In this document: positions 1 to 64,000 of the stretch, piece after piece
How positions within the stretch are numbered: the stretch's first letter is position 1
Layout of the letters: each line of letters begins with the position of its first letter
Source: Brachybacterium huguangmaarense
Lineage (GTDB): Bacteria; Actinomycetota; Actinomycetes; Actinomycetales; Dermabacteraceae
DNA: 64,000 bases
NCBI RefSeq assembly: GCF_025725725.1
Contig: NZ_CP107020.1
Span: 248,001 to 312,000 of the forward strand
Reading direction: 5' to 3'
The notes under the pieces: model-generated
What the model was told of the DNA's origin: nothing
What the model saw: the letters and a program-made list of their open reading frames with translations, nothing else
Databases searched by the model: none
Translations under genes and position numbers: made by a program

Positions 1-222
1 CACCCAGGCCACGACCATGCCGGCGAGGAAGGGGATCACGAGGACGAGGGCCACCCAGAACCCCAGGGCGGGCACGCGGCGGCGGCGCACCAGGAGCACC
101 TGGCCATCCTCGGGGCGGGGCTCCCCGGACGCGTCGGGCTCGCGATCGTCGGGCGCGTCGGGCTCGCGGTCCTCGGGCGCGTCGGGCTCGGCGGGGCTGT
201 CGAGGGGGCGGGGGTCGGTCAC
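1..222 (-). CDS. Small membrane protein, N-terminal part (runs off the window start)
   Basis: The reading frame opens at GTG (222-220), which overlaps the stop of cutC as GTGA, so it looks translationally coupled to cutC. The first ~45 residues are acidic and proline-rich and contain a tandem repeat of the type EPDAP(D/E)DR. A basic patch (VRRRRVP) then precedes a hydrophobic stretch (ALGFWVALVLVIPFLAGMVV), read as one membrane segment with a cytoplasmic N-terminus. The C-terminus lies outside the window. I do not recognise a family. The frame's codon pattern and its coupling to cutC support a real gene. Confidence 0.6.
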   Translation of the reverse strand, partial: MTDPRPLDSPAEPDAPEDREPDAPDDREPDASGEPRPEDGQVLLVRRRRVPALGFWVALVLVIPFLAGMVVAWV

Positions 223-1022
223 AGTGCTCCTGCGGCGTCGACGGCGGCCGTGCAGACCGCCGGATCGGTGAGGGTGTCGGGGTTCTCGTCCGCGGGGCCC
301 GAGGGCAGGCGCCCGGACAGGTGGATGTCGGCGACGCCGGTCGCGCGGACGAGAGGGGCGATGTCGGCGGGGCGGATGCCGCCGCCCGCGCACACGTCGA
401 CGAGGCCGTCGGCGGCCTCGACCATCGCGGCGATGTCGGCGGTCCCGTCGATCGCGCGGACCGCGCCGCCCGAGGTGAGGGCCCGGTGGAAGCCGAGCGG
501 GACGAGGGCCTCGACGGCCGCGACGCGGGCCGCCGCGTCGGGCAGGGCGTCGAGCGCCCGATGGCATGTCAGCTGCACCGAGCGCACGGCGCGGGAGGCG
601 GCGTGGAGGGCGGCGTCGCGGAGGGCCTCGAGGGCTGCCAGGTCGAGCGCCCAGGTGCCGTGCTCGTCGCGCGCGAGGGCGCCGAGGACGACGCCCGCGG
701 CGCCGGCCTCGACCGCCGCGGCCGCCTGGGCGGCCATCTGCTCGACCTGCTCGGCCGTGCAGGAGAACTGCTCGGGGTGCTCGTGGACCTGCGCCGTGCC
801 GCCGGGCGGCCGGATCAGCACGTGCACCTCGAAGGAGGCGACGGCGTCGCGCGACGCGACGAGGGCGGCGGCGCGTGCGACGCAGAGGCGCACGAGCTCC
901 GGGGGCGGGGTGGTCCCGCCCGAGGCCAGGTCGGTGCACAGCTCGACCCGGGAGGCCCCGGCGTGGGCGGCGACGACGAGCCCCGCCTCATCCTCGACGG
1001 CGATCTCGACCGCGACGCTCAT
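219..1022 (-). CDS. cutC: Copper homeostasis protein CutC family
   Basis: This 267-residue protein matches the CutC TIM-barrel family. Visible family signatures are AGASRVELC near residue 22, VLIRPPGG near 69, GVVLGALARD near 110, LTCHRALD near 149 and LGFHRALTSGG near 176. CutC was linked to copper tolerance in E. coli, but its reaction is not firmly established, so the role here is a family label rather than a proven function. The start ATG overlaps the stop of the upstream SCP-like gene (ATGA). The gene sits at the end of a run with purA and the SCP-like gene, suggesting read-through transcription rather than copper-specific control. Confidence 0.88.
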   Translation of the reverse strand: MSVAVEIAVEDEAGLVVAAHAGASRVELCTDLASGGTTPPPELVRLCVARAAALVASRDAVASFEVHVLIRPPGGTAQVHEHPEQFSCTAEQVEQMAAQAAAAVEAGAAGVVLGALARDEHGTWALDLAALEALRDAALHAASRAVRSVQLTCHRALDALPDAAARVAAVEALVPLGFHRALTSGGAVRAIDGTADIAAMVEAADGLVDVCAGGGIRPADIAPLVRATGVADIHLSGRLPSGPADENPDTLTDPAVCTAAVDAAGAL

Positions 1023-1426
1023 GCGCGCTCCCCCGTCTCGAGGTCGCGCACGTCGCGACGCGGGCCGGGCAGGGGCAGCATCTCGGTGAGGTCGCTGCGC
1101 TCCCCGCTCGCGCTGATGCGGCCCGCGGCACGGGCCGCGGACCAGGTCAGGCTCCCGGTGACGAGCTCGAGCCAGGTCGCGGCGTCGGTCTCGACCACGG
1201 CGGGAGGGGTGCCGCGGTGGTGGTGCATGCCCGCGACCGCCTGCACGGCCCCGTACGGGGGCACGCGCAGCTCGACGCTCCCGCCGGGGAACTCCTCGGC
1301 GAACAGCTCGAGCGTGTGGCGCACGGCGGGACCGAGCACGGCCCGTCGGGCGGCCGCGGGCTCGGCGGCCCAGGCGCGCAGGGCCGCGCGGCCCTCCTCC
1401 GGATCGGTGCGACGGCGGATCACCAC
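1019..1426 (-). CDS. Sterol-carrier-family-like protein (actinobacterial SCP ortholog)
   Basis: This 135-residue protein starts at GTG, one base after the purA stop. It resembles the short actinobacterial proteins annotated as bacterial SCP orthologs: a helical N-terminus (RRRTDPEEGRAALRAW), a beta-rich middle (VELRVPPYGAVQAVAG) with a histidine cluster (MHHHRGTPP), then TDAATWLELVTGSLTW near residue 83, which is the family's best-conserved stretch. No enzymatic role is established. Its place between purA and cutC is consistent with a housekeeping operon. Family assignment is from recall of the motif pattern. Confidence 0.7.
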   Translation of the reverse strand: MVIRRRTDPEEGRAALRAWAAEPAAARRAVLGPAVRHTLELFAEEFPGGSVELRVPPYGAVQAVAGMHHHRGTPPAVVETDAATWLELVTGSLTWSAARAAGRISASGERSDLTEMLPLPGPRRDVRDLETGERA

Positions 1427-1427
1427 G

Positions 1428-2735
1428 TCAGCGGATCTCCCGGGCGCCGTGGGGCAGCAGGTCGTGCACCGCGATCGTGTCCTCGCGGTCCGGGCCCACC
1501 CCGATCGCGCTGATCCGGCAGCCCGCGAGCTCCTCGAGGCGCTCGACGTAGGCGCGGGCGTTCGCGGGCAGGTCCTCGACCGTGCGGCACGCCGAGAGGT
1601 CCTCGGTCCACCCGGGCAGCGTCTCGTAGACGGGCACGGCGTGGTGGAACTCGGTCTGCGTCATGGGCATCTCGTGGTGCAGCACGCCGTCGACGTCGTA
1701 GGCCACGCAGATCGGCACCTCCTCGATGCCGGTGAGCACGTCGAGCTTGGTCAGCACGATGTCGGTGAAGCCGTTGATGCGCTGGGCATGACGGATCATG
1801 AGCGCGTCGTACCAGCCGCAGCGGCGGGGACGACCGGTGTTGACGCCCACCTCGCCGCCCGTCGTCTGGAGGTACTCGCCCCACGTGTCCTCGAGCTCGG
1901 TCGGGAAGGGGCCCGCGCCCACGCGCGTCGTGTACGCCTTGACGATGCCGATCACGCGGTCGATCCGGGTGGGCCCCACGCCGCTTCCCGTGCACGCGCC
2001 GCCCGCGGTCGGGTTGGAGCTGGTCACGAACGGGTAGGTGCCGTGGTCGACGTCGAGATAGGTGGCCTGGCCGCCCTCCATGAGCACGACCTCGTCGCGG
2101 TCGAGGGCGGCGTTGAGCAGCTCGACCGTGTCGACCACCATCGGGCGCAGACGGTCGGCGTAGGACAGCAGGGCCTCGGTGATCTCGTCGACGTCGATCG
2201 CGCGCCGGTTGTAGAGCTTGACGAGCAGCTCGTTCTTCTGGCGCAGCGCGCCCTCGACCTTCTGGCGCAGGATCGAGGCGTCGAACAGGTCCTGGACGCG
2301 GATGCCGAGGCGCCCGACCTTGTCCATGTAGGCGGGGCCGATGCCGCGCCCCGTGGTGCCGATCGCGCGCTTGCCCAGGAAGCGCTCGCTGACCTTGTCG
2401 AGGGTCTGGTGGTACGGGGCGACGACGTGGGCGTCCGCGCTCACCCGCAGGCGCGTGGTGTCGACGCCGCGGGCCTCGAGCACGCCGATCTCCTCGAACA
2501 GGGCCTCGAGGTTGACCACGACGCCGTTGCCGATGACCGGCGTGACCTGCGGCGACAGGATGCCGGCGGGGAGCAGCTTGAGCTCGAACTTCTCCCCGTG
2601 CACGACGACGGTGTGGCCCGCGTTGTTGCCGCCGTTGGGCTTGACGACGTAGTCGACGCGCTCGCCGAGGAGGTCCGTGGCCTTGCCCTTGCCCTCGTCC
2701 CCCCACTGGGCCCCGACGATCACGACTGCGGGCAT
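1428..2735 (-). CDS. purA: Adenylosuccinate synthetase
   Basis: PurA joins IMP and aspartate using GTP, the first committed step from IMP to AMP. The protein is 435 residues, close to the usual 430. It opens with [18 protein letters not shown], holding the GTP-binding and catalytic loop. [13 protein letters not shown] near 130 and [11 protein letters not shown] near 300 are further family signatures. A longer open frame runs upstream, but the family N-terminus and a GGAG five bases before ATG 2735 fix this start. It heads a tight run with the SCP-like gene and cutC. Confidence 0.97.
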
Positions 2736-2872
2736 GGCGACTCCAATACGACGGGGACTCTCGGTGGCGGACTCCGGGGCGCGCGACGGCGGGTCCGGGG
2801 GCGCCGGAGGACCGGGCCAGCCTAGCAACGGGCGTCCCGGCGTCCCCTGGGCGTCCGCCGGGGCGGCGGCGG

Positions 2873-3328
2873 TCAGTCGAGCAGGCTCGGGTCCGCGTCG
2901 CGCAGGAGGTCCTCGATGCGGGCCGCCTCGTCGTCCTCGCCGATGCGTCGCGCGGCCTCGCCCAGCACCGCGAGGGCGCGCAGGAAGCCGCGGTTGGGGG
3001 CGTGGGAGGCGGGGATCGGGCCCTGGCCGCGCCAGCCGGCCCGGCGCAGGGCGTCGAGGCCGCGGTGGTAGCCGGTCCGGGCGTACGCGTAGGCGGCGAC
3101 GACCTCGTTCTCGGCGAGCGCCTCCTGGCCCAGGAGCGCCCAGGCCAGGCTCGAGGCGGGATGCAGGGCGGCCTGCTCGCTCGGGTCGGCGCCCTCGGCG
3201 ATGGCGGCCGCGACCTCCATGTCGGGGTGATCCTCGGGCAGCAGGGTCGGGGCGATGCCCAGCAGGTTCTGCGGGGGCTTCGGCGCGGACTGGGGATCGG
3301 GCGTGGATGTGGTCTCGGAATCGGACAT
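2873..3328 (-). CDS. DUF3151 domain protein
   Basis: This 151-residue protein matches the actinobacterial DUF3151 family. After a disordered N-terminus (about 20 residues) come [15 protein letters not shown], then a helical repeat-like body with [21 protein letters not shown] and a C-terminal [17 protein letters not shown]. The latter half looks TPR-like. Function is unknown. The open frame extends further upstream, but a TACCAT box six bases before ATG 3328 supports this start and a leaderless message. It is transcribed away from the neighbouring phosphotransferase gene and toward purA. Confidence 0.82.
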
Positions 3329-3334
3329 GACCAC

Positions 3335-3340
3335 ATGGTA
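3335..3340 (-). promoter_or_regulatory. -10 box, leaderless start of the DUF3151 gene
   Basis: On the minus strand TACCAT lies six bases before ATG 3328, and there is no Shine-Dalgarno sequence. The spacing predicts transcription starting at the ATG. Confidence 0.5.
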
Positions 3341-3413
3341 GGTGGGGAGCGCGGGAGCAGGGGAACCGCTCCGCGGTGAGCGCGGCCGTTGGGTGCCGGG
3401 ACCGCCCGCCTGG

Positions 3414-3419
3414 TAGAAA
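3414..3419 (+). promoter_or_regulatory. -10-like box before the phosphotransferase gene
   Basis: TAGAAA ends six bases before ATG 3426. It differs from TANNNT at the last position, so it is a weaker example of the leaderless pattern seen elsewhere in the window. Confidence 0.35.
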
Positions 3420-3425
3420 CGACCC

Positions 3426-4898
3426 ATGTCGCAATCCCTCGACGGCTCGGAGCTGCTCACGGGTCCGGAGGCGGGCGGGCTCCTGGTCTCGGCCGTGTCC
3501 AACGCCGGCGGTGTGCTCCAGTCCTGGGAGCTCGACCATGTCGACCACCGTCCCGGCCGGTCCACCAAGGCGCTGTACCGCACGCTCGTGTCCTGGCCCG
3601 AGCTCGACGGGCCCCACGCCGCGCCGCGCGAGGAGCTGTTCGGCGCGAGCGCCCACATCGGCGAGCCGGAGAAGGACCTCCGCAACGCCGAGCAGTCCCT
3701 GCTCATGACGGACGGCGACATCACGGTGCGCGTGTGGCGCTACCCCAACGACCCGTGGCTGCCGATGCTCGCGCGCGTGTGCTACCCGGACGTGGTCGGC
3801 GCGACCCTCGAGGAGCTCGGGGTCGCGACGGGTGCGGCACCGGGGACCCCGCTCCCCCTCGACGTCGTCTCGTACCGCCCCGGGCGCCGCGCCGTGCTGC
3901 GCGTGCAGCTCGCGGGGGCGGCCGTGTACCTCAAGGTGATGCAGCCCCACCGCAGCGGCGAGATCGTCGAGCGCCATCAGCACCTGGCGTCGGCGGGCGT
4001 GCCGGTGCCCGCCGTGCTCGCCCATCACGAGGGCCTCGTCGTGCTCGCGGAGCTGCCGGGCCGTCCGCTCGCGCGGGCCGTGCTCGAGGAGGGCACGGCC
4101 GCGTGCCGCGCCGAGGACCTCGTGGCGCTGCTCGACCGCCTGCCCGCCTCGCTCTACACGGCGCCCCTGCGCGCCCCGTGGACCGACTCGGCCGCGTTCT
4201 ACGCGGGCATCGTCGGCTCCTCCGTGCCGGCGCTCGGGTCCCGGCTCGACGCGCTCGTGGGCGCGATCCGGGCGGGGCTCGCCGACGTCGACCGGCGCAT
4301 CGGGCTGCGCCCGCACGACGTCGTGCACGGCGACTTCTACGAGGCCCAGGTGTTCGTCGACGGCGGGCGCGTGGTGGGCCTGCTGGACATCGACACGGTC
4401 GGGCCGGGGCGGCGCGCCGATGACCTCGCGTGCCTCCTCGCGCACCTGAGCGTGCTCGCCGACTACGGCGCGACGGGCCGCATCGCGCCCGAGGTCCACG
4501 CCCGGGTCGAGCAGGCGATCACGGCGTGGGGGGCGACCTTCGCCGAGCGCGTCGACCCGCAGGAGCTCTCGCTGCGCGCCGCCGGGGTGGTGCTGAGCCT
4601 GGCCACGGGCCCGCATCGCCAGCAGGAGGCCGCGTGGGAGGCCGCGACCGAGGCGATCGTGCGCGTCGCCGAGCGCTGGGCGGCGCACGCCCGGGCGCTC
4701 GCGGCGAGCGGACGGTCCGAACGGCATGTGCCGCCCGTCCGGAGCGACGCGAGCTTCCCCCCGATGCCCCAGGCCCCGTCCTCCCGGATCGCGGCGCGTC
4801 CGCCCGCCCACAGCGGTCCGGTGCCGGACCCGTCGTCCGATCGGGACGCCCCGACGCAGGAGCGGCGCCTCCGGTCGCTCGACGGGGGCCGGCCGTGA
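3426..4898 (+). CDS. Aminoglycoside-phosphotransferase-fold (APH) family kinase
   Basis: This 490-residue protein has an APH/choline-kinase fold in its middle. VYLKVMQPH near 175 fits the ATP-binding lysine. [14 protein letters not shown] near 300 holds the catalytic HGD, and [17 protein letters not shown] near 320 holds the metal-binding DxD. About 150 residues precede the kinase lobe and a low-complexity tail of about 60 residues follows it. Family members phosphorylate small hydroxylated molecules; nothing here identifies the substrate, so antibiotic resistance should not be assumed. The stop overlaps the dtd start as GTGA, so the two genes are co-transcribed. Confidence 0.8.
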
Positions 4899-5320
4899 GG
4901 GCCGTGCTCCAGCGGGTGGACTCCGCGAGCGTCGAGGTCGACGGCGAGGTCGTCGGCGCGGTCGAGGGCGAGGGGCTGCTCGTGCTGCTCGGCGTCACGC
5001 ACGGCGACGGGGCCGAGCAGGTCGCCACGATCGCCCGCAAGATCTGCGAGCTGAGGATCCTCGAGGGCGAGCGCTCGGTGTCCGAGGCGGGCGCGGCCGT
5101 GCTCGTGGTCTCGCAGTTCACGCTCTACGGCCAGACCCGCAAGGGACGGCGCCCCTCCTGGACGCAGGCCGCGCCCGGACCGGTCGCCGAGCCGCTCGTG
5201 GACGCGGTCGTGGCGGCCGTGCGCGAGCGCGGGGTCGAGGCGGCGACCGGTCGCTTCGGCGCCCACATGCGCGTCTCGCTCGTCAACGACGGCCCCTTCA
5301 CGGTTCTCGTCGAGGCCTGA
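4895..5320 (+). CDS. dtd: D-aminoacyl-tRNA deacylase
   Basis: Dtd hydrolyses D-amino acids (and glycine mischarged on tRNA-Ala) from tRNA, a translation proofreading step in the cytosol. The 141-residue protein opens with [17 protein letters not shown], carries the [17 protein letters not shown] motif near 78 and ends with [14 protein letters not shown], the cross-subunit NxGPxT signature. Length matches the family (about 145). The start is GTG 4895 inside the previous gene's stop, which implies translational coupling. Confidence 0.95.
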
Positions 5321-5355
5321 CCTCGTCGAGCCCTGACCTCCGCACCCGGCGGGCG

Positions 5356-5361
5356 CATACT
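5356..5361 (+). promoter_or_regulatory. -10 box, leaderless start of the glycosylase gene
   Basis: CATACT ends six bases before ATG 5368, with no ribosome binding site between. It is in the 47-base gap after dtd, so the glycosylase gene may have its own promoter. Confidence 0.45.
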
Positions 5362-5367
5362 GGGGCG

Positions 5368-6213
5368 ATGCCGGAGCTGCCCGAGGTCGACGCTCTCGTG
5401 GGCTTCCTGCGCACGCGGGCCGTCGGCGAGCGCGTCGAGCGCGCCGACCTCGCCGAGCTGAGCCTCCTGAAGACCTATGACCCGCCGCTGACCGCCCTGG
5501 TCGGCCGCACGGTCGACGACGTCTCCCGAGTGGGCAAGGCGCTCATCCTGACCCTGGGCGACCTCGAGCTGGTGTGCCGCCTCGCGCGCGCCGGCTGGCT
5601 CGCCTGGCACGACCGCGTGCCGGCCACGGCGGTGCGCATGGGCCGGGGCCCGCTCGGGCTGCGCGTGTCCTTCACCTCGGGCGCGGGCTTCGACCTGCGC
5701 GAGGCGGGGACCACCAAGAACGCCTCCGTCGCCCTCGTGCACGACCGTCACGAGGTGCCGGCCGTCGCGCAGGCCGGGCCGGACGCCGGCTCGATCGACG
5801 CCGAGACCTTCGCGGCCGCGCTCGGCGGCACGCGGGCGCGCATCAAGAACGCGCTCGTGGATCAGAGGCTGCTCGCGGGCATCGGCAACGCGTACTCCGA
5901 CGAGATCCTGCACGTCGCCCGCCTGTCCCCCTTCGCCCCCGCGCACGGGGTCGACCCGGACCACGTGCTCGAGGCGATGCGCGGCGTGCTGGGCACGGCG
6001 CGCGAGGCGCTCGAGGGCCTGCCGCCCGCGCAGATCAAGGCCGCCAAGAAGCGCGGTCTGCGGGTGCACGGCCGCGCGGGCGAGCCGTGCCCGGTGTGCG
6101 GGACCACGATCGCGGAGGTCTCGTACGCCGACACCTCGCTGCAGTACTGCCCCACGTGCCAGACGGGCGGCCGGCGGCTGAGCGACCGTCGGATGGACCG
6201 GCTGCTCCGGTAG
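5368..6213 (+). CDS. Fpg/Nei-family DNA glycosylase/AP lyase
   Basis: This 281-residue protein starts MPELPEVD, so after methionine removal it has the catalytic N-terminal proline and glutamate of the Fpg/Nei family. LVDQRLLAGIGNAYSDEILH near 172 is the H2TH region, and the C-terminus holds a zinc finger, CPVCG...CPTCQTGGR, near 241-266. It excises oxidised bases from DNA and cuts the abasic site. Whether it is the main MutM or one of the paralogous actinobacterial Nei/Fpg-like proteins cannot be told from sequence alone; the unusual SLLKTYDPPL region near 36 suggests a paralogue. Confidence 0.88.
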   Translation: MPELPEVDALVGFLRTRAVGERVERADLAELSLLKTYDPPLTALVGRTVDDVSRVGKALILTLGDLELVCRLARAGWLAWHDRVPATAVRMGRGPLGLRVSFTSGAGFDLREAGTTKNASVALVHDRHEVPAVAQAGPDAGSIDAETFAAALGGTRARIKNALVDQRLLAGIGNAYSDEILHVARLSPFAPAHGVDPDHVLEAMRGVLGTAREALEGLPPAQIKAAKKRGLRVHGRAGEPCPVCGTTIAEVSYADTSLQYCPTCQTGGRRLSDRRMDRLLR

Positions 6214-6242
6214 GGCGGGTGCGCCCCGATGGCTCCGTGCCG

Positions 6243-6974
6243 CTAAGCCCGCAGCATGGCGAGCAGCGTCGCGCAGTCCGGCGCGGTCGTTCCGGCGGTG
6301 GCCGGCTGGATGTCCCCGATCGTCGCTTCGCGGGTGGCATGCCCGAGTGAGGTGGACACGAGCACGCGCGCGGCCCACTCGATGTCGACGCGCGGGTCGA
6401 CCACACCGTCCTCGGCGCACAGGCGCAGCGCGTGCTCGGCGAGACGCTCGTAGACGCGCCGCAGCCGAGCGATGCGCAGCCGCAAGGGGTGGTCGTGCCC
6501 GATCGCCTCGGTGCACAGGACCGCCACCAGCTGACGGTGCTCGGGATCGTCGACGAGCCCCTGCCGGATGAGCTCCTCCGCCACGCCCCGGTCGCCCTCG
6601 AGCAGCCGGTCGATCGCGCTCTGGGCGCGCTGCTCGATCTCGCCCACGACGGCGGCGAGCAGGGCGTCCTTCGGGGCGAAGTAGTGCAGCAGGCCGGGAT
6701 GGGAGATCCCGACGTCGGCCGAGATCTCACGGAGGCTCGTGCCGCGGTAGCCGCGCTCGGCGAACATGCGGCTGGCGGCCTCGACGACCGCGCGCCGGCG
6801 GTTGGTGGAGCCCGACGGGGGCCGCATGCCGGCGCGCTGGTCCGCGCCGGGCGGACCAGCCAGGGCAGGTCGCGAGGGTGCGACCATGGGGTCCTGCTCC
6901 CCCCGGCCAAGGAGGGCCGTCCTCCGCTCCGCGTCTCCGACGACTGCGTTCTCCGTGCTCCTCGTGCCGGTCAT
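6243..6974 (-). CDS. TetR-family transcriptional regulator
   Basis: The 243-residue protein has a long disordered N-terminus of about 50 residues, then a TetR DNA-binding domain: RRAVVEAASRMFAERGYRG, followed by the helix-turn-helix ISADVGISHPGLLHYFAPKD. The C-terminal ligand domain is helical and unassigned. ATG 6974 is preferred over GTG 6980 because GGGAG sits five bases upstream of it. It is divergent from the catalase gene, so control of that gene is plausible but unproven. Its 3' end faces the glycosylase gene across about 29 bases. Confidence 0.85.
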   Translation of the reverse strand: MTGTRSTENAVVGDAERRTALLGRGEQDPMVAPSRPALAGPPGADQRAGMRPPSGSTNRRRAVVEAASRMFAERGYRGTSLREISADVGISHPGLLHYFAPKDALLAAVVGEIEQRAQSAIDRLLEGDRGVAEELIRQGLVDDPEHRQLVAVLCTEAIGHDHPLRLRIARLRRVYERLAEHALRLCAEDGVVDPRVDIEWAARVLVSTSLGHATREATIGDIQPATAGTTAPDCATLLAMLRA

Positions 6975-7026
6975 GGTCACTCCCGTGTCGCACCGGGCGC
7001 TGCTTGCCCGGTTCCCCGATCGTGCC

Positions 7027-7062
7027 CGACCGACCGGGCGGTCGCAACACCCCTAAGGGTGG
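7027..7062. promoter_or_regulatory. Inverted repeats between tetR and the catalase gene (candidate operators)
   Basis: CGACCG-N6-CGGTCG (7027-7044) is a perfect six-base inverted repeat. Shortly after it comes ACCCCTAAGGGT (about 7051-7062), a near-palindrome with ACCC/GGGT arms. Both sit in the 161-base divergent intergenic region, where a TetR dimer would be expected to bind. This is inference from position and symmetry. Confidence 0.4.
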
Positions 7063-7135
7063 TGCGCGCAGGCGATGTCCGTGGTCACCATGGGATGGCA
7101 TCCGACCTTCGCCCCCTTCGATGTCAGGAGCGTCC

Positions 7136-9412
7136 ATGTCCTCCCACGATGAGTCCACCCCTCCGGTCGACGCCGCGGACGGCTCCGGCCCGACGCCTCC
7201 GTCCGTGACTCCCGCGCCCGGTCGGCCCGGCGCACGGCCGCCGCAGTTCGATGAGCCGACGACCCCGACCGACGCTCCCCTCACCTCCCCGGACCAGGCC
7301 GCCGCCGAGCCGCGGACCCCGACGGGAGCCGTGCCGAGCGCCGACGACGCGACCACCGCGCAGCAGGGAGAGCGCCTGACCACGTCCCAGGGCGCGCGCC
7401 TGCGGGACACCGACCACTCGCTGCGCGCGGGAGCACGCGGCCCCGTCCTCCTCCAGGACCACCATCTGCGCGAGAAGATCACCCACTTCGATCACGAGCG
7501 CATCCCGGAGCGTGTGGTCCACGCGCGCGGCGCGGCGGCGCACGGCGTCTTCGAGAGCTTCGGGACCGCGGCGTCGGTGACCTGCGCCGACTTCCTCGCC
7601 CCGGGGCGGCGCACCGAGGTCTTCACCCGCTTCTCGACCGTCGTGGGATCGCGCGGGTCCATGGACACGGCGCGCGACACCCGCGGGTTCGCCACCAAGT
7701 TCTACACGGACGAGGGCACGTTCGACCTCGTCGGCAACAACATCCCCGTCTTCTTCATCCAGGACGCGATCAAGTTCCCCGACGTCATCCATGCCGCCAA
7801 GCCACATCCCGACCGCGAGATCCCCCAGGCCCAGAGCGCGCACGACACCTTCTGGGACTTCGTCTCGCTGCACACCGAGGCGCAGCACCACACCATCTGG
7901 TTCATGGCCGACCGCGGCATCCCGCGCTCCTTCCGCATGATGGAGGGTTTCGGCATCCACACGTTCCGCCTCACCAACGCCGACGGCGAGACCTCGCTCG
8001 TGAAGTTCCACTGGAAGCCGCTGCTCGGCGTGCACTCCCTCACGTGGGAGGAGGCCCAGATGATCGGCGGCACCGATCCGGACTTCCACCGGCGCGACCT
8101 CGCAGACGCGATCGAGGCGGGCGCATACCCGCAGTGGGAGCTCGGCCTCCAGGTCCTGCCCGATGACCCTGAGCAGATGTTCGACGGGATCGACCTGCTG
8201 GACCCGACGAAGATCATCCCCGAGGAGCTCGTGCCCGTGCAGCGCGTCGGGCGCCTCACGCTCGATCACAACCCGCGCAACTACTTCGCGGAGACCGAGC
8301 AGGTGGCCTTCCACCCCGGCAATCTCGTGCCCGGCATCGACGTCACCGACGACCCGCTGCTGCAGGGCCGTCTGTTCTCCTACCTCGACACCCAGATCAC
8401 GCGACTGGGCGGCCCCAACTTCGCCCAGCTGCCGATCAACCGTGCGCACGCCCCGGTCAACGACATGCTGCGCGACGGCTACGGGCAGCAGGCCGACCAT
8501 GCCGGCGTCGCGCCGTACCGCCCGAACTCCCTCGACGGCGGATGCCCGTTCACCGCCGGCGCCGACGAGCACGCCTTCGAGGACCTGCCGGTGCGCGTGG
8601 CCGAGTCGGTCCGGGAGCGGCGCAACCCGGAGTCCTTCTCCGACCACTTCACCCAGCCCCGCATGTTCTGGGCGAGCATGACGGACGTCGAGAAGGCGCA
8701 CATCGTTTCGGCGTACGCGTTCGAGCTCGGGCGCTGCTACGAGACGACGATCCGCGAGCGTCAGCTGGCGTGCCTCGCGCAGATCGACCCCGAGCTGTGC
8801 CGCGGCGTCGCCGAGGCGCTCGGGCTCCCCGCTCCGAAGTCGCCGGACCTCCCGGACGTCACGCCGAGCCCGGCGCTGTCGCAGGTGGGCGGCACGTGGC
8901 CCGTGGCCGGACGCACCGTGGGCATCGTCGTCGACCCGGAGGCACCGGACGCGGACCTCGCGGCCCTGCACGAGGCCGTCGTCGCCGTCTCGATGACGCC
9001 GCTCGTCATCGCGCCTGTCGGCGGCACGGTCGGCGGGGTCCCGGTGGGGCGCACGTTCGCGACCGGTCGCTCCGTGGAGCTCGACGCGGTGCTGCTCGCG
9101 GGCGCACCCGCGCCGGGTGCGGACGCCGTGCCGGCCCTGGATGTCAAGGCGGGCGCGCCCGGCGCGCCCGGCACGGACCCGCGCCTCACGCTCCTGCTCG
9201 AGGAGTGCTGGCGTCACGCCAAGCCGATCGGGGCATGGGGCGCGGGACGGGACGCCGCCACGACCGCCGGGCTCACCGAGGGCATGCCCGGCGTCCACCT
9301 GGGCGAGGACGCGTTCTCGGTGCTCGAGGCCGTCGCCGAGCAGCTCGCACAGCACCGTGTCTGGGAGCGCTTCGAGGCGCCGTCGTTCTCCGCGGGAGGT
9401 GCCGACCGCTGA
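7136..9412 (+). CDS. katE: Large-subunit (HPII/KatE-type) catalase
   Basis: This 758-residue heme catalase disproportionates hydrogen peroxide. The size, and a C-terminal flavodoxin/DJ-1-like domain from about residue 590 (GRTVGIVVDPEAPD), mark the large-subunit clade. Catalytic histidine lies in ERVVHARGAAAHG near 128, the asparagine in LVGNNIPVFF near 200, and the proximal heme tyrosine in RLFSYLDTQITRLGG near 415. About 80 N-terminal residues are proline- and threonine-rich and probably disordered. ATG 7136 is chosen because CAGGAG lies five bases upstream; a second in-frame ATG at 7121 lacks one. A TetR gene is divergent. Confidence 0.93.
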   Translation: MSSHDESTPPVDAADGSGPTPPSVTPAPGRPGARPPQFDEPTTPTDAPLTSPDQAAAEPRTPTGAVPSADDATTAQQGERLTTSQGARLRDTDHSLRAGARGPVLLQDHHLREKITHFDHERIPERVVHARGAAAHGVFESFGTAASVTCADFLAPGRRTEVFTRFSTVVGSRGSMDTARDTRGFATKFYTDEGTFDLVGNNIPVFFIQDAIKFPDVIHAAKPHPDREIPQAQSAHDTFWDFVSLHTEAQHHTIWFMADRGIPRSFRMMEGFGIHTFRLTNADGETSLVKFHWKPLLGVHSLTWEEAQMIGGTDPDFHRRDLADAIEAGAYPQWELGLQVLPDDPEQMFDGIDLLDPTKIIPEELVPVQRVGRLTLDHNPRNYFAETEQVAFHPGNLVPGIDVTDDPLLQGRLFSYLDTQITRLGGPNFAQLPINRAHAPVNDMLRDGYGQQADHAGVAPYRPNSLDGGCPFTAGADEHAFEDLPVRVAESVRERRNPESFSDHFTQPRMFWASMTDVEKAHIVSAYAFELGRCYETTIRERQLACLAQIDPELCRGVAEALGLPAPKSPDLPDVTPSPALSQVGGTWPVAGRTVGIVVDPEAPDADLAALHEAVVAVSMTPLVIAPVGGTVGGVPVGRTFATGRSVELDAVLLAGAPAPGADAVPALDVKAGAPGAPGTDPRLTLLLEECWRHAKPIGAWGAGRDAATTAGLTEGMPGVHLGEDAFSVLEAVAEQLAQHRVWERFEAPSFSAGGADR

Positions 9413-9498
9413 CCGTCCGCGGTCGCCGCTCGCGGGAACGTGCCGTACGCTGAGCGAACCGGCTCGAGCCCGCGGCTGGTCGACCCTGGGGAGCGCTC

Positions 9499-10205
9499 GT
9501 GCCTGCCGACGCCCTGGTCCGCCCGCTGTGCCGTGCCGGCCTCCCGTCCTCCGCCACTCTCCGGGTGGGGCTCGTGGACGACTGCGAGATCACGATCCTG
9601 GGAGTGCGCGAGGCGATCGCCGGAGGCGATCGGGCGATCGAGGTGATGCCGATGGCGGTCTCGGGGCCCTCGACCGGCCACGTCGACATCGCCCTGTACG
9701 ACCCGCACCTCGCCGCCGTCGGATCGCGCTGGGACGTCATGGAGAGGCTGTGCGCGAACCCGCGGATCGATGCCGTGGTCCTCTACACCTCTGTGCTCGG
9801 CGAGGTGTGGGTCGATGCCGCCCTCTCGCTCGGTGCCGCCGCCGCGGTCTCCAAGAGACTGGGCGGTGACGAGCTGGCCGCCGCTCTACGCCGGATCGCA
9901 GGAGGTCGGGCCGGAGCACGCGTGCTCACCACAGCTCTCTCCCCACCCTCCCTGCGGCACCGTCGCGCGAGCCGGCGCCCGGCGCCCTCGCCCTATCGCC
10001 GCGCGAGACGGATGTCGTCCGCCTGGTCGTGCACGGACGCTCGAACGAGGAAATCTGCGAACGCCTCCACCTGAGCATCAACACGGTCAAGACCTACATC
10101 CGCGCCGCCTACGCGAAGATGTCCGTCACCACGCGCAGCCAGGCCGTGCGCTGGGGCCTCGAGCACGGGCTGGGCGGGACGGCGACCACGGAGGGGCGCG
10201 GCTGA
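9499..10205 (+). pseudogene. LuxR-type response regulator split by a frameshift
   Basis: From GTG 9499 the frame encodes a receiver-like domain: LRVGLVDDCEITILGVREAI, a possible phospho-acceptor in DIALYDPH, and a conserved lysine in AVSKRLGG. After about residue 150 this frame decays into arginine-rich junk and stops at 10074. A LuxR helix-turn-helix continues in the -1 frame: LSPRETDVVRLVVHGRSNEE, LHLSINTVKTYIRAAYAKM, ending at TGA 10203-10205. The switch lies between about 9930 and 9985, next to the C/T-rich run ctctctccccaccctccc. One missing base explains it. Restored, the protein would be about 235 residues. It may be a pseudogene, a sequencing error or, less likely, programmed frameshifting. 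Confidence 0.72.
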
Positions 10206-10515
10206 GATCCGCGGAGCAGGACCGACCCGTCAGCGAGCGGCCCCCGAGCCCGTGGTCTCGAGCACCGGGAGCCTCGCGACACGCTCGCCCCGGGCCGAGC
10301 ACCCCGCGTCCGACCAGGCCACCACACGCTCCGTCGGATGCACCACCCCCGGGCGGCAGTTTTCGCAGGATGCCTGGCTGCGCGCGGCTCCCCGCCTCGA
10401 CCGTACGGTTGGTACCCTCGCACCGGACGCGGTGCCGCTGACCGCCGGTGCCCCGCGGAGAACCCGGCCGCGGTGTTGCGATCATCGGCGAGATCCCGTC
10501 CGTCTGGAGAGCCCC
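10206..10515. other. 310-base gap between the broken regulator and the GAF-ANTAR gene
   Basis: No frame here has coding character in context. It is the only long non-coding stretch in the first 45 kb and presumably holds the promoter of the GAF-ANTAR gene, but I see no convincing -10/-35 pair. Confidence 0.4.
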
Positions 10516-11298
10516 ATGTCCAATCACCCCTCAGAGCCCTCGCCGTCCGATCCGCTCGCCGCTCCCGACGTCGCTCAGGCCTTCGCGCGACTGCACGCGG
10601 TCATGACCTCCGGCACGAGCGCCGTCGACGCCACCAAGCTCCTGCGGACGTGCGTGAGCCTCGTCCCGAACGTCGAGCACGCGAGCATCACCCTCGTGCG
10701 CAGATCGCGGCCGCCGCGCAGCGTCGCCGCCACGAGCGATGTGCCGGGACTGATCGATGCGCTCCAGTACGAGGTCGGCGAGGGGCCCTGCCTCGAGGCC
10801 GCGACCGAGGACACCGTGGTGCTGAGCGAGGATCTCGCGGCCGATGTGCGGTGGCCCCGCTTCTCGGCCCGGTGCGTGCACGCCACGAGCATCAGCAGCA
10901 TGCTCTGCGCGCGCCTCCTGCTCGCCGACGGGGACAGCGGGGCCCTCAACCTGTATGCGACGCGTCCCCATGCCTTCGCCGACGCCGACGTCACGATCAC
11001 GAGCGTGCTCGCGACCTTCGCCGCGCTCGCGCTCGCCCATGAGCTGCACGAGAGCGACGTCGCCGGGCTCAACACCGCGCTCAGCTCGAACCGGCAGATC
11101 GCGACTGCGATCGGGATCCTCATGTCCCGTCACCAGCTCACGCGCGACGCCGCTTTCGACCGCCTGCGGACGGCCAGCAACCATCTCAACCGCAAGCTCG
11201 CCGAGCTCGCCGCGACCGTCGAGTACACGGGCGATCTCCCCTCCAGCCCCCGGCCCCGGTCGGCTCGATCGGACGACCCCGGTGCGGACGTCCCGTGA
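10516..11298 (+). CDS. GAF and ANTAR domain-containing regulator
   Basis: This 260-residue protein has a GAF sensor domain (about 40-165; [20 protein letters not shown] and [18 protein letters not shown] are typical) followed by an ANTAR RNA-binding domain (about 180-235; [23 protein letters not shown]). ANTAR proteins bind paired hexanucleotide stem-loops in nascent mRNA and prevent termination; the GAF ligand is unknown. The start ATG 10516 follows CTGGAGAGCCCC. The C-terminal 25 residues are proline/arginine-rich and disordered. It lies just downstream of the frameshifted response regulator. Confidence 0.88.
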
Positions 11299-11317
11299 CC
11301 GGGCCCTGCGCCCCGCG

Positions 11318-11323
11318 TACCCT
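11318..11323 (+). promoter_or_regulatory. -10 box, leaderless start of gpmA
   Basis: TACCCT ends six bases before ATG 11330 and no Shine-Dalgarno intervenes, predicting a leaderless gpmA message. Confidence 0.45.
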
Positions 11324-11329
11324 GGCCCC

Positions 11330-12076
11330 ATGACCTACACACTCGTGCTGCTCCGCCATGGCGAGAGCGATTGGAACGCCAAGAACCTCTTCACCGGCTG
11401 GGTCGACGTGCCGCTCTCCGAGAAGGGCAAGGACGAGGCCGCCAACGGTGGCGAGCTGCTGAAGAAGGAGGGCGTCCTTCCCGACGTCGTCCACACCTCG
11501 CTGCTGCGCCGCGCGATCACGACCGCGAACCTCGCGCTCGACGTCGCCGACCGCCACTGGATCCCCGTCAAGCGCGACTGGCGCCTGAACGAACGTCACT
11601 ACGGCGCGCTGCAGGGCATGAACAAGACCGAGATCCGCGAGAAGTACGGCGAGGACCAGTTCATGCAGTGGCGCCGGTCCTACGACGTGCCGCCGCCGGA
11701 CATCGAGTTCGGGACCGAGTTCAGCCAGGACCAGGACCCGCGCTACGCCGGTCTGGGCGACGAGCTGCCCAAGGCCGAGTGCCTCAAGGACGTCGTCACC
11801 CGCTTCCTGCCGTACTGGGAGGAGGGCATCAAGCCCGACCTCGCGGCCGGCAAGACCGTGCTGATCGCCGCGCACGGCAACTCCCTGCGCGCGCTCGTGA
11901 AGTTCCTCGACGGCATCTCCGACGACGACATCGCGGGCCTCAACATCCCGACCGGTCAGCCCCTCGTCTACGAGCTGGACGAGAACTTCGCGCCGGTCAC
12001 CCCGGGCGGCCGCTACCTCGACGAGGTCGCGGCGAAGGCCGCCGCCGAGGCCGTCGCCAACCAGGGCAAGAAGTGA
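11330..12076 (+). CDS. gpmA: 2,3-bisphosphoglycerate-dependent phosphoglycerate mutase
   Basis: GpmA interconverts 3- and 2-phosphoglycerate in glycolysis and gluconeogenesis through a phosphohistidine. The 248-residue protein shows [20 protein letters not shown] near 6 (phosphorylated histidine), [14 protein letters not shown] near 86 (catalytic glutamate) and [20 protein letters not shown] near 180 (second histidine). Length and all motifs are standard. A strong hairpin terminator follows the stop. Confidence 0.97.
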
Positions 12077-12097
12077 GCTGAGCGATCTCCCGCTCGT

Positions 12098-12135
12098 GAC
12101 GGGGCCCTTCCGGATGCGTCCGGGAGGGCCCCGTC
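12098..12135 (+). terminator. Terminator after gpmA
   Basis: A 17-base stem (GACGGGGCCCTTCCGGA pairing with TCCGGGAGGGCCCCGTC, one G-U) encloses a four-base loop. It lies 21 bases after the gpmA stop and could also serve the converging ABC remnant. Confidence 0.8.
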
Positions 12136-12150
12136 GGGGGTCGTCGCCGC

Positions 12151-13219
12151 TCAGGCGCCGGGTGCCGCGGCGCCGACGGGAGGCAGGAGTCGCTCCGGCC
12201 GCCCGTCCTCGACGCGCCAGACCTCGTCCCCGTCCTCGACGCCGAGATCCTTGTGGGTGATCACGACGACGAAGCGGTCGGCGCCCGTCTCGCGCAGCAG
12301 CGCCACGAAGTCGGCGTCGCCGGCCACGTCGATCGCGCTCGTGGGCTCGTCGAGCACCCACATCGGCCGGTCCTGGAGCAGCAGGCGGGCCAGGCACAGG
12401 CGCTGGAACTGACCGCCCGAGAACGCCGCCCCCTGCGTGTAGCTCTCCCCGACCCGTCGGTCCAGGAGGTCGGGGACCGTGTCGATCAGGGCGCCGAGCC
12501 CCGTCCGGCGCAGCGCCGCCAGGATCTCCGGGTCCGAGGCCTCGACCCCCATGCGCACGAAGTCGCGCACCGGCAGCGGCAGCAGCGCCTCGTCCTGGTG
12601 CAGGACGCTCACCTCCTGCCAGTGCGGCTCCCCGCAGCTGCCGTCGCCGCGCCGCCAGCGGACCGTGCCCGCATCGGGCTGCAGCGCCCCGGCGACGAGC
12701 TTGGCGAGCGTGCTCTTGCCGGCGCCGTTCGGCCCGGTCAGGACGATCATCCCGGTCCCGGCGAAGCGACCGCTCGCATGGTCCACGGCCGGCGCGGTCC
12801 GGCCGCGGTAGGTGAAGGTCGCGGACTCGACCTCGACGGCCTCGATCCGCGTCGGGGACGTGCTCCGCGGCGCCTCGGCGGAGGACGGCACGAGCGGGGC
12901 GTCGAGGTCGCCGACGAACTGCGCGATCTGGGCGACGCCCGAGCCCCAGACCACCAGCTGGGCGAGGGTGCCGAGCGCGGTCACCGAGCTCGCGACGATC
13001 GCCATGTCCCCCACGGACACGCCCTGCCCACGCAGCAGCACGAGCAGCGCGGCGACGACGAACATCGTGGTCAGCAGCGCTGTCGCGAGGCCCAGCAGGG
13101 CCTCGTTCCGCTGCGCGCCGAGCAGCAGGGCGCGGACCGCGCTCCAGCATGTCGATGGTCTGCTCCGCGCTCGGCGTCGGCCGTACGGCGTCGCTGCCGG
13201 GACGGATCCACCGAATCAT
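12151..13219 (-). pseudogene. ABC exporter remnant: last membrane helices plus ATPase domain
   Basis: From ATG 13065 the frame encodes 304 residues: two hydrophobic segments matching the last two helices of an ABC exporter, then an ATPase domain with Walker A GPNGAGKS near 118, signature FSGGQFQR near 215, Walker B PMWVLDEPTS and switch histidine ITHKD. Exporters of this type are about 550-600 residues, so four helices are missing. Coding character (VRALLLGAQRNEALLGLATA) continues upstream of ATG 13065, but that frame meets TGA near 13218 without any start codon. A different frame opens at ATG 13219 (MIRWIRPGSDAVRPTP). I read this as a 5'-truncated, probably frameshifted decayed gene; a standalone ATPase starting at 13065 is the alternative. 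Confidence 0.6.
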
Positions 13220-13277
13220 CCTATGTTTCTGCGGGCGGCGTCCAGTCGCTGTCCGCGCCGCGGTGTCGGCGTCTCGC

Positions 13278-14921
13278 TCAGCGCCGGCGGCGGGTGCCGA
13301 ACAGGGACCGCGTGATCTCGCGGCCGAGCACCGTGCCGGCCGAGCGCAGGAAGGACGTCACGGCGGGATTGTCGAGCAGCCCGCCCTCGTCCTTCCTGCT
13401 CGCGCGCGGACGCTCGGCTCGGGGGCGCGACGAGGCGCGCCCGGGATCGCTGGCGGGCACGTCGTAGGGGTTGCCGCCCTGCTCCGGGCGGGCCGGCGCG
13501 GGCGCGGCGGGCTGGGCGGCGGCGCGATCGCGCGCGGCGAGGATCTCGTACGCGCTCTCGCGGTCGATCATCTCGCCGTACCGGGCCTGCAGCGGCGAGG
13601 CCTGGATGAGGGCCGTCATGGTCTCGGCGGGGCAGGGCGCCATCGACGACTCGGGCGCGCGCACCGCGGTCACGGCCACGGGCGTGGGCGCGCCCTCCTC
13701 GCTCATCACGGTCACCACGGCCGCGCCGGTGGGCAGGGAGGTCAGCACCGACTCGAGGTCGTAGGCGCTCGTCGGGAAGGTGCGGGCGGTCGCGCGCAGC
13801 GCCTTCGCGTCGTCGGGGGTGTACGCGCGCAGCGCGTGCTGCACGCGGTTGCCCAGCTGGGCGAGCACGTCGGCCGGCACGTCCTTGGGGGTCTGCGTGA
13901 CGAAGACGATGCCGACGCCCTTGGAGCGGATGAGCCGCACGGTCTGCGTGACCTGCTCGAGGAAGGCCTTGGAGGCGTCCGCGAACAGCAGGTGCGCCTC
14001 GTCGAAGAAGAACACGAGCTTGGGGCGATCGGTGTCGCCCACCTCGGGGAGGTCCTGGTAGAGGTCCGCGAGCAGCCACATCATGAACGTCGAGAAGAGG
14101 GCCGGCCGGGTCGCCACCGCCGGCAGCTCGAGGCACGAGACGATGCCGGTGCCGTCGGGAGCGGTGCGCAGCAGATCGGCGGTGTCGAAGGCGGGCTCGC
14201 CGAAGAAGACGTCGGCGCCGGAGGCCTCGAAGGCGGTCAGCTCGCGCAGGATGACGCCGGCCGTCGCGCTCGAGACGCCGCCGAGGGCCTTGAGCTCCTT
14301 CTTGCCCTCGTCGTCGGCGGTGAGGAACTGGATGAGCGCGCGCAGGTCCTTGAGGTCCAGCAGGCCCAGGCCGTGCGTGTCCGCGTAGTGCACGATCAGG
14401 CCGAGCGAGGACTCCTGCGTCGCGTTCAGGCCGAGCACCTTGGACAGCAGCACGGGCCCGAAGTCGCTCACCGTGGTGCGGATCGGGACGCCCGGCCCCT
14501 GGCCGCCCAGGCTGTAGAACTCGGTGGTCCCGGCGCGCGGCTGCCACTGCTGGCCGCGTGCCGCGGCGCGCTCGCGGATCGCGGGGGTGTCCTCCCCCGG
14601 CACCGCGATGCCCGAGAGGTCGCCCTTCATGTCGGCGACGAACACGGGCGTACCGGCGGCCGCGACCTGCTCCGCGACGACCTGGAGGGTCCGCGTCTTG
14701 CCCGTGCCGGTGGCCCCGGCGATCAGGCCGTGCCGGTTGAGCATGGGCAGCGAGAGATGCACGGGCACGGCCGGGTTCGGCTCGTTCGCGGCGAGATCCT
14801 CGATGAGGGCGCCCAGGTGGATGCGCGCCCCGTCGAAGGCGTAGGCGTCCCGCACCGATCGCGCGGTCTCCGAGAGCTCCGGCGCCCCCTCCGGGGCGGT
14901 GGTGGGCGTGTCGTCGGCCAT
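13278..14921 (-). CDS. HerA-like/DUF853 family ATPase
   Basis: This 547-residue protein belongs to the YjgR/DUF853 branch of HerA-FtsK-type ATPases. Walker A is LIAGATGTGKTRTLQV near 65, preceded by NRHGL. VFVADMKGDLSGI, LVFFFDEAHLLFADAS (Walker B, near 305) and FVTQTPKDVPADVLAQLGNR near 345 are family signatures. The C-terminal 70 residues are disordered, then FLRSAGTVLGREITRSLFG closes the protein. The physiological role of this branch is unclear. ATG 14921 has GAGGAG eight bases upstream. It is divergent from the acyltransferase-like gene. Confidence 0.88.
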   Translation of the reverse strand: MADDTPTTAPEGAPELSETARSVRDAYAFDGARIHLGALIEDLAANEPNPAVPVHLSLPMLNRHGLIAGATGTGKTRTLQVVAEQVAAAGTPVFVADMKGDLSGIAVPGEDTPAIRERAAARGQQWQPRAGTTEFYSLGGQGPGVPIRTTVSDFGPVLLSKVLGLNATQESSLGLIVHYADTHGLGLLDLKDLRALIQFLTADDEGKKELKALGGVSSATAGVILRELTAFEASGADVFFGEPAFDTADLLRTAPDGTGIVSCLELPAVATRPALFSTFMMWLLADLYQDLPEVGDTDRPKLVFFFDEAHLLFADASKAFLEQVTQTVRLIRSKGVGIVFVTQTPKDVPADVLAQLGNRVQHALRAYTPDDAKALRATARTFPTSAYDLESVLTSLPTGAAVVTVMSEEGAPTPVAVTAVRAPESSMAPCPAETMTALIQASPLQARYGEMIDRESAYEILAARDRAAAQPAAPAPARPEQGGNPYDVPASDPGRASSRPRAERPRASRKDEGGLLDNPAVTSFLRSAGTVLGREITRSLFGTRRRR

Positions 14922-14966
14922 GTGCGCTCCTCGGATCTCACGGTGATCGGGTCCCGCGCACGACAG

Positions 14967-14972
14967 TACAGT
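14967..14972 (+). promoter_or_regulatory. -10 box, leaderless start of the acyltransferase-like gene
   Basis: TACAGT ends exactly six bases before ATG 14979, in the 57-base gap divergent from the HerA-like gene. No ribosome binding site is present. Confidence 0.5.
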
Positions 14973-14978
14973 GGCGGG

Positions 14979-15995
14979 ATGCTCCCCACCGGTCACCGCG
15001 ACGATCAGGACCGCGCCGCCGAGGTGATCGGCACGCCCCCGCACACCGTGCGCCCCGCGTTCACGCTCGAGCCGGAGGCCGTGCACCTCATGCTGACCGC
15101 CCCCGCGGCGGCCGCGACGATGGATCTGCTCGGGATCTCCGAGCCGGATCGCTCCGAGCTGCTGGCCCTGATCCCGCGCGCGGTGGCCGACGACGAGATC
15201 CTCGCGGCGATCACGCAGGTCGCGAACCTGCTGCGCGCGGAGGCGGGGCTGACCGCCGCGCCCGCCCAGCTCGGAGCGCGCAAGGAGGCCGACGACGCCC
15301 TGCAGGCGCGCCTCGTGCCCGGGCAGGGGCTCGTCGCGATCCTCGGCCATCTGGTCGGCACCGACACCGTGCGGGCCTGGCATGCGGCGCGCGGACTGTC
15401 CTCCGAGCAGTCCTGGGGCGTGCTCGCCGACCTCGGCCAGCAGATGCGGGTGCACCGGGCCACGTTCGGCGAGCTGGGCCATCACACGCTCGCCTGGACG
15501 GCGATGAACTGGGCGGGGCGGCTGTTCTGGCTGGGGCGCCTGCAGTTCGACCTGCACCGGCGCCGCGACCGCGACGGCGAGCGCTGGGCCCTCGGCGTGC
15601 ACATCCCGGCCACGGGACCGCTCTCCCCGGCCGCGGTCGAGGCCTCCCTCGACGCGGCGACCGCGTTCTTCACGGCGCGCTTCGCCGACCTCGGCGCGGA
15701 CCGCTCCCCCGCGACTCCGCCGTTCGGCCGCGAGTTCGAGTGCACCTCGTGGCTCGTGAGCGCCGAGCTCCCCCGCCTGCTCGGCCCCGACTCGAACCTC
15801 GGCGCCTTCGCGCGCCGCTGGCAGATCGAGGACACGTACGACGCGGCGGGCGACGCGGCCTTCTTCGTCTTCCATCGGCGACCACCCGTGGTCCCCGAGC
15901 AGCTTGTCGCCCGCACCCGGCTCGAGCGGGCGGTGCAGGAGCGCCTCGTCGCGGGCGAGGGCTGGCGCGGCGGGATCGGCCGCCTCGTGCGCTGA
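14979..15995 (+). CDS. Acyltransferase-domain protein (NAT_N plus GNAT_C type)
   Basis: This 338-residue protein resembles actinobacterial proteins annotated as acyltransferase domain-containing. The N-terminal half is helical (NAT_N-like). The C-terminal half has the GNAT_C pattern: LGVHIPATGPLSPAAVEASL near 206, FFTARFADLG, FECTSWLVSAELPRLLGPDSN near 253, and RTRLERAVQERLVAGEGW near the end. Substrate and donor are unknown. A longer open frame extends upstream, but the divergent helicase promoter region and the TACAGT box place the start here. Confidence 0.75.
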   Translation: MLPTGHRDDQDRAAEVIGTPPHTVRPAFTLEPEAVHLMLTAPAAAATMDLLGISEPDRSELLALIPRAVADDEILAAITQVANLLRAEAGLTAAPAQLGARKEADDALQARLVPGQGLVAILGHLVGTDTVRAWHAARGLSSEQSWGVLADLGQQMRVHRATFGELGHHTLAWTAMNWAGRLFWLGRLQFDLHRRRDRDGERWALGVHIPATGPLSPAAVEASLDAATAFFTARFADLGADRSPATPPFGREFECTSWLVSAELPRLLGPDSNLGAFARRWQIEDTYDAAGDAAFFVFHRRPPVVPEQLVARTRLERAVQERLVAGEGWRGGIGRLVR

Positions 15996-16007
15996 GGCGC
16001 GGCGGCC

Positions 16008-16011
<4 letters not shown>
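15992..16011. terminator. Hairpin shared by two convergent stop codons
   Basis: CTGAGGC (15992-15998) pairs with GCCTCAG (16005-16011) around a six-base loop. Each arm contains the stop codon of one converging gene (acyltransferase-like TGA, TetR TCA on the plus strand). Confidence 0.5.
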
Positions 16012-18720
<2,709 letters not shown>

Positions 18721-18734
18721 CGCGCCCCGTCCGG

Positions 18735-18767
18735 ACGGCCCGGCCCCCTGCACGGGGGCCGGGCCGT
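18735..18767 (+). terminator. Terminator after the MFS exporter
   Basis: ACGGCCCGGCCCCC pairs with GGGGGCCGGGCCGT around a five-base loop, 15 bases after the stop. Confidence 0.8.
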
Positions 18768-18806
18768 TCGTCGTCCGCGCGCTTCCGGCCGCCTCGGGCC
18801 CTGTGG

Positions 18807-18812
18807 AACCAT
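18807..18812 (+). promoter_or_regulatory. -10-like box before the GNAT gene
   Basis: AACCAT ends six bases before GTG 18819. The first base departs from TANNNT, so this is a weak member of the leaderless set, but it supports the GTG as start. Confidence 0.3.
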
Positions 18813-18818
18813 GGGGCG

Positions 18819-19889
18819 GTGATCCTCACCGACCCGTTCCCGCCCGTCCTGCCCGCCCGCTGGACCTCGCGCCTCCCGCTCGAGGCGGACGTCCCGGACG
18901 TCGCCGCGCTGCTGCTGGCCGACGCCCGCACCTACGATCCCGAGGCGAGCGTCGAGACGGACCAGATCGCCTCGCGCCTCGTGGGGCTCCGCTCGTGGAG
19001 CCGGCGCCAGGTGGTGATCGTGCCCGACGACGACGCGCCGCTCGCCGAGCGTCGGCCCGTCGCCTGGGTCGGCCTCGAGGACCGCGCCCGCGGGCGCACC
19101 AACGTGCAGTGGGTCGTCGGCCAGGACGTGCCCGACCGCGAGGCCCTCGCCGCGGCCCTGCTGGACTGGGCCGACGAGGTGGGTGGCTCCTTCGCGCGGC
19201 ACCGCGGGCTCGACGGCACCCAGCTCGACGCGACCGCGGAGTCCGGGGACGCGTGGCGGATGCGCATGCTCGAGGCCCACGGCTACACCCGGGTGCGCAC
19301 ATGGCTGCACATGGAGCGCCCGGTGACGCCCGAGGAGGCCGCCACGACGCCCGCCCCGCGGGAGGGCGTGCGCGTGCGCCGCGTCGACACGCACTCCTCG
19401 GGACTGCCCGTCGCCCAGGACGTGCGCACGGTCCATCGCATGCTCGAGGAGTCCTTCGCCGATCACTTCAACTCCTACCGCGAGTCCTTCGCGGAGTTCG
19501 CCTCGCGCCTCGTCGAGGGCCCCGAGGCCCGCTGGGACCACTGGTTCATCGCGGAGGTCCAGCAGGAGGACGGCAGCTGGCTGCCCGGCGGCGGTCTCGT
19601 CGCCGACCCGATGCCCGCCACCCCGAGCGCCGGGGAGGGCACCTACCTGGAGTACCTGGGCGTGCACCGCAGCGCGCGCGGGCGCGGGGTCGCCAAGGCG
19701 CTGCTGAACGCGGCGATCCGCGACGCCGCCGAGCGCGGGCGCACGCGCGTGGGCCTCGAGGTCGACGCGGACTCCCCCACGGGCGCCGACGGCCTGTACC
19801 GCTCGATGGGCTGGGAGACGACCAGCCGGACCGTGTCCTTCCACGCGCACGCGACCGCGCGGGCCTCGCGGCTCGACGACGAGGGCTGA
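18819..19889 (+). CDS. Tandem-GNAT acetyltransferase
   Basis: This 356-residue protein has two GNAT-like halves. The C-terminal half is the conserved one: YLEYLGVHRSARGRGVAKALLNAAIRDAA near 270 contains the acetyl-CoA-binding RxxGxG/A loop, and GLYRSMGWETTSR near 332 is the terminal strand pattern. The N-terminal half (about 15-165) is degenerate. The architecture resembles mycothiol synthase-type enzymes, but I see no specific reason to assign that activity. Substrate unknown. Confidence 0.83.
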   Translation: MILTDPFPPVLPARWTSRLPLEADVPDVAALLLADARTYDPEASVETDQIASRLVGLRSWSRRQVVIVPDDDAPLAERRPVAWVGLEDRARGRTNVQWVVGQDVPDREALAAALLDWADEVGGSFARHRGLDGTQLDATAESGDAWRMRMLEAHGYTRVRTWLHMERPVTPEEAATTPAPREGVRVRRVDTHSSGLPVAQDVRTVHRMLEESFADHFNSYRESFAEFASRLVEGPEARWDHWFIAEVQQEDGSWLPGGGLVADPMPATPSAGEGTYLEYLGVHRSARGRGVAKALLNAAIRDAAERGRTRVGLEVDADSPTGADGLYRSMGWETTSRTVSFHAHATARASRLDDEG

Positions 19890-19909
19890 CGCCGATCCGG
19901 CCTCAGCCC
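19883..19909. terminator. Hairpin containing both stop codons of convergent GNAT and response-regulator genes
   Basis: GGGCTGA (19883-19889) pairs with TCAGCCC (19903-19909); inside, GCCG pairs with CGGC across one C-C mismatch, leaving a three-base loop. The arms carry the two genes' stop codons. Confidence 0.55.
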
Positions 19910-20541
19910 CGATGCCGCTGCCACCACAGGGCGGCCTGCACCCGCGAGTCGAGGCCCAGCTTCGCGAGCGCGTGCGAGAGATGGGACTTCACGGTCGTGA
20001 CCTCGACGAACAGCTCGCGGGCGATCTGCTGGTTGGAGAGCCCGCGCGCGACGAGCGCGAGCACCTCCTCCTCGCGCCGCGTGAAGTCGGGTGCCGGCGC
20101 CGCCGCCGGCTCGGGGCGGGTGCGCAGCGCCGCCACCACCGTGCGCGTCGCGGACGCGGACAGCACCGCGTCCCCGCGGTGCACGGCCCGGACGGCGGCG
20201 AGGATGCGCTCGGGCTCCTCGGACTTCACGAGGTAGCCGTCGGCGCCGGCGGCGAGCGCCCCGAGCACGTGGTCGTCGAGGTCGAACCCCGAGATCACGA
20301 GCACGCTCGCGCCGAGCGCGCGGAGTGACGGGGTGATGTCGATGCCGGTCGCACGCGGCATCCGGACGTCGGTGAGGACGACGTCGGGCCGATGCGCGCG
20401 CGCCGCCTCGAGGGCTGCCGGCCCGTCGGCCGCCTCCGCGACCACGACGATGTCGGCAGCGGAGTCGAGCAGGGTCACGAGGCCCGCCCGCACGGCCGCG
20501 TGGTCCTCGGCGACGAGCACCCGGATCGGCGCGGCGGTCAT
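19903..20541 (-). CDS. LuxR/NarL-family response regulator
   Basis: The 212-residue protein has an N-terminal receiver (RVLVAEDHAAVRAGLVTLL; phospho-acceptor in VVLTDVRMPRATGID near 56; conserved lysine in GYLVKSEEP) and a C-terminal LuxR helix-turn-helix (FTRREEEVLALVARGLSNQQIARELFVEVTTVKSHL near 150). It overlaps the upstream histidine kinase gene by four bases (ATGA), so they form a two-component pair. Target genes are unknown; the kinase itself or the adjacent Sap-family gene are candidates by position. Confidence 0.93.
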   Translation of the reverse strand: MTAAPIRVLVAEDHAAVRAGLVTLLDSAADIVVVAEAADGPAALEAARAHRPDVVLTDVRMPRATGIDITPSLRALGASVLVISGFDLDDHVLGALAAGADGYLVKSEEPERILAAVRAVHRGDAVLSASATRTVVAALRTRPEPAAAPAPDFTRREEEVLALVARGLSNQQIARELFVEVTTVKSHLSHALAKLGLDSRVQAALWWQRHRG

Positions 20542-21794
20542 GCGGGGTGCTCCGTCGCCGCGGCCGGGTCGGGCCGCTCGATCCCAGGACGCACCGGCTC
20601 AGGGCGCAGGGGGCGCGCCGGCAGCTGCGCCTGCACCGTCCACGTCTCGCCGTCCGGGCCGGGACCCGAGCGTGCGCGGCCGCCCACGGCCGTGGCGCGG
20701 TGCGCGATCGCCTCGAGGCCCAGCCCGGTGCCGGGAGCGGAGGACTCCGCACGCCGGTTGACGAGGTCCAGCCCGATCGTCCCGGCGTCCAGGCGCACGG
20801 TCAGGGCGAGCGGGGCGCGCCCGTGCTCGACGGCGTTGGTGACGGCCTCGGCGGCGATGCGCAGCAGGGCGGTCCGCACCGCCGGCTCCACGGCCGCCGG
20901 GTCCTCGAGAGCGTGGTCGATCGCGATGTCCGCCTGAGGGTCGTGCGCGAGCACGCGGTCGGCGAGGGAGCCCCAGTCGAGGGTCGCGCTCGGCAGCGTG
21001 CCCGCCTCGTCGGTCGCGAGCACGGCGATCATCGACCGCAGGTCGCGCAGGGCGGCCGTGGCGCTGTCGCGGGCCGTGCGCAGGGAGCGGTCGCGGGCCT
21101 GCACGTCCTCGATGCTCGAGGCGAGGCTCGTGTGCAGGGCGACGGCGCTCAGGTGGCCGGCGACGACGTCGTGCAGGTCCCGGGCGATCTCGCGACGCTC
21201 GGTCTCGACGGCGCGGGCCGCCCGGGTGCTCGCGAGCTCGCGCTCGGTCCGGGCGAGCGTCTCCGCGGTGGCGCGGGCGTCGCGATGATGGCGCACCTCC
21301 CACGCCCACAGCAGGGGCGTGGCGACGACGAGGGACGCGACGAGGACGGCCCCGAGCAGGGCGGGGCCGATCCCCGCGAGCACCGCGACGAGCACGAGCG
21401 CGAAGGCCGTGAGACCGGTCGCGAGGCCCGTGGTGACACGGGCGAGACGCCGGCTGCCGTGCATGACGGGCTCGAACAGCGCCTCGAACAGCAGCAGGTA
21501 GGCGGAGAGCTGACCGCCGCCGACGAGCTCGAGCACGGACAGGGGCCCGGCCACGACGAGCGGCACGACGGGCCGGCTCCGACGCCAGGCGATGCTCGCC
21601 GCGGCGAGGAGCAGGAGCACGACCGACACGGCGGGCGGCCAGAGAGGCCGATCCCCCACGAGGCCGCCGTTGTGCAGACCCGAGGCGGCGAGCACGCCCA
21701 CGAGCGCGGCGTAGACCCCGGCGGCCGCGAGGTCGCGACGACCGGGGCGCGGGCGCGCGGCACCGCGCGCCGCGGGCAGCGGAAAGGGGTCCAT
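20538..21794 (-). CDS. Sensor histidine kinase (HisKA_3 type)
   Basis: This 418-residue membrane kinase has about six N-terminal hydrophobic segments (residues 25-170), a short coiled region, then the dimerisation/phospho-acceptor motif REIARDLHDVVAGHLSAV near 205. The ATPase domain follows, with the N-box AAEAVTNAVEHGRAP near 305 and GTGLGLEAIAHRA near 352. There is no extracellular sensor domain, so the stimulus may be sensed within the membrane. It is the partner of the response regulator it overlaps. Confidence 0.92.
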   Translation of the reverse strand: MDPFPLPAARGAARPRPGRRDLAAAGVYAALVGVLAASGLHNGGLVGDRPLWPPAVSVVLLLLAAASIAWRRSRPVVPLVVAGPLSVLELVGGGQLSAYLLLFEALFEPVMHGSRRLARVTTGLATGLTAFALVLVAVLAGIGPALLGAVLVASLVVATPLLWAWEVRHHRDARATAETLARTERELASTRAARAVETERREIARDLHDVVAGHLSAVALHTSLASSIEDVQARDRSLRTARDSATAALRDLRSMIAVLATDEAGTLPSATLDWGSLADRVLAHDPQADIAIDHALEDPAAVEPAVRTALLRIAAEAVTNAVEHGRAPLALTVRLDAGTIGLDLVNRRAESSAPGTGLGLEAIAHRATAVGGRARSGPGPDGETWTVQAQLPARPLRPEPVRPGIERPDPAAATEHPA

Positions 21795-21801
21795 GGGCTC
21801 C

Positions 21802-21807
21802 AGGCTA
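21802..21807 (-). promoter_or_regulatory. -10 box before the histidine kinase
   Basis: On the minus strand TAGCCT ends seven bases before ATG 21794. A GGAG also falls in that gap, but the spacing from the box fits a leaderless start. Confidence 0.4.
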
Positions 21808-21898
21808 GGCGGGCCCTGCGGGCGACCGGGAGACCGTCCCCGGGATCGGCACCTTCGGAGGAGGACGTCGCCGGGGGCGAGCCGGAAGGCTGGAGGTC

Positions 21899-22639
21899 AT
21901 GGATGCCCTGCTCGTCGCCGCCGGTCCGCTGGGCCTCGTCCTGCTCGCGCTCCTCGACTCGACCTCGGTGGGCACGCTCGTGGTCCCCGTGATCCTGCTC
22001 GTGACCGGCCGCGAGGGCGCACGCCGGGTCGCGGGGCGCACCCTCGTCTACCTCGCGACCATCGGCCTGTTCTACCTCGCGCTGGGGATCGGGCTCCTGG
22101 CCGGGCAGCTGCCGCTGATCGACCGGGCCGGCCCCCTGCTCGCGGCACCGGGCACCGCGGTCGTGATCGCGCTGGTCGGGGTGGCGCTCGTGGTGTGGTC
22201 CCATCGCACCGACCCCGCGACGATCCGCAAGCGCGGCGGGGACCCCGAGGCCTCCGCGCGCCGCTGGACCGACCGGGTCCGCTCGACCGCCGGCCGGCCG
22301 GGGGCGCTCGTCGCGCTGGCCCTGCTCGCAGGCCTCGTCGAGGCGGTCTCGATGGTCCCCTACCTCGCCGCCATGGGCATCATCGCCGGCATGGGGATCG
22401 GGCTCGGGCACGGCGCGCTCGTCCTCGTCGGCTACTGCCTCGTGATGATCGCGCCTGCCGCGGTGCTGTGCGCCCTGCGCGCGCTCCTCGGCAGCCGCGC
22501 CGACAGCGCCCTCGAGCGCGCGCACGACTGGGCCGTCAAGCACGCCGCGAGCGCGTTCTCGTGGGCGGTCGGCATCATCGGCGTGCTCCTCCTGGTGCGT
22601 TCGGTCGGCCCTGCACTGGGTGTGCTCACAGGTGGGTGA
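21899..22639 (+). CDS. GAP/Sap-family membrane protein
   Basis: This 246-residue protein has six predicted membrane helices and the family opening with DSTSVGTLVVPVILLVTG near 20. KHAASAFSWAVGIIGVLLLV near 215 is the last helix. The family includes the mycobacterial sulfolipid-1-addressing protein Sap and GPL-addressing proteins, which help export glycolipids. Outside mycobacteria the role is unknown. GGAGG precedes ATG 21899. It is divergent from the histidine kinase, with about 100 bases between. Confidence 0.78.
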   Translation: MDALLVAAGPLGLVLLALLDSTSVGTLVVPVILLVTGREGARRVAGRTLVYLATIGLFYLALGIGLLAGQLPLIDRAGPLLAAPGTAVVIALVGVALVVWSHRTDPATIRKRGGDPEASARRWTDRVRSTAGRPGALVALALLAGLVEAVSMVPYLAAMGIIAGMGIGLGHGALVLVGYCLVMIAPAAVLCALRALLGSRADSALERAHDWAVKHAASAFSWAVGIIGVLLLVRSVGPALGVLTGG

Positions 22640-22725
22640 CGACACTCTGCGGGCCTCTGCCCCTCGGGGCGTACCGTGGAGCTGCATCCGTGAGAGGACC
22701 GCTGACGATCGTCAGGAGGACGACC

Positions 22726-23454
22726 ATGACCCCGCACATCCCGCACCGACCCCCGCCGCTCACCCCGGAGGGCTGCGGCACGGGAGCCCGCTTCACGGCC
22801 CTGAAGCTGGGGGCCAAGCTGCTCCAGTCGACGCCGCCGCTGCGCGGGTTCGACGCCTACCTGGTGGGTTTCCACCCTGCCAAGGACGACCCGTCCATGC
22901 AGATGGAGGCGCATCACTACTGCAAGGTCGTCGGCGACGACCTGATCGAGTGCGTCCTGTTCGACGGCAACACCCCCGAGGCGAACCTGATCGGGGTCGA
23001 GTACATCATCTCCGGCGCGCTCTTCGAGAGCCTCCCGGAGGAGGAGAAGGACTACTGGCATCCGCACAATTTCGAGATCTTCTCCGGACAGCTCGTCGCG
23101 GTGGGGCTTCCCGAGCCGGCGGAGCAGGAGCTCATGCGCCAGCTCGTGAACTCCTACGGCAAGACATGGCACACGTGGCACACCGGCCGGCACGATCTGG
23201 GCGGCGGTGACCCCCTGCCGTACGGGGACCCGCACCTGATGTGGTCCTTCAACCGCGACGGCGAGTCCGACCCCCGGCTGCAGGAGTCCCGGGCCCAGGC
23301 GATGGGGATCGACGACGACGCGATCCGCGAGCGTCGTCAGTCCTTCCTCGATCTCGCCCGTCCGCAGCGCGGCGTCGACGCGCTCAAGGACCGCTTCACC
23401 GGCACGAACCCGATCCCCGGGGTCGAGGACGACGGGACCACGCCGCGGGAGTGA
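22726..23454 (+). CDS. OBAP-family (DUF1264) protein
   Basis: This 242-residue soluble protein matches the oil-body-associated protein family. The characteristic stretch is FDAYLVGFHPAKDDPSMQME then HHYCKVVGDDLIECVLFDGN near 65, followed by NLIGVEYIISGALFESLPEEE and WHPHNFEIFSGQLVAVGLP. HHYC and YWHPHNFEI are the family's most conserved parts. OBAPs are best known from plant seed oil bodies; bacterial members are uncharacterised. AGGAGGA lies five bases before ATG 22726. Confidence 0.83.
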   Translation: MTPHIPHRPPPLTPEGCGTGARFTALKLGAKLLQSTPPLRGFDAYLVGFHPAKDDPSMQMEAHHYCKVVGDDLIECVLFDGNTPEANLIGVEYIISGALFESLPEEEKDYWHPHNFEIFSGQLVAVGLPEPAEQELMRQLVNSYGKTWHTWHTGRHDLGGGDPLPYGDPHLMWSFNRDGESDPRLQESRAQAMGIDDDAIRERRQSFLDLARPQRGVDALKDRFTGTNPIPGVEDDGTTPRE

Positions 23455-23483
23455 GTGACCGGCGAGGCCGGTCCCTCACTCCC
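23447..23483. terminator. Bidirectional hairpin spanning both stop codons of OBAP and guaA
   Basis: GGGAGTGAG (23447-23455) pairs with CTCACTCCC (23475-23483), and inside it ACCGG pairs with CCGGT. The OBAP TGA and the guaA TGA (TCA on the plus strand) are both within the outer stem. Confidence 0.65.
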
Positions 23484-25089
23484 ACTCGATCGTGCCCGGC
23501 GGCTTGCTCGTGACGTCGAGGACCACGCGGTTGATCTCCGGCACCTGGTTGGTGATGCGGGTCGAGATCCGGCCCAGCACCTCGTAGGGCACCTGGGCCC
23601 AGTCGGCCGTCATCGCGTCGTCGCTCGTCACGGGGCGCAGCACGATCGGGTGGCCGTAGGTGCGGCCGTCGCCCTGGACGCCCACCGAGCGCACGTCGGC
23701 GAGCAGCACGACGGGGCACTGCCAGATGTCGCGGTCGAGGCCCGCGGCGGTCAGCTCCTCGCGGGCGATCGCGTCGGCGCGACGCAGGACGTCCAGGCGG
23801 TCCTTGGTGACCTCGCCGATGATGCGGATGCCCAGGCCGGGTCCGGGGAAGGGCTGGCGCCACACGATCTCGTCGGGCAGGCCGAGCTCGGAGCCCACGG
23901 CCCGCACCTCGTCCTTGAACAAGGTGCGCAGCGGCTCGACCAGCTCGAAGGAGAGGTCCTCGGGCAGGCCGCCCACGTTGTGGTGGCTCTTGATGTTGGC
24001 GGCGCCCTCGCCGCCGCCCGACTCGACCACGTCGGGGTACAGCGTGCCCTGGACCAGGAACGCCGTGGCGTCGTTCTCGGTGGTCTCGAGGCTCCCGTCG
24101 CCCTCGGCCTCGAGCACGCCCTGCTCGCGCAGGATGTCCGCCTGGGCCTTCTCGAAGACGCGGATGAACTCGCGGCCGATGATCTTGCGCTTGGTCTCGG
24201 GGTCGGTCACGCCCGCGAGCGCGTCGAGGAACTGCTGCTCGGCGTCGACCACCACGAGCCGGGCGCCGCCCGTGGACTCGCCGAAGGCCTTCTCGATCTG
24301 CACGGACTCGTCCTGGCGCATGAGGCCGTGGTCGACGTACACGCACGTGAGGCGGTCGCCGATGGCGCGCTGGACGAGCGCGGCCGCCACGGCGGAGTCG
24401 ACCCCGCCGGACAGCGCGCAGATCGCGGTGCCCTCCCCGATCTGCTCGCGCACCCGGGCGACCTGCTCGTCGATCACGTTGCCGGTGGTCCAGGTCGGGT
24501 CGATGCCCGCGCCCCGGCGCAGGAAGTTCTCGAGCACCTCCTGGCCGCGGTCGGAGTGGCCCACCTCGGGGTGCCACTGCACGCCGTACAGGTGCCGGTC
24601 GGGGTTCTCGAAGGCGGCGACGGGGCTGCCCGACGACGTCGCGATGACCTCGAAGCCGCGCGGAGCTGCGGTCACGGAGTCCCCGTGGCTCATCCACACG
24701 TTCTGGTCGAGATCCTGGGTGTGGAGCAGGTCGGACGAGCCGTCGATCGCCTCGAGCCGGGTCGCGCCGTACTCGCGCACGCCGGTCGGCGCGACGGTGC
24801 CGTCGAGCGCGGCGGCCATCGCCTGGAAGCCGTAGCACAGGCCGAGCACGGGCACGCCGGCCTCGAGCAGGGCGGGGTCCAGCCGCGGGGCTCCGTCGGC
24901 GTACACCGAGCTGGGGCCGCCGGAGAGGATGATCGCGAGGGGGTCCTTGGCGAGCACGTCGGCGGTGCTCATCGAATGCGGGACGATCTCGGAGTAGACG
25001 TGGGCCTCGCGCACGCGCCGGGCGATGAGCTGGGCGTACTGGGCGCCGAAGTCGACGACGAGGACGGGGCGCTGATCGGTGTCTGTCAC
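23476..25089 (-). CDS. guaA: GMP synthase (glutamine-hydrolysing)
   Basis: GuaA converts XMP to GMP with ATP and glutamine. The 537-residue protein has a glutaminase domain with nucleophile [12 protein letters not shown] near 80 and [12 protein letters not shown] near 170. The ATP pyrophosphatase domain has the PP-loop [15 protein letters not shown] near 226. It ends with the C-terminal dimerisation region (KPPGTIEWE). GTG 25089 is the start, since a TAGACT box sits six bases upstream and the next codons give the family N-terminus [18 protein letters not shown]. Confidence 0.97.
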
Positions 25090-25095
25090 GGGGGA

Positions 25096-25101
25096 AGTCT
25101 A
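25096..25101 (-). promoter_or_regulatory. -10 box, leaderless GTG start of guaA
   Basis: On the minus strand TAGACT ends six bases before GTG 25089 and the gap is pyrimidine-only, so it cannot act as a ribosome binding site. This is one of the clearest leaderless cases. Confidence 0.6.
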
Positions 25102-25147
25102 CGGGCGCGCGCCCCGTGGCCGGGAAGCGCCGTGGCCTCGGCCACCC

Positions 25148-25546
25148 TCAGGCCTCGGCGCGCTCCTCGTCCTGCAGGGTGGGGCGCGAGGCGAGGTCGC
25201 GCTCGACCTGGCCGTGGGTCCAGCGCTCGCCGAAGAACGACAGCACGGGGATCACGCCGAAGAACATGAGCAGCAGCATGCGCGGGAGCTTCCAGCGCAT
25301 CTTGTTCCACAGGTCGAAGCCGAGGACCACGTAGATCATGTAGATGAGCCCGTGGATCGGGGACCAGCGGCTCGAGATCGTACCCCACAGCTCGTGCTGC
25401 TCGCCCGGCTCGCCGAAGACGAGATAGCGCATCACCATGATCGCGACGAGGATCAGCAGGGCGATGCCCTCCACGATCGAGGCCACGCGGAAGCGGGCGA
25501 ACGAGGTCCGGGCCTGGACCTCATCGAGCGGCCGTGTCGTCGGCAC
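25148..25546 (-). CDS. DUF3817 membrane protein
   Basis: This 132-residue protein has three hydrophobic segments (about 22-42, 65-82, 88-106) and the DUF3817 pattern RFRVASIVEGIALLILVAIM plus SPIHGLIYMIYVVLGFDLWN. Function is unknown. It begins at GTG 25546, inside the last 26 bases of the SURF1 gene, with GGAGG six bases upstream; this makes the overlapping start convincing. The pairing with SURF1 suggests a link to membrane respiratory assembly, but that is inference. Confidence 0.82.
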   Translation of the reverse strand: MPTTRPLDEVQARTSFARFRVASIVEGIALLILVAIMVMRYLVFGEPGEQHELWGTISSRWSPIHGLIYMIYVVLGFDLWNKMRWKLPRMLLLMFFGVIPVLSFFGERWTHGQVERDLASRPTLQDEERAEA

Positions 25547-26423
25547 TGCTGTCCTCCTTCGCGTCCGCGGACGCTGTCGATGTCGCCTCGAGAGGCCGGG
25601 CGGCGGTCCCGTCGCCGGGCGTCTCGCCGCCCCCAGTGTGCGCCTTCGCGGCGCTCAGGCGCGAACGGACGAGCTCCTCGGCCTCGGCGCGCTCGTCCAG
25701 GTAGCGGGTGCGGACCGAGCGCCACCACAGGTACAGGAAGAACACGCCGAACACGACCCACTGGAGCGCGTAGCCGATGTTCTGCCAGTTCAGGCCGCGC
25801 GAGAAGGCCGACGTCGCGACCGGCATCGGGCGCAGCCCCTCGGCGGCGGAGGTCTCGGCGACGTAGCCCGCGTACATGGGCGAGCCCCACACGTTGACGA
25901 GCAGCGGGGTTGCGATCTCCTGGATCGTGCCGTCGGCGCCCACGCCGGACTGCGCCGCCTCGCTCGCCTCGAGCCGGCCGGTCACGGTGACCGTGCCCGT
26001 GGGCGCGGTCGGGACGGCCGCGGGGTCGAGCGCGCCGTCGGCACCGGCGGCGTCGGCCGCGGGCATCCAGCCGCGCGCGACGGGCAGGCGCGCGTCGCTG
26101 CCGTCGGCCTGCTGGACGTGCAGGGCGGTCACGACGATCACGGCGTCGGTCCCGTCGATGCGGCGCCCGGGCACGAGCACCTGCTCGGCCGGGTCGTAGG
26201 TGCCGCTCACGCGCACGGCGCGGCCGGAGTCCTCGTTGGTCACGGGATCACCCACCGCGGCGATGTCGGCGAGGGCGACGACCTCGCTGCTCGGGGGCGC
26301 GATCTCGAGGGCGCGGTGGGCGCGATGCCACTGCCACGTGGCCAGCAGCCCGCACACGAGGGTCGCCGCGATCATGAGCGCCAGCAGCCCCAGGAAACGG
26401 GGACGGAGGGCGACGCGCAGCAT
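25521..26423 (-). CDS. SURF1-family protein
   Basis: SURF1 proteins assist cytochrome c oxidase assembly. The 300-residue protein has the family layout: an N-terminal membrane helix (FLGLLALMIAATLVCGLLATWQWHR), a large extracytoplasmic domain with GTYDPAEQVLVPGR and ARGWMPA, and a C-terminal helix with LNWQNIGYALQWVVFGVFFLYLWWR near 230. A hydrophilic tail of about 50 residues follows. ATG 26423 is chosen over a longer frame because TACGAT lies six bases upstream and the helix then sits at the N-terminus. Confidence 0.9.
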   Translation of the reverse strand: MLRVALRPRFLGLLALMIAATLVCGLLATWQWHRAHRALEIAPPSSEVVALADIAAVGDPVTNEDSGRAVRVSGTYDPAEQVLVPGRRIDGTDAVIVVTALHVQQADGSDARLPVARGWMPAADAAGADGALDPAAVPTAPTGTVTVTGRLEASEAAQSGVGADGTIQEIATPLLVNVWGSPMYAGYVAETSAAEGLRPMPVATSAFSRGLNWQNIGYALQWVVFGVFFLYLWWRSVRTRYLDERAEAEELVRSRLSAAKAHTGGGETPGDGTAARPLEATSTASADAKEDSSADDTAAR

Positions 26424-26429
26424 GGTCGC

Positions 26430-26435
26430 ATCGTA
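26430..26435 (-). promoter_or_regulatory. -10 box, leaderless start of the SURF1 gene
   Basis: On the minus strand TACGAT ends six bases before ATG 26423, with no purine-rich binding site between. Confidence 0.5.
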
Positions 26436-26542
26436 CGGGGGCACGCTGGACGGGACCTGCCCGCGCGCGGGCGCCCGCGCGCGGGCACGCCCCGCCGTAT
26501 CAGGATCGGGACGTTCCGGTACCGCGCGCCCATCGGGCCACC

Positions 26543-26548
26543 TATTGT
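26543..26548 (+). promoter_or_regulatory. -10 box, leaderless start of pta
   Basis: TATTGT ends seven bases before GTG 26556. This favours GTG 26556 over the in-frame GTG 26547, which overlaps the box. Confidence 0.5.
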
Positions 26549-26555
26549 GGGCCTC

Positions 26556-28652
26556 GTGTCCCACAGCGTGTACATCGCCTCGCCCGAGGGCAGGACCGGG
26601 AAGTCCACCGTGGCTCTCGGCGTGCTCGAAGCCCTAGCCGCCCGGTCGGACCGGGTGGGCGTGTTCCGCCCGGTGTACAAACCCGAGCCACGCGACTACG
26701 CGGTCGACCTGCTCATCAGCCTCCCGGCGGTCGAGCAGTCCTACGAGGACGCGATGGGCGTGGACTACACGACCATGCACCGGGACCCGGAGCGCGCGCA
26801 CGCGGAGATCCTGCGCCGCTACCAGGAGCTGCGCGAGCAGTACTCGGCGCTCGTCATCCTCGGCTCGGACTTCGTCGACGTGGCCAACCCCAACGAGGTC
26901 GCCTTCAACGCCGAGGTCGCCGCCAACATCGGGGCCCCCGTCGTCATGGTGGTCTCGGGCCTGGACCGCACGCCCGACCAGATCGCGACGCTCGCGGCGG
27001 TCTCCTGCTCGGAGTTCGAGAGCCATCACGCCGCTCCGCTCGCGCTCGTCGTCAACCGCTACGACGGGCCGGACGTCGAGGCCGTGCGCACCGCCGTGAC
27101 CGAGCGCCTGGGCGAGCACACCCTGGTCGCGGTGATCCCGGAGAACCCGGTCATCCAGGCGCCCACGGTGAAGAACCTCAAGGACGCCGTCGCCGGCCGC
27201 CTGGTCCAGGGCAACCCCGAGTGGCTCGGCCGCGTGTCGCTGGGCACCGTGGTGGCGGCGATGAGCCTGCCCAACGTGCTCGAGCGCATCAGCGACAACT
27301 ACACCGTGATCGCCCCGGGCGACCGCTACGACCTGCTCCCGGCCCTCTACCTCGCCCAGCAGTCCGGCACCTTCCCGACCCTCGCCTCGATCGTCCTGAC
27401 CGGCGGCTACGGCCCCGCCCCCGCCGTCACCCGACTGCTCGAGGGCGTCCAGCAGGACCTGCCGGTGCTCGTCACCGACGACTCGACGTTCGACGCGGCG
27501 CTCAGCATCGCACGCACCACCGGGCGCCTGACCGCCGACAGCCCGCAGAAGATCGACGCGGCCCGCCGCGCGGTCGCCGAGAACCTCGCGACGGAGCGTC
27601 TGCTCGGGGCGATCGATGTGGCCCGCAGCGAGGTCGTCACGCCCATGATGTTCGAGTTCGAGCTGCTCGCCCGGGCCCGGGGCGCCAAGAAGCGCATCGT
27701 CCTGCCCGAGGGCGACGAGCCGCGCATCCTGGCGGCCGCCGAGGTGCTCCTGGCCCGCGGCGTCGCGGACCTGATCCTGCTCGGCGACGAGACCGCGATC
27801 CGCTCGCGCGCCTCGCAGCTGGGCCACGACATCTCCGAGGCCCGCATCGTGTCCCCGCAGGATCCCGAGCTGCTCGAGAAGTACGCGGCCGAGTACGCCC
27901 GGCTGCGCGCCAAGAAGGGCGTGACGCTCGAGCAGGCGCGCGAGCGGATCCAGGACGTCTCGTACTTCGGCACCATGATGGTGCAGATGGGCGAGGCCGA
28001 CGGCATGGTCTCGGGGGCCGTCCACTCGACCGCCCACACCATCCGCCCGAGCTTCGAGATCATCAAGACCAAGCCCGACGCGAAGATCGTCTCCTCGGTG
28101 TTCCTGATGGCGCTCGAGGACCGCGTGCTCGTCTACGGCGACTGCGCCGTCAACCCCGATCCGACCGCCGAGCAGCTCGCCGACATCGCGGTGCAGTCCG
28201 CGACCACGGCCGCCCAGTTCGGCGTCGAGCCGCGCGTGGCGATGCTCTCCTACTCCACGGGCACGAGCGGCAGCGGCGCCGACGTCGACAAGGTGCGCGA
28301 GGCGACGGAGCTCGTGCGCGCGAGCAACCCCGGCCTCGACGTCGAGGGCCCGATCCAGTACGACGCCGCCGTCGACGCCTCGGTCGCCAAGACCAAGCTG
28401 CCCGATTCGGCCGTCGCGGGGCGGGCGACCGTGTTCGTCTTCCCCGACCTCAACACGGGCAACAACACCTACAAGGCGGTCCAGCGCTCCGCGGGCGCGG
28501 TCGCCATCGGCCCCGTCCTGCAGGGCCTCAACAAGCCCGTCAACGACCTGTCGCGCGGCGCCCTCGTCGACGACATCATCAACACCGTCGTGATCACCGC
28601 GATCCAGGCGCAGGCCGCCGACACCGCCACGAGAGCAGGAGAGACCGCATGA
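26556..28652 (+). CDS. pta: Phosphate acetyltransferase
   Basis: Pta converts acetyl-CoA and phosphate to acetyl phosphate. The 698-residue protein is the long form: an N-terminal P-loop, BioD-like domain (YIASPEGRTGKSTVALG), a central DRTGG domain, and the C-terminal catalytic domain beginning near 368 (ARGAKKRIVLPEGDEPRILA). That domain contains AMLSYSTGTSGSG near 560 and VFVFPDLNTGNNTYKAVQR near 625. The N-terminal domain is usually regulatory. The stop overlaps the ackA start (ATGA), giving the classic pta-ackA pair. Confidence 0.96.
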   Translation: MSHSVYIASPEGRTGKSTVALGVLEALAARSDRVGVFRPVYKPEPRDYAVDLLISLPAVEQSYEDAMGVDYTTMHRDPERAHAEILRRYQELREQYSALVILGSDFVDVANPNEVAFNAEVAANIGAPVVMVVSGLDRTPDQIATLAAVSCSEFESHHAAPLALVVNRYDGPDVEAVRTAVTERLGEHTLVAVIPENPVIQAPTVKNLKDAVAGRLVQGNPEWLGRVSLGTVVAAMSLPNVLERISDNYTVIAPGDRYDLLPALYLAQQSGTFPTLASIVLTGGYGPAPAVTRLLEGVQQDLPVLVTDDSTFDAALSIARTTGRLTADSPQKIDAARRAVAENLATERLLGAIDVARSEVVTPMMFEFELLARARGAKKRIVLPEGDEPRILAAAEVLLARGVADLILLGDETAIRSRASQLGHDISEARIVSPQDPELLEKYAAEYARLRAKKGVTLEQARERIQDVSYFGTMMVQMGEADGMVSGAVHSTAHTIRPSFEIIKTKPDAKIVSSVFLMALEDRVLVYGDCAVNPDPTAEQLADIAVQSATTAAQFGVEPRVAMLSYSTGTSGSGADVDKVREATELVRASNPGLDVEGPIQYDAAVDASVAKTKLPDSAVAGRATVFVFPDLNTGNNTYKAVQRSAGAVAIGPVLQGLNKPVNDLSRGALVDDIINTVVITAIQAQAADTATRAGETA

Positions 28653-29926
28653 CCGAGCCCGACCGCACCGAAGCCCCCGTCGCCGGGACCGCCGACTCCG
28701 CCGAGCTGGCCCCCGCGGTCCCCTCCGCGGACGCGCCGACCGTCCTGGTCATCAACTCGGGCTCGTCGTCGCTCAAGTTCCAGCTCGTCGAGCCGACGGG
28801 CGGCGAGGTGTTCGCCTCGGGCATCGTCGAGCGCGTCGGGCTCGAGGAGGGCAGCGCCCGCATCAGCGCGGGCGAGTCCTACGCCCCCTGGTCGGGTCCC
28901 GTGCCCGATCACACCGAGGCGATGCGCGTCGTGCGCCACCTGTTCGACGAGGTCGGGATCGCGCTCGACGACGCCAACATCGCGGCCGTGGGCCATCGTG
29001 TGGTCCAGGGCGGCGCCCGGTTCTCCGATCCCCAGATCGTCGATCAGTGGGTGCGCGACCAGGTGCACGCGCTCGGCTCGCTCGCCCCCCTGCACAACTA
29101 CGCGGCGGTGGCCGGGATCGACGGCGCGCGCGAGCTGCTGCCCGACATCCCCCACGTGGTCGTGTTCGACACGGCGTTCTTCTCGGCGCTCCCGGCGGCC
29201 TCGCGCACCTACGCGCTCAACAAGCAGGTGGCCGACGAGTACCGGATCCGCCGCTACGGCGCGCACGGCACGAGCCACCAGTACATCGCCGAGCAGGTCC
29301 CCGGGATCCTGGGCCGGGACGCGGCCGACCTCCGCCAGATCGTCCTGCACCTGGGCAACGGCGCCTCGGCGAGCGCCGTCCGCGACGGCGCTCCCGTGGA
29401 CACCTCGATGGGGCTGACCCCGCTCGAGGGCCTCGTGATGGGCACCCGCACGGGCGACATCGACCCCTCGGTGTACGTGCACCTGCACCGCCAGGCGGGC
29501 ATGTCGCCCGAGGACGTCGACACCCTGCTCAACAAGCAGTCCGGCATGCAGGGCCTGTGCGGCATGAGCGACTTCCGCGACATCGAGGCCGCGATCGGCA
29601 ACGGCGACGAGGACGCGGCGCTCGCGATGGACGTCTACATCCACCGCCTGCGCAAGTACATCGGCTCGTACGCCTTCGCGCTCGGGCGTCTCGACGCGAT
29701 CACCTTCACCGCCGGGATCGGCGAGAACGTGGCGCTCGTGCGGCGTCGCGCCCTCGAGGGCCTCGAGGGCTTCGGGATCCGCCTCGACGAGGAGAGGAAC
29801 GCGGCGCGCTCCCGCGAGGCGCGCGTCATCTCGGCCGACGACTCCGCCGTGGCCGTGCTCGTGGTGCCCACCAACGAGGAGCTCGCGATCGCGCGTCAGG
29901 CGCTGGGGCTCGTCCAGGCCCGCTGA
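28649..29926 (+). CDS. ackA: Acetate kinase
   Basis: AckA makes ATP and acetate from acetyl phosphate. The 425-residue protein contains TVLVINSGSSSLKFQLVEP near 31, VGHRVVQGGARF near 112, HLGNGASASAVRDG near 233 and FTAGIGENVALVR near 352, all standard. An extra 30 residues, acidic and alanine-rich, precede the family core. The ATG at 28649 is supported by GGAGAG upstream and by the four-base overlap with pta, so the extension seems real. Confidence 0.96.
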   Translation: MTEPDRTEAPVAGTADSAELAPAVPSADAPTVLVINSGSSSLKFQLVEPTGGEVFASGIVERVGLEEGSARISAGESYAPWSGPVPDHTEAMRVVRHLFDEVGIALDDANIAAVGHRVVQGGARFSDPQIVDQWVRDQVHALGSLAPLHNYAAVAGIDGARELLPDIPHVVVFDTAFFSALPAASRTYALNKQVADEYRIRRYGAHGTSHQYIAEQVPGILGRDAADLRQIVLHLGNGASASAVRDGAPVDTSMGLTPLEGLVMGTRTGDIDPSVYVHLHRQAGMSPEDVDTLLNKQSGMQGLCGMSDFRDIEAAIGNGDEDAALAMDVYIHRLRKYIGSYAFALGRLDAITFTAGIGENVALVRRRALEGLEGFGIRLDEERNAARSREARVISADDSAVAVLVVPTNEELAIARQALGLVQAR

Positions 29927-29930
29927 CGGC

Positions 29931-30659
29931 GTGGCCGAGAGCTCGTCGATCGGTGCCCGGCTGCAGAGGTTCCTGACCGACCGCACCGCCTTCGCCGCGG
30001 TGCTGTTCACGGTCGTGCTCGCCTTCGTGCACCTGATGTCACTGAGCGCGTGGGACCCGCTGACCGCCAAGGCGATCCTCGACCACGTCGACGTCCCGGG
30101 GTTCCTCGTGAACCTCGCGGTCGTCTGCCTGCCCGAGCTCACGGCGGTCGCGCTGCTGTCCCTGCTGCTCGCGAGCACCGCCGACGGGCACGGCGAGCAG
30201 CCGGGGTTCAGCCGCACCCAGGGCATCGTGTTCGGCGCGGTCCTCGCCGTCGTCTACGTCGTGCTCGTGCCGCTGTCCACGGTCGCGCTGAGCGTCGTGG
30301 CCGGCCTCGTGGTCGTGGGCGTGGTCCTCGTGCGGCGTCGCCGGGGCGACCTGACGGGGCGCAGCGTCGCGGCGCTCGCCCTGCTGCTGTCGGCCGGGGC
30401 GACGCTCGTGGCCGCGGCGGTCGTCACGAGCCCCTGGCTGCCCTCGGAGACGATCACCTCCCACGAGGAGGACGCCGTCTACACCGCGTACGTGGTCGCG
30501 GAGGAGCGGCGCGAGTTCGTGCTGCTCCACGACCGCCCGCGCGTGGTCTCGATGGTCCAGATCGACGAGACCTCCCGGCAGCTGTGCACCCAGCCGAGCC
30601 CGTGGAGCCGGTCGGCCCTGCAGCTGCTCGTACCGCCGCGCTATCCGGCGTGCACGTGA
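29931..30659 (+). CDS. Multi-pass membrane protein of unknown function
   Basis: This 242-residue protein starts at GTG 29931, four bases after the ackA stop, so it is probably in the pta-ackA transcript. It has four hydrophobic segments (about 18-40, 57-80, 98-133 as one long or two short helices, 147-167), then an extracytoplasmic C-terminal domain of about 70 residues with EEDAVYTAYVVAEERREFVLL and a lone cysteine pair near the end. I do not recognise the family. Its 3' end overlaps the converging lacI gene by 19 bases. Confidence 0.68.
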   Translation: MAESSSIGARLQRFLTDRTAFAAVLFTVVLAFVHLMSLSAWDPLTAKAILDHVDVPGFLVNLAVVCLPELTAVALLSLLLASTADGHGEQPGFSRTQGIVFGAVLAVVYVVLVPLSTVALSVVAGLVVVGVVLVRRRRGDLTGRSVAALALLLSAGATLVAAAVVTSPWLPSETITSHEEDAVYTAYVVAEERREFVLLHDRPRVVSMVQIDETSRQLCTQPSPWSRSALQLLVPPRYPACT

Positions 30660-31684
30660 GGTGACGGCGCGGCCACCGAGTCGCGCACGACGACCGGCAT
30701 GGGGACCAGCTCGTCGGCGCGCGGACGGTCGCCGAGCAGCATCTCGACGCCGCGGCGCGCCATCTCCTCGTACGGCAGGTGCACCGTGGTGAGGCCCGGG
30801 CGCTGCAGGCTCGCGAGCACCTCGTTGTCGAACGACGCCACGGACATGTCCGCGGGGATGCGCAGCCCGCGCTCCGACAGCGCCTGGTAGACGCCGAACG
30901 CGACGCTGTCGTTGGCGGCGAGGATCGCGGTGACCTCGGGATGGGTGTCGATGAGGGCGTCGGTCCGCTCGAAGCCGTTCTCGGCGTCCCACGCCGAGGT
31001 CTCGACCAGCAGCTCCTCGACGCCCCGCTCCGCGAAGACCTCGTGGATCCCGGCGAAGCGATCGGGGATGGTGACCGAGTAGGTCGGGTCGTCCATGGCC
31101 GCCGCGAGCGGGCCGATCACGCCGACCCGGCGGTGGCCGGCGTCCAGGAGCAGCTCGGCGACGGCCCGTCCCGCGGCGTGCTCGTCGGGCAGCACCGAGG
31201 CGTGGCCGCTCGTGGTGCGCCCGTTGACGATCACGAGCGGCACCTCGACCCGGGAGGTGTCGGGGTCGATCAGGCGGGCGCTCATGAGGCCCAGCAGGAT
31301 GCCGTCGACGCGCCGGTCGACCATCTGCTCGATCGCCTCGTTGAGCTGGGCGGGGTCGCCGCCGGCCTCGGCCATCAGCACGGTGTGCTCATGGCCGCGG
31401 GCGGTGTCGAGGGTCCCGCGGATCATGTCCGAGGCGTGCCGCGTGAGGGTCACCTCGTCCGAGACGAAGCCGATCGTGCGGGTGGTCCCCAGGCGCAGGC
31501 TGCGGGCGGCGGGATTGGGGCGGTAGCCCATCTCCTCGGCCACGCTGCGCACGCGTCGGGCGGCCTCCTCCGAGAGTCGGGAGCCGGGCCGGTCGTTGAG
31601 GATCATGCTGACCGCGGCCTTGGACATGCCCGCCCGGTCCGCGACGTCCGCGAGCGTCGGAGCCCGACTCCTCCGCTTGCCCAT
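30641..31684 (-). CDS. LacI-family regulator of the adjacent GH32 gene
   Basis: The 347-residue protein has a LacI DNA-binding domain (PTLADVADRAGMSKAAVSMILNDRPGSRLSEEAARRV, hinge RPNPAARSLR) and a periplasmic-binding-protein-like sugar domain with ILAANDSVAFGVYQAL near 255. ATG 31684 has GAGGAG upstream. It is divergent from a GH32 glycosidase gene with palindromes in the shared intergenic region, so it likely represses GH32 and itself in response to a fructose-containing sugar; that ligand is inferred from the target. Confidence 0.9.
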   Translation of the reverse strand: MGKRRSRAPTLADVADRAGMSKAAVSMILNDRPGSRLSEEAARRVRSVAEEMGYRPNPAARSLRLGTTRTIGFVSDEVTLTRHASDMIRGTLDTARGHEHTVLMAEAGGDPAQLNEAIEQMVDRRVDGILLGLMSARLIDPDTSRVEVPLVIVNGRTTSGHASVLPDEHAAGRAVAELLLDAGHRRVGVIGPLAAAMDDPTYSVTIPDRFAGIHEVFAERGVEELLVETSAWDAENGFERTDALIDTHPEVTAILAANDSVAFGVYQALSERGLRIPADMSVASFDNEVLASLQRPGLTTVHLPYEEMARRGVEMLLGDRPRADELVPMPVVVRDSVAAPSPHVHAG

Positions 31685-31727
31685 CGCGTCTCCTCACGCC
31701 GTCCGACCGGACCACCCTATCGGTCGT

Positions 31728-31745
31728 TGCTGAATTGTTTCAGCA
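31728..31745. promoter_or_regulatory. Candidate LacI operator near lacI
   Basis: TGCTGAA-TTGT-TTCAGCA has perfect seven-base arms. It lies about 45 bases upstream of the lacI start and could serve autoregulation. Confidence 0.5.
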
Positions 31746-31751
31746 GACCTC

Positions 31752-31780
31752 TTGTCGGGGGTCGCGGCCGGGGTTAGCAT
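31752..31780 (+). promoter_or_regulatory. Promoter of the GH32 gene
   Basis: TTGTCG (31752-31757) and TAGCAT (31775-31780) are 17 bases apart. The predicted start of transcription falls at the edge of the downstream palindrome. Confidence 0.55.
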
Positions 31781-31786
31781 GAACGC

Positions 31787-31802
31787 GCTAAATGCATTTA
31801 GC
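31787..31802. promoter_or_regulatory. LacI-type operator at the GH32 transcription start
   Basis: GCTAAATGCATTTAGC is a perfect 16-base palindrome, AT-rich in a GC-rich genome, beginning six bases after the -10 box. Its position predicts steric repression of GH32. Confidence 0.72.
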
Positions 31803-31869
31803 ATCCAGGACCGAGGCTCGCCGCTCCGCGAGGGCCTGACCGCGGGCGCCGGGAAGTGACGTCCCCGGC

Positions 31870-33384
31870 ATGACCGCACCGACCGCCACGTCCGCCGGAG
31901 AGGATGGCATGCACTTCCGGACCCGCCGCAACTGGTTGAGCGACCCCAACGGGCTCGTCGTCCACCGCGGTCGCCACCACCTGTTCTTCCAGCACAACCC
32001 CGACGGGGTCGAGCACCGCGAGATGAGCTGGGGCCATGCCTCGAGCGCCGATCTCGTGCACTGGGAGGAGCATCCGGTGGCGATCCGGGCGACCCCGCAG
32101 ATCCAGATCTACTCCGGATCCGCCGTCGTCGACCACGCCAATGCGAGCGGGCTCGGGACCGCCGACTCTCCGGCGCTCGTGGCGGTCTTCACCGCCTCGG
32201 CCCGGGACCGGGCCCACCAGGCGCAGGCCCTCGCCTACAGCACCGCCGAGGGCCTGACCTGGCGCCTGTACGAGGGCAACCCCGTGCTCGACCGCGGCTC
32301 GAGCGACTTCCGCGACCCCAAGGTGTTCCGCTACGAGGGCCCCGCCGGCTCGTACTGGGTCATGGTCGCGGTCGAGGCGCACGAGCGCAGGGTCGTGCTC
32401 TACCGCTCCGACGACCTCCTGGCATGGAGCTACCTGTCCTCGTACGGCCCTCGCGGCGCCGTGGGCGGGGTCTGGGAGTGCCCCGACCTGTTCCCGCTCG
32501 CTGTCGACGGCGCGGCCGACGACGTGCGCTGGGTGCTGCTCATCAGCCTGTGCCCCGGCGGCATCGCGGGCGGCTCGGGCACGCAGTACGTGGTCGGCGA
32601 CTTCGACGGCGTGACCTTCACGCCCGACGATCCCCCGCCCGTGGGCGACCCGCGGCTCGCGCCCTCGCGCGAGCAGCTCGAGCGCCTCGACTGGCTCGAC
32701 CACGGCCCCGACTGCTACGCGGGCGTCACGTTCTGGGGTCTCGCGGACGCGGACCGCACGCTCATCGCCTGGATGAGCAAATGGGACTACGCGCGGGAGC
32801 TCCCCGTCTCCGAGGCGGCCCCCCAGCGCGGCCGCATGACGCTGCCGCGCCGTCTCGCGCTCACGCGGCACGCGGGCCGGCCCGTCCTGCGCCAGGAGGT
32901 CGCGGCGCCGCCCACGAGCCCCGTCGCACGCCATCGGGTGCGCGACCTCACGGCCCCCGGGACCGTCACGACGGACCTCCCGGCGAGCGCCAGGCTCGAC
33001 GTGCGTCTCGAGCTCGAGGCCGGCACGTCGTGCTCCCTCGTGCTCGGCGCCGACGGATCCGACGGGGCCGACGGGATCGTCCTGACCTACGACGCGGCGG
33101 CCTCGCGCGTGCGCATCGAGCGGCCGCTGCCCGCGCCGCCGGCCGCCGGCGGCGAGATCCCCGCCTCGTTCGCCGGGGCGTGGACGATGCCGCTGGACGG
33201 CGGCCCTGCCCAGAGCTGGACGCTGTGGCTCGACGACGGCACGCTCGAGCTGTTCGCCGACGACGGGACGCGTGTGCTGACGTGCCTGACCGGGCACGAG
33301 GCCGCGAGCTCGCTGCGGTGCGAGCCCGGCCCGGGCGCCGTCGTGTCCCTCGAGGCGGTCGTGAGCACCCTCGCCGAGCTCTGA
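31870..33384 (+). CDS. GH32 family fructosidase (sucrose/levan-type hydrolase)
   Basis: This 504-residue enzyme has the three GH32 active-site motifs: RNWLSDPNG near 20 (nucleophile aspartate), SSDFRDPKVF near 145 (transition-state aspartate) and WECPDLFPL near 203 (acid/base glutamate). A five-blade propeller is followed by a C-terminal beta-sandwich (about 350-500). There is no signal peptide, so it acts on imported sucrose or short fructo-oligosaccharides. ATG 31870 gives a short leader; an internal ATG at 31909 is the alternative. It is under the divergent LacI. Confidence 0.92.
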   Translation: MTAPTATSAGEDGMHFRTRRNWLSDPNGLVVHRGRHHLFFQHNPDGVEHREMSWGHASSADLVHWEEHPVAIRATPQIQIYSGSAVVDHANASGLGTADSPALVAVFTASARDRAHQAQALAYSTAEGLTWRLYEGNPVLDRGSSDFRDPKVFRYEGPAGSYWVMVAVEAHERRVVLYRSDDLLAWSYLSSYGPRGAVGGVWECPDLFPLAVDGAADDVRWVLLISLCPGGIAGGSGTQYVVGDFDGVTFTPDDPPPVGDPRLAPSREQLERLDWLDHGPDCYAGVTFWGLADADRTLIAWMSKWDYARELPVSEAAPQRGRMTLPRRLALTRHAGRPVLRQEVAAPPTSPVARHRVRDLTAPGTVTTDLPASARLDVRLELEAGTSCSLVLGADGSDGADGIVLTYDAAASRVRIERPLPAPPAAGGEIPASFAGAWTMPLDGGPAQSWTLWLDDGTLELFADDGTRVLTCLTGHEAASSLRCEPGPGAVVSLEAVVSTLAEL

Positions 33385-33417
33385 GGGCTCGAGCCCGAGG
33401 TCCGGGATCCCCCTCAG
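33381..33417. terminator. Hairpin with both stop codons of convergent GH32 and GNAT genes
   Basis: CTGAGGG (33381-33387) pairs with CCCTCAG (33411-33417); each arm contains one gene's stop codon. A second small stem (GGGCTCGAGCCC) lies just inside. Confidence 0.5.
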
Positions 33418-33986
33418 GCGGCGAGGGCGGCGAGACGCGCCTCGAGGCCCTCGCGCACCGCGGGCCACTCCTCGGCGATCACCGAGAAGTAGTCGACGTC
33501 GGCGACCGTGCCGTCGGCCGCGGGCCGGAAGCGCCGCAGGGTCCCCTCGAAGGTCGCGCCGAGGCGCGCGATCGCGCGGTGCGAGCGCGTGTTGCGATGG
33601 TCGCAGCGCAGGGCGACGCGTCCCACGCCGAGCTCGCCGAAGGCGTGCTCCAGGAGCAGCAGCTTGCAGGCGGGGTTCACGTCGGTGGCCCAGACCTGGC
33701 GCGCGTAGATCGTGGAGCCGATCTCGGCACGCAGCTGCGGCACGATCCCGTACAGGGTCGTGCGGCCCACGAAGCGGCCGTCCTTCTCGACGGCGAAGGC
33801 GAGCACGTCGGGGGCGGCGATGAGGGCGCCGAGCACGTCGGCCATGCCCTCGTCGCTCGTGGGCAGCGGCTCGGCGTTGCCCCGCCACATCGCCTCGTCG
33901 GACAGCGCGCGCAGGGCGGCCCCGTCGGCCCGCTCGAGCGGGCGCACGGTGACGGCGCCGCACGTGCGGCGGATGGTGTGCTGCAT
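33414..33986 (-). CDS. GNAT N-acetyltransferase (RimJ/RimL-like)
   Basis: This 190-residue protein has the single-domain RimJ/RimL-type pattern: VTVRPLERADGAAL at the start, TTLYGIVPQLRAEIGSTIYARQVWATDVNPACKLLLLEHAF near 76 (acetyl-CoA site) and RVALRCDHRNTRSHRAIARLGATFEGTLRRFR near 122. The family acetylates ribosomal protein N-termini or small molecules; the substrate here is unknown. GGAG precedes the ATG. Confidence 0.88.
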   Translation of the reverse strand: MQHTIRRTCGAVTVRPLERADGAALRALSDEAMWRGNAEPLPTSDEGMADVLGALIAAPDVLAFAVEKDGRFVGRTTLYGIVPQLRAEIGSTIYARQVWATDVNPACKLLLLEHAFGELGVGRVALRCDHRNTRSHRAIARLGATFEGTLRRFRPAADGTVADVDYFSVIAEEWPAVREGLEARLAALAA

Positions 33987-34022
33987 CGTCTCCTCGGTTC
34001 CCTCCGCGGACGCGGCCGTGCC

Positions 34023-35135
34023 TCAGACGGTCGTGATGACCTCGACCCGCTGGAACTCCTTGAGGTCGGTGTAGCCGGTGGTCGCCATGGCGTGCCGCAG
34101 CGCGCCCACCAGGTTGGTGGTGCCGTCGGCGGAGATGCCCGGCCCGAACAGGATCTGCTCGAGGGGCGCGACCGTGCCGACCTCGACGCGGTGTCCGCGC
34201 GGGAGGGCCGGGTGGTGGGCCTCGGAGCCCCAGTGGTAGCCCTGGCCGGGGGCGTCGGTGCTGCGCGCGAGCGCGGCGCCCACCATGAGGCCGTCGGCGC
34301 CGCAGCCGATCGCCTTGACGAGGTCGCCCGAGCGGCCCAGACCGCCGTCGGCGATCACGTGCACGTAGCGTCCGCCGGACTCGTCCATGTAGTCGCGCCG
34401 CGCGGCGGCGACGTCGGCGACGGCCGTCGCGAGCGGCACGGAGATGCCGAGGGTCTCGCGCGTGGTCTGCGAGGCTCCCCCGCCGAAGCCGACGAGCACG
34501 CCCGCGGCGCCCGTGCGCATGAGGTGCAGGGCGGCCGTGTAGGTCGCGCAGCCGCCGACGATGACCGGCACGTCGAGCTCGTAGATGAAGCGCTTGAGGT
34601 TCAACGGCTCGCGGTTGCCCGAGACGTGCTCGGCCGAGACCGTGGTGCCGCGGATGAAGAAGAGGTCCACCCCGGCGTCGACGACGGTCTTCCACAGCTC
34701 CTGGGTGCGCTGGGGCGAGAGGGAGCCGGCGGCGGTCACGCCCGCGTCGCGCAGCTGACGGATCCTCGCGGTGATGAGCTCGGGCTTGATCGGCTCGGAG
34801 TACACGTCGCGGAGGGTCTCGATGACGTCCTCGCCCGAGGCCTCGGCGATGCGGCGCAGCTGCACGTCGGCGTCCTCGTAGCGCGTCCACACGCCCTCGA
34901 GGTCCAGCACGCCCAGCCCGCCCAGGCGGCCCAGCTCGATCGCCGTCTCGGGCGACATGAGGGAGTCCATGGGGGCGGCGAAGATCGGGATGTCGAAGTG
35001 GTAGGCGTCGACCTGCCACTGGGTCGACACGTCCTCCGGGTCTCGCGTGCGCCGCGAGGGCACCACGGCCACGTCGTCGAGGCCGTAGCCGCGACGGCCT
35101 CCCTTGTTGCGTCCGATCTCGATCTCGCTCATCAC
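34023..35135 (-). CDS. guaB3: GuaB3-family IMP dehydrogenase-related protein
   Basis: This 370-residue protein lacks CBS domains and matches the GuaB3 group common in actinobacteria. YGLDDVAVVPSRRTRDPEDV near 16 and DIPIFAAPMDSLMSPETAIELGRLGGLGVL near 47 open the barrel, with IADGGLGRSGDLVKAIGCGADGLMVGAALARS near 262. Recent work on other GuaB3 proteins suggests GMP-reductase-like chemistry, but I cannot confirm this here. A TAGACT box six bases before GTG 35135 supports that codon rather than ATG 35132. Confidence 0.92.
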   Translation of the reverse strand: MMSEIEIGRNKGGRRGYGLDDVAVVPSRRTRDPEDVSTQWQVDAYHFDIPIFAAPMDSLMSPETAIELGRLGGLGVLDLEGVWTRYEDADVQLRRIAEASGEDVIETLRDVYSEPIKPELITARIRQLRDAGVTAAGSLSPQRTQELWKTVVDAGVDLFFIRGTTVSAEHVSGNREPLNLKRFIYELDVPVIVGGCATYTAALHLMRTGAAGVLVGFGGGASQTTRETLGISVPLATAVADVAAARRDYMDESGGRYVHVIADGGLGRSGDLVKAIGCGADGLMVGAALARSTDAPGQGYHWGSEAHHPALPRGHRVEVGTVAPLEQILFGPGISADGTTNLVGALRHAMATTGYTDLKEFQRVEVITTV

Positions 35136-35141
35136 CCGGGC

Positions 35142-35147
35142 AGTCTA
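35142..35147 (-). promoter_or_regulatory. -10 box, leaderless GTG start of guaB3
   Basis: On the minus strand TAGACT ends six bases before GTG 35135 and nine before ATG 35132, matching the guaA arrangement exactly. Confidence 0.55.
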
Positions 35148-35190
35148 TCGACGCCCTCGACGCCCGCCGCCCGGCTGATCACGGGCTGGC

Positions 35191-35967
35191 TCACAGCGGC
35201 CACACCGTGACCACGTCCCCCGGCTTGCCCTTGCGGCGCAGGAACTCGTTGAAGTTCTCCGCCCAGTCGCGATGGAGCGCGATCTGGCGCTGGTGCACCT
35301 CGGCGAGCTCGGCGGCGGCGAGGTCCGGGTTGCGCCCGATGATGCCGCGCAGCACGTCGAGGGTCGCGGAGACGTCGACGTCGGCGGTGTGGAGGCGGCC
35401 GTCCTGGACCACGCCGTACACATCGCACAGGTCGGTCAGGGTGCGCTTGCCCTTGCGGAACCGGTCGAGCCCGCGATCGAGCACGAGCGGGTCCACGACG
35501 GGCGCGATGTCGTGGCCCAGCCGCTCGGCGAGCAGGGGCAGGCCCAGGCGGGCCAGCTCGGCCTCGAGGATCTGCAGGTCGAAGCTCGCGTTGAAGGCGA
35601 CCACGGGGATGCCGCGGCCGAGCGCGTCGGCGAGCGCGTCCGCGACCTCGTCGAGCGCCTCGCGCGGGGCCATGCCGTAGGTGCGGGCGTGCTCGGTCGA
35701 GATCCCGTGCACGGCGCTCGCGGCGGGCGGGATGTCGATGCCGGGGTCGATGAGCCACGTCGCGACCGTCTCCGCGGCGCGGCCGGGACCGGCGGAGTGC
35801 ACGAGCGCCGCCGTCACGATGCGGTCCTCGCGCACGTTCGTGCCCGTCGTCTCGGTGTCGAAGCCCAGCAGCGGGGCGCTCGTCCATCCGACCGGGAAGC
35901 CGACAGGGGCGACCGCCGCGACCGGGGCGGAGGCGTCGGGTCGTGCGGCCTGATCGGTGCTCGTCAT
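35191..35967 (-). CDS. DnaQ-like 3'-5' exonuclease
   Basis: This 258-residue protein carries a DEDDh exonuclease domain: exonuclease motif I LGFDTETTGTNVREDRIV near 33, VHGIST near 85, motif II VAFNASFDLQILEAEL near 120, and motif III HTADVDVSATL near 194. It probably acts as a nuclease in DNA or RNA processing; no polymerase partner is adjacent. A C-terminal region with HRDWAENFNEFLRRKGKP follows. The start ATG 35967 follows a leaderless-type box. Confidence 0.87.
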   Translation of the reverse strand: MTSTDQAARPDASAPVAAVAPVGFPVGWTSAPLLGFDTETTGTNVREDRIVTAALVHSAGPGRAAETVATWLIDPGIDIPPAASAVHGISTEHARTYGMAPREALDEVADALADALGRGIPVVAFNASFDLQILEAELARLGLPLLAERLGHDIAPVVDPLVLDRGLDRFRKGKRTLTDLCDVYGVVQDGRLHTADVDVSATLDVLRGIIGRNPDLAAAELAEVHQRQIALHRDWAENFNEFLRRKGKPGDVVTVWPL

Positions 35968-35974
35968 GCAGGCC

Positions 35975-35980
35975 ACCCTA
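35975..35980 (-). promoter_or_regulatory. -10 box, leaderless start of the exonuclease gene
   Basis: On the minus strand TAGGGT ends seven bases before ATG 35967 with no ribosome binding site. Confidence 0.5.
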
Positions 35981-36104
35981 GAGCGCCCCTCCGACGGACG
36001 GGCGCCTCGCGCCTCGCGACGGCTGGGGCGCGGGGCCGTGCTCCTGACATGATGGACCCGACACACCACTGCGCTCGCGGGAGCGCCGAGCACGAGGAGG
36101 AGCC

Positions 36105-36872
36105 ATGTCTCAGCCGTACCAGGGCAACGACGGGACGCAGGGCGGCGGCTGGCAGCCCGCCCCGCCGCAGGGGGAGCCGTCGTACGGCCAGAGCTCGCCG
36201 TCCTACGGGCAGGGATCGCCCTCCAACGGGCAGAGCAGCGCGCCGTCCTACGGATCGCCGAACGCCGGGGGCGAGTACGGCCAGCAGGCCGGCGGCTACT
36301 CCTCCCCCGCGCCCGGCGGCTACGGCCAGTACCAGGCGCCCGTCAAGCGCAAGGGCCTCAAGCGCATCATCTTCGGCATCATCGCGATGGTGCTCGGCGG
36401 CATCGGCGTGATCGTGGGCGCGATCCTCGGCGCCGTGTTCGGGCTGCTGTTCTCGCTCTCCTCGATCGGGGACAGCGCGACGGCCCTCGGCAACGGCGGC
36501 GAGGTGTCCGTGACGTCGGGCTCGTACGTGGTCGCGGTGCCCTCCTCGGACAGCGGCGCCACGTGCACCACGACGGGCGACCCCGCCTCCTCGATCTCCA
36601 CGAGCCCGCAGAGCGGCGACCTCACCTTCACCTCCGGCGGCGACGAGTACGCGGTCGTCGACATGGTCACCGCCTCGGGCGACGCGCACGTGTCGGTCAC
36701 CTGCACGGGCTCCGAGAACGTCGTGATCGCCCCGCTCTCGGCGGGCGGCATGATCGGCGGCTTCTTCGTCGGCGTCGGCCTGCCGGCCCTGCTCGGCATC
36801 GTCGGCCTGATCCTGCTGATCTGGGGCATCGTCGCCCGCGTCCGCTCCGGTCGCGCGGCGCGCGGCGCCTGA
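36105..36872 (+). CDS. Membrane protein with Gly/Gln/Ser/Tyr-rich N-terminus
   Basis: The first ~80 residues are a low-complexity tail rich in G, Q, S, P and Y with repeats of the SYGQ/SPSYGQ type, ending in a basic VKRKGLKR. A hydrophobic segment (about 88-115) follows, then an extracytoplasmic domain of about 90 residues with two cysteines (ATCTTTGDP and VTCTGSEN), then a second membrane segment near 208-236. Many actinobacterial membrane proteins share this layout, but I cannot assign a function. GAGGAG precedes ATG 36105. Confidence 0.75.
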   Translation: MSQPYQGNDGTQGGGWQPAPPQGEPSYGQSSPSYGQGSPSNGQSSAPSYGSPNAGGEYGQQAGGYSSPAPGGYGQYQAPVKRKGLKRIIFGIIAMVLGGIGVIVGAILGAVFGLLFSLSSIGDSATALGNGGEVSVTSGSYVVAVPSSDSGATCTTTGDPASSISTSPQSGDLTFTSGGDEYAVVDMVTASGDAHVSVTCTGSENVVIAPLSAGGMIGGFFVGVGLPALLGIVGLILLIWGIVARVRSGRAARGA

Positions 36873-36890
36873 GCCGAACGCCCCGGTCCA

Positions 36891-36926
36891 CGACCGCCCC
36901 CGTGCCCTCCGGCGCGGGGGCGGTCG
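36891..36926 (+). terminator. Terminator between the membrane protein gene and tetR
   Basis: CGACCGCCCCCG pairs with CGGGGGCGGTCG around a 12-base loop, between two convergent genes. Confidence 0.75.
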
Positions 36927-36963
36927 CATGTCCGGGCGGAGCGAGCCGCCCCGCGCAGGGCCC

Positions 36964-37563
36964 TCAGCGGAGCGGCGCGTCGGGATCCAGCAGAGCGCCC
37001 ACGGACTCGACGAAGGCGTCGACGTCGCGACGGCCCGTGAGCGAGGCGCGCACCAGGAACCCCTGGGTCAGCGCCGTGAGCGCGGGTGCCGCGCGGCGTG
37101 CGCTCTCGGCGGGATCCTCACGCCCGATCTGGATGAACCAGGCGCGCAGATACGCGCCCACGCGCTCGTCGAGGGTCGAGAACACCACGAGCACGGCGTC
37201 GCGCATGCCCTCGTGCTGGACCGCCGCGGCCCAGACCTGGAGCAGGATCCCTCCCTCGAGGGCCTCCTGGGGCACCTCGCCCAGGAGGGCGCGGAGGATC
37301 TGGGAGGGCGGAGGGACCGGGCGGCGCCGGCTCAGCTCGGCGACCGCCTCGCTGTGGCTCTCGAGGGCGCGCATCGCGACGGCCAGGAGCAGCTCGTCCT
37401 TGCCCGCGAAGTACCCGTAGATCGCGCCCGCGGACAGGCCGGACTCCTCGCTCACATCGGCCATCGAGGTCTTCGCGAGCCCCTGGCGCCGCATGCACGT
37501 GATCATCGCGTCGACGATGCGCTGACGCTGCTGTGCGCGGCGGCTCTCGGTGATCCGGGGCAT
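36964..37563 (-). CDS. TetR-family transcriptional regulator
   Basis: The 199-residue protein has a TetR DNA-binding domain (RRAQQRQRIVDAMITCMRRQGLAKTSMADVSEESGLSAGAIYGYFAGKDELL). The start ATG 37563 is preferred over in-frame ATGs at 37575 and 37572, because TATGAT ends seven bases before it and covers them. It lies 57 bases downstream of the UvrA-like gene on the same strand. Its target is unknown; the UvrA-like gene is the nearest candidate. Confidence 0.86.
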   Translation of the reverse strand: MPRITESRRAQQRQRIVDAMITCMRRQGLAKTSMADVSEESGLSAGAIYGYFAGKDELLLAVAMRALESHSEAVAELSRRRPVPPPSQILRALLGEVPQEALEGGILLQVWAAAVQHEGMRDAVLVVFSTLDERVGAYLRAWFIQIGREDPAESARRAAPALTALTQGFLVRASLTGRRDVDAFVESVGALLDPDAPLR

Positions 37564-37570
37564 GCCGAGC

Positions 37571-37585
37571 ATCATAGCGAACGCT
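37571..37585 (-). promoter_or_regulatory. Promoter/operator of the tetR gene
   Basis: On the minus strand TATGAT (37571-37576) is a near-ideal -10 box seven bases before ATG 37563. AGCGAACGCT (37576-37585), with AGCG/CGCT arms, overlaps its upstream edge and may be an autoregulatory site. Confidence 0.45.
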
Positions 37586-37619
37586 CATTCTGCTTGACAG
37601 GCGGGCCGGGCGCCTCCGA

Positions 37620-39955
37620 TCAGGCCGAGACCCACTCCCGCAGGGCCCGCGCGGTCAGGGTGTCGACGCCGCCGTCCTCGACCATCTCGCGCGGGGATCC
37701 CGTGAACACGATGCGGCCGCCGTCGTGCCCGGCACCCGGCCCGACGTCGATCAGATGATCGGCCTGGGTCATGACCGCGAGGGAGTGCTCGACGACGATC
37801 ACGGTCGCGCCGCCGTCGACGAGGGTGTGCAGCATCGCCACGAGGGTGTCGATGTCCTGCAGATGCAGACCGGTGGTCGGCTCGTCGAGCACGTACACGT
37901 CGGCTCCCGTGCCCATGCGCGCGGCGAGCTTGAGCCGCTGGCGCTCGCCGCCCGAGAGCGTCGTGAGCGGCTGGCCGAGCCGCAGGTAGCCGAGCCCGAC
38001 GTCCTGCAGGCGCGAGAGGATCCGCGCCTCCTTGGCGCCCGTGAAGCGCTCGGCCGCCTCGGCGACCGACAGGTCGAGCACGTCGGCGATCGAGAGGCCG
38101 TCGAGCGTGTAGCCGAGCACGGTGGCCTGGTAGCGGCGGCCCCCGCACACCTCGCACGGGATCGCGGTCCCGGCCATCAGGCCGAGATCGGTGTAGACGA
38201 CGCCGGCGCCCTTGCACTCGGGGCACGCGCCCTCGGAGTTGAAGGAGAACAGGGCGGGCTTGACCCCGTTCGCCTTGGCGAAGGCGCTGCGGATCGGCTC
38301 CAGCAGCCCGGTGTACGTCGCGGGGTTGGATCGGCGGGAGCCGGAGATCGGGCCCTGGTCGACGAGGCACACGCCGTCGCGCCCGGCGAGGGAGCCCTCG
38401 ATCAGCGTGGACTTGCCGCTCCCGGCCACCCCCGTCACGACGGTGAGCACGCCGCGGGGGATGTCGACGTCGACGTCGCGCAGGTTGTGCGCCCGGGCGC
38501 CGCGGATCTCGATCGCCGGCCCGGACGGCGTGCGCAGGGTCTCGCGCAGGGTCAGGCGGTGCTCGAGCGAGCGCGCGGTCGCGGTGTCGGTCGCGCGCAG
38601 CCCCTCGAGGTCGCCGACGTACTGGATGGTGCCGCCGTCCTCCCCCGCGCCGGGGCCGAGGTCGACGAGCTGGTCGGCGATCGCCATCACCTCGGCCTTG
38701 TGCTCGACCACGAGCACGGTGTTGCCCTTGTCGCGCAACTGCAGCAGGAGGTCGTTCATGCGTGAGATGTCATGGGGGTGCAGGCCCGCGGTGGGCTCGT
38801 CGAAGACGTACGTGACGTCGGTCAGGGCGCTGCCGAGGTGGCGCACCATCTTGATCCGCTGGGCCTCGCCGCCCGAGAGGGTGTCGGACTCGCGGTCGAG
38901 CGAGAGGTAGCCGAGCCCGATGTCGATGATCGCGCGGAGCATGCCGGCGAGGTTGGCCAGGAGCGGGGCGACGCTCGGCTCGTCGAGGGCCTCGACCCAC
39001 GCGAGCAGGTCGGTGACCTGCAGGGCCGTGAGCTCCCAGATCCTCCTGCCGGCGACGGTGGCCTCGCGGGGTCCCGCGGCCAGGCGCGTGCCGTGGCAGT
39101 CGGGGCACGGCCCGAAGGTCGCGACCCGGGCGGCGAACTCCTGGATGTGCTTCTGCTTGGGCGGCCGGGCGGGGTCGAGGTAGGAGCGGCGCACCCGGCT
39201 CGCGAGCCCCTGGTAGGTGTAGTTGATGCCCGAGAAGACGATCTTGGTGGGCTCCTGCTCGTACAGCCACTGCCATTCGGCGTCGCTGTAGTCGCCCACC
39301 CGCTTGTCGGGATCGAGCTTGCCGGTCTCGGCGTAGGCGCGCCACATCCACGAGCCGACGGGGTGGCCCGGCAGCAGGATCGCGCCCCCCCGGAGCGACT
39401 TCGTCCGATCGACGATGACGTCGACGTCGAGGGCCGAGGAGCGCCCGGTGCCCTCGCACGTCGAGCACATGCCGCCGATGACCTCGAAGGACTTCTTCTC
39501 GGCCCGGCCGTCGGCGGTACGCAGCACGCCCGCGCCGCTCGCGGAGGCGACCGTGAAGGCGAAGGCCTGCGAGCTGCCGATGTGCGGCGTCGAGCAGCGC
39601 GAGAACAGCGTGCGCAGGAGGGAGTAGGCGTCGGTCGCGGTCCCCACCGTCGAGCGCCCGCTCGCGCCCATCGGGTTCTGGTCGACGACGATCGCCGTGG
39701 TCAGGTTCGCGAGCTCGTCGACCTCGGGGCGCGGGGCCGAGGGCATGAAGGTCTGCACGAAGGTCGAGTAGGTCTCGTTGATGAGGCGCTGGGACTCGGC
39801 CGCGACGGTGCCGAAGACGAGCGAGGACTTGCCCGAGCCGGAGACGCCCGTGACCACGGTCAGGCGCCGCTTGGGCAGGTCGACGTCGACCCCGCGGAGG
39901 TTGTGGACGCGCGCGCCGCGGACCCGGATGACGTCGTGGGCGCCGTCGGCGGTCA

Positions 39956-39956
<1 letters not shown>
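37620..39956 (-). CDS. Short UvrA-like ABC ATPase (UvrA2/DrrC type)
   Basis: This 778-residue protein has two UvrA ATPase modules: Walker A GVSGSGKSS near 36 and GVAGSGKST near 487, signatures LSGGEAQR and LSGGERQR, and zinc-binding CxxC pairs (CSTCEGTG, CPDCHGTR, CPECKGAG, CEVCGGRR). Canonical UvrA is about 950 residues; the region between the first Walker A module and CSTCEGTG is too short to hold the UvrB-binding domain. This is the UvrA2 class, which includes drug-resistance proteins. It probably binds DNA or intercalators without UvrB. Its ATG shares one base with the guaB stop (TGATG), implying co-translation. Confidence 0.88.
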
Positions 39957-41467
<1,511 letters not shown>

Positions 41468-41484
41468 GCCGCCGCGGGACAGCG

Positions 41485-41532
41485 GACGGGGCGCCGGTGC
41501 CGTGGCCCTGGCCACGGCACCGGCGCCCCGTC
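41485..41532. terminator. Long perfect inverted repeat after the GH172 operon
   Basis: Two perfect 23-base arms (GACGGGGCGCCGGTGCCGTGGCC in the first half) are separated by only CT. It follows the GH172 stop by 14 bases and precedes guaB transcription in the opposite sense, so it should insulate the two same-strand operons. Confidence 0.8.
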
Positions 41533-41545
41533 GGGCGCGGCCGCG

Positions 41546-42640
41546 TCAGCGCGGACGGCGCAGCGTCGCCTCGGGCAGGTCGGGCAGCGGACGGGTGCGT
41601 CCGGCCTGGTACCAGTACGCGACCGTGGCGATGTCGTCCTGGCGCTCGAAGTGCCCGTTCCTCTCGCCGATCTGCTGCAGGGTCACCCGCAGCCCGTCAT
41701 GGAAGTAGATCGGGTCCGGGAGATGGAAGCGGTACATGCCATGACACGGGGGCATGTCGGTCGCGAAGTCCGACATCTTGGAGGAGTCCTTGACCAGGCG
41801 CTGGGAGTAGCCCACGAACGGGGCCGAGAACGTCTCGGCGACGGGCGCGGGCTCGGCGCCCAGGTGGTCCTGGAACGCCCAGGCCCCGCCCACGTAGTCC
41901 TCGAGGCCGGTGCCGCAGATGGTCGGGAAGTCGGTGTCGCCGTCGAGGAAGAACTTCATCTCCCCCTCGCCCCACCAGAACCGCTCGAGCGCCGTGAGCT
42001 GGATGAAGGAGCCGACGTAGCTCCCGCGGCTGCCGGCGGGCAGGTCGAGCAGGGTGTGGTCCGTCCCCAGCGGGGCCCGTCCGTCGCACCGCCGCCACAG
42101 GGCGTGGAAGCGGCCCTGGTCCTCGGGATGCTGGTCGCCGAGCGTGTAGTCGATCTGGTAGAAGACCCCGCTGACGTGCTGGGGATGCTCGCTGACCAGC
42201 TCGATCCGTGCGCCCGTGGCGAAGGGCATCGGGAAGAAGCAGTTGAACCCGCCCTTGGGGGCCACGGTGATCGGGAGGGACTGCACCCGGGCGGGCTCGC
42301 CGAAGCCGGAGCAGAAGAAGTCGCCGAGCGGGACCTCGACCGAGGGCGAGGTCTCCCCGTCCCAGAACATGCGCAGCACCAGGTTGCGGTAGACGTACGG
42401 GGCGTTCTCCGTGTGCGGGGTGATGGTCATCCAGATGTGCCGGATGGTGCCCGAGCCCTCGATGTCGGCGAGGACGATGGTCTCCCCCGCCTCGATCTCG
42501 GTGCACGGAGCGCCCTTGCGGGTGGGCCCGAGATTGCTGGCCGCCTGGCCACCGACCCCGCGCTCGCCGCGGGGGTTCTCCGCCGTGATGGCCCGGGACT
42601 CCAGGGAGGAGGCGCGGGTGAAGCTCATGCCGTCGAACAT
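41546..42640 (-). CDS. GH172 family (DUF2961) glycoside hydrolase
   Basis: This 364-residue protein matches DUF2961, now GH172. Acidic residues cluster in FWWGEGEMKFFLDGD near 221-234 and in CGTGLEDYVGGAW near 242-254, the family's conserved active-site stretches. PLGDFFCSGFG near 104 and GFNCFFPMPF near 131 are also typical. Characterised GH172 enzymes act on alpha-D-fructofuranosides, difructose anhydride or alpha-D-arabinofuranosides. No signal peptide is present, so it should act on sugars imported by the three upstream transporter genes. AAAGGA precedes ATG 42640. Confidence 0.87.
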   Translation of the reverse strand: MFDGMSFTRASSLESRAITAENPRGERGVGGQAASNLGPTRKGAPCTEIEAGETIVLADIEGSGTIRHIWMTITPHTENAPYVYRNLVLRMFWDGETSPSVEVPLGDFFCSGFGEPARVQSLPITVAPKGGFNCFFPMPFATGARIELVSEHPQHVSGVFYQIDYTLGDQHPEDQGRFHALWRRCDGRAPLGTDHTLLDLPAGSRGSYVGSFIQLTALERFWWGEGEMKFFLDGDTDFPTICGTGLEDYVGGAWAFQDHLGAEPAPVAETFSAPFVGYSQRLVKDSSKMSDFATDMPPCHGMYRFHLPDPIYFHDGLRVTLQQIGERNGHFERQDDIATVAYWYQAGRTRPLPDLPEATLRRPR

Positions 42641-42729
42641 CGACGATCCTTTCTCGTGGGGGGGGTGTTGCACTTCGGTCTCGGTGGTGCCGGCGGGAGG
42701 GCGCCCGAGCCGCCGGCACCGCTCGGGCT

Positions 42730-43620
42730 CTACTTGACCGCCCCCGCCGTCACGCCCTTGGCCAAGGTCCTCTGGAAGATGAGGAAGAAGAGCAGGGTGG
42801 GGATGAGGGACATCATGGAGCCCGCGATGAGCTGGTCGATCGGCGTCGCGTTCTGCCCCTTGAGGGTCATGATCGCGATCGGCACGGTCTGGTTCGTCGG
42901 ATCCGACAGCATGACCAGCGGGATCAGCAGCTCGTTCCAGGTCCAGATGAAGAAGAAGACGAGCAGCACGGACATCGTCGGACGCATGATCGGCACCACG
43001 ACGGACAGGAAGATCCTGAACTTGCCGGCGCCGTCGATCTGCGCGGCCTCCAGCAGCTCCCGCGGGAAGGTGCCGAGGACGCTCGAGAGCAGATACGTCC
43101 CGAACGCCGCCTGGATGACCGAGAAGATGATGACCACGGCGGCGATGGTGTTCGTCAGCCCCAGCGCGTCCGCTCCGTAGAACAGCGGATAGATGAGAGC
43201 CTCCTGCGGGATCATCGTAGCGAACAGGAACATGCCCGTGAAGAACGCGTTCCCCTTGATCCGGCCGATGCCCAGGGCGTACGCGGTGAGCATCGCGATG
43301 GCCACCCCGAGGACGGCCACCAGGCCGGAGCTGATGATCGAGTTCAGGAGCGCCCGCGGGTAGTTGACGGCATCGCTGTAGGTGAGCCACGAGTCGAACG
43401 AGATGTGCTCGGGCCAGGACAGCGCGCCGTTGGTCGCGTAGTCCGTCGGGTCCTTCACGGAGTTGATCGCGAGCAGGAGCAGCGGCGAGACGAAGACGAT
43501 CGCCACCAGCACCGCCAGGATCAGGAGGACCAGGTCGCGCGCGCTGCGGCGCGGACGGGTCCGGGGAACGACGGGGGTGGCTCCCCCGGGACCGGCGAGG
43601 CCCAGGTCGTCGATGGTCAT
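42730..43620 (-). CDS. Carbohydrate ABC transporter permease (MalG type)
   Basis: This 296-residue inner-membrane protein has six helices and the family loop EAAQIDGAGKFRIFLSVVVPIMRP near 190-215, which docks on the ATPase. The N-terminal 25 residues are hydrophilic. The ATG overlaps the stop of the upstream permease (ATGA), so the two are co-translated and probably form a heterodimeric channel. No ATPase is encoded in this cluster. Confidence 0.93.
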   Translation of the reverse strand: MTIDDLGLAGPGGATPVVPRTRPRRSARDLVLLILAVLVAIVFVSPLLLLAINSVKDPTDYATNGALSWPEHISFDSWLTYSDAVNYPRALLNSIISSGLVAVLGVAIAMLTAYALGIGRIKGNAFFTGMFLFATMIPQEALIYPLFYGADALGLTNTIAAVVIIFSVIQAAFGTYLLSSVLGTFPRELLEAAQIDGAGKFRIFLSVVVPIMRPTMSVLLVFFFIWTWNELLIPLVMLSDPTNQTVPIAIMTLKGQNATPIDQLIAGSMMSLIPTLLFFLIFQRTLAKGVTAGAVK

Positions 43621-44594
43621 GCCACGCCTCCGCTCCGGCGCGCGGATCTCCGCTGCCACCACATCATGAATACGGTCACGATCAGGATCACCACGGACAT
43701 GACGGTCGCGATCGCGGCGCCGTAGCCCACCTTCGACACCTCGAAGAAGTTGCGGTACGAGTAGTAGGACGGCACGTAGGTCGAGTTCTCCGGGCCGCCG
43801 GAGGTGAGGATCCAGACGGGGCCGAAGACCTTGAGCGCCGCCACCGTCGCGGTCAGGACCACGACGAACACCTCGGGCCTGATCTGCGGGATGGTGATCG
43901 CCCGGAAGCGCCGGAACCACCCTGCTCCGTCGATCTCGGCGGCCTCGTACAGCTCGGGGTCGACCCGCTGGAGCGCGGCCATGAAGATGACCACGGGGTA
44001 GCCGATCTGGATCCAGATCAGCACCAGCACGATCGAGTAGATCGCGATCGACGGGTCTCCCAGCCAGTCCGGGGTGTTCTCGATCCCGACCGTGGAGAGC
44101 ACGGAGTTGAGGGCACCGGTGTTGGCGTCGAGGATCCAGGCCCAGACCACGCCCGCGACGGCGATGGGCAGGATCTGGGGGAGATAGAAGGTCGCCCGCA
44201 GGAAGCTCGCGGCCCGCGCACCGAACTTCTTCCCGATGTAGTCGAACAGGAAGGCCGACAGGAAGAGCCCGATGATCGTCGGCACGATCACCATGCCGAG
44301 GATCATGAACAGCGAGTTCTGGAAGGACTTCCAGAACAGTTCGTCGCTGAGCAGACGGGCGTAGTTGTCCAGGCCCGCCCATCTCATGGGAGCGCGCCCG
44401 CCCCTCCAGGAGAAGGCGCTGATGTAGACGTTCGCGACGAAGGGCGCGGCGACGACGGCGAGGAAGCCGATCGCCATGGGGAGCATGTACAGCCAATACG
44501 AGCCCTCTGCGCCTCGTTTCCTGGCGGAGCGGCGCTTCTCAGCGGCCGTCGGCACCGACACACCTCCCGGTGGTCGGACAGAGGATGTGGTCAT
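43617..44594 (-). CDS. Carbohydrate ABC transporter permease (MalF type)
   Basis: This 325-residue protein has six helices after a basic cytoplasmic N-terminus (AAEKRRSARKRGAEGSYW). The ATPase-docking loop is EAAEIDGAGWFRRFRAITIPQIRP near 215-240. It lies between the binding-protein gene and the MalG-type permease, the usual order for sugar importers of the CUT1 group. Confidence 0.93.
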   Translation of the reverse strand: MTTSSVRPPGGVSVPTAAEKRRSARKRGAEGSYWLYMLPMAIGFLAVVAAPFVANVYISAFSWRGGRAPMRWAGLDNYARLLSDELFWKSFQNSLFMILGMVIVPTIIGLFLSAFLFDYIGKKFGARAASFLRATFYLPQILPIAVAGVVWAWILDANTGALNSVLSTVGIENTPDWLGDPSIAIYSIVLVLIWIQIGYPVVIFMAALQRVDPELYEAAEIDGAGWFRRFRAITIPQIRPEVFVVVLTATVAALKVFGPVWILTSGGPENSTYVPSYYSYRNFFEVSKVGYGAAIATVMSVVILIVTVFMMWWQRRSARRSGGVA

Positions 44595-44632
44595 GATGCG
44601 ACTCCAGATTCGTGGGAAGGACAGGATGGGGA

Positions 44633-44664
44633 CCGGGCGCGGCGTTCACCGTCACCGCGCCCGG
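44633..44664 (-). terminator. Stem-loop between the binding-protein and permease genes
   Basis: CCGGGCGCGG (44633-44642) pairs with CCGCGCCCGG (44655-44664) around a 12-base loop. Lying in the 80-base gap after the binding-protein stop, it may raise binding-protein expression relative to the permeases by attenuation or mRNA protection. Confidence 0.6.
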
Positions 44665-44674
44665 GAGACGCCGG

Positions 44675-46003
44675 TCAGCCGCCCAGCACCGTCTCCTTGC
44701 CGTCGTCGTAGAAGGTCTGCATGTCGGCCAGGAAGTCCTCCGCCGACGTGGTGCCGTTGGCGATCCCCTGCATGCCCGCCTGGATCGTCGGGATGAACCC
44801 GGGCACCGGATAGTCGGCGTAGTAGGACATCTTGTCCTCCTTCAGGGAGTCGAACGTCTCCGTGAAGGCACGCAGCTTCTCGTCCTCGATCACCGAGGGG
44901 TCCCCGGCCAGCGGCAGGCCGCCGAGCTTTCCGATCTCGTTCTGGACCTCCTCGCTGAGGGTGATGTCGATCCACTCGTAGGCGAGGTCGGGGTTCGGGG
45001 CGTCCGCCGGGACCGCCCAGAGGTGGCCGGACGATCCCATGATGTTCTGCGCCTCGGGGAGGATGAAGGAGTCCCACGCGAAGTCGGCCTGGTCGGCGAT
45101 CGTCGAGTAGGCCCCGGAGTTGGTCAGGAGCATCGGGAACTTCTTGCCGATGAACGCCACCTGCGCCTGGTCCGAGTTCACGCCGGCGATCTTGCTGCCC
45201 AGGTAGCCGGCGCCGACCCACTGCGCGAACAGGTCCGTGCCCCGCTTCCAGGGATCCGCCGAGAAGTCCACGGAGCCCCGCAGGAACATGTAGTCGTCCA
45301 TCTGCTCCCGGCTGCCGAACGCCGAGACGAGCGAGTACCAGGTCCACATCGCGCCCCAGCCGCCGTTGGTGTTGGCGCTGCTGGACAACGGGGCCTGCCC
45401 CTTGCCGATGAAGACGTCCATGATCTCCTGGAAGGCCGCCAGGGAGTCCGGCGGCCCCTGGATGCCCGCCTCGGCGAACATGTCCGCGTTGTAGTAGACC
45501 TGCACGTACTCGCCGATGTTCGGGACGCCGAACCATGCACCGGATCCCGCGTTCCCCTCAGGGGTGTACTGCGCCAGCGCGGCCATGGTCCCGACGACCT
45601 TCTTGTCCCAACCCTTGGAGGTCACCTGCTCGGAGAGGTCGATGAGCAGACCCTGTGCCGACAGCTGGCCCGCGTCCGCGTTGCCCTTGTTGACCTCGAC
45701 GACATCAGGGACGTCCCGGCCCGAGAGGATGATCTTGGCGTTCTTTTGCATGTTGTCGAAGCTGGTCTGGACCAGCTTGACGTCCAGGTCGGGGTGCTTC
45801 CCCTTGAAGATCTCGAGAGCCTTCTCCCAGCCCTTGTACTGAGCCGAGGCCTTCGACTCGTACTGCTGGATCGTGAAGGTCGTGGAGTCGCCGCCTCCCC
45901 CTCCGCACGCCGAGAGGGTGGGGGCCAGGACACCGCCGAGGGCTGCGGCGGACGCACCGGTCAGCAGTCGGCGGCGCGAAAGACCGTGGGTCACGTTGGA
46001 CAT
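44675..46003 (-). CDS. Sugar-binding lipoprotein of an ABC importer
   Basis: This 442-residue extracellular solute-binding protein has a twin-arginine-type signal (SRRRLLTGASAAALGG) ending in a lipobox (LSAC), so it is exported folded and lipid-anchored. The body has the family 1 pattern: EIFKGKHPDLDVKLVQTSFD near 66, VPDVVEVNKGNADAGQLSAQGLLIDL near 97 and VPADAPNPDLAYEWIDITLS near 330. ATG 46003 has GGAG seven bases upstream. It leads the GH172 operon. Confidence 0.92.
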   Translation of the reverse strand: MSNVTHGLSRRRLLTGASAAALGGVLAPTLSACGGGGGDSTTFTIQQYESKASAQYKGWEKALEIFKGKHPDLDVKLVQTSFDNMQKNAKIILSGRDVPDVVEVNKGNADAGQLSAQGLLIDLSEQVTSKGWDKKVVGTMAALAQYTPEGNAGSGAWFGVPNIGEYVQVYYNADMFAEAGIQGPPDSLAAFQEIMDVFIGKGQAPLSSSANTNGGWGAMWTWYSLVSAFGSREQMDDYMFLRGSVDFSADPWKRGTDLFAQWVGAGYLGSKIAGVNSDQAQVAFIGKKFPMLLTNSGAYSTIADQADFAWDSFILPEAQNIMGSSGHLWAVPADAPNPDLAYEWIDITLSEEVQNEIGKLGGLPLAGDPSVIEDEKLRAFTETFDSLKEDKMSYYADYPVPGFIPTIQAGMQGIANGTTSAEDFLADMQTFYDDGKETVLGG

Positions 46004-46230
46004 CGTTGTCTCCTTCGAGATGACGGGAGATGCGGCGGCAGGGAGGTCGCGCCGCATGGGGACGGTCGAGGTGGAGGGACGATCCGTGCGGCCTGCGGAC
46101 AGCATGGCTGCGGACCTGGGCGATCCGATGCCGCCGCACGGGCGTCGTGGGGGCGAGGAGGCCCGTGGTTGCGCGGACTCCTCGTCGAACTTCGCGGAGC
46201 AGCCCGTCGACCATGGCGGACCATCTGCGC

Positions 46231-46265
46231 GGTAACGTTATCTTTCGTGGTGCGGTAACGCTACC
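46231..46265. promoter_or_regulatory. Tandem LacI-type operators of the GH172 operon
   Basis: GGTAACGTTATC (46231-46242) and GGTAACGCTACC (46254-46265) are two near-palindromes with a central CG, typical of LacI-family sites, with centres 23 bases apart. They lie about 230 bases upstream of the binding-protein ATG and about 200 before the divergent lacI. The remaining 46004-46411 region has no supported gene. Confidence 0.75.
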
Positions 46266-46411
46266 ACATGGCTCCCGTCTGTGAACGGTCCGCCCGGGGC
46301 GGCGGGAGCGCGACGCGTCCACGGCGCCATACTGGGCTCCAGTCCCGCTCCGACGTCGCTGCGCCGGATCATCGGGACCGACGACAGCACGAGCTCTGCG
46401 GAAGGAGCGAC

Positions 46412-46465
46412 ATGGACCGGAACGGCCGGCGGTGCTCGACGAGGTCCCCGGAGGCGGCGACGTGA
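46412..46465 (+). CDS. Possible 17-residue leader peptide before lacI
   Basis: ATG 46412 follows a strong GAAGGAG at five bases. The frame encodes MDRNGRRCSTRSPEAAT and stops at TGA 46463-46465, which overlaps the lacI GTG (46462) as GTGA. The layout predicts translational coupling of lacI to this short frame. No similarity is recognised, and it could be fortuitous. Confidence 0.4.
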   Translation: MDRNGRRCSTRSPEAAT

Positions 46466-47535
46466 GCACGTCCTCGGGCCGTTCTCGCGGGCATGGCCAT
46501 CGACCGACCATCAAGGACGTCGCCGCGGCCGCGGGGGTCAGTCCGATGACCGCGTCCCGCGTGGTCAACGGCGCGGGCAACGTCGAGCCGGGTCGTCGCC
46601 GTGCGGTGGAGCAGGCGATCATCGATCTCGGGTACCGCCGCAACCCGGCCGCCCACGCGCTTCGCAGCCACGGCGCCCCGTCCTGGATAATCGGCTTCAT
46701 CGTCGACGACATCAAGGACTCCTTCTTCTCGCAGCTCGCGCGATCGGTCGAGGACGCCCTGGCGGAACGGGGGTCGATGCTCCTCGTCGCGAGCAGCGAC
46801 GCACGTGCGGACCGGGCGGAGGAGCTGGTCCGCGATCTGGTCGCCCACAACGTCGATGCCCTGATCATCGCGCCGCCGCCCGGGGACCAGAGCTACCTCT
46901 CCCCGACGGTGACGCTCGGTCGACCCGTCCTCTGCGTGGACCGTCCTCCCGCCTCCGCCGGTGTGCCGGCGATCGTGTCGGACAACCGGGGCGGCGCCCG
47001 CGCCGCGATCGACCACCTGGTCGCCCGAGGGCATCGGGACATCGCGTACATCGGCGACGACCTTGGCTACACGATGCGCCATCGCCTCGACGGCTACCGG
47101 GAGGCGCTGCAGGCCCACGGTCTCGCCAAACGGCCGGAGCTCGTCCGCATGGACGCCTACACGGCGTCGTCCGTCCCCGCGATCGTGAGCGAGCTGCTGA
47201 CCCTCGACGAACCGCCCACCGCGCTGTTCACCGCCCGCAATGTGACCTCGCTCGGTGCCTTGGTCGGTCTCCATCAGCTGGGACGGCAGCGGGAGATCGC
47301 ACAGATCGGCTTCGACGACCTGGACCTGGGCACGGTCGTCGATCCCGCCTTGAGCGTCGTGGCTCAGCGCCTCGACGACATCGGACGACAGATCGTCGAG
47401 AATTTGGTGAGCCGACTGCAGGGGCATCCGACGGCCGAGACCGTCACGACCGTCCCCGTCGACCTCGTCCGACGTGGCAGCTCGGAGATCCCCGGCCCCC
47501 GAAGGAGCGGGACGGTCGCGAGGGCGCGCTGCTGA
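46462..47535 (+). CDS. LacI-family regulator of the GH172 transporter operon
   Basis: The 357-residue protein has a LacI helix-turn-helix (RPTIKDVAAAAGVSPMTASRVVNG near 24), hinge RRNPAAHALRSHG and a sugar-binding domain with ALFTARNVTSLGALVGLHQL near 255 and IGFDDLDLG. GTG 46462 is chosen over GTG 46432 because GGAGG lies about seven bases before it. It faces away from the transporter operon across tandem palindromes, so it is the likely local repressor; its inducer should be the operon's imported sugar. Confidence 0.9.
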   Translation: MSTSSGRSRGHGHRPTIKDVAAAAGVSPMTASRVVNGAGNVEPGRRRAVEQAIIDLGYRRNPAAHALRSHGAPSWIIGFIVDDIKDSFFSQLARSVEDALAERGSMLLVASSDARADRAEELVRDLVAHNVDALIIAPPPGDQSYLSPTVTLGRPVLCVDRPPASAGVPAIVSDNRGGARAAIDHLVARGHRDIAYIGDDLGYTMRHRLDGYREALQAHGLAKRPELVRMDAYTASSVPAIVSELLTLDEPPTALFTARNVTSLGALVGLHQLGRQREIAQIGFDDLDLGTVVDPALSVVAQRLDDIGRQIVENLVSRLQGHPTAETVTTVPVDLVRRGSSEIPGPRRSGTVARARC

Positions 47536-47628
47536 AGGACGTCGACATCCAGCTCACCGGGCCCCGCGGAGTGGTCGGCGACCAGTGGAGCGACAGTTCT
47601 CAACGGCCGCACTCGGCAGGTGCCGCCC

Positions 47629-48936
47629 TCAGTGCGGGTGCGCGACGCGGCGCCAGCTGGGCGAGGTCGCGAGGTGGGCGAGCGCGAGCCCGAAGCCGGC
47701 GGCGAGGATCACCTGCACCGCCTCCTGGAGCAGCATGAGGGAGCCCGTGACGTCGCCCGTATTCATGAGCGAGAACGCCGTGTAGAGGGTGAAGCCGGGG
47801 ATCATGATGACGACGGCGGGCACCGAGATGCTCGTGCGCGGGATGTGCCAGATGCGTGCGGCCGTGTAGGCGAGCACGCCCACCAGGGTGGTCGCGGCGA
47901 GCGTCGCGAGCTGGGGCGGGACCTCGCCGGTCGTCATCACGAAGCGCAGGGTGTTGGCCACGAGCGAGACCAGGGCGGCGCCCAGCGCGATCCGCCACGG
48001 CGAGTTGAAGATGACCGCGAAGCCGAGCACGCCCACGAAGGTCGCGAGCGCGCGCAGCGGCAGCTCGGCGGCGAGCGGCAGGGTCAGCAGGTTGGTGGAG
48101 TCCGGGCCCATCCCCACGGCGATGCCGACGGCCCACACGCTCGCGGCGGCCGCGAGGATGATCATCATCGAGTAGGTCAGGCGCGCGACCCCGGCGCTGA
48201 AGTCGGACCGCACGATGTCCAGGATCCCGGTGATGAGCGGGAAGCCGGGCACGAGGAAGAGCACCGCGGCCAGATAGCCGCCGCGGTGCCCGGGCTCGAT
48301 CACCCCGAGCAGGGTCGGCACCCCCACCGCGAGCGCGTACACGCCGCTCGTGAGGGCCGCGGCGATCACCGTGACGAGCAGGTGGTTCCAGTGCCGCCGT
48401 TGCATCGTCCGGCGCACGGCCTGGCCCGCGATCGCGGCGATCAGCACCGCGAGCATCTCGATGGGACCGCCGCCGTTGAGGAAGGAGAACGCCGCGCACG
48501 CGAGGCCCGCGGCGAGCGCGTTGACGAGAGCCCCGTACAGCGGCGGCCGGGCCGCGATGCGCGCGAGCTGCTCGAAGATCTCGGCGGCGCTCACGCGCGC
48601 GGGCAGCTGCTCGACCATGCGGTGGATGCGGGCGAGGTGATCCACGTCCACGCCCACGTGGTCCGGCTGGGTGATCCGAGTGCGATAGCGGCCGCCGAGG
48701 GTCGCGGTCGCCGTGATGTCCGTGAACGTGACGATCGAGCTGAACGAGTCCAGGCCGAGGGCGCGCGCGGTGAGCGCCATCGCGGCCTTGACCCGGTAGG
48801 AGGCCATGCCGCCCGACAGCAGGGCGCTGCCGACCGCCGCGGCCGCCTCGGAGCGCACCGTCAGCGAGTCGACGGCGCCGAGGGGGCTCGTGGTGGTGGG
48901 GAGCGGGGCCGGTCGCGGCTGCGCATCGGGGTCCAT
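47629..48936 (-). CDS. ThrE-family threonine/serine exporter
   Basis: This 435-residue protein combines both ThrE halves in one chain. The N-terminal domain (about 25-150) has LSGGMASYRVKAAMALTARALGLDS and VDVDHLARIHRMV. About ten helices then follow, including FLVPGFPLITGILDIVRSDF near 228 and VPAVVIMIPGFTLYTAFSLMN near 376. The family exports threonine and serine with proton motive force. A TAGCCT box precedes ATG 48936. A 93-base gap separates it from the converging lacI. Confidence 0.9.
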   Translation of the reverse strand: MDPDAQPRPAPLPTTTSPLGAVDSLTVRSEAAAAVGSALLSGGMASYRVKAAMALTARALGLDSFSSIVTFTDITATATLGGRYRTRITQPDHVGVDVDHLARIHRMVEQLPARVSAAEIFEQLARIAARPPLYGALVNALAAGLACAAFSFLNGGGPIEMLAVLIAAIAGQAVRRTMQRRHWNHLLVTVIAAALTSGVYALAVGVPTLLGVIEPGHRGGYLAAVLFLVPGFPLITGILDIVRSDFSAGVARLTYSMMIILAAAASVWAVGIAVGMGPDSTNLLTLPLAAELPLRALATFVGVLGFAVIFNSPWRIALGAALVSLVANTLRFVMTTGEVPPQLATLAATTLVGVLAYTAARIWHIPRTSISVPAVVIMIPGFTLYTAFSLMNTGDVTGSLMLLQEAVQVILAAGFGLALAHLATSPSWRRVAHPH

Positions 48937-48942
48937 GCTCCG

Positions 48943-48948
48943 AGGCTA
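48943..48948 (-). promoter_or_regulatory. -10 box before the ThrE-family gene
   Basis: On the minus strand TAGCCT ends six bases before ATG 48936. The box begins inside the last codons of the upstream gene (stop 48946), so the exporter may have its own leaderless promoter. Confidence 0.4.
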
Positions 48949-49734
48949 TCCCCGAGTCCCCGGCCGCCCCGGGTCCGACGGCGGCGGGTCCTCGGGGCGA
49001 GTGCTCTCCTTGCCGCCGAGCACCCGGCGCACGTGGTCGAGCTCACGCTCGAACTCCGCGGGGTCCTCGTACTCGGGGCGCCAGGGGATGTCGTAGCGCT
49101 CGGCGAGCACGCGATGCGCCGCGGTGCGCCGTCGGCGTCGTGCGGCAGCTGCGAGCACGGGGCGCGGCGGGGACACGGAGAGCCCGGCCGCCTCCTGGAG
49201 GGCGCGCAGCCCGTCGAACGAGGCGTCGTCCCAGCCGATGTGCGGGATGACCCACTGCTCCGCCTCGCGGTCGTCGCCGGGATGTGCCCCGCCCGGCAGC
49301 AGGCCGATCAGGGCGACGGCGTCCCGGTCGGCCTCGCCGACGGCCCACACGACGTCGGCCACGGGGCGGTCGGGCAGGCGGCGCAGGCCGCGGCGGCGGG
49401 AGAGGGTGCCGTGCTCGGGGTCGAGCAGGACCAGGCGCCGCGAGAGCACGATCGGGAGCAGCGCCCACAGGGCGAGCAGGGCCCACAGCAGGACGAACGC
49501 GACGAGCAGCTGGACGCCGAGGGTGTCGGCGGCGTGCACGGCGCCGCCGAGGCGCACCCGCACGGCGGGCCGGAGCACCCACTGCTGGACGGCGGCGGCG
49601 CCGAGGGGGGACAGCACGAGGCTCACGATCGGGAGGCCCACGAGGGCGGCGGGGAGGTACCGCGCGCCGAGCGAGGCGCCCACCAGGAGCTGGCCGCGCC
49701 GCGTGCGGCGCGGAGCCGGCGCGCCCGCGCTCAT
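48946..49734 (-). CDS. Membrane protein of unknown function
   Basis: This 262-residue protein has two hydrophobic segments (about 24-50 and 72-96), then LSRRLVLLDPEHGTLSRRRGLRRLPDRPVADVVWAVGE and a predicted cytoplasmic C-terminal half ending in a disordered acidic/proline tail. The middle, with GGAHPGDDREAEQWVIPHIGWDDASFDGLRALQ, resembles small regulatory or PH-like domains, but I cannot name a family. Its ATG overlaps the pseudouridine synthase stop (ATGA), so it is in that operon. Confidence 0.72.
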   Translation of the reverse strand: MSAGAPAPRRTRRGQLLVGASLGARYLPAALVGLPIVSLVLSPLGAAAVQQWVLRPAVRVRLGGAVHAADTLGVQLLVAFVLLWALLALWALLPIVLSRRLVLLDPEHGTLSRRRGLRRLPDRPVADVVWAVGEADRDAVALIGLLPGGAHPGDDREAEQWVIPHIGWDDASFDGLRALQEAAGLSVSPPRPVLAAAARRRRRTAAHRVLAERYDIPWRPEYEDPAEFERELDHVRRVLGGKESTRPEDPPPSDPGRPGTRG

Positions 49735-50759
49735 CGGCCGGGCTCCCGCGGGCTCGGGTCCAGGGTGCGCCGCGAGGTGAAGACGTGCTCGTGTCCCGTG
49801 ATCGGGTCGGCGAAGGCGAGGCGCCGGGCGAGCAGCTGGAGGTCGCCGCACGCGGCCTCGGGCCGCTCGACGGGGTACAGGTCGTCGCCGAGGATCGGGG
49901 TGCCGAGCGCCGCGAGCTGCACGCGCAGCTGATGGGTGCGGCCGGTGGCCGGCCACAGGCCGACGAGCGCCTCCCCCACGCCGGTCGAGAGCACCTCGAG
50001 CTCGGTGCGCGCGTTGGGCTCGCCGTCCACGACGCGGGTGCGGCGCCACCCGCGCTCGCGCGCGAGCCGATGGACCAGGAGGCGGCGCTCCCCCGCCCTC
50101 GGTCGCCAGCTCGCGTCACGGCTCGTGTCGAGCCGGGCGAGGTAGTGCTTGCGGACGAGTCCGCGCGCGAACAGCTGCTGATAGTCGCCGCGCTCCTCGG
50201 GTCGGATGCCGAAGGCCAGCACACCCGCGGTGCGCCGATCGAGGCGGTGCAGGGGCACGAGGTCGACGAGGCCGGTGGCCCGACGCAGGCGCACGAGGGC
50301 GCTCGCGAGCACGTGCGTGCCGCGCGGGGTGCTCGCCATGCCGTGCGGCTTGTCGAGCACGAGCAGGTGCTCGTCGCGGTGGAGCACGACGAGCTCGGCC
50401 TCGGGCACGTGCTCGGGCGCGAGCTCGCGGTGGAACCACAGCTCGTCGCCGGGTCGCACGACGTCGTGGGCACGCCAGGGCGTGCCGTCGGCATGCACCA
50501 CGTCGCCCCGGGCGAAGCGGAGCGCGAGATCGGTGGCCCCGGCAGACAGCAGCGGCGGGAAGCGCGCGGCGAGCACCTCGGCGGCGGTCCGCACGGCCGG
50601 CGTCGGGCCGGGATCCGCCGGCAGGCTCACCCCGTCGGCGCGGGCGACGAGGCGCACGGGGTCCAGCCCCTCGCGCTGGGCCAGCGGCGCCGCGGCCTCG
50701 CGCTCGCGGCGGCGGGCATGACGGCGCGCGGACCGGCCGGGAGCGATCAGAGCCCCCAC
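49731..50759 (-). CDS. RluA-family pseudouridine synthase
   Basis: This 342-residue enzyme isomerises uridine in RNA. An N-terminal region (about 50-110) resembles an S4-like extension. The catalytic domain has LVLDKPHGMASTPRG near 132, the catalytic aspartate in VPLHRLDRRTAGVLAFG near 169, and GRTHQLRVQLAALGTPILGDDLYP near 270. The open frame has no ATG; GTG 50759 inside the end of the upstream gene (13-base overlap) is the likely start. The RNA target is unknown. Confidence 0.88.
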   Translation of the reverse strand: MGALIAPGRSARRHARRREREAAAPLAQREGLDPVRLVARADGVSLPADPGPTPAVRTAAEVLAARFPPLLSAGATDLALRFARGDVVHADGTPWRAHDVVRPGDELWFHRELAPEHVPEAELVVLHRDEHLLVLDKPHGMASTPRGTHVLASALVRLRRATGLVDLVPLHRLDRRTAGVLAFGIRPEERGDYQQLFARGLVRKHYLARLDTSRDASWRPRAGERRLLVHRLARERGWRRTRVVDGEPNARTELEVLSTGVGEALVGLWPATGRTHQLRVQLAALGTPILGDDLYPVERPEAACGDLQLLARRLAFADPITGHEHVFTSRRTLDPSPREPGR

Positions 50760-51448
50760 ACGATGAAGGTCAGGATGTTGTGCGCGGCGTAGAAGGCGAC
50801 GACCGCGAGCAGCACGAGCCCGGGATGGAGGTCCGCGACCGGGATCGACCGCGGCACGCGCGTGCGCAGCTCCCGCGGCGCGAGCTGGTCGACCTCCTCG
50901 ACCTCGGTCCCCGCGGCACGCGCCTGGTCGATCACGGCGTGCTGGGCGCGGGCGCCGAAGAGGCGTCCGGAGAAGGTCGCGAGGCGGCGTCCGTTGGTGC
51001 CGACCACGTAGACCCCGTCGTAGGGGTCCTCGGGCGCGGGCACCCGTTCGGTCGGCAGCGGCACGCGCGTCACGTCGCGCACCGCGACGAGCCGGGCCAC
51101 GTCCGACCACTCGTGGGAGACGGCGCGCCGGAACAGGCCGTGCGTCGCGAAGCCCTGCTCGCCGACGGTGAGCCAGGAGGTGATGGTGCGCAGGCAGATC
51201 ACGACGGCGGCGACGAGGATCAGCAACCACAGCACGAGCGGGAGGGTGAACAGCACCTCGTGGAAGAGGGCGTCGTCGTTCCAGAGGCGCTGTCCGATGA
51301 AGCTCGTGAGCACGAGGAACTCGAGCACGACCACGAAGGTGATGGCGCCGACGAGAGCGGCCATCACGGCCGAGCGCATCGGGCCGAACACGTGCGAGGG
51401 CTCGCCGTGGTCGCGCGGGACCGCGGTGGTCTCGTGGGGCGTGTGCAC
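50747..51448 (-). CDS. PH-domain-like membrane protein
   Basis: This 233-residue protein has two N-terminal helices (about 28-50 and 65-88), a cytoplasmic domain of about 100 residues with LTVGEQGFATHGLFRRAVSHEWSDVARLVAVRDV, the typical bacterial PH-like strand pattern, and a C-terminal helix ending LVLLAVVAFYAAHNILTFIV. Function is unknown. GTG 51448 is the start because GGAGGA lies six bases upstream; a longer frame lacks one. It leads a three-gene run with the pseudouridine synthase. Confidence 0.75.
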   Translation of the reverse strand: MHTPHETTAVPRDHGEPSHVFGPMRSAVMAALVGAITFVVVLEFLVLTSFIGQRLWNDDALFHEVLFTLPLVLWLLILVAAVVICLRTITSWLTVGEQGFATHGLFRRAVSHEWSDVARLVAVRDVTRVPLPTERVPAPEDPYDGVYVVGTNGRRLATFSGRLFGARAQHAVIDQARAAGTEVEEVDQLAPRELRTRVPRSIPVADLHPGLVLLAVVAFYAAHNILTFIVWGL

Positions 51449-51621
51449 GTTCACTCCTCCAGCACCTGCGGGTGCGACGCGTCGAGGCCGTCGCCGCGCC
51501 CGCGAGGGGATCGGACGCCGATGCCGGAACAGGTCCCATCCTAGGTGGGGGCACCGACGGATCACGGGCCCGACGGTCCGTGGACACGCCGGGTCCCGTC
51601 GTGGTCGCGCCCGGACGCGAC

Positions 51622-51654
51622 GATGCCCCGGCCGCGCAGGGCGGCCGGGGCATC
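51622..51654 (-). terminator. Terminator after groEL
   Basis: GATGCCCCGGCCGC pairs with GCGGCCGGGGCATC around a five-base loop, 35 bases downstream of the groEL stop. Confidence 0.8.
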
Positions 51655-51688
51655 GGACGGGACGATCAGGCGATCACGCCTCGGCGTC

Positions 51689-53281
<1,593 letters not shown>

Positions 53282-53287
53282 TCAGCC

Positions 53288-53584
53288 TCAGTTCTCGATG
53301 ACGGCGAGGATGTCGCGCGAGCCCAGGATCAGGAACTCGTCGCCGCCGTACTTGAGCTCGGTGCCGCCGTACTTGGAGAAGACGACCTTGTCGCCGACCT
53401 TCACGTCGAGCGGGATCCGCTGGCCCTTGTCGTCGAAGCGGCCCTCGCCGACGGCGACAACCTCGCCCTCCTGGGGCTTCTCCTTCGCGGTGTCCGGGAT
53501 GACCAGGCCGGAGGCGGTGGTCTGCTCGGCCTCGGTCGGCTTGATGACGACGCGATCCTCGAGGGGCTTGATGGAGACCGACAT
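53288..53584 (-). CDS. groS: Co-chaperonin GroES
   Basis: This 98-residue co-chaperonin caps GroEL. It shows [40 protein letters not shown] and [22 protein letters not shown] 53584 has GGAG eight bases upstream; the in-frame GTG at 53593 is too close to that site to be used. Confidence 0.97.
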
Positions 53585-53725
53585 GCGGCTCACTCCTTCA
53601 TGTTCAGTGGACTTCGATGAGTTCGTGGATGGTCTGACCGGCTGCCGATCGTCGTCGCGGTGCCGAGCGGCGTGGTCCTCGCGACAGCACCTGGCACTCG
53701 GGCCCTGTGACTGCCAACACGGCTC

Positions 53726-53754
53726 ACTCTAGAACCCGTCTGGCACTCGTGCAA
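53726..53754 (-). promoter_or_regulatory. groESL promoter
   Basis: On the minus strand TTGCAC and TAGAGT are 17 bases apart. The -35 lies in the loop of the CIRCE element, so HrcA binding would block it. Confidence 0.7.
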
Positions 53755-53766
53755 CGTGAGTGCTAA
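53740..53766. promoter_or_regulatory. CIRCE operator (HrcA site)
   Basis: On the minus strand TTAGCACTC-N9-GAGTGCCAG. The first arm is a perfect consensus; the second differs at two bases (GAGTGCTAA expected). A spare copy of the second arm, CTGGCACTCG, recurs at 53691-53700. Confidence 0.9.
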
Positions 53767-54098
53767 CCGTGGCGGGCTGCGTTCACCGTGAGCGGAGAGC
53801 CCGGCTCGCCGGCGGGCCGGCCGAGCGGAGCCACGGCGGCGCGGACGGGTCCTGACGGGACCGGCGGAGCAGGACTCCATGGCCTGCGTCACGCCGCCTG
53901 CCGGTCACCCGTGACGCGCGGAAGGCGCAGGTCACGGGTGCTTTGTGAGACGGGCGACCCTCGGCGCCGCTGCGCGTGCACAACCGCGCCGGACGCGGCA
54001 GAATATCGAGTGTTGACACGCGCTTGACACGACGATCCACGAGAGCTAGCCGTCGTGCGGCGCGTCACCCCATCACCCTGAGACGGAGGACCCTTCCC
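53767..54098. other. 332-base gap with an unexplained hairpin and tandem -35-like boxes
   Basis: CACCCGTGAC (53906-53915) pairs with GTCACGGGTG (53931-53940); inside, GCGC pairs with GCGC around GGAAG, giving a 14-pair stem with a two-base bulge. Two TTGACA boxes follow at 54013-54018 and 54024-54029. The second has TAGCCG 17 bases downstream and could drive the 65-residue gene. No gene is supported within the gap. Confidence 0.5.
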
Positions 54099-54296
54099 AT
54101 GACCACGACCGTGGACACCGACCGCCGAGGCTCCCGCATGGACGCCTTCCTGCGCACCGCCGCTCGTCGCAGCGCCGTGCTGCGCGGTGCGGGGCAGGAC
54201 GGCGCGCACGGCGCCGCGACGCCCGACGGCGAGCTGTCCGAGCTCAGCCGCGTGCGCACCACGCAGGGGCTGAGCCCCCAGCAGCTCGTGCGCTGA
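54099..54296 (+). CDS. Small hypothetical protein (65 residues)
   Basis: ATG 54099 has GGAGGA eight bases upstream, and the frame ends before a terminator, so translation is credible. The protein is hydrophilic and helical (MDAFLRTAARRSAVLRGAG), with an acidic middle (TPDGELSELSRVR) and a GLSPQQLVR end. It has no cysteine or membrane segment. I recognise no family. Its promoter region holds two TTGACA boxes. Confidence 0.6.
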   Translation: MTTTVDTDRRGSRMDAFLRTAARRSAVLRGAGQDGAHGAATPDGELSELSRVRTTQGLSPQQLVR

Positions 54297-54331
54297 TCCG
54301 GCGCGCCCTCGCGGCGCCCGCCCGCCGACCG

Positions 54332-54358
54332 CGCCCGGCCCCGCAGGGGGACCGGGCG
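54332..54358. terminator. Terminator between the 65-residue gene and cpdA
   Basis: CGCCCGGCCCC pairs with GGGG-A-CCGGGCG around a short loop, between convergent genes. Confidence 0.65.
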
Positions 54359-54378
54359 TTCGTGCGTCCGGGGGTCGG

Positions 54379-55254
54379 TCAGACCGCGCCGGGACGACCC
54401 GCGGCCGCGACGATCGCATCGATCTCGGCCGGTCCGAAGCCGTACACGGGCCGAGCGGGATCGGCGAGCTCGTCCCCGGCGCTCGCCCAGACGGCGGTGC
54501 TGACCTGCGGTGCCGAGCCCGGCTCGCCCGTGAGCTCGACGAGGCTCGCCCCCGAGAGGGCGAGGGCCCGGGCCCGGTCGCGCGGCCCGAGCGGGTCCAC
54601 GACATCGGCGATGCCGGGCACGACGTGCACGGGGATGCCCGCGATGCTCCCGGACATCTCGTGGTGGTAGTGCCCGGAGACGACGAGGCGCACGTCGGTG
54701 CCGGTGAGCACGTCCGCGAGGCTCTCCAGGTCGTCGAGGTCGAGGGCGGCCATGAGGCGCGTCGCCGCCGGCAGCGGCGGATGGTGCACGGCCAGGACCG
54801 TCCCGGCGGCGGCCGGCTCGGCGAGCACCGTGCGCAGCCACTCCAGCTGCGGGGCGTCGAGGTGGCCGTAGCCCGCGCGCGGGACCGAGGAGTCGAGCGC
54901 GACGATCCGCAGTCCGCCCGGCGTGGTGAGCACGCGGTCCTGCCACGGCTCGCCGTGGTCGCCCGGGCCGACGACGGTGGCGTAGGCCACGGGCACGTCG
55001 TGGTTGCCCATGGCCACCGCGAGCACGGCGCCGTGGGCCCGGGCGAACGGGTCGAGCTGGTCGTGCAGGGCGCGGTAGCTCGCGACGCTGCCGTCCTCCG
55101 AGGCGTCGCCGGTGTGGATCACCGCCTCGAGCGGGCCGACGTCGGCGAGGCGGTCGAGCACGCCCGCCAGCGCCGCGGCGGTGTCGATGCGGTCGTACTG
55201 GCGAGGGGCGGGGTCGCCGAACAGGTGGGTGTCGCTCAGCTGGAGGATGCGCAT
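54379..55254 (-). CDS. Metallophosphoesterase, CpdA-like 3',5'-cyclic nucleotide phosphodiesterase
   Basis: This 291-residue enzyme has the calcineurin-like motifs of the CpdA group: ILQLSDTHLFGD near 3 (D-x-H), VIHTGDASEDGSVASYRALHDQL near 45 (GDxxE/D), VAMGNHDVPV near 79 (GNHD), LAVHHPPLP near 154 and VVSGHYHHE near 190 (GHxH). It likely hydrolyses cAMP or a related phosphodiester in the cytosol. A TAGCGT box six bases before ATG 55254 marks a leaderless start. Confidence 0.87.
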   Translation of the reverse strand: MRILQLSDTHLFGDPAPRQYDRIDTAAALAGVLDRLADVGPLEAVIHTGDASEDGSVASYRALHDQLDPFARAHGAVLAVAMGNHDVPVAYATVVGPGDHGEPWQDRVLTTPGGLRIVALDSSVPRAGYGHLDAPQLEWLRTVLAEPAAAGTVLAVHHPPLPAATRLMAALDLDDLESLADVLTGTDVRLVVSGHYHHEMSGSIAGIPVHVVPGIADVVDPLGPRDRARALALSGASLVELTGEPGSAPQVSTAVWASAGDELADPARPVYGFGPAEIDAIVAAAGRPGAV

Positions 55255-55260
55255 GGCCCC

Positions 55261-55266
55261 ACGCTA
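55261..55266 (-). promoter_or_regulatory. -10 box, leaderless start of the phosphodiesterase gene
   Basis: On the minus strand TAGCGT ends six bases before ATG 55254. Confidence 0.5.
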
Positions 55267-55330
55267 CGGCGCTCCGCGGCCGGTGCGGGCGCCGGCCGGG
55301 AGGTTCGGACGGGCGGGTCGGACGGGCGGG

Positions 55331-55810
55331 TCAGCCGAGCGCGCCGACCCACTCGTCGGAGCCGTCGGTGAACTCCTGGCGCTTCCAGATCGGCAGGCGT
55401 CGCTTGACCGTGTCCACGAGGTCGTCGCACGCGGCGAAGGCGAGCTTGCGATGGGGCGCGGAGACCGCGCACGCCAGCGCCGTCTCCCCCACCATGAGGG
55501 GGCCGTACCGGTGGGCGACGGCGACGAGCACGTCCGCGTAGCGGCCGGCGATCTCGACGGCGACCTGCTCGATCACGTCCTGCGCGCTCGGGTGGGCCGA
55601 ATAGTCCAGGCGCAGCACGCCCTTGCCGTCGTCGTGGTCGCGCACGACGCCGTCGAAGGTGACGACGGCGCCGCAGCGCGGATCGGTCACGAGGGAGGCC
55701 ATCCGCATGGTCGTGACCTCGTCGGTGGTCACGGCGGCGTAGGCGACGCGCTCGGCGGCGTGGCCCATCGCGGGGTCGCCGGGCACGCGCAGGGACTCGG
55801 GGTCGGTCAT
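55331..55810 (-). CDS. moaE: Molybdopterin synthase large subunit
   Basis: MoaE, with MoaD, inserts sulfur into precursor Z to make molybdopterin. The 159-residue protein has CGAVVTFDGVVRDHDDGKGV near 46, LDYSAHPSAQDVIEQVAVEI near 68, HRYGPLMVGETALACAVSAPHRKLAFAACDDLVD near 100, and the catalytic-lysine end RRLPIWKRQEFTDGSDEWV. About 30 extra N-terminal residues precede the core. GGAG lies just before the ATG. Confidence 0.94.
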   Translation of the reverse strand: MTDPESLRVPGDPAMGHAAERVAYAAVTTDEVTTMRMASLVTDPRCGAVVTFDGVVRDHDDGKGVLRLDYSAHPSAQDVIEQVAVEIAGRYADVLVAVAHRYGPLMVGETALACAVSAPHRKLAFAACDDLVDTVKRRLPIWKRQEFTDGSDEWVGALG

Positions 55811-55853
55811 GGTCTCCTCGGAGGGTCGGTGGGGCCGGTGTCGGGGCGCGCGG

Positions 55854-56327
55854 TCATGGGTGCCCGCCGCCGTCGCGCTGGGTGAGCAGGTGGTCCAGGA
55901 GCGGTTCGAGCACGGCGATGCCGTCCCGCACGCCGCCCGGCGAGCCGGGCAGGTTCACGACGATGCTGCGTCGTGCGACGCCCGCGAGGCCGCGGCTGAG
56001 CACAGCGAGCGGGGTCGCCGTCTCGCCGCGCCGGCGGATCGCCTCGGCGATGCCCGGCAGCTCGCGATCCAGGAGCGGCGCGGTCTGCTCGGGGGTGGTG
56101 TCCGAGGGGCTGATGCCGGTGCCGCCCGAGCTGATGACGAGGTCGACGCCCGCGCCGATCGCGTCGGCCAGGGCGGCGCCCACGGCCGGTCCGTCGGGGA
56201 CGACGACGGGGGCGGGCACGTCGTGGCCGCGGCCCGTGAGCCAGTCGTGCAGCACGGGGCCTGTGCGGTCGGTGTAGTCGCCCGCCGCGGCCCGGGTCGA
56301 GGCGATCACGATGCGGGCGGTCGTCAT
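55854..56327 (-). CDS. Molybdopterin adenylyltransferase (MogA/MoaB family)
   Basis: This 157-residue protein has the MoCF-binding fold: IVIASTRAAAGDYTDRTGPVL near 6, DLVISSGGTGISPSDTTPEQTAPLLDRELPGIAEAIR near 64 and SIVVNLPGSPGGVRDGIAVLEPLLDHLL near 118. It activates molybdopterin with ATP before metal insertion by MoeA. Its ATG overlaps the moaC stop (ATGA). Confidence 0.93.
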   Translation of the reverse strand: MTTARIVIASTRAAAGDYTDRTGPVLHDWLTGRGHDVPAPVVVPDGPAVGAALADAIGAGVDLVISSGGTGISPSDTTPEQTAPLLDRELPGIAEAIRRRGETATPLAVLSRGLAGVARRSIVVNLPGSPGGVRDGIAVLEPLLDHLLTQRDGGGHP

Positions 56328-56887
56328 CGCTCCTCCTGCGTCGCGGCGCCCTTGGCGCCGCCGGCGCGCTCGCGGTCCCAGTCGCCGCTCTTGCCGCCGG
56401 ACTTCGCGAGCACCTGGACCGCCTCGATCGTCGCGAGATGGTCGACGGCCTTGATCATGTCGAACAGCGTGAGCGCGGCGACCGTGACGGCGGTCAGCGC
56501 CTCCATCTCGACGCCCGTCACGCCTCGCGTGCGCACCCGGGCCAGGATCTCGACGACGTCGTCGTGGGCGTCGAGATCGACCTCGACGCCCGTCAGGGGC
56601 AGGGGATGGCACAGGGGCACGAGATCGCTCGTGCGCTTGGCGCCCATGATCCCGGCCAGGCGCGCGACGGACAGGGCCTCCCCCTTGGGCAGGTCGCCGT
56701 CGACGATGCGGGCGACCACGTCGGGGCGGGTGCGCAGCACGGCGCGGGCCGCGGCCGAGCGCGAGGTGGTCGTCTTGCCGGTCACGTCGACCATGTGGGC
56801 GCTGCCGTCGGCGCGCACATGGGTGAGGTCGTCGGCCAGGTCCGCCTCGGCCGGACGGCCGGCGGGGGACGGCGCGGGGTCGCTCAT
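56324..56887 (-). CDS. moaC: Cyclic pyranopterin monophosphate synthase
   Basis: MoaC converts the MoaA product to cyclic pyranopterin monophosphate. The 187-residue protein has MVDVTGKTTTSRSAAARAVL near 32, GIMGAKRTSDLVPLCHPLPLTGVEVDLD near 79 (active site), GVTGVEMEALTAVTVAALTLFDMIKAVD near 123, and a final KSGGKSGDW. The N-terminal 20 residues are disordered. It overlaps mog and follows moeA by eight bases. Confidence 0.95.
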   Translation of the reverse strand: MSDPAPSPAGRPAEADLADDLTHVRADGSAHMVDVTGKTTTSRSAAARAVLRTRPDVVARIVDGDLPKGEALSVARLAGIMGAKRTSDLVPLCHPLPLTGVEVDLDAHDDVVEILARVRTRGVTGVEMEALTAVTVAALTLFDMIKAVDHLATIEAVQVLAKSGGKSGDWDRERAGGAKGAATQEER

Positions 56888-56895
56888 CGTTCTCC

Positions 56896-58125
56896 TCAGG
56901 TCAGCAGGATGGTCTCGAGCACGTCGCCGTCCTCGAGGCGGTCGGTGCCGACGGGCACGACCACGAGGGCGGTCGCGGTCGCGAGGGCGCCCAGCAGATG
57001 CGAGGACGGCCCGCCCGCGAGGCGCACGGCGCCCGAGGCGAGGACGTAGGCCCGACGGTACTGCTCGAGCGCGGGCGGGGAGGACTCGGGATGCTCGAGC
57101 CGCACGGGCAGCCGCAGCCGCGGGCGGGCGGGGGCGTGCAGGGCCGGGCGCGCGAACAGCTCGCAGCTCAGGAGGGCCGAGACGGGGTTGCCGGGGAAGG
57201 CGAGCCACGCGAGCCGGTGGCCGTCGAGGGTCACGGTCCCCAGCCCCTGCGGACCGCCGGGCTGCATCGCGACCTTGCAGAAGGTGAGGTCGACGCCGGG
57301 GCGCGAGGCGGCGAGCTTGACCACCTCGTACGCGCCCTCGGAGACGCCGCCGCTCGTGACCACGAGCTGGGCTCCGGACCGGGCGTACGCGGCGAGGAGG
57401 TCGAGCAGGGCGTCGGGATCGTCCGGCACGCGGTCGGTGCTCAGGACGTCGGCTCCCGCCGCGGTGAGCGCGGCCGCGAGGCCGGGTCCGTTGGCGTCGT
57501 AGGCGTCGCCAGCCGGGAGCGGGCCGGCGGGGTCGGCGACCTCGCTCCCGGTGGACAGCACGACCGTGGCCACGGGTTCGACGAGGTCCACGTCCCCGAT
57601 GCCGACCGAGGCGAGCTGGGCGATGCGGGCGGGGGTCAGCTCGTCGCCGGCCCGGAGCACGGTGTCCCCCGCCCGGCAGTCCGAGCCGCGGGCGCGCACG
57701 TATCGGCCGGGGGTGACGTCGAGGGGGCGCAGGGTCACGCGCGGTGCGTCGAAGCCGCCGTCGACGGCCTCCTCGATCGGGATCACGAGGTCGGCTCCGG
57801 CGGGCAGGGGGGCGCCGGTCATGATCGGGCGGGCCGTGCCCGCCTCGAGGGCCGACGGCGCAGCGCCGGCCGGGATCGGGGCGCCGACGGGCAGCGCGAA
57901 CTCCTCCCCCGCCGCGGGACAGTCGGTCGAGGCGACCGCGAAGCCGTCCATCTGGGAGTTGTCGGCCGAGGGCACGTCGACGCGGGCGCGACGCTCGGCG
58001 GCGGCGACCCGCCCCACCAGACCGGCCTCCAGCCGGTGACGCTCGGTGCGCAGGAGCGGGGCGAGCAGGGCCTCCACATCGGCGCGGTGCTCGACGAGCG
58101 GCACACGGGGGGCAGACGCGGACAT
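56896..58125 (-). CDS. moeA: Molybdopterin molybdenumtransferase
   Basis: MoeA inserts molybdate into adenylated molybdopterin. The 409-residue protein has DVPSADNSQMDGFAV near 49 (the N-S-x-M-D-G-x-A motif), GAPIPAGA near 82, TGAPLPAGADLVIPIEEA near 107, and VTSGGVSEGAYEVVK near 257 and GHRLAWLAFPGNPVSALLSCELF near 300. All domains seem complete. GAGG lies five bases before ATG 58125. It is divergent from moaA across about 185 bases. Confidence 0.94.
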   Translation of the reverse strand: MSASAPRVPLVEHRADVEALLAPLLRTERHRLEAGLVGRVAAAERRARVDVPSADNSQMDGFAVASTDCPAAGEEFALPVGAPIPAGAAPSALEAGTARPIMTGAPLPAGADLVIPIEEAVDGGFDAPRVTLRPLDVTPGRYVRARGSDCRAGDTVLRAGDELTPARIAQLASVGIGDVDLVEPVATVVLSTGSEVADPAGPLPAGDAYDANGPGLAAALTAAGADVLSTDRVPDDPDALLDLLAAYARSGAQLVVTSGGVSEGAYEVVKLAASRPGVDLTFCKVAMQPGGPQGLGTVTLDGHRLAWLAFPGNPVSALLSCELFARPALHAPARPRLRLPVRLEHPESSPPALEQYRRAYVLASGAVRLAGGPSSHLLGALATATALVVVPVGTDRLEDGDVLETILLT

Positions 58126-58309
58126 GGCGACCTCGCGGGATCGGGGACGGGGGACGGCGGTCGTCCGGGTGGCAGGGGCCGTCGGACGACGGGATCCCTC
58201 CAGTATGGTGCGCGGCGGCGGCCGAGCGTGACGCGGGTCCCGCACCCCTTCGGCTGTCGGCCGCCTAGACTTGCCGGACGGGTCGCACGGCAACGGGAGG
58301 AGGCGGGCC

Positions 58310-59422
58310 ATGGGTACGCATCGCACGTCGCGTCGGGTCTCCCTGGGCATGCCCGTGCCGCGTCGCACGGATCCGACCGCGCTCGATCTCCCGGACACCT
58401 CGGACCGGCCCGCCTCGCGCGGCCTCATCGACCGCTTCGGGCGGGCCGCGACCGATCTGCGCGTCTCGCTCACCGACTTCTGCAACCTGCGCTGCACCTA
58501 CTGCATGCCGGCCTCCGGCCTCACCTTCCTCCGCACCGAGCAGCTGCTCACGGTCGAGGAGATCGTGCGCCTCGTGCGCATCGGCGTCGAGCAGTTCGGG
58601 GTCGACCAGGTGCGCTTCACGGGCGGCGAGCCGCTCACACGCGCCGACCTGCCCGAGATCATCGCGGGCGTCGCGGCGCTCGAGCCGCGGCCCAACATCT
58701 CCCTGACCACCAATGCGATCGGCCTCGAGGTGCGCGCCGCCGGGCTGCGGGACGCGGGGCTCGACCGCATCAACGTCTCGCTGGACACAGTGGTCTCCGA
58801 GACCTTCGAGCGGATGAGCCGGCGCCCGCTCCTGCATCGCGTGCTCGAGGGCATCGACGGGGCGCGCGCCGCCGGGCTCGACCCCATCAAGGTCAACGCG
58901 GTGCTGCTGCCCGGTGTCAACGACCACGAGCTGCCGGACCTGCTCGCCTGGTGCCTCGCGCGCGACCTGCAGCTGCGGGTCATCGAGCAGATGCCGCTCG
59001 ACGCCGACCACATCTGGGACCGCACCAGCATGATCACGGCCGCGCAGATGCGCGAGGCCCTCGCGGACCGGTACATGCTGAGCCCGGCCGCCGTCGACCG
59101 GGCGGGAGCCCCGGCCGAGCTCTTCGACGTCGCCGACCGGACGACGGGCGAGCACCTGGGCCGGGTGGGCACGATCGCGTCGGTCACCGAGCCGTTCTGC
59201 GAGGACTGCCGGCGGACCCGCCTCACCGCCGAGGGCCGGGTGCGCACGTGCCTGTTCGCCCACGAGGAGACGGACCTGCGCGGGGCCCTGCGCGCCGGCG
59301 CCTCCGACGACGAGATCGCCGACATCTGGCGTGCCGCCCACTGGGGCAAGGCGGCGGGGCACGGCATGAACCGTGCCGGCTTCCATCAGCCCGAGCGCCC
59401 CATGAGCGCTATCGGAGGGTGA
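58310..59422 (+). CDS. moaA: GTP 3',8-cyclase
   Basis: MoaA is a radical-SAM enzyme starting molybdenum cofactor synthesis from GTP. The 370-residue protein has the [4Fe-4S] motif CNLRCTYC near 60, RFTGGEPLTRADLP near 102, and a second cluster site at the C-terminus (EPFCEDCRRTRLTAEGRVRTC near 297). It lacks the typical terminal Gly-Gly, although it ends SAIGG, which resembles it. A GGGAGGAGG ribosome site fixes ATG 58310; an upstream extension of the frame lacks one. Confidence 0.96.
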   Translation: MGTHRTSRRVSLGMPVPRRTDPTALDLPDTSDRPASRGLIDRFGRAATDLRVSLTDFCNLRCTYCMPASGLTFLRTEQLLTVEEIVRLVRIGVEQFGVDQVRFTGGEPLTRADLPEIIAGVAALEPRPNISLTTNAIGLEVRAAGLRDAGLDRINVSLDTVVSETFERMSRRPLLHRVLEGIDGARAAGLDPIKVNAVLLPGVNDHELPDLLAWCLARDLQLRVIEQMPLDADHIWDRTSMITAAQMREALADRYMLSPAAVDRAGAPAELFDVADRTTGEHLGRVGTIASVTEPFCEDCRRTRLTAEGRVRTCLFAHEETDLRGALRAGASDDEIADIWRAAHWGKAAGHGMNRAGFHQPERPMSAIGG

Positions 59423-59426
59423 CCGC

Positions 59427-59813
59427 ATGGCTGACACCGAACCCCTGGAGCAGGCCGACCCCTCGGAGCACGACGAGCCCGCGGAGGACGCGACGCCCGA
59501 GGCCGCCGCATCCGAGCCCACGCCACCCACGCCCGCGGACGGCGGCACCGACGACGAGCCGCATCCGGTCCCGTTGATCGAGGTGCGCCTGTTCGCGGCC
59601 GCCGCGGCGGCGCTCGGCACGGACCTCGCCGAGGCCCCCGGCCGCACGGTCGCCGAGGTGATCGCCGCGCTGTCCGCACGCACGGACGCCGAGGGGGCGC
59701 GCGTGCTCGGCCGGTCGAGCGTGCTTGTCAACGCGGTCGCGTGCCGCGATCACGACCGCCGGGTCTTCCCGGGCGATCGTCTGGACGTGCTGCCGCCCTT
59801 CGCCGGCGGCTGA
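59427..59813 (+). CDS. moaD: MoaD/ThiS-family sulfur carrier with acidic N-terminal extension
   Basis: The core (about residues 50-128) is a MoaD ubiquitin-like fold: LIEVRLFAAAAAALGTDL, VLVNAVACRDHDRRVFPGDRLDVLPPFAGG, ending in the Gly-Gly that is thiocarboxylated. It carries about 45 extra N-terminal residues that are strongly acidic and proline-rich, without predicted structure. A GGAGG six bases upstream supports the long start. It follows moaA by four bases. Confidence 0.88.
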   Translation: MADTEPLEQADPSEHDEPAEDATPEAAASEPTPPTPADGGTDDEPHPVPLIEVRLFAAAAAALGTDLAEAPGRTVAEVIAALSARTDAEGARVLGRSSVLVNAVACRDHDRRVFPGDRLDVLPPFAGG

Positions 59814-60099
59814 GGCCCGGCTCCCCACCGGCCCCGCCGTGTGGTGGGCGGGTCGAGGCCGACAGCACGGGGCCGGAGACGTCCCCGTGCGGACCGTGCG
59901 CGCGACGGGGTGGTCCGCACGCGGGCACCCGGCGAAGAGTCGGCCCCCATCGGGGCGCGACCGGGCGCGACGCGCGTTCGAGGAGCGGGCGACGCCCTGA
60001 ACCCGGCACTCGCGCTCAGCGCCCGGACTCGACAGCCGGGTTGAACGGCCACGCTCAGCGCCCCGGACCGTGGCGCGAGGCGCGCGCCCGGCACGGCGA
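59814..60099. other. 286-base gap between convergent moaD and moeB
   Basis: CGCTCAGCGCCCGGAC (60013) and CGCTCAGCGCCCCGGAC (60052) form a direct repeat about 39 bases apart. A weak CCCACC/GGTGGG stem near 59824 could terminate moaD. No gene is supported. Confidence 0.4.
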
Positions 60100-61344
60100 T
60101 CAGCGCTCGGGGAGGACCACCGGCATCTGCGCCGCACGCGCCGCCGCGAAGCCGCCGTCGAGGGAGAGCACCTCGATGCCACGCGCACGCAGCGCGGCCT
60201 GCGCCGCCTCCGAGCGCCTGCCCGCCGCGCAGTAGAGCACGGCGCCGCTCAGCTCTCCGGCACCCCGCCCCGCGCCCAGCAGCGTTCCCGCGGGAACGTG
60301 CTCGGCCCCGGCGAGCATGCCGTCGGCCACCTCGTGGTCCTCCCGGATGTCCAGCAGGCGACGTCCTGCCGCCAGCAGAGCCGGGAGCTCGGCGGCCTCG
60401 ACATGGCCCGCCTCCCGCGCCAGCGTCGCCGCGCCCCGCGCCGTGACGTCCGTGGCCGTGCCCTCGGATCCGACAGAGCCCGCCCCGGTATGGCCCGACT
60501 CCCCAGAACCGCTCGGACGCGGCTCGACGGGCGGCGCGGGGGCGGGCAGGCGTGCGCCGGGCAGGCCGCATGTGAGGGTGAGGTCCTCGAGAGCGGTGAC
60601 GGGGGCGCGGTCGGGATCACGCGCGACGGGGAGCTCGGTCCAGCGCATGGTGAGCGCGTCGAACAGGGCGATGCGGCCCACGAGCGGCTCGCCGAGGCCC
60701 GCGAGCACCTTGACGGCCTCGAGCGCCATCGTCGAGCCGATCACCCCGCACAGCATGCCGAGCACGCCCGCCTCGGCACAGTCCGGCACCTCGCCGGGCC
60801 CCGGCGGTACGGGATGCACGTCGCGGTAGGTCACCCCGCGGCCGCCGTCGGCGGCGAACACGGACACCTGCCCCGCGTAGGCGAGGATCGAGCCCCACAC
60901 GAGCGGCAGGTCGAGCAGCTCGCACGCGTCCGAGGCGAGGTAGCGGGTGGGGAAGTTGTCGGTGCCGTCGAGCACGAGGTCGTGGCCGGTCAGGAGGTCG
61001 AGCGCGGTGTCGACCGCGAGCACGCCGACGTGGGGGCGCACCTCGATCTCGGGGTTGACGGCCCGCATGCGCCCCGCGGCGCTCTCGGCCTTCGCGGTGC
61101 CCACGGCCGCGGTCGTGTGGATCACCTGGCGGTGGAGGTTCGAGGTGTCCACGACGTCGGGATCGATCACGGTGATCCAGCCCCCGTCCTCCCGGCGGCC
61201 GACGCCCGCCGCGGCGAGGTACTCGAGCACCGGGGAGCCGAGGCCGCCCGCCCCGAGGACCGCGACGCGGGCGGCGCCCAGGCGCCGCTGCTGCTCCGAG
61301 CCGAAGCCGGGCAGTCGCAGCTGGCGGGCGTAGCGGTCGGACAC
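60100..61344 (-). CDS. moeB: MoeB/ThiF-type adenylyltransferase with rhodanese domain
   Basis: This 414-residue protein adenylates the MoaD C-terminus. The ThiF domain has VAVLGAGGLGSPVLEYLAAAGVG near 27, DTSNLHRQVIHTT near 65 and DGTDNFPTRYLASDACELLDLPLVWGSI near 125. A disordered linker of about 70 residues (about 240-310) precedes a rhodanese domain with LLDIREDHEVADG and active-site cysteine VLYCAAGRRSEAAQAAL near 370, which can supply sulfur. GTG 61344 has AGGAGG upstream. It lies beside the MoaD gene, completing the local set. Confidence 0.93.
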   Translation of the reverse strand: MSDRYARQLRLPGFGSEQQRRLGAARVAVLGAGGLGSPVLEYLAAAGVGRREDGGWITVIDPDVVDTSNLHRQVIHTTAAVGTAKAESAAGRMRAVNPEIEVRPHVGVLAVDTALDLLTGHDLVLDGTDNFPTRYLASDACELLDLPLVWGSILAYAGQVSVFAADGGRGVTYRDVHPVPPGPGEVPDCAEAGVLGMLCGVIGSTMALEAVKVLAGLGEPLVGRIALFDALTMRWTELPVARDPDRAPVTALEDLTLTCGLPGARLPAPAPPVEPRPSGSGESGHTGAGSVGSEGTATDVTARGAATLAREAGHVEAAELPALLAAGRRLLDIREDHEVADGMLAGAEHVPAGTLLGAGRGAGELSGAVLYCAAGRRSEAAQAALRARGIEVLSLDGGFAAARAAQMPVVLPER

Positions 61345-61424
61345 GGCGGGAGGCCTCCTGCTGGACGGGCGATGACGGGGGCGCGATCACGGCGAGGCGA
61401 CCGTCGCGGGCGCCCCGGGACGCG

Positions 61425-61456
61425 GAACGGGGCGGGAGTCTCCTCCCGCCCCGTTC
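61425..61456. terminator. Terminator between the peptide transporter operon and moeB
   Basis: GAACGGGGCGGGAG pairs perfectly with CTCCCGCCCCGTTC around a four-base loop, 46 bases after the binding-protein stop. Confidence 0.8.
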
Positions 61457-61502
61457 ACTCTAGGCCGCCGTGCTCTCCCGGCGGGCGGCCAGGTGTCCCG
61501 GA

Positions 61503-63239
61503 TCAGCCCTTGAGCTTGTCCGAGTCCTTGACATAGCCGACCTTGGTCCAGTCGACGATGCTCGCGAAGCCGGGGGCGCCGAAGTTCGCGATGTCGTCGT
61601 TCTGGATGTAGAAGTCGTAGGACTGCCACAGCGGCAGGGTGCCCGCGAGCTCCCACAGCTTGGCGTCGTACTCGTTGATCTCGTCGATCCGCTTGTCCTC
61701 GTCGGCCTCGACCGAGGCGGCGTCGACGAGCTTGTCGACGTCGGCATCGCCGACCTTGCCGAAGTTCTGCTCGCCGTCGGACTTCCAGATCGCATCGCTC
61801 GAGGACAGGAACGGGTTGCCGCTCCAGCCGAACAGGGTCAGGTCGAACTCGCCGGGGATCACGTACTTGGAGAACAGGTCGGTCGGCGGCACCTTCTGGA
61901 CCTTCATGGTGATGCCGATGGCCTTGAGGTTCTCCTGGACCACGGGCACGACGGCCTCGTTGGTCTTCGAGCCGTCGTTGTAGACGTAGGTGATCTCGAG
62001 CGGCTTGCCGTCCTTGGTGGCCGTGTCGCCGTCGATCGTGTAGCCCGCGTCCTGCAGCAGCTTCTTGGCGGCGTCGGCGTCGTACGTGCCGAAGTCGCCC
62101 GAGTTGTCCTTGTACCCCTCCTGGTTGGTCATGAGCACGTGGTTGTTCAGCTGCTCCATGTCCTTGGGGTAGGGCATCGCCTTGTTGACGGCCAGGAACG
62201 TATCCTCGCGGTTGATCGCGCGGAACACCGCCTGGCGCACCTTCTGATCGGCGAGCGGGCGGCCCTCGGTGCCGTTCAGGGTGATGTGGGTCCAGTCGGG
62301 ACCGGCGGCCTTCCGCAGGGAGACGCCGTTGCCGACCATGTCCTTGAGCACCGAGTAGGTGGCCGGAACGGTGGTCTCGATCGAGTCGAGCTGACCGCCC
62401 TGGAACGAGGTGGCCGCAGCCGCCGGGTCCTCGATCGTGGTCCAGATGACCTGCTTGAGGAAGGGCTTGTCGCCCCACCAGTTCTCGTCGGGCACGACCG
62501 AGACCGTCTTGTTGGTGGCATCGAGCTTGTCGACCTTGTACGGGCCGGCCGTGACCTGGGGGGCGTCGACCCAGCCCGTGTTGAAGGCGTCGGCCGAGGC
62601 GACGAGGGAGTCGGGGGCGATGGTGGCGAGGCCCATCCAGTCCGCGTACTTCTCCTTGAAGGTGATCTTCGCGGTCAGGTTGTTCGCGCCCGGCTCGATC
62701 TTCTCGACCTTGTCGTAGCCCTCCGAGGAGGCGATCTGGTAGTCCGGCTTGGAGCCGTTCATGGTGTTGAAGACGTTCTCGATGGACTTGTAGTCGATCG
62801 CCGTGCCGTCCGACCACTTCATGCCGTCGACGAGCTCGATCTCCACGACCTGCGGGTCCTCGGAGGTGAGCTCGATGCGCTTGGCCAGCTGCTCGTTGAC
62901 CTTCACCTCGCCCGCGGCCGTGTAGTAGTACAGGCCGGGCGAGAGCGCCTCCGAGATCCGCACTGTGTTGACCTCGTTGCCGTCGGTGTGGAGCGTGTTC
63001 CAGTTGGCCGGGTAGGCGTTGTTCATGAGGCGGAGCACGCCGCCCTCGCCCAGCTCGTCGCGGTCCTTGGGGTTGACGTCGTTCTGGTCGGAGGCGATGG
63101 CGCTGTTGTCGTCGCCGCCGTCCGATCCGTTGCTGCCGCCGCCGCTGCCCGAGCCCTGCTGGCTGCACGCCGCCAGAGCGAGGGCGGAGACGGCCGAGGC
63201 CGCCGAGGCGCCGAGGACGGTGCGTCGCGTGATCCGCAT
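61503..63239 (-). CDS. Oligopeptide-type ABC transporter substrate-binding lipoprotein
   Basis: This 578-residue family 5 binding protein has a Tat-like signal (ITRRTVLGASAASAV) with lipobox LAAC near 25, then a Gly/Ser/Asp-rich linker of about 35 residues. Family patterns include LTSEDPQVVEIELVDGMKWSDGTAIDYKSIENVF near 118, LADQKVRQAVFRAINRED near 320 and WELAGTLPLWQSYDFY near 537. It captures peptides or related solutes outside the cell and hands them to the permeases encoded beyond the window. Confidence 0.92.
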   Translation of the reverse strand: MRITRRTVLGASAASAVSALALAACSQQGSGSGGGSNGSDGGDDNSAIASDQNDVNPKDRDELGEGGVLRLMNNAYPANWNTLHTDGNEVNTVRISEALSPGLYYYTAAGEVKVNEQLAKRIELTSEDPQVVEIELVDGMKWSDGTAIDYKSIENVFNTMNGSKPDYQIASSEGYDKVEKIEPGANNLTAKITFKEKYADWMGLATIAPDSLVASADAFNTGWVDAPQVTAGPYKVDKLDATNKTVSVVPDENWWGDKPFLKQVIWTTIEDPAAAATSFQGGQLDSIETTVPATYSVLKDMVGNGVSLRKAAGPDWTHITLNGTEGRPLADQKVRQAVFRAINREDTFLAVNKAMPYPKDMEQLNNHVLMTNQEGYKDNSGDFGTYDADAAKKLLQDAGYTIDGDTATKDGKPLEITYVYNDGSKTNEAVVPVVQENLKAIGITMKVQKVPPTDLFSKYVIPGEFDLTLFGWSGNPFLSSSDAIWKSDGEQNFGKVGDADVDKLVDAASVEADEDKRIDEINEYDAKLWELAGTLPLWQSYDFYIQNDDIANFGAPGFASIVDWTKVGYVKDSDKLKG

Positions 63240-63296
63240 GAGTGTTCTCCTTCAGTGGTGGTGCCGTCGGGGTCGCCGTCGACACTTTTCAGGGGT

Positions 63297-63321
63297 GCCG
63301 CCCCGTCGCCCGAGGGGCGGC
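63297..63321 (-). terminator. Stem-loop between the ATPase and binding-protein genes
   Basis: GCCGCCCC pairs with GGGGCGGC around a nine-base loop in the 104-base gap. It may attenuate or stabilise transcripts of this operon. Confidence 0.5.
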
Positions 63322-63343
63322 GAGAGGACGCTTACAGGTCGGA

Positions 63344-64000
63344 TCAGGCCGACTCGCCGAGCGAGGCCAGAGAGCTCTGATCCAGGATGATCCGGCGGCG
63401 CGATCGCTCGACCTTCGGATCGGGGATGGGGACGGCGGACAGCAGCGCCTGCGTGTACGGGTGCTGCGGGTTCGAGAACACGGTGGCCGTGTCCCCGGTC
63501 TCGACGATCTTGCCCTTGTGCATCACGCAGATCCGGTCGGAGATGTGGCGCACCACCGACAGGTCGTGGGAGACGAACAGGTAGCTCACGCCGAGGCGTT
63601 CCTTGAGGTCGGCCAGCAGCGTGAGCACACCGGCCTGGATCGTCACGTCGAGCGCCGAGGTGGGCTCATCGAGCACGATCAGCTTGGGGTCGCACGCGAG
63701 CGCCCGCGCCACGCCCACGCGCTGGCGCTGGCCGCCGGAGAACTCCGTCGGGTAGCGCATGGCGTGCTCGGGCAGCAGGCCCACCGTCTCGAGCAGCCAG
63801 TCCACCCGCTGCTCCATGCGCTCGCGCGAGTACCCCTGGACCTTCATGGGCTCGCGCAGGATGTCGCCGATGGGCATGCGCGGATCGAGCGAGGCCATCG
63901 GGTCCTGGAACACGATCGTCACGTCCGAGCGCATCGTCGAGCGCTCGGCGCGGCTGAGGCGCGCGGTGTCCTTGCCGTTGACGCGGATGGTGCCGCCCTG
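63344..64000 (-). CDS. Oligopeptide ABC transporter ATPase, C-terminal part (runs off the window end)
   Basis: The visible 218 residues start before the Q-loop (VTIVFQDPMASLDPRMPIG near the beginning) and include the signature FSGGQRQRVGVARALACDP, Walker B LIVLDEPTSALDVTIQ and switch histidine LFVSHDLSVVRHISDRICVMHKG. The C-terminus has HPYTQALLSAVPIPDPK, typical of OppF/DppF. Walker A lies outside the window. It is upstream of the binding lipoprotein on the same strand. Confidence 0.92.
   Translation of the reverse strand, partial: QGGTIRVNGKDTARLSRAERSTMRSDVTIVFQDPMASLDPRMPIGDILREPMKVQGYSRERMEQRVDWLLETVGLLPEHAMRYPTEFSGGQRQRVGVARALACDPKLIVLDEPTSALDVTIQAGVLTLLADLKERLGVSYLFVSHDLSVVRHISDRICVMHKGKIVETGDTATVFSNPQHPYTQALLSAVPIPDPKVERSRRRIILDQSSLASLGESA

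Follow-up and report, generated by a model that had tools for sequence, protein, structure and literature searches.

The DNA analysed here, referred to as the window, is a stretch of 64,000 nucleotides from Brachybacterium huguangmaarense, in which positions 41546-47535 hold a minus-strand operon and a lacI gene that faces it. In the order of transcription, the operon encodes a solute-binding lipoprotein (44675..46003, SBP_bac_1/8 in Pfam), two CUT1-type permeases with BPD_transp_1 matches (permease 1, GlcT/UgpA/MalF-like, 43617..44594; permease 2, GlcU/UgpE/MalG-like, 42730..43620), whose genes overlap by 4 bp, and a GH172 (DUF2961) enzyme of 364 residues with an ATG start (41546..42640). The LacI-family repressor (46432..47535, plus strand, LacI and Peripla_BP in Pfam) is divergent from the operon. 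This arrangement is the one described in the earlier note, and the open reading frames and Pfam matches bear it out. All five frames are intact, and a ribosome-binding-site-like sequence precedes each of the four operon genes. The first 50 residues of the binding protein contain one hydrophobic stretch, with an RR...LSAC signal by reading; those of the GH172 enzyme are free of any such stretch, in keeping with the lack of a signal peptide claimed before. A promoter scan of 41300-47700 gives no sigma-70-type match, and the same region has three terminator-like sites where 1.4 are expected. A GH32 gene on the plus strand (31870..33384), 8 kb off and outside the cassette, is mentioned for context only.

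The assignment of the enzyme to GH172 is secure, with a DUF2961 match of 280 bits (cut-off 27) that covers the full profile, positions 1-235 of 235, in what is the only DUF2961 gene of the whole genome. AlphaFold2 predicts the double jelly-roll fold with a mean pLDDT of 85.7, and the best fold match is 8ic8 (TM 0.85), the structure of ExoMA1 from the D-arabinan utilisation locus of Microbacterium arabinogalactanolyticum. Glu225 and Glu247 are the predicted catalytic pair, and all 83 window-like rows of the alignment keep E225, E247 and D248 unchanged.

Which furanoside does this enzyme cut? The ExoMA1 match gave the first idea, D-arabinan utilisation. According to this alternative, the cassette would import alpha-D-arabinofuranose oligosaccharides that other organisms release from the arabinan of mycobacteria or corynebacteria; the GH172 protein would be an intracellular exo-alpha-D-arabinofuranosidase like ExoMA1. 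That ExoMA1 is the nearest solved relative by sequence as well as fold, that it too is signal-less and has a putative importer nearby, and that D-arabinofuranosides are the substrates of most GH172 enzymes assayed to date all speak for it. The other candidate is an alpha-D-fructofuranoside, as for alphaFFase1 of Bifidobacterium dentium; alphaFFase1 cleaves both sugars, which again leaves room for arabinan.

The -1 site residues of the window enzyme (W, E, E, D, W) agree with both published types, fructose-acting and arabinose-acting. The position separating the two specificities is Ala255. According to the ExoMA1 paper, Gly299 of alphaFFase1 admits the 1-hydroxymethyl group of fructose and Asn253 of ExoMA1 blocks it. 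The window enzyme has a small residue here, yet not Gly, in a segment (255-260) where the AlphaFold2 model is uncertain. Across the 83 window-like rows the position is A in 51, S in 23, C in seven and G in two, and never Asn. Asn253 of ExoMA1 is not conserved, a point against arabinan. The seven rows with Cys count against the fructoside reading, as Cys at this position is suspected in the alphaFFase1 paper of a clash with fructose. Ala is also found at the equivalent position of seven Brachybacterium paralogues, six of them less than 5 kb from a DUF4185 match; Ala is therefore no proof of fructoside use, and its presence there favours the arabinan alternative.

By identity, the window enzyme is closer to ExoMA1 (44.7%) than to alphaFFase1 (33.3%, from 330 positions aligned to a partial reference), which counts against the fructoside reading; the level of the alphaFFase1 subgroup (about 47%, the range of the homologues picked by the alphaFFase1 authors) is not reached. 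Our larger tree was built from 57 sequences out of a collection of 123, with four GH172 references in it. In this tree the ExoMA1 group is set apart from the window-like rows by a 100/99 branch. The window-like rows fall together (88/77), as does their actinobacterial part including the window enzyme (100/98), which places the enzyme, on a long end branch, outside the ExoMA1 group. Three groups result, and their order depends on the root; the window clade as sister of ExoMA1 was dropped for this reason. A tree with a distant outgroup joined the window enzyme, along with three Brachybacterium relatives, to alphaFFase1 and Bacteroidota enzymes (95/95), but it was flagged for long branches and set aside. 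The D-arabinose-active NocGH172, MycGH172, DgGH172a and DgGH172b lie outside this sampling and may include members of the window clade, which slightly lowers confidence in the fructoside and raises that in arabinan. Neither Nocardia nor Mycobacterium appears among the record titles kept for 80 relatives. We found no assay of the window enzyme's branch in the open-licence literature, nor anything useful there on fructan in Brachybacterium, and a report may exist elsewhere.

We turn to the gene neighbourhoods of 81 deduplicated relatives' loci, the window itself uncounted. Orthologues of the binding protein and both permeases are present in 37 of them, colinear with the GH172 gene in all 37. A GH32-like gene lies near GH172 in 25 of the 81, a PfkB (fructokinase-like) kinase in 19, and one or the other in 30; these neighbours argue against arabinan, as does DUF4185 (GH183), which is near none of the 81. 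For comparison, 30 other Brachybacterium GH172 loci show GH32-like genes in none, PfkB in none, either in none and DUF4185 in 11. Neither GH32 nor PfkB is within reach at 51 of the 81 loci, and the cassette itself has no GH32 gene and no kinase, which counts against the fructoside reading. The nearest structure to one relative's PfkB kinase is a solved fructokinase, and the window's own genome encodes a kinase 46% identical to that PfkB protein, together with four GH32 matches. Whole-genome family searches find no GH183, GH116 or isomerase PF02952, again a point against arabinan, weak for PF02952 because the text consulted does not name the isomerase encoded in the Microbacterium locus. The genome searches and the neighbour counts thus weaken the arabinan alternative, which we regard as the chief competitor, possible but doubtful.

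The importer and its control give no direct clue to the sugar: the best solved match of the binding protein, an arabino-oligosaccharide binder, reaches only E 5.5e-10, and the LacI protein reaches no NCBIfam cut-off. The operon contains no ATPase gene, and the earlier note had proposed that a shared MsiK-type ATPase would be needed. The whole genome encodes two OB_MalK proteins. One has MsmX as its nearest PDB relative, and neither the binding protein nor the permeases of the window have a counterpart in the 14 kb that surrounds it; the second is adjoined by permease matches. The genes are those of a CUT1 importer with a shared ATPase, for which the MsmX-like protein would be the probable partner.

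Two near-palindromes with GGTAAC half-sites had been pointed out between lacI and the operon, and both are found: GGTAACGTTATC at 46231..46242 and GGTAACGCTACC at 46254..46265 (neither assigned to a strand), each one mismatch from GGTAACGTTACC. They are the sole places with at most one mismatch in the 3.26-Mb genome, where the reversed pattern, used as a control, gives one place; 100 shuffles of the window give a mean of 0.00. Three further actinobacterial records (L067, L076 and L078) have like sites ahead of the importer. The genome scan found no regulon beyond the cassette, and no operator beside the other GH32 genes, which counts against the fructoside reading. With its HTH and sugar-binding domains and a conserved palindromic operator adjoining its gene, the LacI protein is of the local repressor type, and its binding to these sites is predicted.

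Combining this information, our best prediction, held with modest confidence, is that the cassette imports and cuts an alpha-D-fructofuranoside, for instance a difructose dianhydride. The uptake of an unusual furanoside proposed in the earlier note is thereby supported, and the sugar, which it left open, is narrowed to alpha-D-fructofuranoside over alpha-D-arabinofuranoside. The lipoprotein and the two permeases, which would draw their energy from a shared MsmX/MsiK-type ATPase whose gene lies elsewhere, would take up a small oligosaccharide that contains an alpha-D-fructofuranosyl bond, for example DFA I, DFA III or a similar fructoside derived from caramel or inulin. The cytoplasmic GH172 protein would open the alpha bond, acting as an exo-furanosidase of the retaining type in which Glu225 is the acid/base and Glu247 the nucleophile; the remaining beta-fructoside may be split by GH32 enzymes encoded elsewhere, and fructokinase would pass the fructose to glycolysis. 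LacI on its two sites would repress the divergent genes as long as neither the sugar nor a product is present.

It is unlikely that the natural substrate is some other furanoside outside both published classes, such as a glucoside or polyol that carries an alpha-fructosyl group. In the tree the window-like group is indeed separate from all four GH172 references, and its members come from Actinomycetota, Bacillota and Spirochaetota and differ in their neighbours, but its -1 residues fit both published types. Least probable is a decayed or silent cassette, or a loss of GH172 activity, for which the long end branch and the missing promoter match can be cited, against the intact frames, the ribosome-binding-site-like sequences and the retained catalytic residues and operator.

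The predicted fructoside cassette resembles the B. dentium operon of BBDE_2040 (alphaFFase1), which comprises LacI, GH32, DUF2961 and an ABC transporter. Common to both are the LacI gene, the ABC importer and a signal-less GH172 enzyme with Trp/Glu/Glu/Asp/Trp at the -1 site and a small residue after the second Trp. The differences are the GH32 gene, absent from the window cassette, and the modest identity of the enzymes (33%, partial reference). The Ca ligands of alphaFFase1 (Asn31, Asp33 and Asn272) are changed to Gly43, Pro45 and Glu227, a further observation counting against the fructoside reading; alphaFFase1 is insensitive to EDTA, and its Ca site may therefore be unimportant for activity. 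Unlike the ExoMA1 locus, the window cassette has its own LacI and operator. DgGH172c of Dysgonomonas gadei and BACUNI_00161 of B. uniformis share the DUF2961 double jelly roll and catalytic Glu pair at 32% identity, but have Cys at the Ala255 position, and BACUNI_00161 is predicted to be exported. The GH91 pathway for DFA III (Blautia, Arthrobacter) also serves a cyclic difructose with an importer, GH32 and, in some strains, a sugar kinase, but there the anhydride is opened by GH91, not GH172. Because LacI, importer and GH172 already occur together in B. dentium, the window cassette adds to a known arrangement, with a predicted specificity.

Alpha-fructofuranosides and difructose anhydrides are found in caramelised foods, and only a few enzymes are known to act on them. 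With its dedicated importer, a conserved operator and at least 80 relatives, this GH172 branch lends itself to a first functional assignment, and the best match alone is unsafe ground for calling such genes D-arabinofuranosidases. Tentatively, the window-like rows may form a third GH172 specificity, an alpha-fructoside hydrolase opening cyclic difructose anhydrides (perhaps DFA III), widespread in Actinomycetota and gut Bacillota and often importer-coupled. Such an enzyme would have a pocket that accepts fructose, even though its nearest match by identity is an arabinofuranosidase, and would travel from genome to genome together with LacI and importer in one self-contained cassette. The cassette fills the guaB-thrE junction, where the gap between IMPDH and ThrE is 6176 bp here and 74-160 bp in five relatives (G007, G017, G032, G033 and G035). 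Its GC content is 65-71%, lower than towards thrE (72-78%) and at most equal to that towards guaB (71-73%), and it probably arrived by horizontal transfer.

We begin with the cassette itself, in which the genes for a GH172 (DUF2961) enzyme (41546-42640), permease 2 (42730-43620), permease 1 (43617-44594) and a binding lipoprotein (44675-46003), all on the minus strand, face lacI (46432-47535, plus strand). Open reading frames, start sites and domain searches agree on every gene and bear out the order claimed in the earlier note, a GH172 gene in an importer operon facing LacI. The cassette is real, intact and conserved, and its architecture is ordinary; its interest lies in an untested GH172 branch, with relatives' neighbours that point to fructosides. 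A search of the host's whole genome (3.26 Mb, 99.99% complete) finds no second DUF2961 gene, and 22 of the 38 Brachybacterium genomes, host included, carry one or more.

The tandem sites that the earlier note placed between lacI and the operon also hold up. Located at 46231-46242 and 46254-46265, they are the only places in the genome within one mismatch of the candidate operator consensus GGTAACGTTACC, and the reversed control pattern matches at one place. They are upstream of both genes, at 228-262 bp from the start of the lipoprotein and 167 bp from that of LacI. GGTCACGTTACC and GGTAGCGTTACC are both present in a Jiangella locus (L067) and in a Micrococcales MAG (L078), and GGTAACGTTACC itself in a Streptomyces locus (L076), whose importer falls below the ortholog thresholds. 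Each of these sites is between a divergent LacI gene and a binding-protein gene, where the called LacI ORFs extend over the sites and we infer the true starts; the window's LacI has these three LacI proteins among its best matches. No operator-like site is found in the other loci compared (2.3 Mb with duplicates) beyond the window's own copies.

The top solved match of the enzyme is ExoMA1, a D-arabinofuranosidase of Microbacterium arabinogalactanolyticum (8ic8, E 2e-76), followed by BACUNI_00161 of B. uniformis, DgGH172c of Dysgonomonas gadei and alphaFFase1 of Bifidobacterium dentium (BBDE_2040), with identities of 44.7%, 32.3%, 32.0% and 33.3% respectively to these partial references. The AlphaFold2 model (mean pLDDT 85.7) again has 8ic8 as its first match. 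In the alignment, the -1 site residues named in the alphaFFase1 paper correspond to W222, E225, E247, D248 and W254. According to the ExoMA1 paper, the hydroxymethyl of fructose is accommodated by Gly299 in alphaFFase1 and obstructed by Asn253 in ExoMA1; Ala255 takes this position in the window enzyme, an assignment resting on the alignment because the model is weak at 255-260.

Scanning genome contigs with a 4-sequence alignment gave 392 confirmed candidate stretches, the best 80 of which (50-61% identity) are from Microbacterium, Curtobacterium, Kribbella, Paractinoplanes, Microlunatus, Streptomyces, Paenibacillus, Lachnospiraceae and others. A midpoint-rooted tree of 57 of 123 GH172 sequences, which leaves out the characterised NocGH172, MycGH172, DgGH172a and DgGH172b, has three groups: the ExoMA1 group (support 100/99), 35 window-like rows (88/77), whose actinobacterial part with the window enzyme has 100/98, and alphaFFase1 with the two Bacteroidota enzymes. 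Under the midpoint root any two of the three may be sisters; another, smaller tree, rooted on a distant outgroup, groups the window clade with the alphaFFase1 side (95/95, with a warning of long branches).

E225, E247 and D248 are invariant in all 83 window-like rows (35 of these tree-checked). Position 255 is A in 51, S in 23, C in 7 and G in 2; in the 53 actinobacterial rows only A (51) and G (2) occur, and 32 other Brachybacterium rows have N 21, A 7, D 2 and Y 2. Six of these seven Ala rows, which are second GH172 paralogues (L020, L022, L026, L027, L029, L031, L049), are within 5 kb of a match to DUF4185 (the GH183 profile), which argues against Ala alone meaning fructoside use. The paralogue in L049 (genome G011), with two separate profile matches, may be damaged. 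A Cohnella locus (L109, 9836-12219) has a tandem GH172 pair: the copy with Cys belongs to the window group, and the second copy, with Asn, is placed by the tree in the ExoMA1 group. The two distant DUF2961 proteins of G020 (L047, 8814-9803; L048, 9140-10129) are without the WWGE motif, have a Tyr aligned to the acid/base Glu, and perhaps differ in function.

We turn to the neighbours of GH172, counted by tblastn over at most 10 kb per side (less in several loci). After deduplication the set comprises 81 relatives, namely L043 and 80 named loci, without the window itself. Orthologs of the lipoprotein and both permeases are present in 37, always colinear with GH172, and 36 of the 37 have a LacI-like gene. 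Of the 81, 25 have a GH32-like gene and 19 a PfkB kinase (14 with the two together, 30 with at least one) and none has DUF4185, whereas 30 other Brachybacterium GH172 loci, taken as control, give 0 for GH32, 0 for PfkB and 11 for DUF4185 (Fisher p 1.8e-4, 1.6e-3 and 1.2e-7 for GH32, PfkB and DUF4185, with non-independent loci, a one-genus control and some short loci). Loci that supplied queries match by construction (GH32: L045, identical to L102, L072, L101, L117, L120; PfkB: L045, L096); Pfam confirms GH32 in L045, L072, L101, L117 and another L120 gene, and PfkB in L045 and L096. Five of the 25 nearest GH32 matches are below 100 bits. In L083, L101, L105 and L117 the GH32-like gene and GH172 share a few bases, and in G020 GH32 and permeases are near a window-like operon (L043, L132). 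From the genus density (77 GH32 matches in 38 genomes), we roughly estimate a chance GH32 in about 1 of 100 20-kb stretches.

The B. dentium operon combines DUF2961 with LacI, GH32 and an ABC transporter, and the authors who described it propose that DFA-type sugars are imported and then cleaved inside the cell; the Microbacterium locus for D-arabinan contains GH183, GH116, GH172 and a putative importer. The window cassette would work like both. The enzyme is assigned at the GH172 family level only, because it does not pass tests for either characterised subgroup. Host genome searches find no GH183, GH116 or isomerase PF02952 (DUF4185 is present in 17 of the 38 genomes). The host has four GH32 matches, one at window 31870-33384, two in L140 and one in L141. 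It also encodes a kinase that shares 46% identity with the fructokinase-like kinase of L096. The window GH32 (plus strand) faces a second LacI-family gene (30641-31684, minus strand); together (30641-33384) they form a beta-fructoside unit of their own, 8 kb away from the cassette. A second fructoside locus (L140, 6919-14102; contig 1, ~1.157-1.164 Mb) has two GH32 genes, LacI and permeases.

The host has two OB_MalK proteins (importer ATPases). The first is adjoined by permease matches and a binding-protein-like ORF; the second (L148), whose nearest solved match is MsmX (6yir), has no permease or binding-protein match within a 14-kb stretch. MsmX serves several importers.

Ten of the 38 genomes, the host's among them, have a strong ThrE match. 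The gap between IMPDH (guaB) and ThrE is 74-160 bp in five (G035, G017, G032, G007, G033), 2.0-2.5 kb in three (G002, G006, G016), ~68 kb in G022 and 6176 bp in the host, where the cassette makes up 5990 bp. The cassette has a GC content of 65-71%, against 71-73% in the flank towards guaB and 72-78% in that towards thrE. Insertion of the whole cassette at this junction fits these values; the cassette may instead have been lost in relatives. Other DNA may have entered the 2.0-2.5 kb junctions, and the junction may be an insertion hot spot. Adjoining guaB, a UvrA-like ABC protein is read from the translation of window ~37620-39970 (minus strand).
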